Assembly (NCBI GenBank): GCA_016794525.1
Contig: JAEUJY010000008.1
Coordinates: 1 to 44,439 of the forward strand
Source of the DNA: Myxococcales bacterium
GTDB taxonomy: Bacteria; Myxococcota_A; Polyangia; Haliangiales; Haliangiaceae
Direction: 5' to 3'
DNA: 44,439 nucleotides
Shown piece by piece: positions 1 through 44,439 of the stretch (within the stretch, counting starts at the first letter, position 1; every line of letters begins with the position of its first letter). The translations under genes were made by a program, and so were the position numbers. Below the pieces are notes generated by a model, which was given only the letters and a program-made list of their open reading frames with translations, had not been told where the DNA came from and did no database searches.

Positions 1-9
1 GAACTCCCT

Positions 10-83
10 GGAAGGGGCTTTCGCAAAGCCCCTTCCCCGTCGGGGGCATGCCCCGACGGGGCCCCAACCCGAAACGCGAGAAC
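10..83 (+). repeat. Double-hairpin intergenic repeat, copy A
   Basis: Hairpin 1 has a perfect 12-bp stem (10-21 with 25-36, loop CGC). Hairpin 2 pairs 35-45 with 51-61 as a perfect 11-bp stem around a GCATG loop. A tail follows that starts CCCCAACCCG and ends near GCGAGAACC. The same plan recurs at 11637, 21987 (minus) and 39317 (minus), with different stem sequences but conserved pairing. No T-run follows, so this is not a textbook intrinsic terminator. It lies 3' of the leftward methyltransferase gene and probably just after a rightward gene ending off the left edge. Confidence 0.75.
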
Positions 84-144
84 CACATCGCGGATCAGCG
101 ATCGGAACGACCCGCTGCGGCTGGTGCCCCGCGCGGCGGGCGGC

Positions 145-1272
145 TCACGCGATCGGCGCGACGGCGTCGTCCGGCCCGAGCTCGATCCGGCCGTCGACGA
201 TCGCCGCGTCGATCGCCAGCAGGTCGCCGCGGTGCGCGCGCTCGAGGGCGCGGTTGGGCGCCGCGCGGTGGCGCCGCAACAGGCGCACCGGCACCCAGCC
301 GGCCGCCCCGCACGCGGTCAGCTCGACCTTGCCCTTGGGCGCGTGGGGATCGTCGATCACGCGCCACGCGGCCAGCGGCGGCGGCGCGGCGGCGGCGCGC
401 GCCAGCGCCAGGAACGCGAACTTGGCGTCGCCGTCGCGCAGCCCGGTCACCGCCGCCAGCTGCCGCGCGCGCGGCGGCAGCTCGGCGGGGTAGTGGTCGT
501 GGCACCAGTCGCGCTCGTCGGCCAGGGCCGGGCACGGCGCCGCGCGGCGCGTGCACGGCGCCAGCACCGCGGCCGCGCCGTCGGCGATCACCGCGTCGCG
601 GATCGCGTGCAGCCCGCGCGCGGTGTCGCGCAGCGCCGGCTCGATCACCACCGCCACGCCGGCGGGCGCGAGCGCGGCGATCATCTGCCGCACCAGCGCC
701 GCGCCGTCGGCCAGCTCGTTGACGACGGTGCCCGCGACCACCAGGTCGAACGGGCCGCCCGGCGCCGCGGCCACGTCGGCGGCGTGGGTGGTCACCGCGC
801 ACGGGATCGCCAGCGCGGCCGCGACCGTCGCGATCGCCGCGCGCGCGATCGTCAGCGCGGCGGCGTCGCGATCGAGCAAGGTCGCGATGACCCGGCCGCC
901 CCAGCCGCGCGCGGCCAGCTCGACCAGCAGCCCCAGCGTCATCGCGCCGCAGCCGGCGCCGACGTCGAGCACGCGCAGCGTGGCGCCGCTCAGCCACCCG
1001 GCCGGCGCCCGGGCCGGCGTCAGCTCGGCCAGCACCAGCGGCAGCTTGCCGGCGTCGGCGACGGTGAAGAACAGCGCGCGGGCCGCCAGGTCGGCCGCCG
1101 CGGCGCCGCCGGTCGCGCGCAGCCGATCGCGCTCGCTGGTGTAGCGCCGCGAGCGATCGATCACCGCCGCGGTCAGCGCCGCGCCGCCGAGCAGCGCCGC
1201 CGGCAGCTGGGCCCGCGCCGCCGCGTGCAGCGCGTCCTCGATCACCGCCGGGGTCCGCGCGACCCGGGTCAT
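145..1272 (-). CDS. Rsm22-like small ribosomal subunit methyltransferase
   Basis: A 375-residue SAM-dependent methyltransferase. A glycine-rich motif I (LDVGAGCGAMTLGLL) sits in the N-terminal half. The C-terminal half has the Cys-rich stretch APCTRRAAPCPALADERDWC, then a KFAFLALAR segment. This matches the Rsm22 family (PF09243), whose cysteines bind a metal or Fe-S centre and which acts on the small ribosomal subunit or its assembly. The ATG at 1272 overlaps the stop of the upstream lipoprotein gene as ATGA, so I prefer it to longer in-frame starts, which would lie inside that gene. It is the last gene of the hemE-lipoprotein-methyltransferase operon. Family assignment is fairly secure; the substrate is inferred. 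Confidence 0.75.
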   Translation of the reverse strand: MTRVARTPAVIEDALHAAARAQLPAALLGGAALTAAVIDRSRRYTSERDRLRATGGAAAADLAARALFFTVADAGKLPLVLAELTPARAPAGWLSGATLRVLDVGAGCGAMTLGLLVELAARGWGGRVIATLLDRDAAALTIARAAIATVAAALAIPCAVTTHAADVAAAPGGPFDLVVAGTVVNELADGAALVRQMIAALAPAGVAVVIEPALRDTARGLHAIRDAVIADGAAAVLAPCTRRAAPCPALADERDWCHDHYPAELPPRARQLAAVTGLRDGDAKFAFLALARAAAAPPPLAAWRVIDDPHAPKGKVELTACGAAGWVPVRLLRRHRAAPNRALERAHRGDLLAIDAAIVDGRIELGPDDAVAPIA

Positions 1273-2126
1273 GGCGCCAGCGTCAACGTCAGCGCCGCCT
1301 CGGCGTCGGCGGCGACGGTCAGCGTGCCCGTCGCGAGGATCGCCGGCTGGCCGGCGGCCGGCGGCAGCCACGCCATCACCGGGTAGCTGCCCGGCGGCAC
1401 CGCGTCGAAGCGCGCCACGCCGACCTCGTCGGTGACGGCGACGTACGGCGTCGGCGGCGCGACGATCAGCGCGGGATCGTCGCCGACGCCGCTGAGCGCG
1501 ATCGCGCCTAGCGCGTCGAGGGGCAGCGCGACGGTGTGGCCGAGCATCGGCAGGTGCGCGCGCGCCAGCGGCCGCGCGGCCGGGGCCGCGCCCCACGGCT
1601 GGCCCAGCCCGGTCGCGACGATCGTCTGCGCCGCCTCGTCGCCGCTCTGGATCTCGAGCGCGCCGCCCAGCCCCGGCGCCACCGCGACCCGCGGCGTGAA
1701 CGCGCAGTCGCGGGCGATCACCCGCAGCGGCGCCGCCGGCGGTGGGGCCTTGCCGGCCATCACCGAGATCATCACCACCGCGTCGGCCACGCCGTGCAAC
1801 GTGCCGATCCGCGCCCGCGGCGGGCGCTCGGTCCCGCACGCGGTCCGCCCCGGCGAGCGCCGCATCGCCGCGCTGGCGTCGGGCCAGATCACCGTCACCC
1901 GCGCGCTGCCGGCGTGGCTGACGTCGATCACCCGGTAGTCGGGGGCGGTCCCCGCCGCCACCGCGGCGTCGAGCGCGGCCGCCGTCGCCGGGCCGGCGTC
2001 GAGGGCCAGGCCGGCGTCGCCGGCGTCGTGGCCGCCGCCCACCGCCGTCGGCGCGCGCTTGCCGCCGCACGCGATCGTCATCGCCACCGCCACCGCCGTC
2101 CCGGCGATCGCCGCGCCGCGGGTCAT
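1269..2126 (-). CDS. Predicted lipoprotein with cupredoxin/carboxypeptidase-regulatory-like segments
   Basis: A 285-residue predicted lipoprotein. The N-terminus MTRGAAIAGTAVAVAMTIAC ends in a lipobox-like AC, followed by GGK and an Asp/Ala/Gly-rich linker, so it is probably anchored in the outer membrane or periplasm. The middle resembles secreted copper-protein-like repeats (ARDCAFTPRVAVAPGLGGALE). The end (GVARFDAVPPGSYPVMAWLP) resembles a carboxypeptidase-regulatory-like beta-sandwich. I do not recognise a named family. The ATG at 2126 is preceded by GGAG at good spacing; a longer start at 2156 would nearly touch hemE and place ten charged residues before the signal. It lies 31 nt after hemE and is ATGA-coupled to the next gene. 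Confidence 0.6.
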   Translation of the reverse strand: MTRGAAIAGTAVAVAMTIACGGKRAPTAVGGGHDAGDAGLALDAGPATAAALDAAVAAGTAPDYRVIDVSHAGSARVTVIWPDASAAMRRSPGRTACGTERPPRARIGTLHGVADAVVMISVMAGKAPPPAAPLRVIARDCAFTPRVAVAPGLGGALEIQSGDEAAQTIVATGLGQPWGAAPAARPLARAHLPMLGHTVALPLDALGAIALSGVGDDPALIVAPPTPYVAVTDEVGVARFDAVPPGSYPVMAWLPPAAGQPAILATGTLTVAADAEAALTLTLAP

Positions 2127-2157
2127 CCGCGCTCCGCCGCCGATCCGCGCGCGCACG

Positions 2158-3222
2158 TCACGCCGGGCTCCGCGCCGACAGCTCGCGCACCGCCTGAACC
2201 ATCGCCCGCACGTGCTCGGGGTCGGTGGCCGGCGTCACGCCGTGGCCGAGGTTGAAGACGTGGCCGACCGGGCCGGCCTGCGCCAGCACCTTGCCGACCC
2301 GCCGGCGGATCTCCTCGGGCGGGGCGTACAGCGCGCCGGGATCGAGGTTGCCCTGGAGCGCGACGCCGTCGCCGACCGCCGCCCGCACCGTCGCCAGATC
2401 GACGCGCCAGTCGACGCCCAGCACGTCGGCGCCGCTCGACGCGTACGTCGCCAGGTACGGCGCGCAGCCGTTGGCGAAGTAGATCACCGGCACGCCCGCG
2501 GCCGCCGGGTGGGCCTTGACCCGCGCGATCACCTCGCGCGCCCAGCGCAGCGCGTACTCGTCGAAGTCGGCCGGCGACAGCACCCCGGCCCAGCTGTCGA
2601 ACAGCTGCACCGCCTGGGCCCCGGCCTCGATCTGGGCGATCAGGTAGTCGGCCACCAGCGCCGCCATCTTGCCGAGCAGCGCGTGGGCCGACGGGGCGTC
2701 GCCGAACAACAGCGCCTTGGTCTTGGCGTACTCCTTGGAGCCGCCGCCCTCGACGGCGTAGGTCACCAGCGTGAACGGCGCGCCGGCGAAGCCGATCAGC
2801 GGCACCCGGCCGCCGAGCGCGGCGCGGATCTCGCGCACCGCGGCCATCACGAACGGCATCGTCGCCACCGGATCGGGCACGACCAGCCGGTCGATGTCGG
2901 CGCGGGTCCGCACCGGGTTGGCGATCACCGGGCCCTTCTCGGGGAACGCCACCTCGAGGCCCATCGGCGGCAGCGTGATCAGGATGTCGGAGAACAGGAT
3001 CGCCGCGTCGAAGCCGAACTCGTCGATCGGCTGCAGCGTCACCTCGGTGGCCAGGCTCGGCGTGTGGCACAGATCGAGGAACGACGCGCGCGCGCGGACC
3101 GCGCGGTAGGCCGGCAGGTAGCGCCCGGCCTGGCGCATCATCCAGCACGGGGTGCGCTCGACGGGCTCGCGTCGGCAGGCGCGCAGGAACAGGTGATCGA
3201 CCGCCGGGGCGTGTTGCGACAT
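2158..3222 (-). CDS. hemE: Uroporphyrinogen decarboxylase
   Basis: A 354-residue HemE, normal family length. It decarboxylates the four acetate side chains of uroporphyrinogen III to give coproporphyrinogen III in cytoplasmic haem synthesis. The hallmark [11 protein letters not shown] substrate-arginine motif is at residues 30-40. Also visible are a [10 protein letters not shown] stretch, the [17 protein letters not shown] motif, [11 protein letters not shown] and the C-terminal NLGHGVTP signature. I chose the ATG at 3222 because a -10-like TAGGAT lies 7 nt upstream; an in-frame ATG at 3231 is possible. First gene of a leftward operon. No other haem genes are nearby. Confidence 0.95.
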
Positions 3223-3229
3223 CGCGCGC

Positions 3230-3235
3230 ATCCTA
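3230..3235 (-). promoter_or_regulatory. -10-like TAGGAT for hemE, possibly leaderless
   Basis: On the minus strand TAGGAT is followed by seven bases and then the ATG of hemE, so initiation at the normal distance would begin at or next to the start codon. No convincing -35 or Shine-Dalgarno is seen. The same 12-mer TAGGATGCGCGC sits one base before the ATG of the HEAT-cyclophilin gene at 35683. Confidence 0.45.
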
Positions 3236-3243
3236 CATCGCCG

Positions 3244-3269
3244 CCCCGCGCGCGCCACAGCGCGCGGGG
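3244..3269. repeat. Perfect 10-bp inverted repeat in a divergent intergenic region
   Basis: CCCCGCGCGC (3244-3253) pairs with GCGCGCGGGG (3260-3269) around a GCCACA loop. It lies between the divergent hemE and response-regulator genes, upstream of the hemE -10-like hexamer. It could be an operator or DNA hairpin; it is also the kind of palindrome a GC-rich genome can produce by chance. Confidence 0.35.
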
Positions 3270-3365
3270 CGCCCGGGGCGATCACCGCGCCCGCGGCTCG
3301 GTGTATCGTCGATCCAGGTCGCGCGCGTGGTCGCGACCGTCAGCTCCTCGCCGTCGGGTTCCGCC

Positions 3366-4439
3366 ATGACCGCCGCCATCCCCGAGACCGTCATCGTCAT
3401 CGCCGCCCGCGGCTGGGCCGGCGGCACCGCCGCGGCGCTGCGCACGCTGGTCGAGCGGCTGGTGCGCAGCGGCACCGAGACCGCGATGGTCGCCGACGCC
3501 CAGGAGGCCGCCAAGGCGCTGATCGACGACGAGGGCGCGGTCGTGATGATCGACGTCGAGGACGCCGCCCGCGGCGCGATCTCGATCGACGAGGCCGCGG
3601 CCCGGATCGCCGAGGTGGCGCGCCAGGTGCCCGACGCCGCGCCGGTGGCGGTCGCGCAGCGGCCGTCGGTCGGCCTGGTGATCGCGTGCCAGCGCGCCGG
3701 CGCGGTCGACTTCGTCGACCTCGGCTCCGAGTCGTTCGAGGTCACCGCCAAGGCGCTGGCGCTGGCCTCGGCCCGGCGCGGCGACACCGGCGCGCAGCGC
3801 CGCGCGGTCGGGCAGCTGCGCGAGATGATCGAGGACATGCTCAAGGATCTGGTCAAGACCGAGCGGCGGTCGATCGATCTCGAGAAGCAGCTGGCGGCCA
3901 AGCACGGGCGCAAGACCGATCTGGCGTCGGACGTCGACGGCGAGCGCGCCCCGGTGGTGATGGTGGTCGAGGACGATCGCGACGTCGCCGACCACCTCGT
4001 CGATCACCTCGAGGAGGCCGGCCTGACGACGTTCGCGTTCGTCACCGGCGAGGAGGCGGTGCTGCACGCCGAGCGGATGAGCCAGCGCGGCGCCGCCCTC
4101 GACCTCGTGCTGGTCGACATCGGCCTGCCCGGCATCGACGGCCTCGAGGTCGTGCGCCGGCTGCGCAAGGAGCGGCCGACGCTGGCGGCGTTCCTGATCA
4201 CGGGCTACAGCGACCCCAACCTGACCGCGCGGGCGGCCGACCTCGGGGTCGTCGGGTTCGTGCTCAAGCCGTTCGACGACATCAAGGCGTTCATCGGCCG
4301 GGTCCAGGCCGAGGCCGCCGCGGCGATGACCCGCACCCGCGATCACGGGTACCTGCAGCGCATCAAGACCCGCCACGAGCGCGTGCTGGGGCAGTACCGG
4401 CTGTTGCTGGCCGAGATCGAGCGCGAGCGGGAGCGGTAG
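3366..4439 (+). CDS. Response regulator with degenerate N-terminal receiver and C-terminal REC domain
   Basis: A 357-residue cytoplasmic protein. Residues 1-150 look like a degenerate receiver-like fold. A helical, probably coiled-coil segment follows (about 155-190, LREMIEDMLKDLVKTERRS). The complete receiver is at about 196-320, with the acidic pocket VVEDDRDV, phospho-acceptor Asp near 251 in LVLVDIGLPGIDG, the Thr switch in LITGYSD, and the KPF lysine. A charged helical tail ends the protein. There is no DNA-binding or enzymatic output domain, so it probably signals by protein contact. The ATG at 3366 begins the conserved beta strand; the upstream GTG at 3327 adds low-complexity sequence. 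The partner kinase is unknown. Confidence 0.8.
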   Translation: MTAAIPETVIVIAARGWAGGTAAALRTLVERLVRSGTETAMVADAQEAAKALIDDEGAVVMIDVEDAARGAISIDEAAARIAEVARQVPDAAPVAVAQRPSVGLVIACQRAGAVDFVDLGSESFEVTAKALALASARRGDTGAQRRAVGQLREMIEDMLKDLVKTERRSIDLEKQLAAKHGRKTDLASDVDGERAPVVMVVEDDRDVADHLVDHLEEAGLTTFAFVTGEEAVLHAERMSQRGAALDLVLVDIGLPGIDGLEVVRRLRKERPTLAAFLITGYSDPNLTARAADLGVVGFVLKPFDDIKAFIGRVQAEAAAAMTRTRDHGYLQRIKTRHERVLGQYRLLLAEIERERER

Positions 4440-4469
4440 CCCGCACGCGATTACAGTGGATCTGCGGGG

Positions 4470-4498
4470 TTGCTGGCGATCGCGGGGGTTCCTATACT
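4470..4498 (+). promoter_or_regulatory. Sigma-70-like promoter TTGCTG-N17-TATACT
   Basis: TTGCTG (4470-4475), an exact 17-nt spacer and TATACT (4493-4498) match housekeeping promoter geometry, and the AT-rich -10 stands out in this GC-rich sequence. Initiation 6-8 nt downstream falls at about 4504-4506, only a few bases before the GTG at 4509. It therefore decides the start of the next gene: the in-frame TTG at 4470 is the -35 itself and cannot be translated from this promoter. Confidence 0.6.
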
Positions 4499-4508
4499 AG
4501 CGGCTTCG

Positions 4509-5702
4509 GTGTCGCAGACGCCTCTCAACATCAAGCTGCGCTGCGCGTCGTGGCAGCAGCTGGCGAACATCCATCGCCGCGATCTGTCGCGGCACGCGAT
4601 CTTCTTGAAGGCGTCGCAGCTGCCGCCGCTCGGCACGCCGGTGCGGATCGATCTGACGCTGCCGACCGAGTCGATGATCGTGCTGGCCGGCGTGGTCGCC
4701 GAGCACATCCCCGAGGGCGGCCTCGGCGGGCGCGGCCCCGGCATCGACATCAAGCTCAACACGATCCCCGAGAGCGCGCTGTGGCTGATCGAGACCGCGC
4801 TGGCCTCGGCCGCCAAGCAGTCGGGCGCGGTGCCGGTGATGAGCGACGCCGCCGTCGACGACGGCCAGGACGTCGCCGCCGCCGAGGACGAGCTGCTGGC
4901 GGCGCTGACCTCCGAGCTCGACTCGCTGCGCAAGCTCAACCCGTTCCAGGTGCTCGGCGTCGGCTACGAGGCCGGCGACGCCGAGATCCGCGCCGCCTTC
5001 GCCGGGCTGACCAAGCGCTACCACCCCGATCGCTTCACCCGCTACACCTCGCAAGAGCTGCGGGGCCTGGCCGCCGAGATCTTCATCCTGATCCGCGACG
5101 CCTACCGCCGCCTCGGCGACGAGGCCTCGCGGGCCAAGGCGCTGCAGGCCGCCGGCGCGCGGCCGGTGGTCAAGGTGCCGACGCTGCGCCCCGGCCCGTC
5201 GATCCCGCCGCCGCCCACCGCGGCCGCCAAGGCCCCGCCGCCCGCGCCGCCGCCGCGGATGCCCGCCGGCTCGCCGCCGCCCCCGGTGATCGCGCCACCC
5301 CGCGCCGCCACCGCCGACCCGCCGGCGACGGCCAAGGCCCCCGACACCGAGCGGCGGCCGATGCAGGTCGCGCCGCCCAGCCTGGGCGAGGATCCCAAGG
5401 TCGACTTCCGCAGCGCCGACGGCCTGCTCGAGGCCGGCCGCTACGACGAGGCGCTCGCGGTCTTCAAGATCTACACCCGCAAGAACCCGGGTGACCGCAC
5501 CGCCCGCGCCGGCATCGAGCTGGCCGAGGGCCTGCGCGCGCTGGCCCAGCGCGATCGCCTCGAGGCCGCGCAGCGCTTCGAGGCGGTGCTCGAGATCGAT
5601 CCGACCAACGAGCGCGCGGCGCGCGAGCTGGCCGAGATGCGGCGCATGGCCACCAACGAGCGGCGCGGGCTCCTGTCGCGCCTGATGGGGAAGAAGGAGT
5701 AG
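4509..5702 (+). CDS. PilZ-DnaJ-TPR fusion protein
   Basis: A 397-residue cytoplasmic protein with three modules. Residues 1-105 resemble the PilZ-like TIGR02266 domain of myxobacteria, with IHRRDLSRHAIFL where canonical PilZ has (D/N)xSxxG; the last Gly is Ala and no clear RxxxR is seen, so c-di-GMP binding is doubtful. A J domain covers about 140-205 with the diagnostic HPD in KRYHPDRF near 171. A Pro/Ala-rich linker (215-290) leads to a TPR-like C-terminus. J domains stimulate Hsp70 ATPases, and a dnaK paralogue begins 3 nt downstream, so this is likely its dedicated co-chaperone. The GTG start is set by the promoter ending at 4498. Confidence 0.8.
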   Translation: MSQTPLNIKLRCASWQQLANIHRRDLSRHAIFLKASQLPPLGTPVRIDLTLPTESMIVLAGVVAEHIPEGGLGGRGPGIDIKLNTIPESALWLIETALASAAKQSGAVPVMSDAAVDDGQDVAAAEDELLAALTSELDSLRKLNPFQVLGVGYEAGDAEIRAAFAGLTKRYHPDRFTRYTSQELRGLAAEIFILIRDAYRRLGDEASRAKALQAAGARPVVKVPTLRPGPSIPPPPTAAAKAPPPAPPPRMPAGSPPPPVIAPPRAATADPPATAKAPDTERRPMQVAPPSLGEDPKVDFRSADGLLEAGRYDEALAVFKIYTRKNPGDRTARAGIELAEGLRALAQRDRLEAAQRFEAVLEIDPTNERAARELAEMRRMATNERRGLLSRLMGKKE

Positions 5703-5705
5703 CGC

Positions 5706-7370
5706 ATGGCCTCGCGCATCCTCGGCATCGATCTCGGCACCACCAACTCGTGCGTGGCGGTGATCGACGATCGCGGCACCGTCACCGTGCTGGCCTCGCC
5801 CGAAGGCGAGCGCACGACGCCGTCGGTGGTGGCCTGGCCGGCCGCCGGCGGCGACGTCCTGGTCGGCACCCCGGCCCGGCGGCAGGCGGTGTCCAACGCC
5901 GCCCAGACCGTCTTCGCCACCAAGCGCCTGGTCGGTCGCAAGGTCAACAACGACGACGTCGCGCTGGCCGCCCGCACCGCGCCGTACCGCATCGTCGCCG
6001 CGGCCAACGGCGACGCGTGGGTCCGGATCGGCAACGTCAACCGCTCGCCCCAGGAGGTCGCGTCGCACGTGCTGCGCCGGCTGCGGGCGATCGCCGAGGC
6101 CGCGCTCGGCGAGCCGGTGACCCGCGCGATCGTGACGGTGCCGGCGTACTTCGACGAGCACCAGCGCCAGGCCACCCGCGACGCCGGCACGATCGCCGGC
6201 CTCGACGTCGTGCGCATCCTCAACGAGCCGACCGCGGCGGCGCTCGCCTACGGCGCGCACCGCGTCAGCGATCGCCGTCGGCTGATCGGCGTCTTCGATC
6301 TCGGCGGCGGCACCTTCGACATCTCGATCATGTCGGTCGAGAACGGCATCTTCGAGGTGCTGGCGACCGGCGGCGACAGCGCGCTGGGCGGCGAGGACTG
6401 GGACCGGCGCATGGTCGAGCGCATGGCCGACGAGATCTTCGACAAGACCCGCATCGACCTGATGCAGAACCCGGTGGCGCTGGGCCGGCTGCGCGAGGCG
6501 TGCGAGGCCGCCAAGAAGGCGCTGTCGTCGGAGCGCGAGACCTGGATGCGGCTGCCGTTCCTGGCCCAGGATCAGGACGGCCAGCCGTTCAACCTCGAGC
6601 GCAAGCTCACGCGCGACGAGGTCGAGGCGTGGACCGCGGCCGAGCTGGCCCGGGTCGACGCGCCGTGCCGGCGCACGCTGGCCGACGCCCGGGTGACGCC
6701 GGCCGACCTCGAGGAGGTGCTGCTGGTCGGCGGCATGACGCGGTGGCCCGCGGTGCAGGCCACCGTCGAGCGCATCTTCGGCAAGAAGCCGTCCAAGGGC
6801 GCCAACCCCGACGAGGTCGTCGCGATGGGCGCCGCCGCCTACGCCGGCATCGTCGGCGGCGACGACGACGGCGCGGCGCTGCTCGACGTCACCCCCCACG
6901 ACATCGGCATCAAGGTCGGCGAGACCGGCTTCTCGGTGCTGATCGCCCGCAACTCGATGCTGCCGGTGCGCGCGCGCAAGCTGTTCGCCACCACCAGCGC
7001 CGATCAGAAGTTCGTCTCGATCGAGCTGTACCAGGGCGAGCACGCCGACGTGCGCAAGAACCGCCGGCTCGGCCAGGTCACCCTCGACGGCCTGCCGCCG
7101 GGGCCGGCCGGCAGCATCCGGGTCGAGCTCAACCTCACCGTCGACGTCGAGTCGATCATGAACGTCACCGCCCGCGAGCTGTCGACCGGCAAGGAGGCCG
7201 GCGTCACGCTGCGGCCGTCGGGCGGCCTGACCCAGCGCGAGATCGTCGAGATCATCTCGCGGCGGCGCGAGGAGGAGTCCGCGGCGGCGGCCACCCGGCC
7301 GATCGACGGCGGGACGCTGACGCGCGTGCCGACCCGCGAGCTGCCGCCGATCAAGCCGCGCGGGGAATGA
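5706..7370 (+). CDS. Hsp70/DnaK-family chaperone lacking the C-terminal lid
   Basis: A 554-residue Hsp70 paralogue. The N-terminal ATPase has phosphate-binding loops IDLGTTNSCVAV (about 8-19) and VFDLGGGTFDIS (about 197-208), ILNEPTAAALAYG, and the adenosine loop VGGMTRWPAVQ. A beta substrate-binding domain covers about 390-500. The protein then ends in a short charged tail, so most of the helical lid of canonical DnaK (about 640 residues) is missing. Lidless forms bind and release substrate faster, so this is probably a specialised client chaperone. An AGGAG ribosome site lies across the end of the upstream PilZ-J gene. It overlaps the regulator downstream as ATGA. Confidence 0.88.
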   Translation: MASRILGIDLGTTNSCVAVIDDRGTVTVLASPEGERTTPSVVAWPAAGGDVLVGTPARRQAVSNAAQTVFATKRLVGRKVNNDDVALAARTAPYRIVAAANGDAWVRIGNVNRSPQEVASHVLRRLRAIAEAALGEPVTRAIVTVPAYFDEHQRQATRDAGTIAGLDVVRILNEPTAAALAYGAHRVSDRRRLIGVFDLGGGTFDISIMSVENGIFEVLATGGDSALGGEDWDRRMVERMADEIFDKTRIDLMQNPVALGRLREACEAAKKALSSERETWMRLPFLAQDQDGQPFNLERKLTRDEVEAWTAAELARVDAPCRRTLADARVTPADLEEVLLVGGMTRWPAVQATVERIFGKKPSKGANPDEVVAMGAAAYAGIVGGDDDGAALLDVTPHDIGIKVGETGFSVLIARNSMLPVRARKLFATTSADQKFVSIELYQGEHADVRKNRRLGQVTLDGLPPGPAGSIRVELNLTVDVESIMNVTARELSTGKEAGVTLRPSGGLTQREIVEIISRRREEESAAAATRPIDGGTLTRVPTRELPPIKPRGE

Positions 7371-7938
7371 CCGTGGCCGCGCTCGACCCCACCGACGAAG
7401 CGGCGGTGATGAAGATCGCCGACGCGGTCGGCGCGCTGATCGAGCACTGGGGCTTCAAGCGCAACATGGGCCGGGTGTGGGCGGTGCTGTACCTCGAGCA
7501 GGCGCCGCTGTCGGCCGCCGATCTGGGCGAGCGCCTGAGCCTGTCCTCGGGCGCGATCTCGATGCTGCTCGCCGAGCTGGGCCAGTGGGGCGTCATCAAG
7601 AAGGCGTGGGTGCCGGGCGAGCGCCGCGACTTCTACGAGGCCGAGACCAGCATCTGGAAGATGGTGTCGCGGGTGCTGCGCGAGCGCGAGCTGCGCTGGA
7701 TCCAGGACGCGCTCGAGCAGTTCGCCGCCGCCGACGCCGCGCTGGCGGCCGGCTCGAGCGATCGCAGCCCGCGCCGGGTCGGCATCGCCGGGCGGGTCGC
7801 CGGGCTGACCCAGCTGGCCCGGGTCGGCGCCCACCTGATCGAGGCGATCCTGTCGGGCGAGTCGGTCGACGCGCTGCCGATCAAGACGGTCGGCGAGCTG
7901 GCGCGCACCGTCGGCGACGCCGGCAAGCCGGGCCGCGG

Positions 7939-7942
<4 letters not shown>
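7367..7942 (+). CDS. GbsR/MarR-family transcriptional regulator
   Basis: A 191-residue winged-helix regulator resembling GbsR (COG1510). The HTH region is LSAADLGERLSLSSGAISMLLAEL, followed by the wing region WGVIKKAWVPGERRDFYEAE. A helical C-terminal half probably dimerises. Family members repress osmoprotectant or exporter genes and respond to small ligands. Here it sits between dnaK and the ABC exporter with ATGA overlaps on both sides, so it probably controls the exporter or the whole unit. The ligand is unknown. Confidence 0.8.
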
Positions 7943-8936
<994 letters not shown>

Positions 8937-8940
<4 letters not shown>

Positions 8941-9737
8941 TGCGCGCGGCGCGGGCGCTGCCGACGCTGATCCGCGTCGGCATGGTCGAGGCGATCGCCT
9001 ACCGCGCCGAGATGGTGGTGTGGCTGCTGACCACGACGATGCCGCTGGTGATGCTGGGGCTGTGGACCTCGGTCGCCGACGAGGCGCCGTTCCGGGCCTG
9101 GGCCACCCGCGACTTCGTCGCCTACTACCTGGTCGCGCTGGTCGTGCGCAACCTGACCTCGAACTGGGTGGCGTGGCAGATCTCCGAGGAGGTCCGCACC
9201 GGCGCGGTGTCGGGGCGGCTGCTGCGCCCGGTCCACCCCTTCCTCGGCTACCTCGGCACACACCTCGGCGCGGTGCCGCTGCGCGCGATCGCGGTCGCGC
9301 CGGTGATCGCGATCATGATGGCGACCAGCGCCCGCGGCGTGCTGGTGACCGACGCCGCGCACCTCGCGCTGGTGGCGGCGGCGATCGTCGGCGCCTGGCT
9401 GCTGACGTTCGGCGTCTTCCTGTGCCTGGGCTCGCTGGGGTTCTTCCTCGACAAGGCCATGGGCATCATCGAGGTGTACTTCGGCGTCTTCGCGATCATG
9501 TCGGGCTACCTGATCCCGCTGGCGCTGTTGCCCGGCTGGGTGCGCGCGATCGCCCAGGTGCTGCCGTTCCGATCGATGCTCGGCGATCCGGTGGCGATCG
9601 CGATCGGCCGCGTGCCCGACGCCGGCGACGCGGCGCGGCTGGTCGCGCTGCAGTGGGCCTGGGCGATCGGCCTCTTGGCGCTGGCCACGTGGCTGTGGCG
9701 CACCGGCGTGCGCCGCTACGAGGCGTTCGGCGGATGA
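8937..9737 (+). CDS. ABC-2-type permease 1 (COG4587/PF06182-like)
   Basis: A 266-residue integral inner-membrane protein with about six hydrophobic segments. The first is a long one at VVWLLTTTMPLVMLGLWTSV; the last is a C-terminal LALQWAWAIGLLALATWLW helix before RRYEAFGG. The cytoplasmic loop SEEVRTGAVSGRLLRPVHPF is typical of the PF06182 family, which occurs as a permease pair with a COG4586 ATPase. It is ATGA-coupled to both neighbours. Confidence 0.82.
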
Positions 9738-10528
9738 GGCTCGGCTACTACGCCCGGCTGTTCGGCGTCCAGGCGCGGGCCTCGCTGACCACCGCGATGC
9801 AGTACCGCGCCGACTTCCTGGTGCAGGGCCTGACCTCGCTGTACTGGCTGGGCTGGAACCTGGTGCCGCTGCTGGTGCTGTACGACGACCGCACGACGGT
9901 CGCCGGGTGGAGCTTCGGCGCGGCGCTGGTGGTGATGGCGCACTTCGTGATCGTGCGCGGCATCCTCGAGGGCGCGATCAACCCGTCGCTGGGCGCGGTG
10001 GTCGAGCAGATCCGCTCGGGCGCGTTCGACTACACGCTCCTGCGCCCGGCCGACGCCCAGTTCCTGGTGTCGACCGCGCGGTTCGCGCCGTGGCGCGTGC
10101 TCGACGTGCTGGGCGGCGTCGGCCTGCTGATCTACGCGTTCGTGCGCCTGGGCCAGGCCCCCAGCCCGGCCCAGCTCGGCGCCGGGCTGGTGCTGCTGGG
10201 CGCCGGCCTGGCGGTCATGTACGGGCTGTGGATCATGATCGTCGCGACCGCGTTCTGGGTGGTGCGGATGGACAACCTGATCTACCTGCTTTCGTCGGTG
10301 TTCGACGCCGCGCGGTGGCCGGCGAGCGTGTTCCGCGGCGTGTGGAAGGTGGTCTTCACGTTCGTCATCCCGCTGGCGCTGATGACGACCTTCCCGGCCC
10401 GGGCGCTCCTCGGGACGGTGACCTGGCAGGCGGGGATTGGTTGTCTGGTCGGAGCGCTGCTGGTTTCGGTGGCGGCGCGGCTGGTGTGGCGCCTGGCCCT
10501 GCGCAGCTACACCTCCGCGTCGAGTTGA
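9734..10528 (+). CDS. ABC-2-type permease 2 (COG3694/PF06182-like)
   Basis: A 264-residue polytopic membrane protein and partner of permease 1. It has the matching loop VEQIRSGAFDYTLLRPADAQF and about six hydrophobic stretches, including GLVLLGAGLAVMYGLWIMIV and VVFTFVIPLALMTTFP. The ATG overlaps the stop of permease 1. It is the last gene in the tightly overlapped run; the acyltransferase follows after a short gap. The two permeases are paralogous but distinct, so a heterodimer is expected. Confidence 0.82.
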   Translation: MRLGYYARLFGVQARASLTTAMQYRADFLVQGLTSLYWLGWNLVPLLVLYDDRTTVAGWSFGAALVVMAHFVIVRGILEGAINPSLGAVVEQIRSGAFDYTLLRPADAQFLVSTARFAPWRVLDVLGGVGLLIYAFVRLGQAPSPAQLGAGLVLLGAGLAVMYGLWIMIVATAFWVVRMDNLIYLLSSVFDAARWPASVFRGVWKVVFTFVIPLALMTTFPARALLGTVTWQAGIGCLVGALLVSVAARLVWRLALRSYTSASS

Positions 10529-10574
10529 CGCACGCGACCGCGACCGCGGCGCGCCCTTGTGCGACAACCACCTC

Positions 10575-11630
10575 GTGGGAAGTCCGCCCAGCGGGACGAA
10601 GGCGAGTCGGCACAACTCGCCCAACCTCGACATCCTGCGCGCCATCGCGGTGATGACCGTGGTGGTCGATCACCTGATCCCCACCTTCGCGTTCCGCGGC
10701 TACGTCATCCCGCACACGGTGTCGGAGTTGACGCTGCACATCGGCCAGTCGGGCGTGCTGGCGTTCTTCGTCCACACCAGCCTGGTGTTGATGTACTCGC
10801 TCGAGCGCCTGCCGGCGCCCACCCACTGGGCCCAGGCCTGGCGCTTCTACGTGCGTCGCGCGTTCCGCATCTACCCGCTGGCGGTGGTGTGCGTGATCGC
10901 CGTGGTCTTGCTGCAGTGGCCCGAGGCCAGCTGGAAGCCGTACCACCCGGTGACCTGGCAGGAGGTCGCGGCCAACCTGATGCTGGTCCAGAACCTGTGG
11001 ACCGGGCACAGCGTGCTGACGCCGCTGTGGAGCCTGCCGTACGAGGTCGAGATGTACCTGGTGCTGCCGGTGGCGTACCTGATCGCGCGCCGCCGCGACG
11101 GCCTGCAGTGGATGCTGACCCTGGTGGTGGCGTCGACGCTGGCTGGCTACGCGTTCGGCAAGCTCAAGCACGGGCACATGAACCTGGCCGCCTACGTCCC
11201 GTGCTTCCTGGCCGGCGTGGCCTGCTACCTCGTCCGCGACCGGCTGCGACCGCGGATCCCCGGGCGCTGGTGGGTGGTGTTCGTCGTCGGCGCGGTGTCC
11301 GCCTACTGCGTGGTCCACACGATCTCGGACCGGCTGATCTACTGGATCGGCTGGCTGTACTGCATCACGATCGCCGCGGCGATCCCGCTGTTCCAGGACA
11401 GCCCGACGGTCTGGCTCAACCGCGCCGCCGCGACCGTGGCCAAGTACTCCTACGGCATCTACCTGCTGCACGCGCCGGCGCTGTACGTCGTGTTCGGCCT
11501 GTGGCAACCCGGCGGCCTGCTGGTCGAGGTGTCGCTGTTCATCGCGCTGACCGCGGTGCTGGCGGTGGCGGCCTACCACCTGATCGAGGAGCCGCTGGTG
11601 CGCCTCGGCCGGCGGCTCAGCGACCACTGA
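10575..11630 (+). CDS. Acyltransferase-3 family (OafA/YrhL-like) membrane protein
   Basis: A 351-residue integral membrane acyltransferase of the type that O-acylates sugars or glycans. The N-terminal segment LDILRAIAVMTVVVDH carries the conserved RAxAV...DH element, and YVRRAFRIYPLAVV is the second hallmark. About ten hydrophobic helices follow, with a C-terminal HLIEEPLVRLGRRL motif. The GTG at 10575 is chosen because homology starts shortly after; an in-frame TTG at 10557 is a close alternative, and neither has a clear ribosome site. It lies 46 nt after the permeases, so it may modify an exported glycan or lipid. A double-hairpin repeat begins 6 nt after its stop. Confidence 0.78.
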   Translation: MGSPPSGTKASRHNSPNLDILRAIAVMTVVVDHLIPTFAFRGYVIPHTVSELTLHIGQSGVLAFFVHTSLVLMYSLERLPAPTHWAQAWRFYVRRAFRIYPLAVVCVIAVVLLQWPEASWKPYHPVTWQEVAANLMLVQNLWTGHSVLTPLWSLPYEVEMYLVLPVAYLIARRRDGLQWMLTLVVASTLAGYAFGKLKHGHMNLAAYVPCFLAGVACYLVRDRLRPRIPGRWWVVFVVGAVSAYCVVHTISDRLIYWIGWLYCITIAAAIPLFQDSPTVWLNRAAATVAKYSYGIYLLHAPALYVVFGLWQPGGLLVEVSLFIALTAVLAVAAYHLIEEPLVRLGRRLSDH

Positions 11631-11636
11631 ACTACT

Positions 11637-11762
11637 GGGAGGGTCTCTCGCGAGACCCTCCCCCGTGCGGGGTCATGCCCCCACACGGGGCCCCCACCCA
11701 AGACGGCAGTCCGCGTGGCCTCCCGGGTCACGCGGAGCGGTCGGGCGGGTCGAGCGGCGTGA
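11637..11762 (+). repeat. Double-hairpin intergenic repeat, copy B (with long tail)
   Basis: Hairpin 1 pairs 11637-11647 with 11652-11662 (11 bp, loop TCGC). Hairpin 2 pairs CCCCGTG (11661-11667) with CACGGGG (11684-11690), plus an inner GGGG/CCCC and a TCATG loop. The tail 11702-11762 matches 55 of 61 positions of copy D (39195-39255, opposite strand). A further 7-bp stem, CCGCGTG/CACGCGG, lies inside the tail. The element starts 6 nt after the acyltransferase stop and may end that transcription unit, but no T-run follows. Confidence 0.8.
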
Positions 11763-11857
11763 CCTGAAGAGGCGGCGCTGCCCGGCACTGATTCCGCCGG
11801 GTTGCGCGTCGCCTGCGACAACAGATCGCGCCTGCCGGTCATGCGTTGCAAGACCTC

Positions 11858-13756
11858 ATGCGCCTCCGTCGGATCGCCGTCGCCCTCGGGACCCTGACCG
11901 CCGCCTCCGTCCTGGCTCACGCCGAGCGGGTCGCGGCCAAGCGGATGGTCATGGACCCCGCCGACATGGCGCCGCCCGGCTTCCAGCTGACCGGCCGCGC
12001 CCTGGGCGGGGCCACCCCGCCGACCGGCATCGACGTGGCCGCCGCCGCCCACCTCGCGGGCTCGGCCATCGCGACCGTCGGCGCCGATCAGGCGCTGGTG
12101 ATCGACGCCGACAGCGGCGACCTGGTGCTGGTCGACGGCGCCGGCAAGGCCAAGGCCCGCCTGGCGATCGGCGCCACCGCGTCGCAGCTGGTGTTCGACG
12201 CCACCGCGCGCCGGGCCTACGTGGCCGCCCGCGGCAGCGACGAGATCGTCGCGGTCGACGTCGGCGCCAAGCTCACGGTGGCGCGCCGCTGGGCCACGCC
12301 GACCGAGCCCTTCGGCGTCGCGCTCACCCCCGATCGCGCGACCCTGCTGGTGACCACGGTCGCGGCGCGGACGCTGGCCGCGTACGACGTCGCCACCGGC
12401 GCCGAGCGCTGGCGCCGGGCGCTGGCGCCGGAGCCGCGCGGCGTCGCGATCGCCCCTGACGGCTCGACCGCGATCGTCACCTCGCTCACGACCGGCTCGG
12501 TCGAGCGCATCGAGCTGGCGACGCCCCAGGCCGGCGCGTCGGTGAGCCTGGCGCCGACCGTGGCCAGCGCCGCGCCGATCGTCTTCGGCCAGCTCGCCGG
12601 CCCCAGCGAGGCCGGGCGCAGCCACGCGCGCAACGCGTTCGCGGCCCGCTTCGTCGGCCACGACCTCGCGCTGGTGGCCCACCAGACGTCGACGCCGCTG
12701 CAGGACGCGCGGTTCGGCGAGAACCGCGGCTCCTACGGCGGTGGCTTCGAGCCGCCGATCAAGCACGAGGTGACGTTCATCGCGACCGACCGCCGCGCGT
12801 CGCGCACGGTGTCGGCGCTGATCGCCGACCACCAGCCCAAGGCGATCGCCTGGGATCCGATCCGCGATCGGGCGTTCATCGTCGGCTACGGCTCCGACTC
12901 GCTGCTGGTGCTGGGCGCGGCGTCGCAGCGCGGCGTCAAGCTCGACCGCACCGTCGCGATCAGCGACCGCGAGAGCTGCGGCCCCGACGGCGTCGCGGTG
13001 GGCGCCGACGGCACCGCCTGGGTGTTCTGCGCGGTCTCGCGCAAGGTGGTGCGGGTGCCGATGGACGACGGCGCGGTCGCGCCGATCATCGCCGCCGAGG
13101 CGGTGGCGCCGACCCGGATGTCCAAGCAGGCCCACGAGGGCTTCGACCTGTTCCGCAAGGGCAACGACGGCCGGATCTCGTCGCGCGGCGCGATGGCGTG
13201 CTCGAGCTGCCACCCCGAGGCCGGCTCCGACGGGCTGTCGTGGCGCATCGAGACCCACGAGCTGCAGACGCCGTTCCTCGCCGGCCGCGTCATGGGGACC
13301 CACCCCTACAAGTGGGACGGCGGCGACCGCGACCTCGCGATCAGCCTCACCTCGACGATGCGCCGGCTCGGCGGCGGCGGCCTGACCCCGGGCCAGACCA
13401 AGTCGCTGGCCGCCTACCTCGAGACGCTGCCCCGGCCGCGGGTCCCGGCCCGCGCCCCGACCGCGGTCGCGCGCGGCAAGGCGCTGTTCGAGAGCGACGA
13501 GGTCGGCTGCACCACCTGCCACGGCGGCAAGCTCTACACCGACAACGCCACCCACGAGCTCGGCGGCACGCTGACGCAGTCCGACACCCCGTCGCTGGTG
13601 GGCCTGGCCCGCAGCGCGCCCTACTACCACGACGGCAGCGCCGCGACCCTCGACGCGCTGCTGGCCGAGCGCGCCGCGGTGCACGGCATGGCCGAGACCG
13701 TCTCGCTCACCGCGACGCAGCGGCAGGATCTGATCGCGTACCTCGAGACCCTGTAG
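11858..13756 (+). CDS. Secreted beta-propeller protein with two c-type haem sites
   Basis: A 632-residue exported protein with signal peptide MRLRRIAVALGTLTAASVLAHA. Residues about 35-420 form YVTN-like beta-propeller repeats (for example VALTPDRATLLVTT and GVAIAPDGSTAIVT). The C-terminal part holds two haem-binding CXXCH motifs, CSSCH near 448 and CTTCH near 551. It also has THPYKWDGGDRDL and SLVGLARSAPYYHDGS, which resemble the di-haem peroxidase/MauG-like superfamily. It probably does periplasmic electron transfer or substrate oxidation. The ATG at 11858 begins the signal peptide; a TTG at 11846 adds four residues. Its substrate is unknown. Confidence 0.78.
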   Translation: MRLRRIAVALGTLTAASVLAHAERVAAKRMVMDPADMAPPGFQLTGRALGGATPPTGIDVAAAAHLAGSAIATVGADQALVIDADSGDLVLVDGAGKAKARLAIGATASQLVFDATARRAYVAARGSDEIVAVDVGAKLTVARRWATPTEPFGVALTPDRATLLVTTVAARTLAAYDVATGAERWRRALAPEPRGVAIAPDGSTAIVTSLTTGSVERIELATPQAGASVSLAPTVASAAPIVFGQLAGPSEAGRSHARNAFAARFVGHDLALVAHQTSTPLQDARFGENRGSYGGGFEPPIKHEVTFIATDRRASRTVSALIADHQPKAIAWDPIRDRAFIVGYGSDSLLVLGAASQRGVKLDRTVAISDRESCGPDGVAVGADGTAWVFCAVSRKVVRVPMDDGAVAPIIAAEAVAPTRMSKQAHEGFDLFRKGNDGRISSRGAMACSSCHPEAGSDGLSWRIETHELQTPFLAGRVMGTHPYKWDGGDRDLAISLTSTMRRLGGGGLTPGQTKSLAAYLETLPRPRVPARAPTAVARGKALFESDEVGCTTCHGGKLYTDNATHELGGTLTQSDTPSLVGLARSAPYYHDGSAATLDALLAERAAVHGMAETVSLTATQRQDLIAYLETL

Positions 13757-13817
13757 CCCGCGGCGCGGCGTCACGGGGCCGGCGCGAATCCGGCGCCCCG
13801 GATGCCGGGGATCGGCT

Positions 13818-13823
13818 CATACT
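13818..13823 (+). promoter_or_regulatory. -10-like CATACT, possible leaderless start of the hybrid kinase
   Basis: CATACT lies seven bases before the ATG at 13831, so a transcript would start at or next to the codon. It is an AT-rich hexamer in a GC-rich intergenic stretch. No -35 match is seen; GGGGA just upstream of the ATG is too close for a normal ribosome site. Confidence 0.3.
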
Positions 13824-13830
13824 CGGGGAC

Positions 13831-15888
13831 ATGTCGGAGTCGACGTCGCGGGACGCCCACGATCGCTACGCCGCGCTGCTCGAACAGATCGCGGCCGACG
13901 CGCCGCTGCCCGACACGCTCGACGCGCTGGCCCGCTACGTCGAGGACGAGCTGCCGGACGCGATCGCGTCGCTCTTGCTGCTCGACGCCGACGGCGTGCA
14001 CGTCCGGACGGCGGCCGGGCCGCACCTGCCCCCGGCGTACAGCGCGGCGATCGACGGCGCCGCGATCGGCCCCAACGCCGGGTCGTGCGGCACCGCCGCC
14101 TACGAGCGCGCGCCGGTGATGGTCGAGGACATCGAGATCGATCCGCGCTGGGACGCGTACCGCCCGCTGGCCCGCGCCCACGGGCTGCGCGCGTGCTGGT
14201 CGACGCCGATCCTGTCGCGCCGGCGCCTGGGCCCGAACGCGGTGCTGGGCACCTTCGCGGTGTACTACCGGACGCCGCGCGCGCCGGACGACCACGCCCG
14301 GGCGGTGCTGGCCCGCGCCGAGTTCGTCGCGTGCATCGCGATCGAGGCCGACTACGCCGCGGTCGCGCTGCGCGAGCGCGAGGCCGAGTTCCGGGCGTTC
14401 GTCGATCACGCCAGCGACGCGTTCTTCGTGCAGGAGGGTGGCACCGGCACCGTCGTCGACGTCAACCTGCAGGCGTGCCGGAGCCTCGGCTACACCCGCG
14501 ACGAGCTGATCGGCGCCGCGCCGACGCTGTTCGACCCCGCCGCGCGCGGCGCCATGATGGCGGAGCTGCAGCGGCGCCTCGACGCGGGCGGGGCGGTGAC
14601 GTTCGACTCGACCCACACCCGCAAGGACGGCTCGACGTTCCCGGTCGAGGTGCGGATCCGGTTGTTCGCGTCGCGCGGCCGCCCGGTCGGCCTGGCGCTG
14701 GTGCGCGACGTGACCGCACGGCGCGCCCTCGAGGAGCAGCTCCAGCAGGCGCAGAAGATGGAGGCGATCGGGCGGCTGGCCGGCGGCGTCGCCCACGACT
14801 TCAACAACCTGCTCACCGTGATCAACGGCTACGCCGAGGGCCTGCTCGCCGACCTGCCGGCCGGCCCCGCGCGCGACGACGTGGCGGTGATCCGCGACGC
14901 CGGCACCCGCGCCGCGGCGCTCACCGCGCAGCTGCTCGCGTTCAGCCGGCGCACGATCATCGCGCCGCGCCCGGTCAACCTGACCGCGACGGTCGCGCGC
15001 CTGGCCCGCATGTTCGAGCGGGTGCTGGGCGAGCGCGTCGCGCTGGTCACCGACCTCGCGCCCGACCTGCCGACGGTGATGGCCGACAGCGGGCAGCTCG
15101 AACAGGTGCTGCTCAACCTGGTCGTCAACGCCCGCGACGCGATGCCGGCCGGCGGGACCCTGACGATCAGCACCAGCGAGCGCGTCAGCGCGCTGCTCGG
15201 GCGGCAGGTGTGTCTGGTGGTCGAGGACACCGGCGAGGGCATGTCCGAGGACGTGCGGACGCGGGTGTTCGAGCCGTTCTTCACCACCAAGCCGCAGGGC
15301 CAGGGCTCGGGCCTGGGCCTGGCGACCGTCTACGGGATCGTCCGGCAGGCCGGCGGCTACGTGCAGGTCGAGAGCCGGCTCGGGTACGGCAGCCGGTTCA
15401 CCGTCAGCCTGCCCGCCAGCGAAGCGCCCGAGGTCGCCGCGGCGCGCCCCGGCGCCACCCAGGTGAGCGGCACCGAGGTGGTGCTGGTCGTCGAGGACGA
15501 AGCCAGCGTCCGCCGGCTGATCGTGCGCGGGCTCGAGCAGCACGGCTACCGGGTGCTGGCGGCGGCCGACGGCGCCGCGGCGCTGCAGCTCGAGGCCGCG
15601 CACCCGACGCCGATCGACCTGCTCATCACCGACGTGCTGATGCCGGGCATGACCGGCCGCGAGCTCGCCGACGCGGTCAAGGCCCGCCGGCCCGCGATCC
15701 AGGTGCTGTTCATCAGCGGCTACACCGACGACGAGGTGCTGCGCCACGGCGTCGTGATCGGCAAGGACGCGTTCTTCCACAAGCCGTTCACGCCGCTGGG
15801 GCTGCTGACCAAGGTGCGCGAGGTGCTCGATCGCGGCGGCGCGCGCGGCTACGGGGCCGCGGCGTCGCTGCCGTCGCTGAGCCGGTAG
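13831..15888 (+). CDS. GAF-PAS hybrid sensor histidine kinase with C-terminal receiver
   Basis: A 685-residue soluble hybrid kinase. A GAF domain (about 20-175, with [12 protein letters not shown]) is followed by PAS (about 185-300, DAFFVQEGG...[17 protein letters not shown]). The phosphoacceptor helix is [18 protein letters not shown], with His near 322. The HATPase has N-box [15 protein letters not shown]1 EDTGEGM and G2 [15 protein letters not shown]. The receiver (about 550-670) has phospho-Asp in [13 protein letters not shown] and Lys in FFHKPF. No transmembrane segment is present, so the signal is cytoplasmic. Its 3' end overlaps convergent kdpE by 40 nt. An output partner is not evident. 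Confidence 0.9.
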
Positions 15889-16553
15889 CCGACGCCGGGC
15901 TCGGTCAACAGCCAGCGCGGGCGGCTCGGGTTGGCCTCGACCTTGGCGCGCAGCGCCGCCATGTGCACCCGCACGTAGTGGACGTGCTCGACCGCGTTGG
16001 GCCCCCAGATCTCCTTGAGCAGCATGCGGTGGGTCAGCACCTTGCCGGCGTGGCGCACCAAGAGCGCCAGCAGCCGGTACTCGATCGGCGTCAGCTTGAC
16101 GACGCGATCCTCGACCCGGACCTCGTGGCGCTCGTCGTCGATCGTGATCGCCCCGGCGGTGAGCACCGGGGCGGCGGTGGCGCCCGGGCGGTGGCGCAGC
16201 GCGACCCGGATGCGCGCGAACAGCTCGCGCACGCCGAACGGCTTGGTCAGGTAGTCGTCGGCGCCGGCGTCGAGCGCGGCCACCTTGTCGTCCTCGCGGC
16301 CGCGCGCCGACAGCACGATGATCGGCACCGCCGACCACACCCGCAGCTGCCGCACCAGCTCGAGGCCGTCGCCGTCGGGCAGCCCGAGATCGAGCAGCAC
16401 GACGTCGGGCGGATCGGCGGCGGCGGCGGTGGCGCCGGCGGCGACGCCCCCGGCGACCGCGACGGTCAGGTCGTGGGCGGTCAAGGTCGCGCGCAGGAAC
16501 CGCACCATCTGCGGATCGTCCTCGACCACCAGCACCTTGGTGCCGGGCGTCAC
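15849..16553 (-). CDS. kdpE: KdpE, OmpR-family response regulator of potassium transport
   Basis: A 234-residue two-component regulator. The receiver starts TKVLVVEDDPQMVRFL, the phospho-Asp is in VVLLDLGLPDGDG, and Thr/Ser and Lys contacts are in IIVLSARGREDD and YLTKPFG. The OmpR-type winged helix spans about 130-230, with LTPIEYRLLALLVRHAGKVL and VHYVRVHMAALRAKVE. In known systems KdpD phosphorylates it and it activates kdpFABC. The GTG start at 16553 overlaps the kdpD stop as GTGA. Its 3' end runs 40 nt into the convergent hybrid-kinase gene. Confidence 0.93.
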   Translation of the reverse strand: MTPGTKVLVVEDDPQMVRFLRATLTAHDLTVAVAGGVAAGATAAAADPPDVVLLDLGLPDGDGLELVRQLRVWSAVPIIVLSARGREDDKVAALDAGADDYLTKPFGVRELFARIRVALRHRPGATAAPVLTAGAITIDDERHEVRVEDRVVKLTPIEYRLLALLVRHAGKVLTHRMLLKEIWGPNAVEHVHYVRVHMAALRAKVEANPSRPRWLLTEPGVGYRLSDGSDAAAP

Positions 16554-19237
16554 GGCGCCCCCGCGGGCGGGACGACCAGCGCCGGCAGCGCCGGCGGCGT
16601 CGGGGTCGGCAGCCGCACCACGAACCGCGCGCCGCCGGTCGGCGCGCGCTCGACCGCGATCGTGCCGCCGTGGGCGGTGACGATGCCGCGGCACACCGCC
16701 AGGCCCAGGCCGACGCCGCCCGGGCGGGCGCCCGGCGCCTGGAAGAACTTCTCGAACAGCCGCGGCCCCAGCGCCAGATCGACGCCGGCGCCGGCGTCGG
16801 CCACCGCCAGCTCGACCAGCGGGCCGTGGCGGCGCGCGCTGATCGCGATCGGCGGCGCGCCGTGCTTGACCGCGTTCTCGACCAGGTTGATCAGCACCTG
16901 CTCGAACAGTACCGGATCGACCGACACGACGAGGTCGTCGGGCACGTCGAGCTCGACCGCGCGATCGCCGAGCACGTCGGCCAGCCGGGTCAGCGCCGAG
17001 CCGCACAGCTCGCTGACCGGCACCCAGGCCCGGGCCGGCTCGAGGCCGGTCTCGACCCGGGTGATGCTGAGCAGGTTCTGCAGCACCCGCTCGAGCCGGC
17101 GGGCCTCGTCGACGATCGTCGCCAGCAGCTCGGCCGCGACCGCCGGGGCCAGCCGCGCGCCGGCGTCGCGCAGCGAGGTCGCGGCGCCGGTGATCACCGC
17201 CAGCGGCGTGCGCAGGTCGTGCGACACCGCCGACAACAGCGAGCTGCGCAGCTCCTCGGTGCGGGCCCGGATCGACGCGTCGCGGGCGGCGGTGGCCAGC
17301 TGCACCCGCCCGAGCGCCAGCCCGGCCTGGCGGGCCAGCGCCGCCAGCAGGTGGCGCTCGTCGGCGGTGAACGGCGGCGCGTCGCGGCGGCCGGCGGTGA
17401 CCAGCACGCCGCGCGGCGCGTCCTCGGCGAGCGGCACCGCCGTGACCGCGGCCCCCGGCAAGGTCGCGGTGCCGTGGCCGGCCGGCTGGCCGTGGGCCAG
17501 GCTCCACGCCGCCACCGACTGCTCGGGCGCCGACAGCGGCATCAGCCCGGCGATCGCGGTCAGCGCGGTCGGGTCGCCGGCGTCCTCGGGCACCAGCACC
17601 GCGGCGCCGACGCCGAGCAGCTCCTCGACGTGGCGCACCGCCACCGCGGCGATGTCGGCGGCGGTCTCGGCGGCGGCGATCTCGCGGGTGAAGCCGAGGA
17701 TCGCGGCGGTGCGGCGCTCGCGCACCAGCGCGTCCTGCTCCTGCCGCCGCAGCCGCGTCGTCAGCGCGCTGATCGCCAGGCCGGCGACGAACATCACCGC
17801 GAACGTCACGAGGTGGCCGAGGTCGCTGACCGCCAGCGTGAACCGCGGCGGCACGAAGCAGACGTCGAACGCCACCACCGACAGCGTCGCGGCGAGGAGC
17901 GACGGCCCGCGGCCGCCCAGCGCGGCGATCATGATCGCCACCACGTACAGCATCGCCAGGTCGGCCAGCGTGACGTGCTCGAACACCGCCAGCCCCAGCG
18001 CGGTCACCGCCGCGACCGCCAGCGTGCCCACCGCCCAGCTCCACCGGGCCGGCGGCGGCGCGGCCAGCGGGCTGGTCGGGGCCGGCGGCGGCGCGTCGCG
18101 ATCGATCGGCGCGACGACGTGCACCTCGATCTCGCCGGAGCCGCGGATCAGCGCGTCGACCAGGCCGCCGGTCAGCAGGTCGCGCCACCGCCCGTGGGTC
18201 GGCTTGCCGACGACGATCCGGGTCACGCCGCGGCGCCGCGCGTGGGCCAGCAGCGCGGCGGCGACCTGCTCGTCGCGCAGGCGCACGATCTCGGCGCCCA
18301 GCGACTCGGCCAGCCGCAGGTGGGCCTCGAGCCGCTCGCGGTCGCGCGCGCCCAGCGGCCGGCTCGGGCGATCGACCGCGGCCACCTCCCAGGTCGCGTC
18401 GAAGCGCTCGGCGGTGCGCTTGCCGGCGCGGATCAGCCGCTCCGACGACGGGCTCGGACCGACCGCGACCAGCACCCGCTCGCGCGCGGCCCACGGGCGC
18501 TCGATGCCGTGGGCCCGCCGGTAGGCCTGGACGTCGACGTCGACCTGCTCGGCGGTGCGCCGCAGCGCCAGCTCGCGCAGCGCCAGCAGGTTGCCCTTCT
18601 GGAAGAAGTGCTGGGTGGCGCGGCGCGCCTGCTCGGGCAGGTAGACCTTGCCCTCGTCGAGGCGCTCGAGCAGCACCTCGGGCGCCAGGTCGATCAGCTC
18701 GAGCTCGTCGGCGCGCGCCAGCACGTCGTCGGGCACGGTCTCGCGCACCTTGACCCCGGTGATCTGCTCGACGACGTCGGTGAGGCTGGCGACGTGCTGG
18801 ACGTTGAGCGTGGTGTGGACCTCGACGCCGGCGTCGAGCAGCTCGAGCACGTCCTGCCAGCGCTTGAGGTGGCGGCTGCCCGGCGCGTTGGTGTGGGCCA
18901 GCTCGTCGACCAGGATCACCTGCGGGCGGCGCGCCAGCGCGGCGTCGAGGTCGAGCTCGTCGAGCGCGACCCCGCGGTGCTCGACCCGGCGGCGCGGCAC
19001 CACCTGCAGCCCGGCCACCAGCGCGCCGGTCTCGGCGCGGCCGTGGGTCTCGATCACGCCGATCACGACGTCGACGCCCTCGGCGCGCAGCCGCTGCGCC
19101 GACTCCAGCATCGCGAAGGTCTTGCCGACCCCGGGCGCGGCGCCGAAGAAGATCTTCAGCCGCGCCCGCGGCGGCGCCTCCTCGGCCTGGACCCGGGCCA
19201 GGAGCGCGTCGGGGTCGGGGCGCTCGCCATCGGTCAT
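16550..19237 (-). CDS. kdpD: KdpD, osmosensitive K+ channel sensor kinase
   Basis: An 895-residue membrane sensor kinase. The N-terminal KdpD domain has Walker A GAAPGVGKT and Walker-B-like VILVDELAHTNAPGSRH. A universal-stress-like domain follows (VLVAVGPSPSSERLI ... IVVGKPTHGRWRD). Next come about four membrane helices, a GAF-like region, the HisKA motif LSAVSHDLRTPLAVI, and the HATPase with NLVENAVKHG and GVGLGLAVCRGIV. The ATG at 19237 fits the family N-terminus (RPDPDALL); a GTG at 19249 overlapping the kdpC stop as GTGA is also plausible. It senses low K+ or turgor and controls KdpE. Confidence 0.94.
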   Translation of the reverse strand: MTDGERPDPDALLARVQAEEAPPRARLKIFFGAAPGVGKTFAMLESAQRLRAEGVDVVIGVIETHGRAETGALVAGLQVVPRRRVEHRGVALDELDLDAALARRPQVILVDELAHTNAPGSRHLKRWQDVLELLDAGVEVHTTLNVQHVASLTDVVEQITGVKVRETVPDDVLARADELELIDLAPEVLLERLDEGKVYLPEQARRATQHFFQKGNLLALRELALRRTAEQVDVDVQAYRRAHGIERPWAARERVLVAVGPSPSSERLIRAGKRTAERFDATWEVAAVDRPSRPLGARDRERLEAHLRLAESLGAEIVRLRDEQVAAALLAHARRRGVTRIVVGKPTHGRWRDLLTGGLVDALIRGSGEIEVHVVAPIDRDAPPPAPTSPLAAPPPARWSWAVGTLAVAAVTALGLAVFEHVTLADLAMLYVVAIMIAALGGRGPSLLAATLSVVAFDVCFVPPRFTLAVSDLGHLVTFAVMFVAGLAISALTTRLRRQEQDALVRERRTAAILGFTREIAAAETAADIAAVAVRHVEELLGVGAAVLVPEDAGDPTALTAIAGLMPLSAPEQSVAAWSLAHGQPAGHGTATLPGAAVTAVPLAEDAPRGVLVTAGRRDAPPFTADERHLLAALARQAGLALGRVQLATAARDASIRARTEELRSSLLSAVSHDLRTPLAVITGAATSLRDAGARLAPAVAAELLATIVDEARRLERVLQNLLSITRVETGLEPARAWVPVSELCGSALTRLADVLGDRAVELDVPDDLVVSVDPVLFEQVLINLVENAVKHGAPPIAISARRHGPLVELAVADAGAGVDLALGPRLFEKFFQAPGARPGGVGLGLAVCRGIVTAHGGTIAVERAPTGGARFVVRLPTPTPPALPALVVPPAGAP

Positions 19238-19245
19238 GGGCGCCG

Positions 19246-19821
19246 TCACTGTACCGCGCGCGGCCGACCGAGCTGCCGGTCGAGCGCGAGGTTGACCGCC
19301 AGCACGTTGACCCGGGCCGCGCCCAGCACGCCGAGCGTCGGCGGCTCGATCGCGGCGTCGACGATCGCCGCCACCACGGCCGGCGCCACGCCGCGCGCGG
19401 CGGCGACGCGATCGATCTGGAAGCGCGCGGCGGCCGGCGACACGTGGGGGTCGAGGCCCGAGCCCGACGCGGTGATCAGCTCGATCGGCACCGCGCGGCC
19501 TGGCGCGGTGGCCGCCAGCGCGCGCGCGCGGTCGCGCAGCGCCGCCACCAGGCGGGGGTCGCGCGGCCCGAGGTTGGTGCCCGCCGAGGTGCGGGCGTCG
19601 TAGCCGGTGGCCGACGGCCGCCCCCACAGGTAGCCGGGGTCGGTGAAGGCCTGGCCGATCAGCGCCGAGCCGACCGGGCGGCCGTCGACGCGCACCACCG
19701 AGCCGGCGGCCTGGCGCGGCCACGCCAGGCGCGCCGCGGCGGTCACCGCGAGCGGGTAGAGCACGCCGCACACGAGCGTGAACAGCGCGAGCAGGATCAG
19801 GGCCGGGCGGAGGGTGCGCAT
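19246..19821 (-). CDS. kdpC: KdpC, K+-transporting ATPase subunit C
   Basis: A 191-residue subunit with one N-terminal membrane helix (ALILLALFTLVCGVLYPLAV) and a periplasmic domain. Family motifs GSALIGQAFTDPGYLWGRPSATGYD, SAGTNLGPRDPRL and ITASGSGLDPHVSPAAA are all present, the last being the conserved C-terminal signature. It stabilises KdpFABC and links KdpA to KdpB. The ATG is 8 nt after kdpB; the stop region overlaps a possible kdpD GTG. Confidence 0.95.
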   Translation of the reverse strand: MRTLRPALILLALFTLVCGVLYPLAVTAAARLAWPRQAAGSVVRVDGRPVGSALIGQAFTDPGYLWGRPSATGYDARTSAGTNLGPRDPRLVAALRDRARALAATAPGRAVPIELITASGSGLDPHVSPAAARFQIDRVAAARGVAPAVVAAIVDAAIEPPTLGVLGAARVNVLAVNLALDRQLGRPRAVQ

Positions 19822-19829
19822 GGGAGTCC

Positions 19830-21899
19830 TCACGCCAGCCCGAGGCCGGCGAGGCCGAGATCGATCAGCTTGATGAACGGGAACGGCGCGATCACGCCGC
19901 CGAGGCCGTAGACGAGGAGGTTGCGGCGCAGCGTCACCGCCGCCGGCGCCGGGCGCAGCCTCAGGCCGCGCAGCGCCAGCGGGATCAGCGCGACGATCAC
20001 CAGCGCGTTGAAGATCACCGCGGCCAGGATCGCGCTGTGCGGGCTGTGCAGGTGCATGACGTCGAGCGTGCGCAGCTGCGGGTACACCGCCGCGAACGCC
20101 GCCGGGATGATCGCGAAGTACTTGGCGACGTCGTTGGCGATCGAGAACGTCGTCAGCGCGCCGCGCGTCGCCAGGAGCTGCTTGCCGACGCCGACGATCT
20201 CGATGAGCTTGGTCGGGTTGGAGTCGAGGTCGACCATCTTGCCGGCCTCCGTCGCGGCCTGGGTTCCGGTGGTCATCGCCACCGCCACGTCGGCCTGGGC
20301 CAGCGCCGGCGCGTCGTTGGTGCCGTCGCCGGTCATCGCCACCAGGTGCCCCGCCGCCTGGTACGCGCGGATCTTGGCCAGCTTGGCCTCGGGGGTCGCC
20401 TCGGCCAGGAAGTCGTCGACCCCAGCCTCGGCGGCGATCGCCGCGGCGGTCAGCGGGTTGTCGCCGGTGATCATCACGGTGGTGATGCCCAGCCGGCGCA
20501 GCTCGGCGAAGCGCTCCTTGATGCCGTGCTTGACCACGTCGGTGAGCGCGATGACCCCGAGCACCCGCGCCCCCTCGGCGACCACCAGCGGCGTCGCGCC
20601 CTTGCCGGCCACCGCGTCGACCTGGGCCTTGATCTCGGGCGGCAGAGCGGCGGTGCCGAGCGCCGCGACGTGGCGGGTGATCGCGTCGGCCGCGCCCTTG
20701 CGGATCGCGCGGCCGCCGACGTCGACGCCGCTCATCCGGGTCTGGGCGGTGAACGGCACGAACGCCGCGTCGGCCGGCGCCCGCACGGCCTGGGCCCCGA
20801 GCAGCGCCTGGCCCAGCGTCACGATGCTCTTGCCCTCGGGGGTGTCGTCGGCCCACGACGCCAGCACCGCCGCCTCGGCCAGCGCCGCGGCGGTGACGCC
20901 GCGCGCCGGGTGGAACGCGGTCGCCTGGCGGTTGCCGTGGGTGATCGTGCCGGTCTTGTCGAGGAACAGCACGTCGATGTCGCCGGCGGCCTCGACCGCG
21001 CGGCCCGAGGTGGCGATCACGTTGGCCTGGATCATCCGGTCCATGCCGGCGATGCCGATCGCCGACAACAGCCCGCCGATCGTCGTCGGGATCAGGCACA
21101 CCAGCAGCGCCACCAGGATCGCCATCGACACCGGCGCGCCGCCGCCGGCGCGATCGACCGCGTCCCGGGAGAACGGCAACAGCGTCGCGGTCACGACCAG
21201 GAACACCAGCGTCAGCCCGGCCAGCAGGATGTCGAGCGCGATCTCGTTGGGGGTCTTGCCGCGGCGCGCGCCCTCGACCATCGCGATCATGCGATCGAGG
21301 AACGAGCTGCCGGGCGCGGCGGTGATGCGGATGATCAGCTGGTCCGACAGCACGCGGGTGCCGCCGGTGACCGCGCAGCGATCGCCGCCGCTCTCGCGCA
21401 CCACCGGCGCGCTCTCGCCGGTGATCGCGCTCTCGTCGACCGACGCCACCCCGAGCACGATGTCGCCGTCGCCGGGGATCAGCTCGCCGGCCGAGACCTT
21501 GACCAGCATGCCGGGGGTGAGCTGCGACGACGGGACGCCGACGACGTTGGCGTCGAACCGCGCCTCGGCCACGCGGTTGGCGAGCACGTCCTGGCGGGCC
21601 CGGCGCAGCGCCGCGGCCTGCGCCTTGCCGCGGCCCTCGGCCATCGCCTCGGCGAAGTTGGCGAACCACACGGTCAGCCACAGCCACGCGGTCAGCGCGC
21701 CGATGAAGCCGGCGTCGCGCGCGCCGGTGGCCAGCGCGTGGACGAACATCAGCGTCGTGAACGCGCTGCCCAGCTCGACGACGAACATCACCGGCGACCG
21801 GATCATCCGGCGCGGGTCGAGCTTGACCAGCGCCTGCCACAGCGCGGGCTTGACGATCGCGGCCTCGAACAGCGGGCGCGCGGCGGGACGGGACGACAT
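19830..21899 (-). CDS. kdpB: KdpB, P-type K+-transporting ATPase catalytic subunit
   Basis: A 689-residue P1A-type ATPase in the inner membrane. The phosphorylation motif is [10 protein letters not shown], the actuator loop is [13 protein letters not shown], and the hinge motif is [19 protein letters not shown]-terminal helices, nucleotide-binding domain and C-terminal helices all follow family order. It hydrolyses ATP to drive K+ uptake through KdpA. The ATG at 21899 has a GAAAGG ribosome site. Unlike most kdp junctions here, it is separated from kdpA by 92 nt, almost all taken up by a double-hairpin repeat. Confidence 0.96.
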
Positions 21900-21920
21900 G
21901 ACGGGCCTTTCAGCGCGGGT

Positions 21921-21987
21921 CTCGCGAATCGGGAGGGGGACCCGCGGGGCGTGACCCCGCGGGGGAGGGCTTGTCGACAAGCCCTCC
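21921..21987 (-). repeat. Double-hairpin intergenic repeat, copy C, inside the kdp operon
   Basis: Read on the minus strand, hairpin 1 is a perfect 24-nt palindrome (21964-21987, centre GTCGAC) beginning 4 nt after the kdpA stop. Hairpin 2 pairs 21941-21949 with 21955-21963 (9 bp, loop TCACG on the minus strand). The tail CCCCCTCCCGATTCGCGAG resembles copy A more than B or D. It lies in the only long gap within kdpF-kdpC, so it may act on the mRNA as an attenuator, a processing site or a stabilising 3' structure for kdpFA. Confidence 0.8.
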
Positions 21988-21991
21988 GAGG

Positions 21992-23692
21992 TCACAGCGC
22001 TTCGGCGATCGGGCCGAGCGCCAGCGCGGGGACCAGGGTGAGGGCGCCGACCAGGAGCACGGTGGCGACCAGGAACGCGACGAACAGCGGGCTGTCGGTG
22101 GGCAGCGTGCCGGCGGTGACCGGCACGCGCTTCTTGCGGGCCAGCGCCCCGGCGAGGCCGAGCACCGGCAGCAGCACGCCGAAGCGCCCGATCCACATCA
22201 GCACGCCCTGGGTGGTGGCCCAGAACGGGCCGCTGGCGGTGAGGCCGCCGAACGCCGAGCCGTTGTTGTTGGCCGCCGAGGTCATCGCGTAGAGCATCTC
22301 GGTGAAGCCGTGCGCCCCGCCGTTGCCGAGCGTCGTGGCCTGGCTGGTCGAGCACGCCAGCGCGACGCCGACCAGCAGCGCGACCGCCGGCACGAGCACG
22401 CCCAGCGACGCCAGCTTCATCTCGTGGGCCTCGATCTTCTTGCCCATCAGCTCGGGCGTGCGCCCGATCATCAGCCCCGACAGGAACACCGCGACGATCG
22501 CGAACAAGAGCAGGCCGTACAGCCCCGAGCCGACGCCGCCGAACGCCACCTCGCCCAGCCCCATCAGCGCGATCGTCGCGGCGCCGCTCAGCGGCTGGTA
22601 GCTGTCGTGCATCGCGTTGACCGAGCCGTTCGAGGCGGCGGTGGTGGCGCCGGCCCACAGCCCGGCCTCGGCGGCGGTGAAGCGCTGCTCCTTGCCCTCG
22701 AGGTTGCCGGCGCGGGCGTCGATCGCGACCGCGCCGTCGTCGTCGATCGCCGCGATCGCCGGCGTCGCCGCCAGCTCCTGGTGGATCGTCACCGCCGCGA
22801 ACGGGACGAACAAGAGCCACATCGTCACCAGGAACGCCACGCCCTGCCGGCGGCGCCCGACCATCCGCCCGAACGCCAGGCACAGCGCCGCCGGGATCAG
22901 CAGGATCGCCACGCACTCGAGGAAGTTGGTCAGCGGCGTCGGGTTCTCGAACGGGTGCGCCGAGTTGGCGTTGAAGTAGCCGCCGCCGTTGGTGCCGAGC
23001 TGCTTGATCGCCACCTGCGACGCCACCGGGCCGACCGCGAGCTGGCCGTGCCCGCCGCCGTCGAGCGCGGCGACGTCGACGTGGCCGGCGCCGGTCTGCG
23101 GCACACCCTGCCACACCAGCACCAGCGCCATCACGATCGCCATCGGCACCAGCACGTAGAGCGTGGCCCGGGTGAGATCGACCCAGAAGTTGCCGACGCC
23201 CGACGCCTCGGCGCGGCTGAAGCCGCGCACCAGCGCCACCAGCACGGCGATGCCGGTCGCGGCCGAGACGAAGTTCTGCACCGTCAGCGCCAGCGCCGCC
23301 ACCAGGTGGCTCATCGTGGTCTCGCCGCCGTAGGCCTGCCAGTTGGTGTTGGTCACGAAGCTGACCGCGGTGTTCCAGGCCACCGGCGGCGCCACCGCCG
23401 GCAGGTCGTTGGGGTTGCCGGGCAGGCTGCCCTGCAGCCGCTGCAGCAGGTACACCACCACCACGCCGGCGAGGTTGAACACCACGACCGCGGTCGCGTA
23501 GCGGTGCCACGGCATGTCCTCGTCGCGATCGACGCCGCCGACGCGGTAGAGCGCGCGCTCGAGCGGGCCGAGCACGCGCCGCGCGCGGGTGGTGCCGTCG
23601 AACACGCGCGCCAGGTAGCCACCCAGCGGCCACGCCAGCAGCGACAGCGCGGCGACGAACGCGATCAGCCCGATGACGCTGGCGCCGGTCAC
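21992..23692 (-). CDS. kdpA: KdpA, K+-transporting ATPase channel-like subunit
   Basis: A 566-residue polytopic membrane protein of the K+-transporter superfamily, with about ten helices. Selectivity-filter and family motifs are [49 protein letters not shown] and the helix end [18 protein letters not shown]. It carries K+ in the KdpFABC complex. The GTG start at 23692 overlaps the kdpF stop (GTGA), implying translational coupling. Confidence 0.96.
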
Positions 23693-23781
23693 GACAGCTT
23701 CTCCGGGAACAGCAGCGCGAACACCAGGTAGCCGAACACCAGCACCGCCAGCCCGAGGCCCAGCCAGGTGAGCGCGGTCAC
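23689..23781 (-). CDS. kdpF: KdpF, small K+-ATPase stabilising subunit
   Basis: A 30-residue single-helix membrane peptide: start [20 protein letters not shown], ending [10 protein letters not shown]. The FPEKL(S/F) end is a kdpF hallmark. It stabilises the KdpABC complex. The GTG start at 23781 overlaps the stop of the 32-residue ORF upstream, and its own stop overlaps the kdpA GTG, so three genes are chained by GTGA overlaps. Confidence 0.9.
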
Positions 23782-23876
23782 GGCGGCTCCATGCGGTGGA
23801 ACAGGCGGATGAGGCCCAGGCTCGCCAGCGCGAGCACGACGGTCAGGCCCAGGTAGATGAGGTCCCAGCGGGTCAC
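23778..23876 (-). CDS. 32-residue membrane microprotein at the head of the kdp operon
   Basis: The GTG at 23876 opens a 32-codon frame starting MTRWDLIYLGLTVVLALASL and ending [12 protein letters not shown]. It has one hydrophobic helix flanked by Trp-Asp before and Arg/His after. Its TGA overlaps the kdpF GTG by 4 nt, the same GTGA arrangement as kdpF-kdpA. I recall comparable small unnamed membrane ORFs before kdpF in some other bacteria, but I cannot check that here. Likely a small accessory subunit or leader peptide of the Kdp system; function unproven. Confidence 0.6.
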   Translation of the reverse strand: MTRWDLIYLGLTVVLALASLGLIRLFHRMEPP

Positions 23877-23908
23877 GCCGCACTGGTAGCGCCCCCGGTA
23901 TCACCGCC

Positions 23909-23953
23909 GCATCAAGAGCGAGCGCGGGGGCATCAAGAGCGCATCAAGACGCG
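23909..23953. promoter_or_regulatory. Three phased CATCAAGA repeats, candidate KdpE operator
   Basis: GCATCAAGAGCG occurs at 23909-23920 and 23930-23941, and GCATCAAGACGCG at 23941-23953. The CATCAAGA cores start at 23910, 23931 and 23942, so spacings are 21 and 11 bp, about two and one helical turns. Direct repeats on one DNA face suit OmpR-family dimers such as KdpE. The site lies between the divergent kdp operon and the porin gene and could control both. No clear -10 was identified for either direction. Confidence 0.5.
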
Positions 23954-23988
23954 GGCTGGCGGCCCGCGCGGGCCCCAGGGTGCGGCCC

Positions 23989-25044
23989 ATGTCGCGCATC
24001 GCCGTCATCACGTCCCTGCTCGCGGCCGGCCCCGCCGCCGCCGAGCCTCCCACCGCCCCGACCGTCACCGTCGGCGGCTCGCTCGAGACCTACTACCAGT
24101 ACAGCCTGGCCCGGCCCCGCGGTGGGGACGTCGGCCTGCGGCTGGAGAACGCGCACGGCGCGTGCACGCTGGCCAGCGCCACCGTCGACGCCACCGTCAC
24201 CGCCGATCGCTGGCGGGCGCGGGTCGCGCTGGCCGCCGGCGCGACGCCGGCCGCGGTCTACGCCGCCGAGCCCGACCCGGGCGCCTGGCAGGTCGTGCGC
24301 GAGGCCAACGCCGGCGTCGCGCTCGGCGCCGACGTCACCGTCGATGCGGGCCTGTTCCTGTCGCCGATCGGCCCCGAGTCGCTGGCGTCCAAGGACGACT
24401 GGCACTGGTCGCGCTCGACGCCGTTCCTCGCGCTGCCCGCCTACCACGTCGGCGTGCGCGCCAGCCGGGCGCTCGGCGCCGGCGTCACCGCCCAGGCGTG
24501 GATCGTCAACGGCTGGAACGCCGCGGTCGATCCCAACCGCGGCAAGACCGTGCTGCTCGGCGGCGCCTGGGCCGGCGACGGCGCGAGCGCGCAGGTGCTG
24601 TACGCCGGCGGCGTCGAGCGCCCGACCGGCGCGGCCGAGGGCGCGCCGTGGCGCCACCTCCTCGACGCCTTCGCGACGATCGCCGTCACCGCCGACGTCG
24701 ACGTGATGGTCCACGCCGACGCCGGCGTCGAGGACGGGCGCGACGGCGGCCACCGGTGGCTGGCCGGCGCCGCCTACGGGCGGTGGCGGCCGCGGGCCAC
24801 GCTCGAGCTCGCTGCCCGCGTCGACGGCGTCCACGAGCGGACCGACGCCGGCGTCGCGCCGCTGTTGCTCGGCGTCGAGCAGCTGGTCGCCGCCACGCTC
24901 ACCATCTCGTGGCGCGCGGCCCCGCAGCTGCTGGTGCGCGGCGAGCTGCGCCACGATCGCGCCAGCGCCGCCGTGCTACCCGGCCACGACGGCGCGCGCC
25001 GCGATCAGACCACCGCGACCGTCGCGATGACGGCGTGGTTCTGA
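23989..25044 (+). CDS. OmpL-like outer-membrane porin (bbp2-type)
   Basis: A 351-residue predicted outer-membrane beta-barrel. Signal peptide MSRIAVITSLLAAGPAAA is followed by VTVGGSLETYYQYSLARP. It resembles the OmpL-like beta-barrel porin-2 group (PF07642): LFLSPIGPESLASKDDWHWS, a PAYHVGVRAS strand and WIVNGWNAAVDPNRG. The rest alternates short polar/apolar strands and ends with a terminal aromatic (TAWF), typical of barrel insertion signals. The ATG at 23989 has AGGG 8 nt upstream; a GTG at 23980 is less likely. Divergent from kdp, so possibly a co-regulated ion pathway across the outer membrane. Specificity is unknown. Confidence 0.75.
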   Translation: MSRIAVITSLLAAGPAAAEPPTAPTVTVGGSLETYYQYSLARPRGGDVGLRLENAHGACTLASATVDATVTADRWRARVALAAGATPAAVYAAEPDPGAWQVVREANAGVALGADVTVDAGLFLSPIGPESLASKDDWHWSRSTPFLALPAYHVGVRASRALGAGVTAQAWIVNGWNAAVDPNRGKTVLLGGAWAGDGASAQVLYAGGVERPTGAAEGAPWRHLLDAFATIAVTADVDVMVHADAGVEDGRDGGHRWLAGAAYGRWRPRATLELAARVDGVHERTDAGVAPLLLGVEQLVAATLTISWRAAPQLLVRGELRHDRASAAVLPGHDGARRDQTTATVAMTAWF

Positions 25045-25059
25045 GCGGCGGTCGTGGCC

Positions 25060-25123
25060 GCGGCGGCTGGCACCTCGAGGCACCAGCGCGGCGGCGACGG
25101 CGGCGGCGGCTGGCACCTGGAGG
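25060..25123 (+). repeat. Degenerate 43-bp tandem repeat upstream of a metalloprotease gene
   Basis: A 21-nt block (GCGGCGGCTGGCACCTCGAGG at 25060-25080 in two parts: GCGGCGGCTGG then CACCTCGAGG) recurs at 25103-25123 with one mismatch, 43 bp on. A third GCTGGCAC is at 25158-25165. The first unit also forms a near-palindrome, GCTGG..CCTCGAGG..CCAGC (25066-25087). It could be an activator-binding array or the 3' structure of the porin gene. Confidence 0.4.
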
Positions 25124-25159
25124 TCTCGCGCGGCGACGCGTGGTCGCGCGGTTGCGCGC

Positions 25160-25175
25160 TGGCACGGCGTTGGCT
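25160..25175 (+). promoter_or_regulatory. Sigma-54-like -24/-12 element
   Basis: TGGCACGGCGTTGGCT matches the consensus TGGCACG-N4-TTGCW at all but one fixed position (TGGCT for TTGCT), with GG and GC at the required spacing. Initiation would fall at about 25186, almost at the ATG at 25189, which is unusual for sigma-54. In GC-rich DNA such matches can occur by chance, so confidence is low to moderate. Confidence 0.3.
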
Positions 25176-25188
25176 GTAGGCGGCGGCC

Positions 25189-26649
25189 ATGCCTGCACAC
25201 CACACTCCCCGATTCTCCCCACGCCACCTGCTCGCGCTCGGCGTCGCGCTCGTCGCGCCCGCCTGCTTCGACGGCACCGACCCTGCGCCGCGCGAGCCCG
25301 GCGGCGACCTCGCCACGCGTGATCTGCCCGCGGTCGCCGTGCGCGATCGCGCCGCCGACGGCCCGGTCGCGCCGTCGTCGGTCGGTCGCATCAAGACCCT
25401 GCAGAACGTCACGATCACCGGCAAGGTCGGCTACAACGACCTGCGCGAGTTCGGCCGCTGGGGCATCCGCCGCAAGCTGAGCGACGGCACCGTCGCGCTG
25501 CAGTGCCCGTACTCGATCGACGCCAACCACGACGGCATCCTGGAGTATTGCAGCGCCAACTACCTCGGCCTGTACGAGGCCCGCGTGCTGATCCGCGAGC
25601 GCGACCTGGCGACCGGCGCGGGCTGCTACGGCGGCGAGGTGATCGGCGAGACCACGGTCGCGGCCGACGGCTCGTACACCTGGACCGGCAGCGTCCCCGA
25701 GAACTGCCCCGCGGCGAGCGAGGCGACGCCGACGGTCGTCGTGCTGGTGCAGCTCCAGTACTGCGACGCGGTGCGGTGCTTCAGCGTCGAGGACCCCGGC
25801 ACCGACGGCGACAACGCGTCGTCGTACGTGTGGGGCAAGTACGATCCCGGCGCGACCTGGATCGCGCCGGCCGCGGTGGCCGCCAACTCGACGCTGGCGC
25901 TGCCGACCTGGTACTTCGAGGACGCCAGCAAGGCCGGCGCGACGCCCGCCGACGTCACCGACGTCGAGAGCCAGGCCGCCAACGTCTTCGCCAGCATGGT
26001 CGACGTCACGCGCAAGGCCCACGTCGACTTCCAGATCCCGTTCCGCGCCGACGTCTGGGACGACACGATCGTCAAGTTCCCGACGCTCAACAGCGGCTCG
26101 GCGACCGGCGGCGCGAAGGTGATCAACATCCCGGCGCCCGGCCAGAGCCAGGGGCTGCGCACGCCGAGCCGCTGGTTCGACGGCAACGTGATCTTCCACG
26201 AGTACGGCCACACGGTGTTCTTCCGCGCCTTCGACCCCGGGGTGCTCGGCGCCGGTCGCGGCTACGGCTATGGCGGCAACGGCTCGTGGCAGATCGACTC
26301 CAAGGAGTGGCCCGAGGAGGCGATGACCGAGGGCTGGGCCAACTTCTTCGCGCGGGCATCGCTCGACGGCGTGGTCAACACCACGACCGAGCGGCGCTGC
26401 CACGGCAGCTGGGATCCCAACGGCGTCGGCCAGCTGCCGTACTGCGCCGGCGTGTGCGCCGACGGCCACTGGTACCCCGAGAGCGTCACCAAGGCGCTGT
26501 GCGACTGGTTCGACGAGGACGACGACGATGATCTCGCGCGGGCCGGCGCCGGCGACCACCACGACGCGACGATGCTGACGATCTGGGAGAACCTCCAGGG
26601 CTGGGCGGCGTCGCCAGGCGCGGTGACCTCCGACGCGCTCGACATGTGA
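25189..26649 (+). CDS. Zinc-metalloprotease-like lipoprotein, possibly C-terminally truncated
   Basis: A 486-residue predicted lipoprotein: signal sequence with lipobox-like VAPAC, then a Pro/Glu-rich linker. A beta-rich middle has paired cysteines (QCPYSIDANHDGILEYC). A zinc-binding HEYGH (HExxH) is at about 337-341 in VIFHEYGHTVFF, and the likely third ligand Glu is in EEAMTEGWANFFA near 381. The protein stops soon after TMLTIWENLQGWAAS, where I would expect further helical sequence. The next gene overlaps it (GTGA) and lacks a signal peptide, so the junction may be a deletion or frameshift scar. No protease family was assigned. Confidence 0.65.
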   Translation: MPAHHTPRFSPRHLLALGVALVAPACFDGTDPAPREPGGDLATRDLPAVAVRDRAADGPVAPSSVGRIKTLQNVTITGKVGYNDLREFGRWGIRRKLSDGTVALQCPYSIDANHDGILEYCSANYLGLYEARVLIRERDLATGAGCYGGEVIGETTVAADGSYTWTGSVPENCPAASEATPTVVVLVQLQYCDAVRCFSVEDPGTDGDNASSYVWGKYDPGATWIAPAAVAANSTLALPTWYFEDASKAGATPADVTDVESQAANVFASMVDVTRKAHVDFQIPFRADVWDDTIVKFPTLNSGSATGGAKVINIPAPGQSQGLRTPSRWFDGNVIFHEYGHTVFFRAFDPGVLGAGRGYGYGGNGSWQIDSKEWPEEAMTEGWANFFARASLDGVVNTTTERRCHGSWDPNGVGQLPYCAGVCADGHWYPESVTKALCDWFDEDDDDDLARAGAGDHHDATMLTIWENLQGWAASPGAVTSDALDM

Positions 26650-27290
26650 TCATCACCGCGGCCGATCCGACCGCGTTCGTCGACCTGACGTTCACCGGGC
26701 AGGCGCCGCGCGAGATGTTCGATCGGCGCACCGGCGCCTTCGGCACGGTGAACGCGTACCTGTTCGCGGCGCGGTTCGGCGCCAGCAAGACGGTCGAGAT
26801 CCAGGTCAACCCCGAGTTCAGCCGTGCCCAGGCCGAGGTCGAGGCGCGCACCTACGCCACCGCGGTGGGGCGGCTGCCGGCGTTCGCGTTCCGGGATCTC
26901 GACACGATGTGGATCCACGCCGGGCGGTTCCCGTTCGGCGGCGGCAACCGCAACCTGTTGATCCACACCGCGCAGGGCGAGGAGTACGCCGCCGGTGGGT
27001 ACCTCGAAGAGATCTTCGTCCACGAGGGCACCCACACGTCGATCGACGGCGACCACGCCGCCGCGCCGCGGTGGCTCGAGGCGCAGACCGCCGACGGCGC
27101 GTTCGTCTCGACCTACGCGCGCGACAACCCGACCCGCGAGGACGTCGCCGAGACGATGGTGCCGTACCTGGCGCAGCGGTTCCGCGCCGATCGCCTGCCG
27201 CCAGCCACCGTCGCGGCGATCCGCGGCGCGATCCCCAACCGCCTGCGCTACCTCGACTGCCTGGGCCTGACGATGGAGCCGCTGCGCTGA
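26646..27290 (+). CDS. HExxH metalloprotease-like domain protein without signal peptide (possible fragment)
   Basis: A 214-residue ORF with HEGTH (about 126-130) in EEIFVHEGTHTSIDGDHAA, followed by FVSTYARDNPTREDVAETMVPYLAQRF, a helical block reminiscent of an unnamed secreted-protein family. The GTG at 26646 is the first start in this frame after 26531 and overlaps the upstream stop. The sequence begins directly in domain-like residues (ITAADPTAFVDLTF), with no export signal, though the upstream gene encodes an exported protein. Either it is translationally coupled, or it is the 3' part of a gene that lost its 5' end. Function unknown. Confidence 0.55.
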   Translation: MIITAADPTAFVDLTFTGQAPREMFDRRTGAFGTVNAYLFAARFGASKTVEIQVNPEFSRAQAEVEARTYATAVGRLPAFAFRDLDTMWIHAGRFPFGGGNRNLLIHTAQGEEYAAGGYLEEIFVHEGTHTSIDGDHAAAPRWLEAQTADGAFVSTYARDNPTREDVAETMVPYLAQRFRADRLPPATVAAIRGAIPNRLRYLDCLGLTMEPLR

Positions 27291-27350
27291 GCCGGTGACC
27301 GGGGCGCCGCGTCGACCATCCCCTGCGATCCGTGCGGGCCGCCGGCGGCG

Positions 27351-28016
27351 TCACCGCGGCGAGCCGCTGACGGTCATGACGATGGGCGTGTTGTCGCCGC
27401 TCCATTCGCCGAGCGCGCCGATCCACAGCTCGATCGTGTCGCCGGCCGTGAGCTCCGTGGCGGGCAGGTCGTGGCTCATCGGGGTGTCGGCCTGGTGCCG
27501 CGCGACGTCGCGCACCCGCACCTCCGCCGAGGTGGCGCCGGCGTCGCCCGCGAGGGCTTCGACGTGGGCGGTGAAGGATCCGGTGAAGGGCGCGGTGTAG
27601 CGGATGACCGCGAACTCGCCCGTGGCGCCGGGGTGGGCGGAGACCTGGCCGGGCTCGACCCCGAAGAGGGCCCCACCACTGTCGTTCTTCCACACGACGC
27701 CGTGGGCGCCGCCCACGTACGGAGATTCGTCCGTCCAGGTCGGCGTGCCCGGGCCGTTCTCGACATGCAGAAACGGAGTCAGGACCGCGTCGGTGGCCGC
27801 CGCGAAGCCGTACGTCCACACCCCGTTCGGGTTCCGGGTGCCAGGAAAGCTATCGACGACGCTCGAGGTTAGCGGACCGGCGTCGGCCGGTGGCTGCGCG
27901 TCGGCCGATGCATCTGGAGCGACCGCGGCGTCGACCCCGAGCGGCGCATCGACGCCGTTGCAGCCGAATGAGCACGAGAGCGAGAGCGCGAACAAGACAG
28001 GCGTGGATCGGGTCAT
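27351..28016 (-). CDS. Hypothetical lipoprotein, end of the kinase/ECF operon
   Basis: A 221-residue predicted lipoprotein. MTRSTPVLFALSLSCSFGC ends in a lipobox Cys, followed by an Asp/Ala/Pro linker (DASADAQPPADAG) common in myxobacterial lipoproteins. The body is beta-rich (VWKNDSGGALFGVEPGQVSA, FTAHVEALAGDAGATSAEVR) and looks like a single jelly-roll-type domain. I do not recognise a family. It begins 36 nt after the ECF sigma gene in the same direction, so it may be co-transcribed and could be a target or partner of that signalling pair. The ATG at 28016 is preferred over the GTG at 28022 because it starts the signal peptide. Confidence 0.6.
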   Translation of the reverse strand: MTRSTPVLFALSLSCSFGCNGVDAPLGVDAAVAPDASADAQPPADAGPLTSSVVDSFPGTRNPNGVWTYGFAAATDAVLTPFLHVENGPGTPTWTDESPYVGGAHGVVWKNDSGGALFGVEPGQVSAHPGATGEFAVIRYTAPFTGSFTAHVEALAGDAGATSAEVRVRDVARHQADTPMSHDLPATELTAGDTIELWIGALGEWSGDNTPIVMTVSGSPR

Positions 28017-28052
28017 GCCCACCCAGGCGCGAAACCGCCGACCGATCCACCA

Positions 28053-28619
28053 TCACGCCGATGCGGACATGTGGCGCTGGAGCCAGGCCTGGGCGAAGCG
28101 GAGGTCGCGCGCCACCGTGTTGGGGTGAACCTCAAGGGCTTGTGCGACCTCGGCCTGGGTGAGGCCGCCGAAGTAGTGGAGCTCGACGACCCGGGCCTTG
28201 CGCTCGTCCTCGCCGGCCAGCGCGGTCAGCGCCGCGTCGAGCAGCAACAGCTCCTCCGGACGATCGGCGCCCACGATCTGATCATCGAGCGTCACCGGCC
28301 GCGCGCCGGCGCCGCGCTTGCCGGCGGTCCGTCGGCGCGCGTGGTCGACCAGGACCTGCCGCATGGCCCGAGCCGCGAGGGCGAAGAAGTGGACGCGGTC
28401 GTTCCATTGCTCGGGCTGCGCGCTCCCGAGCCGCAGGTAGGCCTCGGAGACCAGGTCGGTCGGGGAGAACGTGTGCCCGGGGCGCTCGCCGCGCATGAAC
28501 GTGGCCGCGAGACGGTAGAGCTCGTCGTAGACCCGCGGGATCAGGGCGTCGAGCGCGCCGCGATCGCCGTCGCGCCACGCCCGCAGGAGCAAGGTCACGG
28601 TCGCGGCCGGCTCGGGCAC
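28053..28619 (-). CDS. ECF sigma factor, TIGR02999-like
   Basis: A 188-residue sigma-70-family ECF factor. Region 2 includes VYDELYRLAATFMRGERPGHTFSPTDLVSEAYLRL and the RVHFFALAARAMRQVLVDHARRR block typical of the TIGR02999 group. Region 4 is VVELHYFGGLTQAEVAQALEVHPNTVARDLRFAQAWL. It directs RNA polymerase to its regulon. No anti-sigma gene is adjacent; instead a Ser/Thr kinase lies 32 nt upstream, an association known for this sigma group, so activity may be controlled by phosphorylation. The GTG at 28619 fits family length; a longer frame upstream is shadow sequence inside the kinase gene. Confidence 0.88.
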   Translation of the reverse strand: MPEPAATVTLLLRAWRDGDRGALDALIPRVYDELYRLAATFMRGERPGHTFSPTDLVSEAYLRLGSAQPEQWNDRVHFFALAARAMRQVLVDHARRRTAGKRGAGARPVTLDDQIVGADRPEELLLLDAALTALAGEDERKARVVELHYFGGLTQAEVAQALEVHPNTVARDLRFAQAWLQRHMSASA

Positions 28620-28651
28620 GACGGCAGCGTACCTGATCCGCCGCGCGGCGG

Positions 28652-31600
28652 TCAGCGAGCGCGGATGAGATGTGTCCCGACGAGGCGCCACGGGCTCAGC
28701 CGCTCGGACGCTGCGAGGATCGCCGCGACCGGGCGCCGCTCGCGCCGGACCGCCCAGGTGCGCAGGCCGCGGTCGTGGTTGACGGTCAGCACCTGCTCGC
28801 CGTCGCGGCTCCACGAGACCTGCATGTGCCCGCCCGTGTGACCGAGGATTGCGAGCACGCGCCCCGTGCGCGGATCCCAGATCCGGCTGGTGCCGTCGTC
28901 GCCGGACGTCGCGAGCAGCTCGCCGTCGGGTGACCACTCGACCGACGTCGCCGGGCCGGTGTGTCCCTCGAGCGACCGGATCCGGTCACCGGTGTCGGCG
29001 CGCCACAGCGTGACCTCGCCGTCGTGCCCCCCCGACGCGATCGTGCGGCCGTCGGGGGACATCGTGGCGCACAGGAACTGCGTCGTGCCGCCGGTGATCT
29101 GGCTGCGCAGCGCGCCGGTGCTGGCGTCCCACACCCGCAGCGCGCGATCCCAGCCCGCGGTCACGACCCAGGCGCCGTCGGCGCTCCACCTCGCCGAGAG
29201 CGCGCGTGCCGGGTGCCGCAGGACGCGCAGCGGCGCGCCCGTCGACGCGTCGCGGATGACGACGCGGCTGTCGTCGCCGCAGGTGACCAGCCGGCCCCCG
29301 GTCGGATCGTAGCTCGCGCCGTAGATGGTGCCGACGTGATCGGTGATGCGTCGCGCGAGTGTGCCGTCGGCCGCGTAGATCGCCGCGAACCCGCCGCTGC
29401 CGACGGCGATGACGTACCGACCGTCGGGGCTCCAGCTGATGTCGCCGAGCCGGGCTCCCTCGGTGGTGAGCGTGGTCACGACCGCGCAGGTGCTGGCGTC
29501 GATGATGAGGGCGCCGAGCCCGGCCACCGCGATCCAGCGCTGATCCGGCGACCAGCGGGCGCTCCACAGCAGGAACGGCCGTGCCACCTCCGCGACGACC
29601 GGGTCGCGGGTGACGCGCCAGAGCTTAAGGTCGGTCCCCGACGTCGTGAGCAGCCGGGTCCCATCGGGTGAGAAGCTGGCCGCCAGCGCGCCACCCACCG
29701 CGCCGGGGGCATCGCCGGCCGCCGAAAACGACTCGATCAGCATCTCGAGGTCGCCGGTGTGCGCGTTCGACACCCGGAACGTGTTGTCGCCGCCGGTGGT
29801 GGCGACCCGCGCCCCGTCAGGGCTGATGGCGACGGCGCGCACGCCGTAGCCATGCGTCGCCAGGGTCGCGACGAGCCGTCCGGCCTCGAGGTCCCAGACC
29901 TGGGTGATGCCCATCGCGTCGCCGGTGGCGAGGTGCCGGCCCGCGGGATCGATGGCCATCGCGCGGATCTCCGAGGCGTGCCCGGTGAACGTGGTGAGCG
30001 CGCGCAGCGTCGCGCCATCCCAGTGCCGTACCGAGCCGTCAGCGTGGCCGGTGATGACGCGGCCGTCGTCGCTGGCCGCCAGCCGCACCACCGGGCTGGG
30101 CCTGGGCTCGCTGGGCGCGCTCCGCGCGTGGTCGCGACGATCCAGCGCGTAGCGCTCGATGCCGCCGTCGGCGCGGCCGGCGTACAGGCGGTCGCGGCCG
30201 TCGAGCGTCGCGCCGATCACGCCCGGGAGGTTGCGATCGAACCGGACCGCCCCGGTGGCGCCATCCCAGACCCGAACGTCGCCGGCGGTCGTGCTGGCCA
30301 CCGCGAGGCCGCCGCCCGCCGAGAAGCTCGCGGCCGCGCCGTCCGCGCGGTACGGAAGGGTCGGTGTCAACGCCTGGCCGTCGAGCGGGCGCGAGGCGAA
30401 GCCGTCGCGGTTCCACAGGAAGTACCGGCGACCGTCGCCGGCGACCGCGAGGTGGCTGGTCGGATCGTCGACGTGCGCGAGCTCGCGCAGCGCCGCGTCG
30501 AACACGTGCGTGCCGTCGAAGCTGGTCGCGACGACGTGGCGGCCGTCGGGCGTCCACTTGGCGTCGATGATGCCCTGCGCGATCACGGCGGCGTCGCCGA
30601 GCTGGTTCTCCAGTGGCGCCAGGGCGCGCGCGACGAGCACCCGGATGGCCGGGGAGTCTTCGCCCTGGCGCAGGACCTCGGCGAAGTAGGGCAGGGCCCG
30701 GCTGGCGCGGCCGGCGTCGAGCTCACGCACGCCGAGCTCGACGAGCAGGTTGCGGGTCTGCTCGGCGGCGACGCGGGTCTGGGCCTGCGCGACCGCAGCG
30801 TGCGCGCGCGCCCGCCGCGCCTGGACCACCGACACCACCGTGGCGGTGGCCAGCGCGGCGACCACCAGGCCGGCCAGCGCCAGCTTGCCGCGGTGGCGGC
30901 CGATGAACTTGCCGGCGCGGTAGGCGACCGTCGCGGCCCGCGCCGTGACCGGCCGGCCGTCGAGATACCGGTCGAGATCGTCGGCGAACGCGGCCGCCGA
31001 TGGGTAGCGAGCGGCCGGGGCCTTCGCCAGGGCCTTGCCGATGATGTTGTCCAGGTCCCCGGCGAGCTCGTCGCGGACCGCCGGTGGCGCGGCGAGGCTG
31101 GGGCGCACCGGCTCGTCCTCGCAGATCGCGCGCAGCGTCTCCAGCACGCCCGCGGCGGGCCGCTGCGGCGGCACGCCGACCAGGAGCTCGTAGAGCACCG
31201 CGCCGAGCGCGTAGACGTCGGTGGCGACCGTGACCGGCTCACCGCGCGCCTGCTCCGGGCTGGCGTATTCGACCGTCAGCAGGGCCGCCCCCGTGCGCGT
31301 CTGGGCTTCGCGCGTGGCGCCATCGTCGAGGAGCTTGGCGATCCCGAAGTCGAGCAGCTTCGGCGTGCCAGCGACGTCGACCAGCACGTTGGCCGGCTTG
31401 ATGTCGCGGTGGACGACGAGCTGCTGGTGAGCGTGCTGGATCGCGGCGCAGATCGTTCGCACCAGCGCGACCTTGGCGGGGACCGCCAGGCCGCGGGCGT
31501 ACGCGGCCAGCGGCGCGCCGTCGACGTGCTCCATCACCAGGTACGGCAAGCCCTGTGCCGTGGTGCCGCCGTCGAGCAGGCGGACGATCGAGGGATGGTC

Positions 31601-32011
31601 GAGGTGGGCGAGGATCTGCCGCTCGTCGCGGAACCGGGCCACCGCCTCGGGGGAGCCCAGCCCGTTGCGCAACACCTTGATCGCGACCCGCCGGCGGTAC
31701 TCGGCGTCGTCGCGCTCGGCGAGGAACACCGTGCCCATCCCGCCCTCGCCGAGGCGCTCGATCAAGCGGTACGGGCCGAGCCGCTCGCCGACGGTCGCCG
31801 GGGCCGCCGCGACGAACGCGGAGGCGGCCGCAGCCACCGGCGCGCGAAGCTGCGTGTCCCCGTCGGCGTACACGAGGAGCGACGCGATCTCCTCGCGCAA
31901 CGCGGCGTCGCCGCCGCACTCGCGCGCGAGCAGCTCCTCGCGTTCGTCCGCCGGCAGCTCGACCGCCCGCGCGAACAGCTCCTCGACCCGGCTGGTGCGT
32001 CCGTCCCGCAC
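28652..32011 (-). CDS. Membrane Ser/Thr protein kinase with WD40 repeats
   Basis: An 1119-residue kinase. The N-terminal helical segment VEELFARAVELPADEREELLARECGGDAALREE is typical of ECF-linked kinases. The kinase domain (about 80-345) has the Gly loop LGEGGMGTVFLAE, VAIKVL lysine, HRDIKPANVLVD catalytic loop, DFG and YASPEQ activation-loop end, all intact. One membrane helix (about 374-395) precedes a TPR-like segment and about ten WD40 repeats (such as WSPDGRYVIAVGSGG and TIASGGHDGEVTLWR) to the end. By topology the kinase is cytoplasmic and the WD40 part outside. The GTG at 32011 is the start nearest the family N-terminus. It heads the kinase-ECF-lipoprotein set. Confidence 0.9.
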   Translation of the reverse strand: MRDGRTSRVEELFARAVELPADEREELLARECGGDAALREEIASLLVYADGDTQLRAPVAAAASAFVAAAPATVGERLGPYRLIERLGEGGMGTVFLAERDDAEYRRRVAIKVLRNGLGSPEAVARFRDERQILAHLDHPSIVRLLDGGTTAQGLPYLVMEHVDGAPLAAYARGLAVPAKVALVRTICAAIQHAHQQLVVHRDIKPANVLVDVAGTPKLLDFGIAKLLDDGATREAQTRTGAALLTVEYASPEQARGEPVTVATDVYALGAVLYELLVGVPPQRPAAGVLETLRAICEDEPVRPSLAAPPAVRDELAGDLDNIIGKALAKAPAARYPSAAAFADDLDRYLDGRPVTARAATVAYRAGKFIGRHRGKLALAGLVVAALATATVVSVVQARRARAHAAVAQAQTRVAAEQTRNLLVELGVRELDAGRASRALPYFAEVLRQGEDSPAIRVLVARALAPLENQLGDAAVIAQGIIDAKWTPDGRHVVATSFDGTHVFDAALRELAHVDDPTSHLAVAGDGRRYFLWNRDGFASRPLDGQALTPTLPYRADGAAASFSAGGGLAVASTTAGDVRVWDGATGAVRFDRNLPGVIGATLDGRDRLYAGRADGGIERYALDRRDHARSAPSEPRPSPVVRLAASDDGRVITGHADGSVRHWDGATLRALTTFTGHASEIRAMAIDPAGRHLATGDAMGITQVWDLEAGRLVATLATHGYGVRAVAISPDGARVATTGGDNTFRVSNAHTGDLEMLIESFSAAGDAPGAVGGALAASFSPDGTRLLTTSGTDLKLWRVTRDPVVAEVARPFLLWSARWSPDQRWIAVAGLGALIIDASTCAVVTTLTTEGARLGDISWSPDGRYVIAVGSGGFAAIYAADGTLARRITDHVGTIYGASYDPTGGRLVTCGDDSRVVIRDASTGAPLRVLRHPARALSARWSADGAWVVTAGWDRALRVWDASTGALRSQITGGTTQFLCATMSPDGRTIASGGHDGEVTLWRADTGDRIRSLEGHTGPATSVEWSPDGELLATSGDDGTSRIWDPRTGRVLAILGHTGGHMQVSWSRDGEQVLTVNHDRGLRTWAVRRERRPVAAILAASERLSPWRLVGTHLIRAR

Positions 32012-32200
32012 GCGGACGAGATTCGCACAAGGGACGGGGGCATGCCCACCGGCGCACCACCCCGGCAACCGCCAAGCGCCGACGCGGAGCGCGGCTCCAT
32101 CGTCCCACCGCCGCGGTGACGCCACGCGACCGCGCAGCCGGACGCGTCGGCCGGTCTCGCCGCGCTCCCGCGCGGTCCTGGACTCTGGCACCGTCGCGGC

Positions 32201-33499
32201 ATGAGTTCCCGCAAGCCTCGGGCCCCGGCGACGAAGGCCCCGGCCAAGCCGGCGCGGCCGGCGAAGCCCGCCGCGCGGCCGTTCACGCTGTTCGCCGACT
32301 ACCACCAGATCCACGTCTGCGACGTGCGTGGGGCGGGCGACCTCGGCGAGGCGTGGACGGCGCAGGCGGTCGAGGATCGCGTGGCGGTCGGGGCGGGCGT
32401 CGTCGGGATCGGCACCGCGGACGCCGCGGACGTCCGCGTGACGGTCGAGGTGCTGGCCGCTGCGCCGCGCGACGACGGCGCGGCGTGGGATCACGTCACC
32501 GCGGCCAGCCTCGAGGTCACCGGCGACGCGGTTGCGGTCTACGGCTGCACCGACTACGTGCCCGAGGCGCGGCGGTTCGCCGTCGCGTCCGGGACCTGGC
32601 GGCTGCGTGCGTCGCACCGCGGCCTGGCCAAGGGCCCCGAGCGGATCCGCGTCCAGCTGTGGCCGGCGGCGGCCGCGGCGCCGCGCGTCGAGCGCCGGTG
32701 GGCCCCGCCCGCGGCGGCGCCGGCGAAGGGGGCCGCGCCCACGGCGCGCCCGCGCACGCTCGCGCAGGCCACCGCGGCGGCGTGGCGCGGCGAACCCGAG
32801 GTCGCGCGCGAGGTGCTGGTGGCGCTCGCCGCGGCGGGCGATCACGCGGCGGCCGCCGCGGCGGCCGAGCTCTTCGCGTTCGCCGGCGCGTGGCGCGAGG
32901 TGGTGCCGCTAGCGACCGCGCTGGTCGGGCACCCCGACGCGGTGCGCACCGGCAACGTCTTCACCGATCAGTGCCGGCTCCTGCGGCGCGCGGCGCGCGA
33001 GCTGGACGATCCGGGCGTCATCACCCGCGCGGCGGCGGTGGTGCCCGCGGCGATGGCGGCGCGGCGCGACGCGTGCTTGCGGCGCGATCTCGACGTCGAC
33101 GCCCGCGACGCCGATCCGGCGGCGGCCGCGGCCTTCGCGGCGGCGGTCGCGACCGCGACCTCGGGCAAGCGCTTCGCCGGCAAGCCGGCCGAGCTCGCGC
33201 GCCACTGCTTCGCGCTGGCCGCGGCGTACCGACTCGACGGCGAGCTGATCGCGCGCTGGGAGCCCGGGCTCCCAGCGCTCGGCTTCGATCAGGCCGTCGA
33301 CGTGGCCCGGGCCCACGCCCGTCGCGGCGACGGCGAGGCCGCGTGGGCGGTGATCGCGCCGCGCCTCGGGCAGTGGCACCCGCTCGACGTCGCGCAGGTC
33401 GCGCCGGTGATCCTGCTGGTCGATCGCTGGCTCGGGCCGATCATGACGCCGGCGCGCTGCGCGCACGTGCTGGCCACGCCGCGCGGCGGCGCCCGCTGA
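32201..33499 (+). CDS. Hypothetical protein with N-terminal ComJ-like domain
   Basis: A 432-residue protein. After a Lys/Pro/Ala-rich start, residues about 28-165 (FTLFADYHQIHVCDVRGAGD, VAVGAGVVGIGT, GCTDYVPEARRFAVASGTWRLRAS, ERIRVQLWP) look like a ComJ-type beta domain found in many uncharacterised bacterial proteins. A Pro/Ala-rich linker and an Ala-rich helical region follow, perhaps solenoid repeats. No signal peptide or membrane segment, so probably cytoplasmic. The ATG at 32201 has no strong ribosome site. The 189 nt before it, divergent from the kinase, showed no clear promoter. Its stop directly abuts the stop of the convergent HEAT-cyclophilin gene. Confidence 0.6.
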   Translation: MSSRKPRAPATKAPAKPARPAKPAARPFTLFADYHQIHVCDVRGAGDLGEAWTAQAVEDRVAVGAGVVGIGTADAADVRVTVEVLAAAPRDDGAAWDHVTAASLEVTGDAVAVYGCTDYVPEARRFAVASGTWRLRASHRGLAKGPERIRVQLWPAAAAAPRVERRWAPPAAAPAKGAAPTARPRTLAQATAAAWRGEPEVAREVLVALAAAGDHAAAAAAAELFAFAGAWREVVPLATALVGHPDAVRTGNVFTDQCRLLRRAARELDDPGVITRAAAVVPAAMAARRDACLRRDLDVDARDADPAAAAAFAAAVATATSGKRFAGKPAELARHCFALAAAYRLDGELIARWEPGLPALGFDQAVDVARAHARRGDGEAAWAVIAPRLGQWHPLDVAQVAPVILLVDRWLGPIMTPARCAHVLATPRGGAR

Positions 33500-35683
33500 T
33501 CACTCGAAGCGCGCGCGGATGATGCGGTCGCCGACCTGCAAGCGCTCGATCACGTCGGCGCCCTCGATGACCCGGCCGACCCAGGTGTAGCGGCCCTCGA
33601 GGTGCGGCGCCGGCGCGTGCATCGCGAACCACTGCGAGCCGCCGGTGTCCTTGCCGGCGTCGGCGATGCCGATCGCGCCCGCGCCGTAGTCGATCGGCAT
33701 GGCCTCGAGGCTGGCGCTGATCTCCGACGGCAGCGTGAAGCCGGGGCCGCCCCAGCCGGTGCCGGTGGGGTCGCCGCCCTGGACCACGAAGTCGGGCACG
33801 ACGCGGTGGAACAGCAGGCCGTCGTAGTAGCCGCTCTTGGTCAGCGTGATGATCGTCGCGACGTGCCACGGCGCGACGGTCCCCTCGAGGCCGATCGTGA
33901 TGTCGCCGGCGCTGGTGGTGAGGTGCCAGGCGCCGGTGGCGCGCAGCGCGACGTCGGGATCGATCGGCGGCTTGGCCGGCGGCGCGCCGGCGGTGCGCGG
34001 CCCGGGATCGGTGCCGGTGAGCGCGGTGATGCACTCGCGCGCGGCGGCGCGCAGCGCCGGGCTGGGGTCGGCGACCAGCCCCTGGCACACCGGCAGGCCG
34101 TCGAGCTTGGCCGCGGTGATCGCGCCCAGCAGCGTCGCGGTGAGCTCGGCGTCGCCGGCGGCGCGCTCGACCCGCGCGACCACCGCGCCGGCCAGCGCGG
34201 CGTAGTCGCCGGTGGCGCCGGTGACGGCGAGCAGCGCGCCGGTGGCGTCGGCCGCGGCGCCGGCCACCGCCGGCTCGCTGCGGGCCAGCCCGGCGATCAG
34301 CGCGTCGCGCAGCGGCAGCCGCTCGGGCGGCGTCACCCGCGCCGCCAGCTCGTCGATCTGATCGAGCGCGGCGGCGGCGATCCGCGGGTCGCTCGACGCC
34401 GCGGCGGCGGTCAGCCGGCGCACGCTGTCGCCGCCGGCGCCAGCGGCGATCGCCTCGATGGCGACGCCCTGGGCGAGGTGGTCGGGCAGGATGCCGGCGC
34501 CGCAGCTGCCGAGCTGGGTCAGCGCCACCGACGGATCGGCCAGCGCGTCGCCGCCGGGCACCGTCGGGATCGGGCGGGCCAGCGCGGACAGCGTCAGGCA
34601 GTTGACCCAGGCCGCGGCGAGCTGGCGGTCGGGCTTGCGCTGGCCGGGCGGCGCGTCGGCGTACGAGCGCGCGATCGCGACCAGCAGCTCGCGGGCCTTG
34701 GGCTCGGCGCTGCGCCCGGCGAGCTGGCGCAGCCCCTCGAGCAGCGCGTGGGCGAACGCCGGCGGCAGGCGCTCGGCCGACCACTCTTGCGACACCCGCG
34801 CCAGGTACGGCACCAGCGCCGCGCGGGTCGCGTCGGTGCCGGCGGCCCCGCCCAGCGCCCGGACCAGCTCGACGGCGACGTGCCAGTCGTTGTCGGCCAG
34901 CGCCTCGAGCAGATCGGGGGTGGTCGCGGCGATCGCCTTGCGCGCGGCGAGGCCGGCGACCGCCAGCGCGCGCACGTTGGGCTCGCTGTCCTTGATCCGA
35001 TCGCGCAGCGCGCGCACGACGCCGTCGGTGGGCGCCGGCGGCGGCGCGGTGGGATCGACGAACCCCTTGGCCAGCGCGTAGGTGGCGGCGTAGCGGACGT
35101 AGGCGTCGGGCGCGCGCGACAGGCCGATCAGCGCCAGCTCGGTGGTGTCGTCGAGCGGCACCTTGCCGCGGCCCAGCCGGCCCAGGCCGAGCGCGGCGAC
35201 GACGACGACGTTGGCCTCGCCGGCGCCGAGCGCGGCCGACAGCGGCTTGAGCGCCGCCGGCGTGCCCAGCCGGGCGATCGCCTCGAGCACGGCGCGGCGG
35301 CCGGGGCCGTTCGACAGCGGCGTCAGCTCGGCCACGATCGCCTTGGCGTCGGCCGGCTCGATCATGCCGGTGGCCGCGGCCATGCCCAGCGCGGCCGCGG
35401 CGAGCACGCCCTCCTGGCCGACCAGCCGCTGGCGCAGCGCGCGCACCGCCTCGGGGCTGCCGATCCGGCCCAGCGCCCGCAGCGCGAGCGCGCGCTTGGG
35501 CGCCATCCGATCGTCGACCAGCTCGATCAGCTTGGGCACCGCGGCGTCGCGCTGGGCCTCGAGCTGCGCGAACGCCAGGCGGTCCTCGCGCGACAGCTCG
35601 GTCGGCGTCGGGGACGGCTTGGGCGTCGCGCGCGGGCAGGCAGCCAGGGTCGCGAGCGCGAGGGCGAGGGCGGTGCGGCGCAT
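33500..35683 (-). CDS. Lipoprotein with HEAT repeats fused to a cyclophilin-type PPIase
   Basis: A 727-residue predicted lipoprotein (ALALATLAAC lipobox). Residues about 30-565 are HEAT-like helical repeats (for example ALALRALGRIGSPEAVRALRQRL and VRALAVAGLAARKAI). From about 580 to the end is a cyclophilin peptidyl-prolyl isomerase: ITIGLEGTVAPWHVATI, then FHRVVPDFVVQGGDPTGTGW holding the catalytic Arg and Gln, and GSQWFAMHAPAPHLEGRYTW, GRVIEGADVIERL. It probably acts as a periplasmic or outer-membrane folding factor. The ATG at 35683 lies 7 nt after a -10-like TAGGAT; an ATG at 35692 is possible. Distal-end fusion of a solenoid to PPIase is unusual. Confidence 0.88.
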   Translation of the reverse strand: MRRTALALALATLAACPRATPKPSPTPTELSREDRLAFAQLEAQRDAAVPKLIELVDDRMAPKRALALRALGRIGSPEAVRALRQRLVGQEGVLAAAALGMAAATGMIEPADAKAIVAELTPLSNGPGRRAVLEAIARLGTPAALKPLSAALGAGEANVVVVAALGLGRLGRGKVPLDDTTELALIGLSRAPDAYVRYAATYALAKGFVDPTAPPPAPTDGVVRALRDRIKDSEPNVRALAVAGLAARKAIAATTPDLLEALADNDWHVAVELVRALGGAAGTDATRAALVPYLARVSQEWSAERLPPAFAHALLEGLRQLAGRSAEPKARELLVAIARSYADAPPGQRKPDRQLAAAWVNCLTLSALARPIPTVPGGDALADPSVALTQLGSCGAGILPDHLAQGVAIEAIAAGAGGDSVRRLTAAAASSDPRIAAAALDQIDELAARVTPPERLPLRDALIAGLARSEPAVAGAAADATGALLAVTGATGDYAALAGAVVARVERAAGDAELTATLLGAITAAKLDGLPVCQGLVADPSPALRAAARECITALTGTDPGPRTAGAPPAKPPIDPDVALRATGAWHLTTSAGDITIGLEGTVAPWHVATIITLTKSGYYDGLLFHRVVPDFVVQGGDPTGTGWGGPGFTLPSEISASLEAMPIDYGAGAIGIADAGKDTGGSQWFAMHAPAPHLEGRYTWVGRVIEGADVIERLQVGDRIIRARFE

Positions 35684-35690
35684 GGCGCGC

Positions 35691-35696
35691 ATCCTA
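35691..35696 (-). promoter_or_regulatory. -10-like TAGGAT for the HEAT-cyclophilin gene, possibly leaderless
   Basis: On the minus strand TAGGAT, six bases GCGCGC and one C precede the ATG at 35683, the same 12-mer and 7-nt spacing as at hemE. No -35 match is visible. A transcript would start at or beside the start codon. Confidence 0.45.
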
Positions 35697-35759
35697 CCGC
35701 AGGCGGCGATCCGCGCCGCCGCGGCTGTCGTACAGTCGGGTCCCCGGGAAAGGACCCTC

Positions 35760-37289
35760 ATGAGCCTGAACCTCGCCACGCTGCTCCGCGAGAGCGCCAA
35801 AGCCAACCCCACCAAGCCGGCCATCCACATCGGCGACGTGACGCTGCCCTACGCGATGGTCGACGGGCTAGCGCAGAAGTTCGCCGGCGCGCTGCGCGGC
35901 CTCGGGCTCAAGCCCGGCCAGCACGTCGCGCTGATGCTGCCCAACGTGCCGCAGTTCACGATCGCCTACTTCGGCTGCCACTACGCGGGCAACCCGGTGG
36001 TGCCGCTCAACGTGCTGCTCACCGCCGACGAGATCGCCTACCACCTCGACGACTCCGACGCGGTCGCGGTGGTGGTGTGGGAGGGCTTCCTCGAGCAGGC
36101 CCAGCACGGCTTCGCGCGGGTCGCCAGCTGCAAGCACCTGATCGTCGCCAAGGCCGACCGCGCCGACCTGAGCGCGCCGCCGGGCACGCTCAACTTCGCG
36201 GCGGTCACCGGCGCGGCGGCGCCGCTCACCGACATGCACGCGTCGTCGCCCGACGACACCGCCGTCATCCTCTACACCTCCGGCACGACCGGCAAGCCCA
36301 AGGGCGCCGAGCTGTCGCACTTCAACCTGTTCTACAACGCGCAGTGGCTGACCAACCAGCCGATGCCGGTGGCCCTCGATCAGGCGGTCGTGATGGTCGT
36401 GCTGCCGCTGTTCCACAGCTTCGGCCAGACCGTCATGCAGAACTCGACGCTGCTGGCCGGCGGCACGCTGGTGCTGATGCCGCGCTTCGATCCGCTCGGC
36501 GCCGCCCAGCTGATCGCCAAGCACAAGGTCAACGTCTTCGCCGGCGTGCCGACGATGTACTTCGCGCTGCTCCACCACGCCGAGGTGACGCCGGCGATGC
36601 TGGCGACGCTGGGCCAGTGCCTGTCGGGCGGCGCGGCGATGCCGGTCGAGGTGATGAACGCGTTCGATCAGAAGTTCGGCACCGACATCCTCGAGGGCTT
36701 CGGCCTGTCGGAGACCTCGCCGGTCGCGTCGTTCAACCCGCGCGGCGCCAAGAAGGCCGGCTCGATCGGTAAGCCGATCTGGGGCATCGAGTTCCGGCTG
36801 GTCGACGCCGGCGGCGCGCTGGTCACCGAGACCGGCAAGCCCGGCGAGATCTGCATCAAGGGCCACAACGTCATGAAGGGCTACTACAAGAAGCCCGAGG
36901 CCACCGCCGAGGCGATCACCGACGGCTGGTTCCGCTCCGGCGACATCGGCACCCGCGACGCCGACGGCTACTACTACATCGTCGATCGCAAGAAGGACAT
37001 GATCATCCGCGGCGGCTTCAACGTCTACCCGCGCGAGATCGAGGAGGTGCTGTACGGGCACCCGGCGGTGGCCGAGGCCGCGGTCATCGGCATCCCGCAC
37101 GAGAGCCACGGCGAGGAGGTCAAGGCGGTCATCGCCTGCAAGCCCGGCCACACCACCACGCCCGACGAGATCATCGCCTACTGCAAGGAGAAGCTCGCCG
37201 CGTACAAGTACCCGCGCATCGTCGAGATCATCGCCGCGCTGCCCAAGGGCCCGACCGGCAAGATCCTGAAGCGCGAACTCCGGCATTGA
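35760..37289 (+). CDS. AMP-dependent acyl-CoA synthetase (long-chain fatty-acid CoA ligase type)
   Basis: A 509-residue member of the ANL superfamily that activates a carboxylic acid to acyl-CoA through an acyl-AMP. All core motifs are seen: ILYTSGTTGKPKGAELSH (P-loop), EGFGLSETSP, WFRSGDIGTRDADGYYYIV, DRKKDMIIRGGFNVYPREIE, and the catalytic C-terminal Lys in PKGPTGKILKREL. It has no signal peptide, so acts in the cytoplasm or on the inner face of the membrane. The ATG at 35760 is preceded by GGGAAAGGA at good spacing. A TACAGT -10-like hexamer lies at about 35731. Substrate chain length cannot be read from sequence. Confidence 0.9.
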   Translation: MSLNLATLLRESAKANPTKPAIHIGDVTLPYAMVDGLAQKFAGALRGLGLKPGQHVALMLPNVPQFTIAYFGCHYAGNPVVPLNVLLTADEIAYHLDDSDAVAVVVWEGFLEQAQHGFARVASCKHLIVAKADRADLSAPPGTLNFAAVTGAAAPLTDMHASSPDDTAVILYTSGTTGKPKGAELSHFNLFYNAQWLTNQPMPVALDQAVVMVVLPLFHSFGQTVMQNSTLLAGGTLVLMPRFDPLGAAQLIAKHKVNVFAGVPTMYFALLHHAEVTPAMLATLGQCLSGGAAMPVEVMNAFDQKFGTDILEGFGLSETSPVASFNPRGAKKAGSIGKPIWGIEFRLVDAGGALVTETGKPGEICIKGHNVMKGYYKKPEATAEAITDGWFRSGDIGTRDADGYYYIVDRKKDMIIRGGFNVYPREIEEVLYGHPAVAEAAVIGIPHESHGEEVKAVIACKPGHTTTPDEIIAYCKEKLAAYKYPRIVEIIAALPKGPTGKILKRELRH

Positions 37290-37362
37290 GGCGACGCCGG
37301 GCGCCGGGCGGTGCGACCGCGCACCGCAGGCGGGGCGGGCCGGGCGCCGCATCCGAGCCCCC

Positions 37363-37464
37363 ATGCGACTGCTCGATCGGATCTGTCTGTGGGCCGGCCT
37401 GCTGATGTTCGTGGCGTTCGTGGGCGCGGTGCTGGTGTACCCGCACACGCCGTGGGCGCGGTGA
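37363..37464 (+). CDS. 33-residue putative membrane peptide
   Basis: An ATG-initiated 33-codon frame starting MRLLDRICLWAGLLMFVAFV and ending GAVLVYPHTPWAR, with one hydrophobic helix flanked by basic residues (Arg-in, positive ends). It sits 73 nt downstream of the acyl-CoA synthetase in the same direction. No strong ribosome site is seen (GCCCCC precedes it). Small size makes chance possible; no family is recognised. Confidence 0.4.
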   Translation: MRLLDRICLWAGLLMFVAFVGAVLVYPHTPWAR

Positions 37465-37609
37465 CGCCGACAGGCCGCCGCTGAGTTCAGACACCAGCGC
37501 GCGGCCGAGGTTCCCGCAATCGCCCGACGAGCGCCGGCGATTGCGACCCGGTCGATCGGCGTGCGAACGTGTGCATCCGCGGCGCCGGTGCCGTGTCTCA
37601 GGGATGGCC

Positions 37610-39133
37610 ATGACCCCACGCACGCTCCGCTCCTCGTCGTTCTCGTTGGTCGCCGTCGCGCTGCTCGCCGGGTGCGGCGGCAAGAAGTCGCCCCCCGCCG
37701 GCGGCGCGGGCAGCGCCGGGCCGATCGACGCGACCGGCCCGATCAGCCCGGCCGGCGGCGACGCCGCCGCGGCCGTCGCGCCCCCGCCCACGCCGCTGCC
37801 CGCGCTCGCCGCCGATCCGGGCGGCGCCACCGGCGACGTCACGTCGATCACGCCGTTCGGCGGCCCCAGGACCGACTCGACGCGGGCGATCGCGGTCACC
37901 CCCGACGGCGGCGCCGTCGTCGCCGGCTACTTCGAGGACACGGCCAAGTTCGGCGCGATCGAGAAGACCGGCGCCGGCAAGAGCGACGCCTTCGTCGCCA
38001 AGCTCGGCCCCGACGGCGCGGTCGCGTGGGTGACCGCGCTGGGCAGCCCCAACGAGGAGACCGCCGACGCGCTGGCGGTCGGCGCCGACGGCACGATCGT
38101 CGTCGGCGGCCTGTTCAGCGACGAGCTGGTCGCGGGCGGGCTCAAGGCCAAGGCGGTGGCGTCCGACGATCTCTACGTCGCGGCGCTGTCGCCGGCCGGC
38201 GAGGTGAAGTGGCTGTGGACCACCGGCGCCGCCGACTCCGACGCCACCACCGCGCTGGCGGCGACGCCCGACGGCGGCTACGTCGCCGCGGTGTCGTGGC
38301 ACGACCGGGTCAAGTTCGGCGAGGTCGAGGTCGCCGCCAAGGGCTACGACGACGCCGCGCTGGTCAAGCTGTCGGCGACCGGCGCGGTGCAGTGGGTCAC
38401 GCCGATCGCCGGCGACGGCAGCGAGGCGATCAAGCGGCTCGCGGTCGACGCCAACGGCACGATCTTCGCGCTCGGCGCGTTCCAGCAGACCCTCGACCTG
38501 GGCGCCGGCCCGCTGACCTCGGCCGGCGCGATGGACCTGCTGGTCGCGGCGTTCGACGCCACCGGCCACCACCTGTGGAGCTCGCGCGCGGGCAACCCGT
38601 GGAACGAGGTCGCCGGCGGCATCGCGCTCGACCGCGCCGGCAACGTCGTCATCACCGGGTCGTTCGACCGCGACGCCGACCTGTGGGGCACCAAGCTGGT
38701 CGCCGCCGGCGAGTCCGACGTGCTGGTCGCGCGGTTCAGCCACGACGGCAAGCCGCAGTGGGTCAAGCGCTTCGGCAGCGAGCGCGAGGACATCGGCTAC
38801 GGCGTCGCCGTCGACGACGCCGGCAACGCGGTCGTCACCGGCTGGTTCGAGACGCCGATCGACTTCGGCGGCGGCAAGCTGGTCGGCAAGGGCCAGAAGG
38901 ACGGCTTCGTCGCCAAGTTCACGCCCGACGGCGCCCACGTCTGGAGCAAGCGCTTCGGCGACTGGGACAACGACAGCGGCAACGCCGTCGCGATCGCGCC
39001 CGACAACACCGTCTGGCTCGCCGGCATGTTCCGCTACAAGCTCGACCTCACCCCCGCCGGCGTCACCTCGACGATCGTCGTCGGCGACAAGGTCCAGCGC
39101 GCCGACGGCTTCGTCGCGCACCTGCAGCGCTGA
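37610..39133 (+). CDS. Beta-propeller-repeat (SBBP-like) lipoprotein
   Basis: A 507-residue predicted lipoprotein. The signal MTPRTLRSSSFSLVAVALLAGC ends in a clear LAGC lipobox. A Gly/Ala/Pro-rich linker is followed by about seven repeats of the SBBP type (PF06739-like): DAFVAKLGPDGAVAWVTALGS, DVLVARFSHDGKPQWVKRFG, DGFVAKFTPDGAHVWSKRFG. These usually form extracellular propellers of unknown function. AGGG lies 6 nt before the ATG at 37610, so it is preferred over the ATG at 37604. A fourth double-hairpin repeat and the glutamate dehydrogenase lie convergent downstream. Confidence 0.8.
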   Translation: MTPRTLRSSSFSLVAVALLAGCGGKKSPPAGGAGSAGPIDATGPISPAGGDAAAAVAPPPTPLPALAADPGGATGDVTSITPFGGPRTDSTRAIAVTPDGGAVVAGYFEDTAKFGAIEKTGAGKSDAFVAKLGPDGAVAWVTALGSPNEETADALAVGADGTIVVGGLFSDELVAGGLKAKAVASDDLYVAALSPAGEVKWLWTTGAADSDATTALAATPDGGYVAAVSWHDRVKFGEVEVAAKGYDDAALVKLSATGAVQWVTPIAGDGSEAIKRLAVDANGTIFALGAFQQTLDLGAGPLTSAGAMDLLVAAFDATGHHLWSSRAGNPWNEVAGGIALDRAGNVVITGSFDRDADLWGTKLVAAGESDVLVARFSHDGKPQWVKRFGSEREDIGYGVAVDDAGNAVVTGWFETPIDFGGGKLVGKGQKDGFVAKFTPDGAHVWSKRFGDWDNDSGNAVAIAPDNTVWLAGMFRYKLDLTPAGVTSTIVVGDKVQRADGFVAHLQR

Positions 39134-39194
39134 GCGCGGCGTCGCGCCGAGCGCTTCGGCCGCGCACCGAGGCGCGTTGGTCGCCACCTCCGGT

Positions 39195-39317
39195 TCACGC
39201 CGCGCGACCCGCCCGACCGCTCCGCGCCGCCCGGGAGGCCTCGCGGACAGCCGTCGCGGAGGGGAGGCTCGGCGGGGGCATGACCCCGCCGAGGGGAGGC
39301 GCGGCGACGCGCCTCCC
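39195..39317 (-). repeat. Double-hairpin intergenic repeat, copy D (with long tail)
   Basis: On the minus strand it begins 11 nt after the glutamate dehydrogenase stop. Hairpin 1 pairs 39294-39303 with 39308-39317 (10 bp). Hairpin 2 pairs CTCGGCGGGG (39268-39277 as written on the plus strand) with CCCCGCCGAG (39284-39293). The tail 39195-39255 is 55/61 identical to copy B. Stem letters differ from the other copies, yet complementarity is kept. Confidence 0.8.
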
Positions 39318-39328
39318 TGCAATACGGC

Positions 39329-42300
39329 TCAGCCCCAGGGGGCGCGGTAGTCGTCGAGGATGAGGTACATCGGGATCAGGCCGTGGCCGCCGAAGCGCTT
39401 GACCATGCGCAGCGAGTCGGCGATGCGCTCGATCGGCTCGCGGTGCTTCTCGATGTAGGCCGGGTCGGCCGCCAGCTTCGACACGCCGAGCTGGCGGATG
39501 TCGGCGACGCCGCGCTCGACCGACGACAGGAACCGGCGCTCCCACGAGTTGGCCGGCACCTGCAGCGCCAGCTGCTCGTCGAAGGTGTCGACGTGGAGCT
39601 CGCGGCCGACCCGCTGGAACATCGGGGCGGCCTGCGCGACCGACAGCCGCGCGTCGCGGGCCGCGGCCAGCACCGCGAAGCCGTGGCGGTACAGGTCCAC
39701 GCGGACCAGCGCGGCGGCCAGCGGCGCCGGGAAGTTGCGACCGAGCAGCTCCTGCTCGCGCGCCGCCGCCGCGGCCTTGGCGCCGGCGTCGAAGCCGGCC
39801 ACCAGCGCGGTGGCCACCGCGTCGAACTGCGCGCGGGTCGCGGCGACGTCCTCGGGCGACAGCTTCCACGTCGCGTCGTTCCAGATCCACCAGCGCAGGA
39901 GCGCCCGGTTGACCTCCTCGAGGGACATCAGCGCCGCGTACTGATCGGCGGCCGCGACCGTGTAGTCGCAGCCGTGGATGGCCGCGCGCAGCGCCCGGCC
40001 CCCGATCAGCTCGTCGCACACGAAGTAGCGGATGACCAGCTCCTCGATCGGCAGCGCGGTCTCCTTGCCCAGCTGCACCAGCAGCGTGCACCCGGCCTGG
40101 TTGATGATCGCGTTGGTGGCCACCGTGGCCACGATCTCGCGCCGCAGGTGGTGCTGCTTGATCTGCGCCGCGTGGGTCTTGGCCAGCTGCGGCGGGAAGT
40201 AGTTCACGAGCATCGGCTCGAACAGCGGCAGGTCGGGGATGCGCGACGTCAGCACCCGGTCGAACAGATCGAGCTTGGTGTGCGCGACCAGCACCGCCAG
40301 CAGGTTGCGGGGCAGGCCCTTGCCGGTGGCCAGCCACCCGCGCAGCTCCTCGTCGGCCGGCACGTGCTCGGCGGCGCGGTTGAGGTTGTGCTTGTCGAGG
40401 TACGACACCAGGTCGAGGAACGGCTCGCCGCGGGTGACGCTGCGCAGCGCCTCCATCGACAGCAGCGCCGACTGCAGGTAGTTGTCCTCGACCACCGCCT
40501 TGGCCACCTCGGGCTCGAGCTGCCGCAGCACCTGATCGCGGGCCGCGCGGGTGGTGGCGCCGGTGGCCATCAGCGGCGCGAACAGGATCTTGAGGTTGAC
40601 CTCGTGGTCGCTGCAGTCGACGCCGGCCGAGTTGTCGATCGCGTCGGTGTTGCAGCGGCCGCCGTGCTGCGCGTACTCGGTGCGCGCGCGCTGGGTGATG
40701 GCCAGGTTGGCGCCTTCGCCGATCACCTTGGCCCGCAGCTCGGCGGCGCTGATCCGGACCGGATCGTTGACCTTGTCGCCGACCTCGCCGTGGCTCTCGG
40801 TCGACGCCTTGACGTAGGTGCCGATGCCGCCGAACCACATCAGGTCGACCTCGAGGCCGAGGATCGCCCGCACCAGATCGGGGCCGCTGGCGACCCGGCC
40901 CTTCAGGCCGAGCAGGGCCTGGGCCTCGGGCGACAGCGTGATCTCCTTGGCCGCGCGGTCGTAGACGCCGCCGCCCTTGCTGAGCGCCGTCGCCTTGTAG
41001 TCGCTCCACTGCGTGCCCGGCGTCGTGAACATGCGCTTGCGCTCGGCGTACGACACCGCGGGATCGGGATCCGGGTCGACGAACACGTGCTTGTGGTTGA
41101 ACGCCGCGACCAGCTTGAGCTTGTCGTTGAGCAGCATGCCGTTGCCGAACACGTCGCCGCTCATGTCGCCGACGCCGGCCACCCGGATCGACGTCTTGCG
41201 GATGTCGATGCCCATCTCGCGGAAGTGGCGCTCGACGTTGGTCCAGCCGCCGCGCGAGGTGATGCCCATCGCCTTGTGGTCGTAGCCGGCCGAGCCGCCC
41301 GAGGCGAACGCGTCGTCGAGCCAGAACTGGTAGCGCAGCGAGATGCCGTTGGCGGTGTCCGACAGGTGGGCGGTGCCCTTGTCGGCCGCCACCACCAGGT
41401 ACGGGTCGTCGGCGTCGTAGCGCAGGACGCCCGGCGGCGGCACGATCGCGGTGCCCTGGTAGTTGTCGGTGACGTCGAGCAGGCCGGCGATGAACACCTC
41501 GTACTGGGCGCGCGCCTCGTCGCGCGACAGCCCCGGCTTGCGGGTGGCGAAGCCGCCCTTGGAGCCGGTCGGCACGATCACGGTGTTCTTGAGCGTCTGC
41601 GTGCGCTGCAGGCCCAGCACCTCGGTGCGGAAGTCGTCGGCGCGGTCGCTGTGGCGGATGCCGCCGCGCGCGACCTTGCCGCCGCGCAGGTGGATGCCCT
41701 CGACGCCGGGCGCGTGCACGTAGATCTCGTAGAGCGGGCACGGCCGCGGCATGTGCTCGACCAGCGCCGACTCGATCTTGATCGAGATCGTGTCGCCGCG
41801 GCCCGGGCGGTAGTAGTTGGTGCGCCGCGTCGCCTCGAACAGGTCGATGAAGTAGCGGAGGATCAGGTCCTCCTGGATCACCGACACCGCCTCGAGCAGC
41901 TCGTCGTAGCGCCGGGCGATCGCCGGCAGCAGCCGCTCGGCGCGCACCGCCGGCGACTCGTCGCGATCGGTGCGGAACTTGGTCTCGAAGTACTCGACCA
42001 GGAGCGCCGCGCACGCCGGGTGCTTGAGCAGCGCGTCGTTGACGGTGTGGGTGCCGAAGCCCTGGAACACCTGCACGAAGTAGTTGCGGTAGGTGAGCAG
42101 GAGATCGATCTGCCGCCAGTCGAGCCCGGCGGTGTAGCCCAGCCCCAGCAGCCGGTCGTCGAACAGGAGCCCGTCGAGCACCCGCTGCAGCGTCGCGCCC
42201 AGCCGCTCGAGCGTCGCCGGATCGCGGATCTCGCGCCCGTCGGCGCCGCTGACCTCGAAGCCGGTGATGAACACCTCGGGCCCGGGGCCCTCGAGCGCCA

Positions 42301-44158
42301 CCGCCAGCCGGCTGGTGGTCTGCAGCGCCATCCGGTGCAGCGTCGGCACGACGTCGTTGAGCACCAGCTCGTGGCGCGACACGATGCGCAGCGACGTGTA
42401 GGCGCCGTCGCCCTCGCCGAGCACCACCATGCCGACCCGCAGCCCCTGGTTGGCCTCGAGCTTCTCGATCAGCTCGATGTCGAGCATCGCCACCTCGGGC
42501 GGGATCGCGCTCTGGTAGGCCTCGGGGAACCGGGTGCCGTAGCGCGCCCACACGTCGGGGGCGGTGGCGGTGGACGCCAGGTAGACCGCGGACCGCGACT
42601 TCGACGCGTCGGCGCCGGCGCGGTAGCGCTTGAACACCAGCGCCCGCAGCCGATCGTTCCAGGTCTCGAGCAGGCGCTCGAGCTGCTCGGTCAGGGTCTC
42701 GAGGTCGGCGTCGCCGACGTTGGGCCGGTACTTGCCGACCGTGAAGTGCAGGCGGATCGGCGACTCGTCGTCGGTCTCCTGCCGGTAGTCGCGCAGCGCG
42801 GTCACGCCGAGGAACCGCTTCACGTCGTCGGCCAGCTCCGAGCGCAACGCCTCGGAGAACTGCATGCGCGGCACCACGCAGATCACCGTGATCCGCCGCC
42901 CCCGCGGCCGCCGCATCACCATCACCCGCGCCTGATCCTTGGACTCGGCCTGCCGGATCTGCAGCGCGACCTCGTGGATCTCGTCGATGCTCCAGTAGAA
43001 GAGGTCCTCGAGCGGGATCGAGTCGAGGATCGCGGCGCTCTTGGTGTAGGCGTAGCTGCCCGGCGGCTCCTCGAGGCGCGCCATCACCTCCTTGATGCGC
43101 TTGCCCACCACCGGGACGCGGCGGTTGGCCTGCTTGAGCGCCTTGGTCGACATCAGCCCGATGAAGACGTGCTCGCCGAGCGGCTGGCCGTTGGCGCCGC
43201 GCTCGGCCACGCCGAGGTAGCGCACCTGGGTCACCGACCGCACGACCGTCACGAAGTCGGTGCGGTAGTAGGAGTACAGCTCCTCGCGGGTCCGGCGGGT
43301 GGCGACGATCTGTCCGACCACCTCCTCGAGCTCGCGGCGCTCGCCGGCGGCGAACAGGCCCAGGCCGCGATCGGGCCCCTTGCCGTCCTGGTGCGGGAAC
43401 CACGCGTAGCCGATCAGGATGAAGTTGTCGTCCTTGAGCCAGTCGATCAGCTCGACCGCCTCGCCGGCCTCGACCTCGCGCGCGCTGGGCGGGGCGTCGC
43501 TCTCGGCGCGCAGCACCGCCTCGCGCAGCAGGGGCTGGGTCTCGCGCGGGCTGGGCCGGTTGGGGTTCAGGCCGGCGACGCCGCACAGGAAGCTCCGCGC
43601 CTCCTGCAGGCGGGCCATCATGTCGCGCCGGTCGCGGTTGACCATCAGCGTCAGCTCGAGGCGCGCCTCGAGGTCGCGCCGCATCGCCTCGCGCTTCTCG
43701 GGCGCGATCGTCGACACCTGCAGGTACACCTGCGAGTACTTGGTGCCGCGGGTCGCGTCGATGCCGGCGATCTGGCCCTGGTCGTAGATGACGCCGTGGA
43801 TCGGGTGCAGCACGAAGCGCAGCTGCACGTCGTACTGGCGCAGGAACGCCTTGATCGTGCGGATCACGAACGCGCAGTCGGGCAGGCGCGTCTCGATCAC
43901 CGTCGACGGCACCTCGTCGGGCGCGAGCGTGGTCTCGGGATCGTGGATCGCCACCTTGACGGTGCGCGCCCAGTCGTCCTCGAGGAACGCGAACCGTTCC
44001 ATCACGAACGCGAGCAGCGTCTGCGGCTCGACCTCGGCGAGCACGTCGGCGGGGACGGCGCGGCAGTAGGCGCGGAGGTAGGCCTCCATCCGATCTCGGT
44101 GCGCCTCCTTGACCGAGTGATGAGCGAGCGCCAGGACCTGACGGACAACCTCTTGCAT
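39329..44158 (-). CDS. NAD-specific glutamate dehydrogenase, large (about 180 kDa) type
   Basis: A 1609-residue enzyme, normal for the L_180 class (called gdhB or gdhZ elsewhere). It oxidatively deaminates L-glutamate to 2-oxoglutarate with NAD+ in the cytoplasm. The catalytic region has GGKVARGGIRHSDRADDFRTE and VPTGSKGGFATRK. The Rossmann region includes RVAGVGDMSGDVFGNGMLLND and GEGANLAITQRARTEYAQHG, followed by NTDAIDNSAGVDCSDHEVNL. The long N-terminal half carries ACT-like regulatory domains and the C-terminus a helical domain. The ATG at 44158 (MQEVVRQVLALAHH) is favoured; a GTG at 44188 is longer. TAGTGT lies 8 nt upstream of the ATG. Confidence 0.95.
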   Translation of the reverse strand: MQEVVRQVLALAHHSVKEAHRDRMEAYLRAYCRAVPADVLAEVEPQTLLAFVMERFAFLEDDWARTVKVAIHDPETTLAPDEVPSTVIETRLPDCAFVIRTIKAFLRQYDVQLRFVLHPIHGVIYDQGQIAGIDATRGTKYSQVYLQVSTIAPEKREAMRRDLEARLELTLMVNRDRRDMMARLQEARSFLCGVAGLNPNRPSPRETQPLLREAVLRAESDAPPSAREVEAGEAVELIDWLKDDNFILIGYAWFPHQDGKGPDRGLGLFAAGERRELEEVVGQIVATRRTREELYSYYRTDFVTVVRSVTQVRYLGVAERGANGQPLGEHVFIGLMSTKALKQANRRVPVVGKRIKEVMARLEEPPGSYAYTKSAAILDSIPLEDLFYWSIDEIHEVALQIRQAESKDQARVMVMRRPRGRRITVICVVPRMQFSEALRSELADDVKRFLGVTALRDYRQETDDESPIRLHFTVGKYRPNVGDADLETLTEQLERLLETWNDRLRALVFKRYRAGADASKSRSAVYLASTATAPDVWARYGTRFPEAYQSAIPPEVAMLDIELIEKLEANQGLRVGMVVLGEGDGAYTSLRIVSRHELVLNDVVPTLHRMALQTTSRLAVALEGPGPEVFITGFEVSGADGREIRDPATLERLGATLQRVLDGLLFDDRLLGLGYTAGLDWRQIDLLLTYRNYFVQVFQGFGTHTVNDALLKHPACAALLVEYFETKFRTDRDESPAVRAERLLPAIARRYDELLEAVSVIQEDLILRYFIDLFEATRRTNYYRPGRGDTISIKIESALVEHMPRPCPLYEIYVHAPGVEGIHLRGGKVARGGIRHSDRADDFRTEVLGLQRTQTLKNTVIVPTGSKGGFATRKPGLSRDEARAQYEVFIAGLLDVTDNYQGTAIVPPPGVLRYDADDPYLVVAADKGTAHLSDTANGISLRYQFWLDDAFASGGSAGYDHKAMGITSRGGWTNVERHFREMGIDIRKTSIRVAGVGDMSGDVFGNGMLLNDKLKLVAAFNHKHVFVDPDPDPAVSYAERKRMFTTPGTQWSDYKATALSKGGGVYDRAAKEITLSPEAQALLGLKGRVASGPDLVRAILGLEVDLMWFGGIGTYVKASTESHGEVGDKVNDPVRISAAELRAKVIGEGANLAITQRARTEYAQHGGRCNTDAIDNSAGVDCSDHEVNLKILFAPLMATGATTRAARDQVLRQLEPEVAKAVVEDNYLQSALLSMEALRSVTRGEPFLDLVSYLDKHNLNRAAEHVPADEELRGWLATGKGLPRNLLAVLVAHTKLDLFDRVLTSRIPDLPLFEPMLVNYFPPQLAKTHAAQIKQHHLRREIVATVATNAIINQAGCTLLVQLGKETALPIEELVIRYFVCDELIGGRALRAAIHGCDYTVAAADQYAALMSLEEVNRALLRWWIWNDATWKLSPEDVAATRAQFDAVATALVAGFDAGAKAAAAAREQELLGRNFPAPLAAALVRVDLYRHGFAVLAAARDARLSVAQAAPMFQRVGRELHVDTFDEQLALQVPANSWERRFLSSVERGVADIRQLGVSKLAADPAYIEKHREPIERIADSLRMVKRFGGHGLIPMYLILDDYRAPWG

Positions 44159-44166
44159 CGAGCGCG

Positions 44167-44172
44167 ACACTA
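44167..44172 (-). promoter_or_regulatory. -10-like TAGTGT for glutamate dehydrogenase, possibly leaderless
   Basis: TAGTGT on the minus strand is followed by eight bases and the ATG at 44158. It fits TAnnnT with initiation close to the codon, as at hemE and the HEAT-cyclophilin gene. No -35 was found and no Shine-Dalgarno is visible. Confidence 0.35.
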
Positions 44173-44263
44173 CCAAAACGCCCACCACGCTGCCCGGCGG
44201 TCACGGCCAGACCGCGCCGACGCGCTGCGTCGGAGACGGTGCCCACGCGCCGGGAGTCTCGCG

Positions 44264-44293
44264 TCTCGGGTGGTCTCGGGTGGTCTCGGGTGG
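44264..44293 (+). repeat. 10-bp tandem repeat TCTCGGGTGG, three copies
   Basis: TCTCGGGTGG is repeated exactly three times (44264-44273, 44274-44283, 44284-44293) in the glutamate dehydrogenase upstream region. Its last copy merges with the repeat remnant E; on the minus strand the unit CCACCCGAGA resembles the start of the double-hairpin tail, so it may be an expanded tail. Confidence 0.7.
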
Positions 44294-44308
44294 GGGCCCC
44301 AGAGTTCA
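44286..44308 (-). repeat. Double-hairpin repeat remnant, copy E (hairpins missing)
   Basis: On the minus strand TGAACTCT joins directly to GGGGCCCCCACCCGAGA. Intact copies A and B begin near GAACT and end their hairpins with GGGGCCC(C)ACCC or a close form. Both hairpins seem deleted here, leaving only the two ends. It lies 11 nt after the stop of the partial gene at the right edge. Confidence 0.45.
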
Positions 44309-44319
44309 TACCGATGATC

Positions 44320-44439
44320 TCATGAGGGTTGGGTTTCGAACCGGAGCGGGAGGCGGCGACGATCGCCGGGCAGGGTGAGCGCACGCTGGTTGAAGACGCG
44401 GAGCATCGCCGCGATCGCTCGACGCTCGGCGCGGTTGGC
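44320..44439 (-). CDS. C-terminal end of an unidentified leftward gene (partial)
   Basis: The minus strand from the right edge reads 39 open codons ending PGDRRRLPLRFETQPS and TGA at 44320. Third positions are mostly G/C but include more A/T than neighbours. The residues ANRAERRAIAAMLRVFNQRA before that look like a helix. The rest lies off the window, so no family is assigned. Confidence 0.4.
   Translation of the reverse strand, partial: ANRAERRAIAAMLRVFNQRALTLPGDRRRLPLRFETQPS

What the first reader, a model, noticed from the sequence alone, without database searches (positions are those of the whole stretch)
21900..21991. A repeat copy sits inside the kdp operon between kdpA and kdpB
Seen: most neighbouring kdp junctions overlap or are a few bases apart, but kdpA-kdpB is separated by 92 nt filled by copy C, with a perfect 24-nt palindrome 4 nt after the kdpA stop. 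Known: KdpA and KdpB form a stoichiometric complex. Inference: the element either inserted and is tolerated, or sets the relative amount of kdpFA and kdpBC mRNA.
Basis: partly seen in the sequence, partly recalled or inferred. Interest (0 to 1): 0.55.

Follow-up and report, generated by a model that had tools for sequence, protein, structure and literature searches.

The report
Triple-helix-type repeat at gene ends
Between two potassium-pump genes sits one of more than a hundred copies of a short two-hairpin element that this bacterium and some of its relatives carry, usually the same way round and directly behind the ends of genes; its sequence pattern suggests a three-stranded structure and a role in ending or shielding messages, which has not been tested.

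Summary
In detail: kdpA stop, 92 nt, kdpB ATG, with a 24-nt perfect palindrome 4 nt after the stop. The filler is one copy of a dispersed ~75-nt element (149 model matches in this genome, a capped count): hairpin H1, hairpin H2, C-rich tail. Copies sit at gene 3' ends in sense orientation: of 117 own-genome copies tested, 100 have a clear same-direction gene upstream (7 opposite, 10 unclear), and in 93 of the 100 the stop lies -14 to +2 nt from H1. Some directly follow tRNA genes. Nine same-family relatives have at most 29 nt between kdpA and kdpB and no element there, so insertion is likely. H1 and H2 covary. Unexpectedly, the tail tracks H1's purine arm in the parallel sense at one fixed register (G faces C at 593 of 605 positions; A faces A or T at 171 of 183), which matches the purine-motif triplet code on the opposite DNA strand. 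Sequence-different versions occur in other families of the class. My reading: a repeat-borne 3'-end element (partial terminator or 3' barrier) with a potential intrastrand triplex, probably lowering kdpBC relative to kdpFA. The function is inferred. Nearest known kinds: PIT/BoxC triplex repeats and REPs.

The parts
21992..23692 (-). kdpA; its stop codon TGA (21994-21992) lies 4 nt before the first hairpin
   Evidence: Pfam KdpA PF03814 E 3e-225
21964..21987 (-). H1: perfect 24-nt palindrome, 10-bp stem, loop TCGA; the lower part of the 5' arm is purine-rich (GGAGGG)
   Evidence: covariation
21941..21963 (-). H2: CCCGCGGGG TCACG CCCCGCGGG hairpin directly after H1
21931..21940 (-). C-rich tail TCCCCCTCCC, complementary to the H1 purine arm in the parallel sense (candidate third strand)
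   Evidence: family rule
21920..21930 (-). 3' motif GATTCGCGAGA (commoner form in the family GANACGCGAGA); other copies change to different downstream sequence after GANAC
21906..21911 (-). probable Shine-Dalgarno GAAAGG of kdpB, behind the element, 6 nt from the ATG
   Evidence: sequence, (inference)
19830..21899 (-). kdpB
   Evidence: Pfam E1-E2_ATPase 2e-27, Hydrolase 4e-26
3..83 (+). another copy, at the very start of the contig (no upstream sequence to test)
11630..11712 (+). another copy, directly after the stop TGA (11628-11630) of the upstream gene
39245..39325 (-). another copy, just after the stop (39331-39329) of the upstream gene

Best explanation
The 92-nt spacer is a late-inserted copy of a dispersed, repeat-borne 3'-end element. 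Shown by sequence: two covarying hairpins plus a C-rich tail that follows a parallel, triplet-like code with the first hairpin; strongly biased sense orientation directly behind the 3' ends of protein genes and some tRNA genes; absence at this junction in the relatives read. Inferred: the element works during or after transcription of the gene in front of it, as a barrier at the 3' end (partial termination or arrest of RNA polymerase, and/or a block to 3'-to-5' decay of the upstream message), helped by an intrastrand triple helix (purine-motif on the template DNA strand, or pyrimidine-motif in the RNA). In kdp it would leave more kdpFA than kdpBC message, and kdpB keeps its own ribosome-binding site behind the element. 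How copies spread is unknown.
For: Dispersed family: 45 BLAST rows (four of them other-strand reads) and 149 model matches in the own genome. Position: of 117 copies with enough upstream sequence, 100 have the best coding frame in the same direction, 7 opposite, 10 unclear; in 93 of the 100 the stop is -14 to +2 nt from H1. Counting arrays once: 98 vs 7 in this genome, two-sided p 1e-21, and 17 vs 0 in sister species G006, p 1.5e-5. tRNA genes: element match 1-4 nt behind the tRNA in 4 cases, 40 nt behind in a fifth (32 loci, chosen mainly because the upstream frame was absent or unclear). Downstream genes are shifted towards opposite-direction or no gene: 25 +, 31 -, 29 none of 85, against 177, 100, 41 of 318 gene ends without a listed element; Fisher p 0.010 for + vs -. 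Structure: 95.3% of cells paired, 10 of 19 pairs with two-sided changes, 0 of 500 shuffles. Tail code at one fixed parallel register: 147 of 158 copies over five positions, 69 of 80 distinct arm/tail pairs, best of 2000 shuffles 37; phi 0.94 parallel against 0.58 for the best antiparallel register tried. Orientation test: the C-run behind the tail's last non-C equals the G-run behind the arm's last A in 140 of 156 copies; in 62 distinct pairs where the G-runs before and after the A differ, the tail follows the one after in 53 and the one before in 1. Insertion. Same architecture with other sequence elsewhere in the class.
Against: No RNA data. No T-tract, so not a canonical intrinsic terminator. 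Copies inside operons (kdpA-kdpB, gapdh-pgk) show that it cannot be a full terminator unless the next gene has its own promoter. 7 of 117 copies have an opposite-strand gene upstream. If the antiparallel register may slide over four positions per copy, the same lax code fits 148 of 158 copies too (best single antiparallel register 96), and strict Watson-Crick complement fits only 63 of 158 in either sense; the parallel claim rests on the fixed register and. The nearest known triplex repeats (PIT/BoxC) are reported to lack terminator activity (PMC4666352, part 1 of the introduction read). A facing A (92 of 183) does not fit a pyrimidine-motif RNA triplex, and that paper says purine-motif triplexes cannot form in RNA, so a triplex may act on DNA and not on the message. 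Wobble types in the stems do not settle the strand: distinct events H2 15 A-C, 3 G-T, 22 other (some at loop edges); H1 6 A-C, 7 G-T, 5 other.
Confidence: 0.5

Rival explanations
1. A purely selfish REP/MITE-like DNA element, moved by a RAYT/TIRYT-type (HUH, Y1) transposase on single-stranded DNA. It survives where it does least harm, just behind genes, and has no function in expression.
For: Multi-copy and species-patchy (149 matches in G000, 83 in G006, both capped, 1 in G002, 0 in four other same-genus genomes), tandem arrays in G006. 15 related Y1-transposase copies of one group in G000; 9 of the 17 Y1 loci fetched hold an element match at E below 1e-4, and several Y1 transposons join element tails right after GANAC.
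Against: Least harm does not explain the orientation bias, the tight distance to the upstream gene in convergent pairs or the tRNA cases. G006 has many copies but no Y1_Tnp match passed E 0.001 (0 of 9 candidates). The Y1 transposon has its own inverted ends and looks like a passenger in the element.
Confidence: 0.27
2. An ordinary set of terminators that look alike by descent and composition, with no third-strand interaction; the tail is only a spacer.
For: 3'-end position, strong hairpins, enrichment before opposite-direction genes.
Against: No T-tract. Loop, H2, tail and GANAC motif are conserved between copies beyond what a terminator is known to need (recalled), and the tail follows the arm position by position.
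Confidence: 0.12
3. A translation-level device: a hairpin so close to the stop codon that it slows the terminating ribosome and lowers output of the upstream gene, as recalled for E. coli REPs near stop codons (Liang, Rudd and Deutscher 2015, recalled, not seen here).
For: Stop codon commonly 4-9 nt before H1.
Against: Copies directly after tRNA genes, where no ribosome terminates.
Confidence: 0.06

Closest known systems
PIT / BoxC / TM_ECO intrastrand triplex repeats (PMC4666352: abstract, part 1 of 2 of the introduction, section 18, and passages found by term)
   Same: Short G/C-rich intergenic repeats in many copies; one strand can fold a hairpin whose purine arm also takes a third strand. 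The purine motif described there (antiparallel third strand, G-GC and A(T)-AT triplets) is the code found here, read on the opposite strand.
   Different: Different sequence and strand order (here class III on the sense strand, class I on the opposite strand; TM_ECO is class II).
REP/BIME and REPIN elements with RAYT transposases (PMC3733652 and PMC8266576: passages found by term; PMC3116915: search listing only)
   Same: Short palindromic extragenic repeats, species-patchy, sometimes in arrays; RAYT-type genes present. [quoted passage not shown]
   Different: No GTAG or CGTC tag seen by eye; 75 nt with two unlike hairpins and a tail; one preferred orientation to the upstream gene. The transposase here carries its own inverted ends (TIRYT-like in the terms of PMC3733652).
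Protective 3'-end triple helices such as MALAT1 (PMC11411715: search listing with start of abstract only)
   Same: Idea of a triple helix at an RNA 3' end that shields the transcript.
   Different: Eukaryotic and U-A rich (recalled); here G-C rich, and the code fits a DNA purine-motif triplex better than an RNA one.

Membership tests
PIT / intrastrand triplex repeat | Purine arm, complementary pyrimidine arm and third strand on one strand, obeying triplet rules | tested here: met
   G faces C 593 of 605; A faces A or T 171 of 183; permutations. Sequence evidence only, no biophysics; an antiparallel fit with a sliding register is not excluded by fit alone
PIT / intrastrand triplex repeat | Short loops (1-6 nt in the published search) between strands | tested here: not met
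   A ~20-25-nt hairpin H2 lies between the second and third strands
PIT / intrastrand triplex repeat | No strand or distance bias to genes (reported for TM_ECO) | tested here: not met
   98 vs 7 orientation, stop at -15..+3 nt in 92 of 98 clusters
REP (GTAG or CGTC super-families) | Tetranucleotide tag GTAG or CGTC at one end of a 20-40-nt palindrome | tested here: not met
   No such constant tag at H1 or H2 edges in the alignments, by eye
REP (GTAG or CGTC super-families) | Repeat flanks a RAYT gene as its ends | tested here: inconclusive
   Y1 genes lie in or beside elements but have their own inverted ends; no passing Y1 match in G006
Canonical intrinsic terminator | GC hairpin followed by a T-rich tract | tested here: not met
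   0 terminator-like sites in 21800-22100; tail is TCCCCCTCCC
Known Rfam family | Covariance-model match at the gathering score | tested here: not met
   None in the window; only two tRNAs in 18 related loci
3'-end barrier (mRNA protection or termination) | RNA 3' ends or changed decay at copies | not testable with these tools
   No RNA-seq available

The most novel reading that the evidence does not exclude
A lineage-wide transcript-end signal in one bacterial class (myxobacterial, by inference) that uses a triple helix (template-strand purine triplex or RNA triplex) instead of a U-tract to stop polymerase or protect the 3' end, and that spreads as a dispersed repeat, re-wiring operons such as kdpFABC and gapdh-pgk when it lands between their genes.
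Probability: 0.27. Interest if true: 0.87.

Novelty: new variant of a known kind. Interest (0 to 1): 0.64.

Why it matters
Intrastrand triplex repeats have been described in bacteria without a clear role in gene expression (PMC4666352, parts read). Here is a version whose three-strand code is written in the variation between copies, and which is placed with a strong bias in position and orientation at gene ends, some tRNA genes included. That makes a role for a triple helix at transcript ends directly testable with RNA 3'-end mapping and with paired arm/tail mutants. It would also show how a mobile-like repeat can change subunit ratios inside an operon for a complex such as KdpFABC.

Tried and rejected
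Intrinsic terminator scan: nothing, no T-tract. Rfam: nothing at the gathering score for the element; at E up to 5 only weak matches far below each family's threshold. Same-genus kdp junction: kdpA gave no match at E 1e-50 in the six other same-genus genomes, so I used the family level. Antiparallel pairing of the tail with the H1 arm: one fixed register fits at most 96 of 158 copies by the lax code, but with a register free over four positions 148 of 158 (70 of 80 distinct; shuffles mean 43, maximum 53), as many as the fixed parallel register (147). I disfavour it because it needs a different register for each subfamily, because strict Watson-Crick antiparallel fits only 63 of 158 (strict parallel also 63), and because the tail's C-run follows the G-run after the A and not before it. 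Integron attC and group II intron ideas were considered from memory and dropped because copies lie on many contigs on both strands. A RAYT transposase as sole mobiliser is weakened by G006. A pyrimidine-motif RNA triplex is not rejected but is disfavoured by A facing A. The wobble-type test for which strand folds is mixed. An exact-pattern scan of the 85,000-species collection found nothing (the tool says records of this or a very near genome may be left out); the looser model later found sequence-different versions in the class.

Rows dropped before counts: of 154 model matches I used 119 (35 weaker or opposite-strand partial matches left out); of 61. Of the 119, two have too little upstream sequence; one of them (the window copy at 3-83) was wrongly scored on the whole window and counted as unclear, and one G006 cluster was likewise wrongly scored; one search repeats both counts with this mended and those numbers are used here. 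11 of 169 copies could not be parsed for the arm/tail test, and the window's own copy was mis-anchored there by a base change in its GANAC motif, so it counts as a misfit although by eye it fits. Per copy, 26 of 50 G006 copies had unclear upstream scores, mostly later members of arrays. In the class-wide context test 1 of 60 copies was too short and 27 of 59 had unclear coding scores (the codon table was trained on this genome); of the other 32, 26 were same-direction and 6 opposite, 21 near a stop. Class-wide matches were found with a model that already contains the arm and tail, so they are not independent evidence for the parallel code. One class copy (L307) shows an extra G in the arm with an extra C in the tail, another (L302) an extra C without it (by eye). 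Some downstream distances are artefacts of my stop search.

Full report
What is there. On the minus strand kdpA ends at 21992, 92 nt follow, and kdpB starts at 21899. Directly behind the stop come 4 nt, the perfect 24-nt palindrome H1 (21987-21964), hairpin H2 (21963-21941), a C-rich tail (21940-21931), the motif GATTCGCGAGA (21930-21920), and then a probable ribosome-binding site GAAAGG for kdpB. The single-strand RNA fold of this stretch shows H1 and H2, at -48.9 kcal/mol against -37.2 for shuffles, z -3.3, 0 of 200 as low.

It is a repeat. BLAST of the junction against the own genome (9.8 Mb, 177 contigs) gives 45 rows, one of them the query and four the same palindrome read on the other strand of a listed copy. 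A covariance model built from 36 copies gives 149 matches with 150 candidates scored, so the true number may be higher. The window has four copies. Several subfamilies share one build: gene end, H1 with a tetra- or triloop, H2, C-rich tail, GANACG. On the MAFFT alignment of 36 copies, 95.3% of cells pair; 10 of 19 pairs show changes on both sides, with 0 of 500 shuffles reaching this, and slid versions fall far below.

It marks gene ends. I scored 300 nt upstream of 119 copies with a codon table from window genes (repeated with a fault mended). 117 had enough sequence: 100 same-direction, 7 opposite, 10 unclear. In 93 of the 100 the in-frame stop ends between 14 nt before and 2 nt after the H1 start (TGA 87, TAG 8, TAA 5 among all 100). 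In some copies the stop is the first bases of H1 itself. Counting arrays once gives 98 against 7 of 113 clusters (6 unclear, 2 too short; p 1e-21). In the sister species G006 it is 17 against 0 of 23 clusters (3 unclear, 3 too short; p 1.5e-5), 14 of the 17 near the stop. In 31 convergent gene pairs the distance to the upstream gene is 0-14 nt in 29, while the distance to the facing gene varies, though part of the latter values are artefacts of my search. Copies also sit directly behind tRNA genes: the match starts 1-4 nt behind tRNA-Asn (L083), tRNA-Gln (L063), tRNA-Val (L317) and tRNA-Ala (L319), and 40 nt behind tRNA-Leu (L123). I scanned 32 loci, chosen mainly because the upstream frame was absent or unclear or a tRNA end was in view. 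So the anchor seems to be the end of the gene, not the stop codon. Gene ends with an element are followed less often by a same-direction gene (25 +, 31 -, 29 none of 85) than gene ends without a listed one (177, 100, 41 of 318; Fisher p 0.010 for + against -), as expected for ends of transcription units, but part of the copies lie inside apparent operons.

It was probably inserted. In nine kdpA loci read from nine genomes of the same family, kdpB overlaps kdpA or follows within 29 nt and no element is present (distances read by eye). At gapdh-pgk the gap is 1, 1, 3 and 7 nt in four same-genus species; this genome has 87 nt with the element, and G006 has 120 nt with other palindromes (the partial locus of G003 was not read). 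Behind the ETF-alpha gene only this genome of the six whose 3' end was read has the element; the protein ends are conserved.

The tail code. In 158 of 169 copies that could be parsed (119 from this genome, 50 from G006 went in) I compared the five arm positions next to the upper stem with the last five tail positions. Where the arm has G the tail has C in 593 of 605 positions; where the arm has A the tail has A (92), T (79), G (8) or C (4). The position of the A moves between subfamilies (GAGGG, GGAGG, GAAGG, AGAGG, AAGGG, and GGGGG without A) and the tail mostly follows (CACCC or CTCCC, CCTCC or CCACC, CTTCC or CATCC, TCTCC, AACCC, CCCCC). At one fixed register the relation runs parallel (phi 0.94; best antiparallel register tried 0.58). 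For distinct arm/tail pairs phi is 0.89, and none of 10,000 permutations reaches it (maximum 0.57). 147 of 158 copies and 69 of 80 distinct pairs satisfy the code in all five positions (shuffle mean 26.8, maximum 37 of 2000). Against this: the code is lax (A may face any base but C); strict Watson-Crick complement fits 63 of 158 in either sense; and the lax code fits antiparallel in 148 of 158 if the register may slide over four positions. What separates the two is register. The number of C behind the tail's last non-C equals the number of G behind the arm's last A in 140 of 156 copies and 67 of 78 distinct pairs (shuffle mean 36.3, maximum 52 of 10,000); where the G-runs before and after the A differ (62 distinct pairs) the tail follows the one after in 53, the one before in 1, neither in 8. 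Related copies are not independent. A parallel complement of a purine arm is what a third strand in a triple helix needs. A or T opposite A and C opposite G read, on the complementary strand, as T or A over A-T and G over G-C: the purine-motif triplets as given in PMC4666352. A pyrimidine-motif triplex in the RNA would want T only. So the code favours a DNA structure on the template strand, while the position at gene ends suggests a transcriptional role. The two fit together if the structure forms or acts during transcription. This last step is inference.

Relatives. In a 56-genome set the model matched 5 genomes at E 0.001, with many matches in this genome, G006 and G039. In 289 genomes of the class it matched 33 (22 genera, this one included), several at the scoring cap. 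A draw of 282 genomes from the phylum gave 9 at E 0.0001, all of the same class, this genome included. Copies from G039, G159, G223, G248, G234, G145, G153, G217, G192, G162 and others have other loops, other H2 and other flanks but the same H1-H2-tail build. In 60 such copies, 32 had a clear upstream frame: 26 same-direction, 6 opposite, 21 near a stop. These matches were chosen by a model that contains the arm and tail.

Mobility. The genome holds 17 Y1 (HUH) transposase matches, 15 of one group at roughly 77-95% DNA identity. 9 of the 17 fetched loci hold an element match at E below 1e-4, and several of these transposons, with inverted ends, join element tails right after GANAC. This resembles TIRYT elements (PMC3733652, passages) and insertion sequences found inside REPs (ISPpu9, PMC8450116, listing with start of abstract). 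G006 has many elements but no passing Y1 match, so this enzyme is not shown to move the element. Relatives of the transposase in named genomes are Myxococcales MAGs, a Deltaproteobacteria MAG and Anaeromyxobacter, which is my only basis for placing the window among myxobacteria.

Mechanism. I commit to a 3'-end element that partly stops polymerase and/or shields the upstream message; for kdp this predicts more kdpFA than kdpBC message. The structural family, its position and the tail code are shown by sequence. Any effect on expression, the existence of the triplex and the way of spread are not shown. In the ten paper searches that ran I saw no description of this element, which is weak evidence of absence because the library is partial and I saw listings for the most part.

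Noticed in passing
L147-L161 (own genome), e.g. L152, L150, L157, L160, L154: 15 related copies of a RAYT/TIRYT-like Y1 transposase transposon with inverted ends of about CTGATCATTCATCACATCTCC (read by eye from several copies); several joined to element tails after GANAC, in L152 with CCCCCGCGAC on both sides.
   Followed up: partly
L178 (G006, gapdh-pgk junction): Where this genome has the element between gapdh and pgk, sister species G006 has a different 120-nt stretch with several hairpin-like palindromes; four other species have 1-7 nt.
   Followed up: no
L194, L205, L206, L212, L213 (G006): Tandem arrays of up to five of the copies used here in one direction behind one gene, with palindrome-bearing spacers between copies.
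   Followed up: partly
window 1-84: The contig begins in a copy of the element, so some contig breaks of this assembly may fall in it.
   Followed up: no
own-genome and G006 copies: The third base of GANAC tends to go with the H1 loop: T with loop TCGA, G with TCGC/TCAC, A with the TTTCGCAAA type; few independent events, unexplained.
   Followed up: partly
L116, L121, L122, L135 (own genome): Short tandem repeats behind some copies repeat the tail motif GAAACGCGAGAGC with a copy-specific spacer.
   Followed up: no
L083 (own genome): Dense tRNA cluster (10 tRNA genes in 5 kb), with an element directly behind a tRNA-Asn gene.
   Followed up: partly
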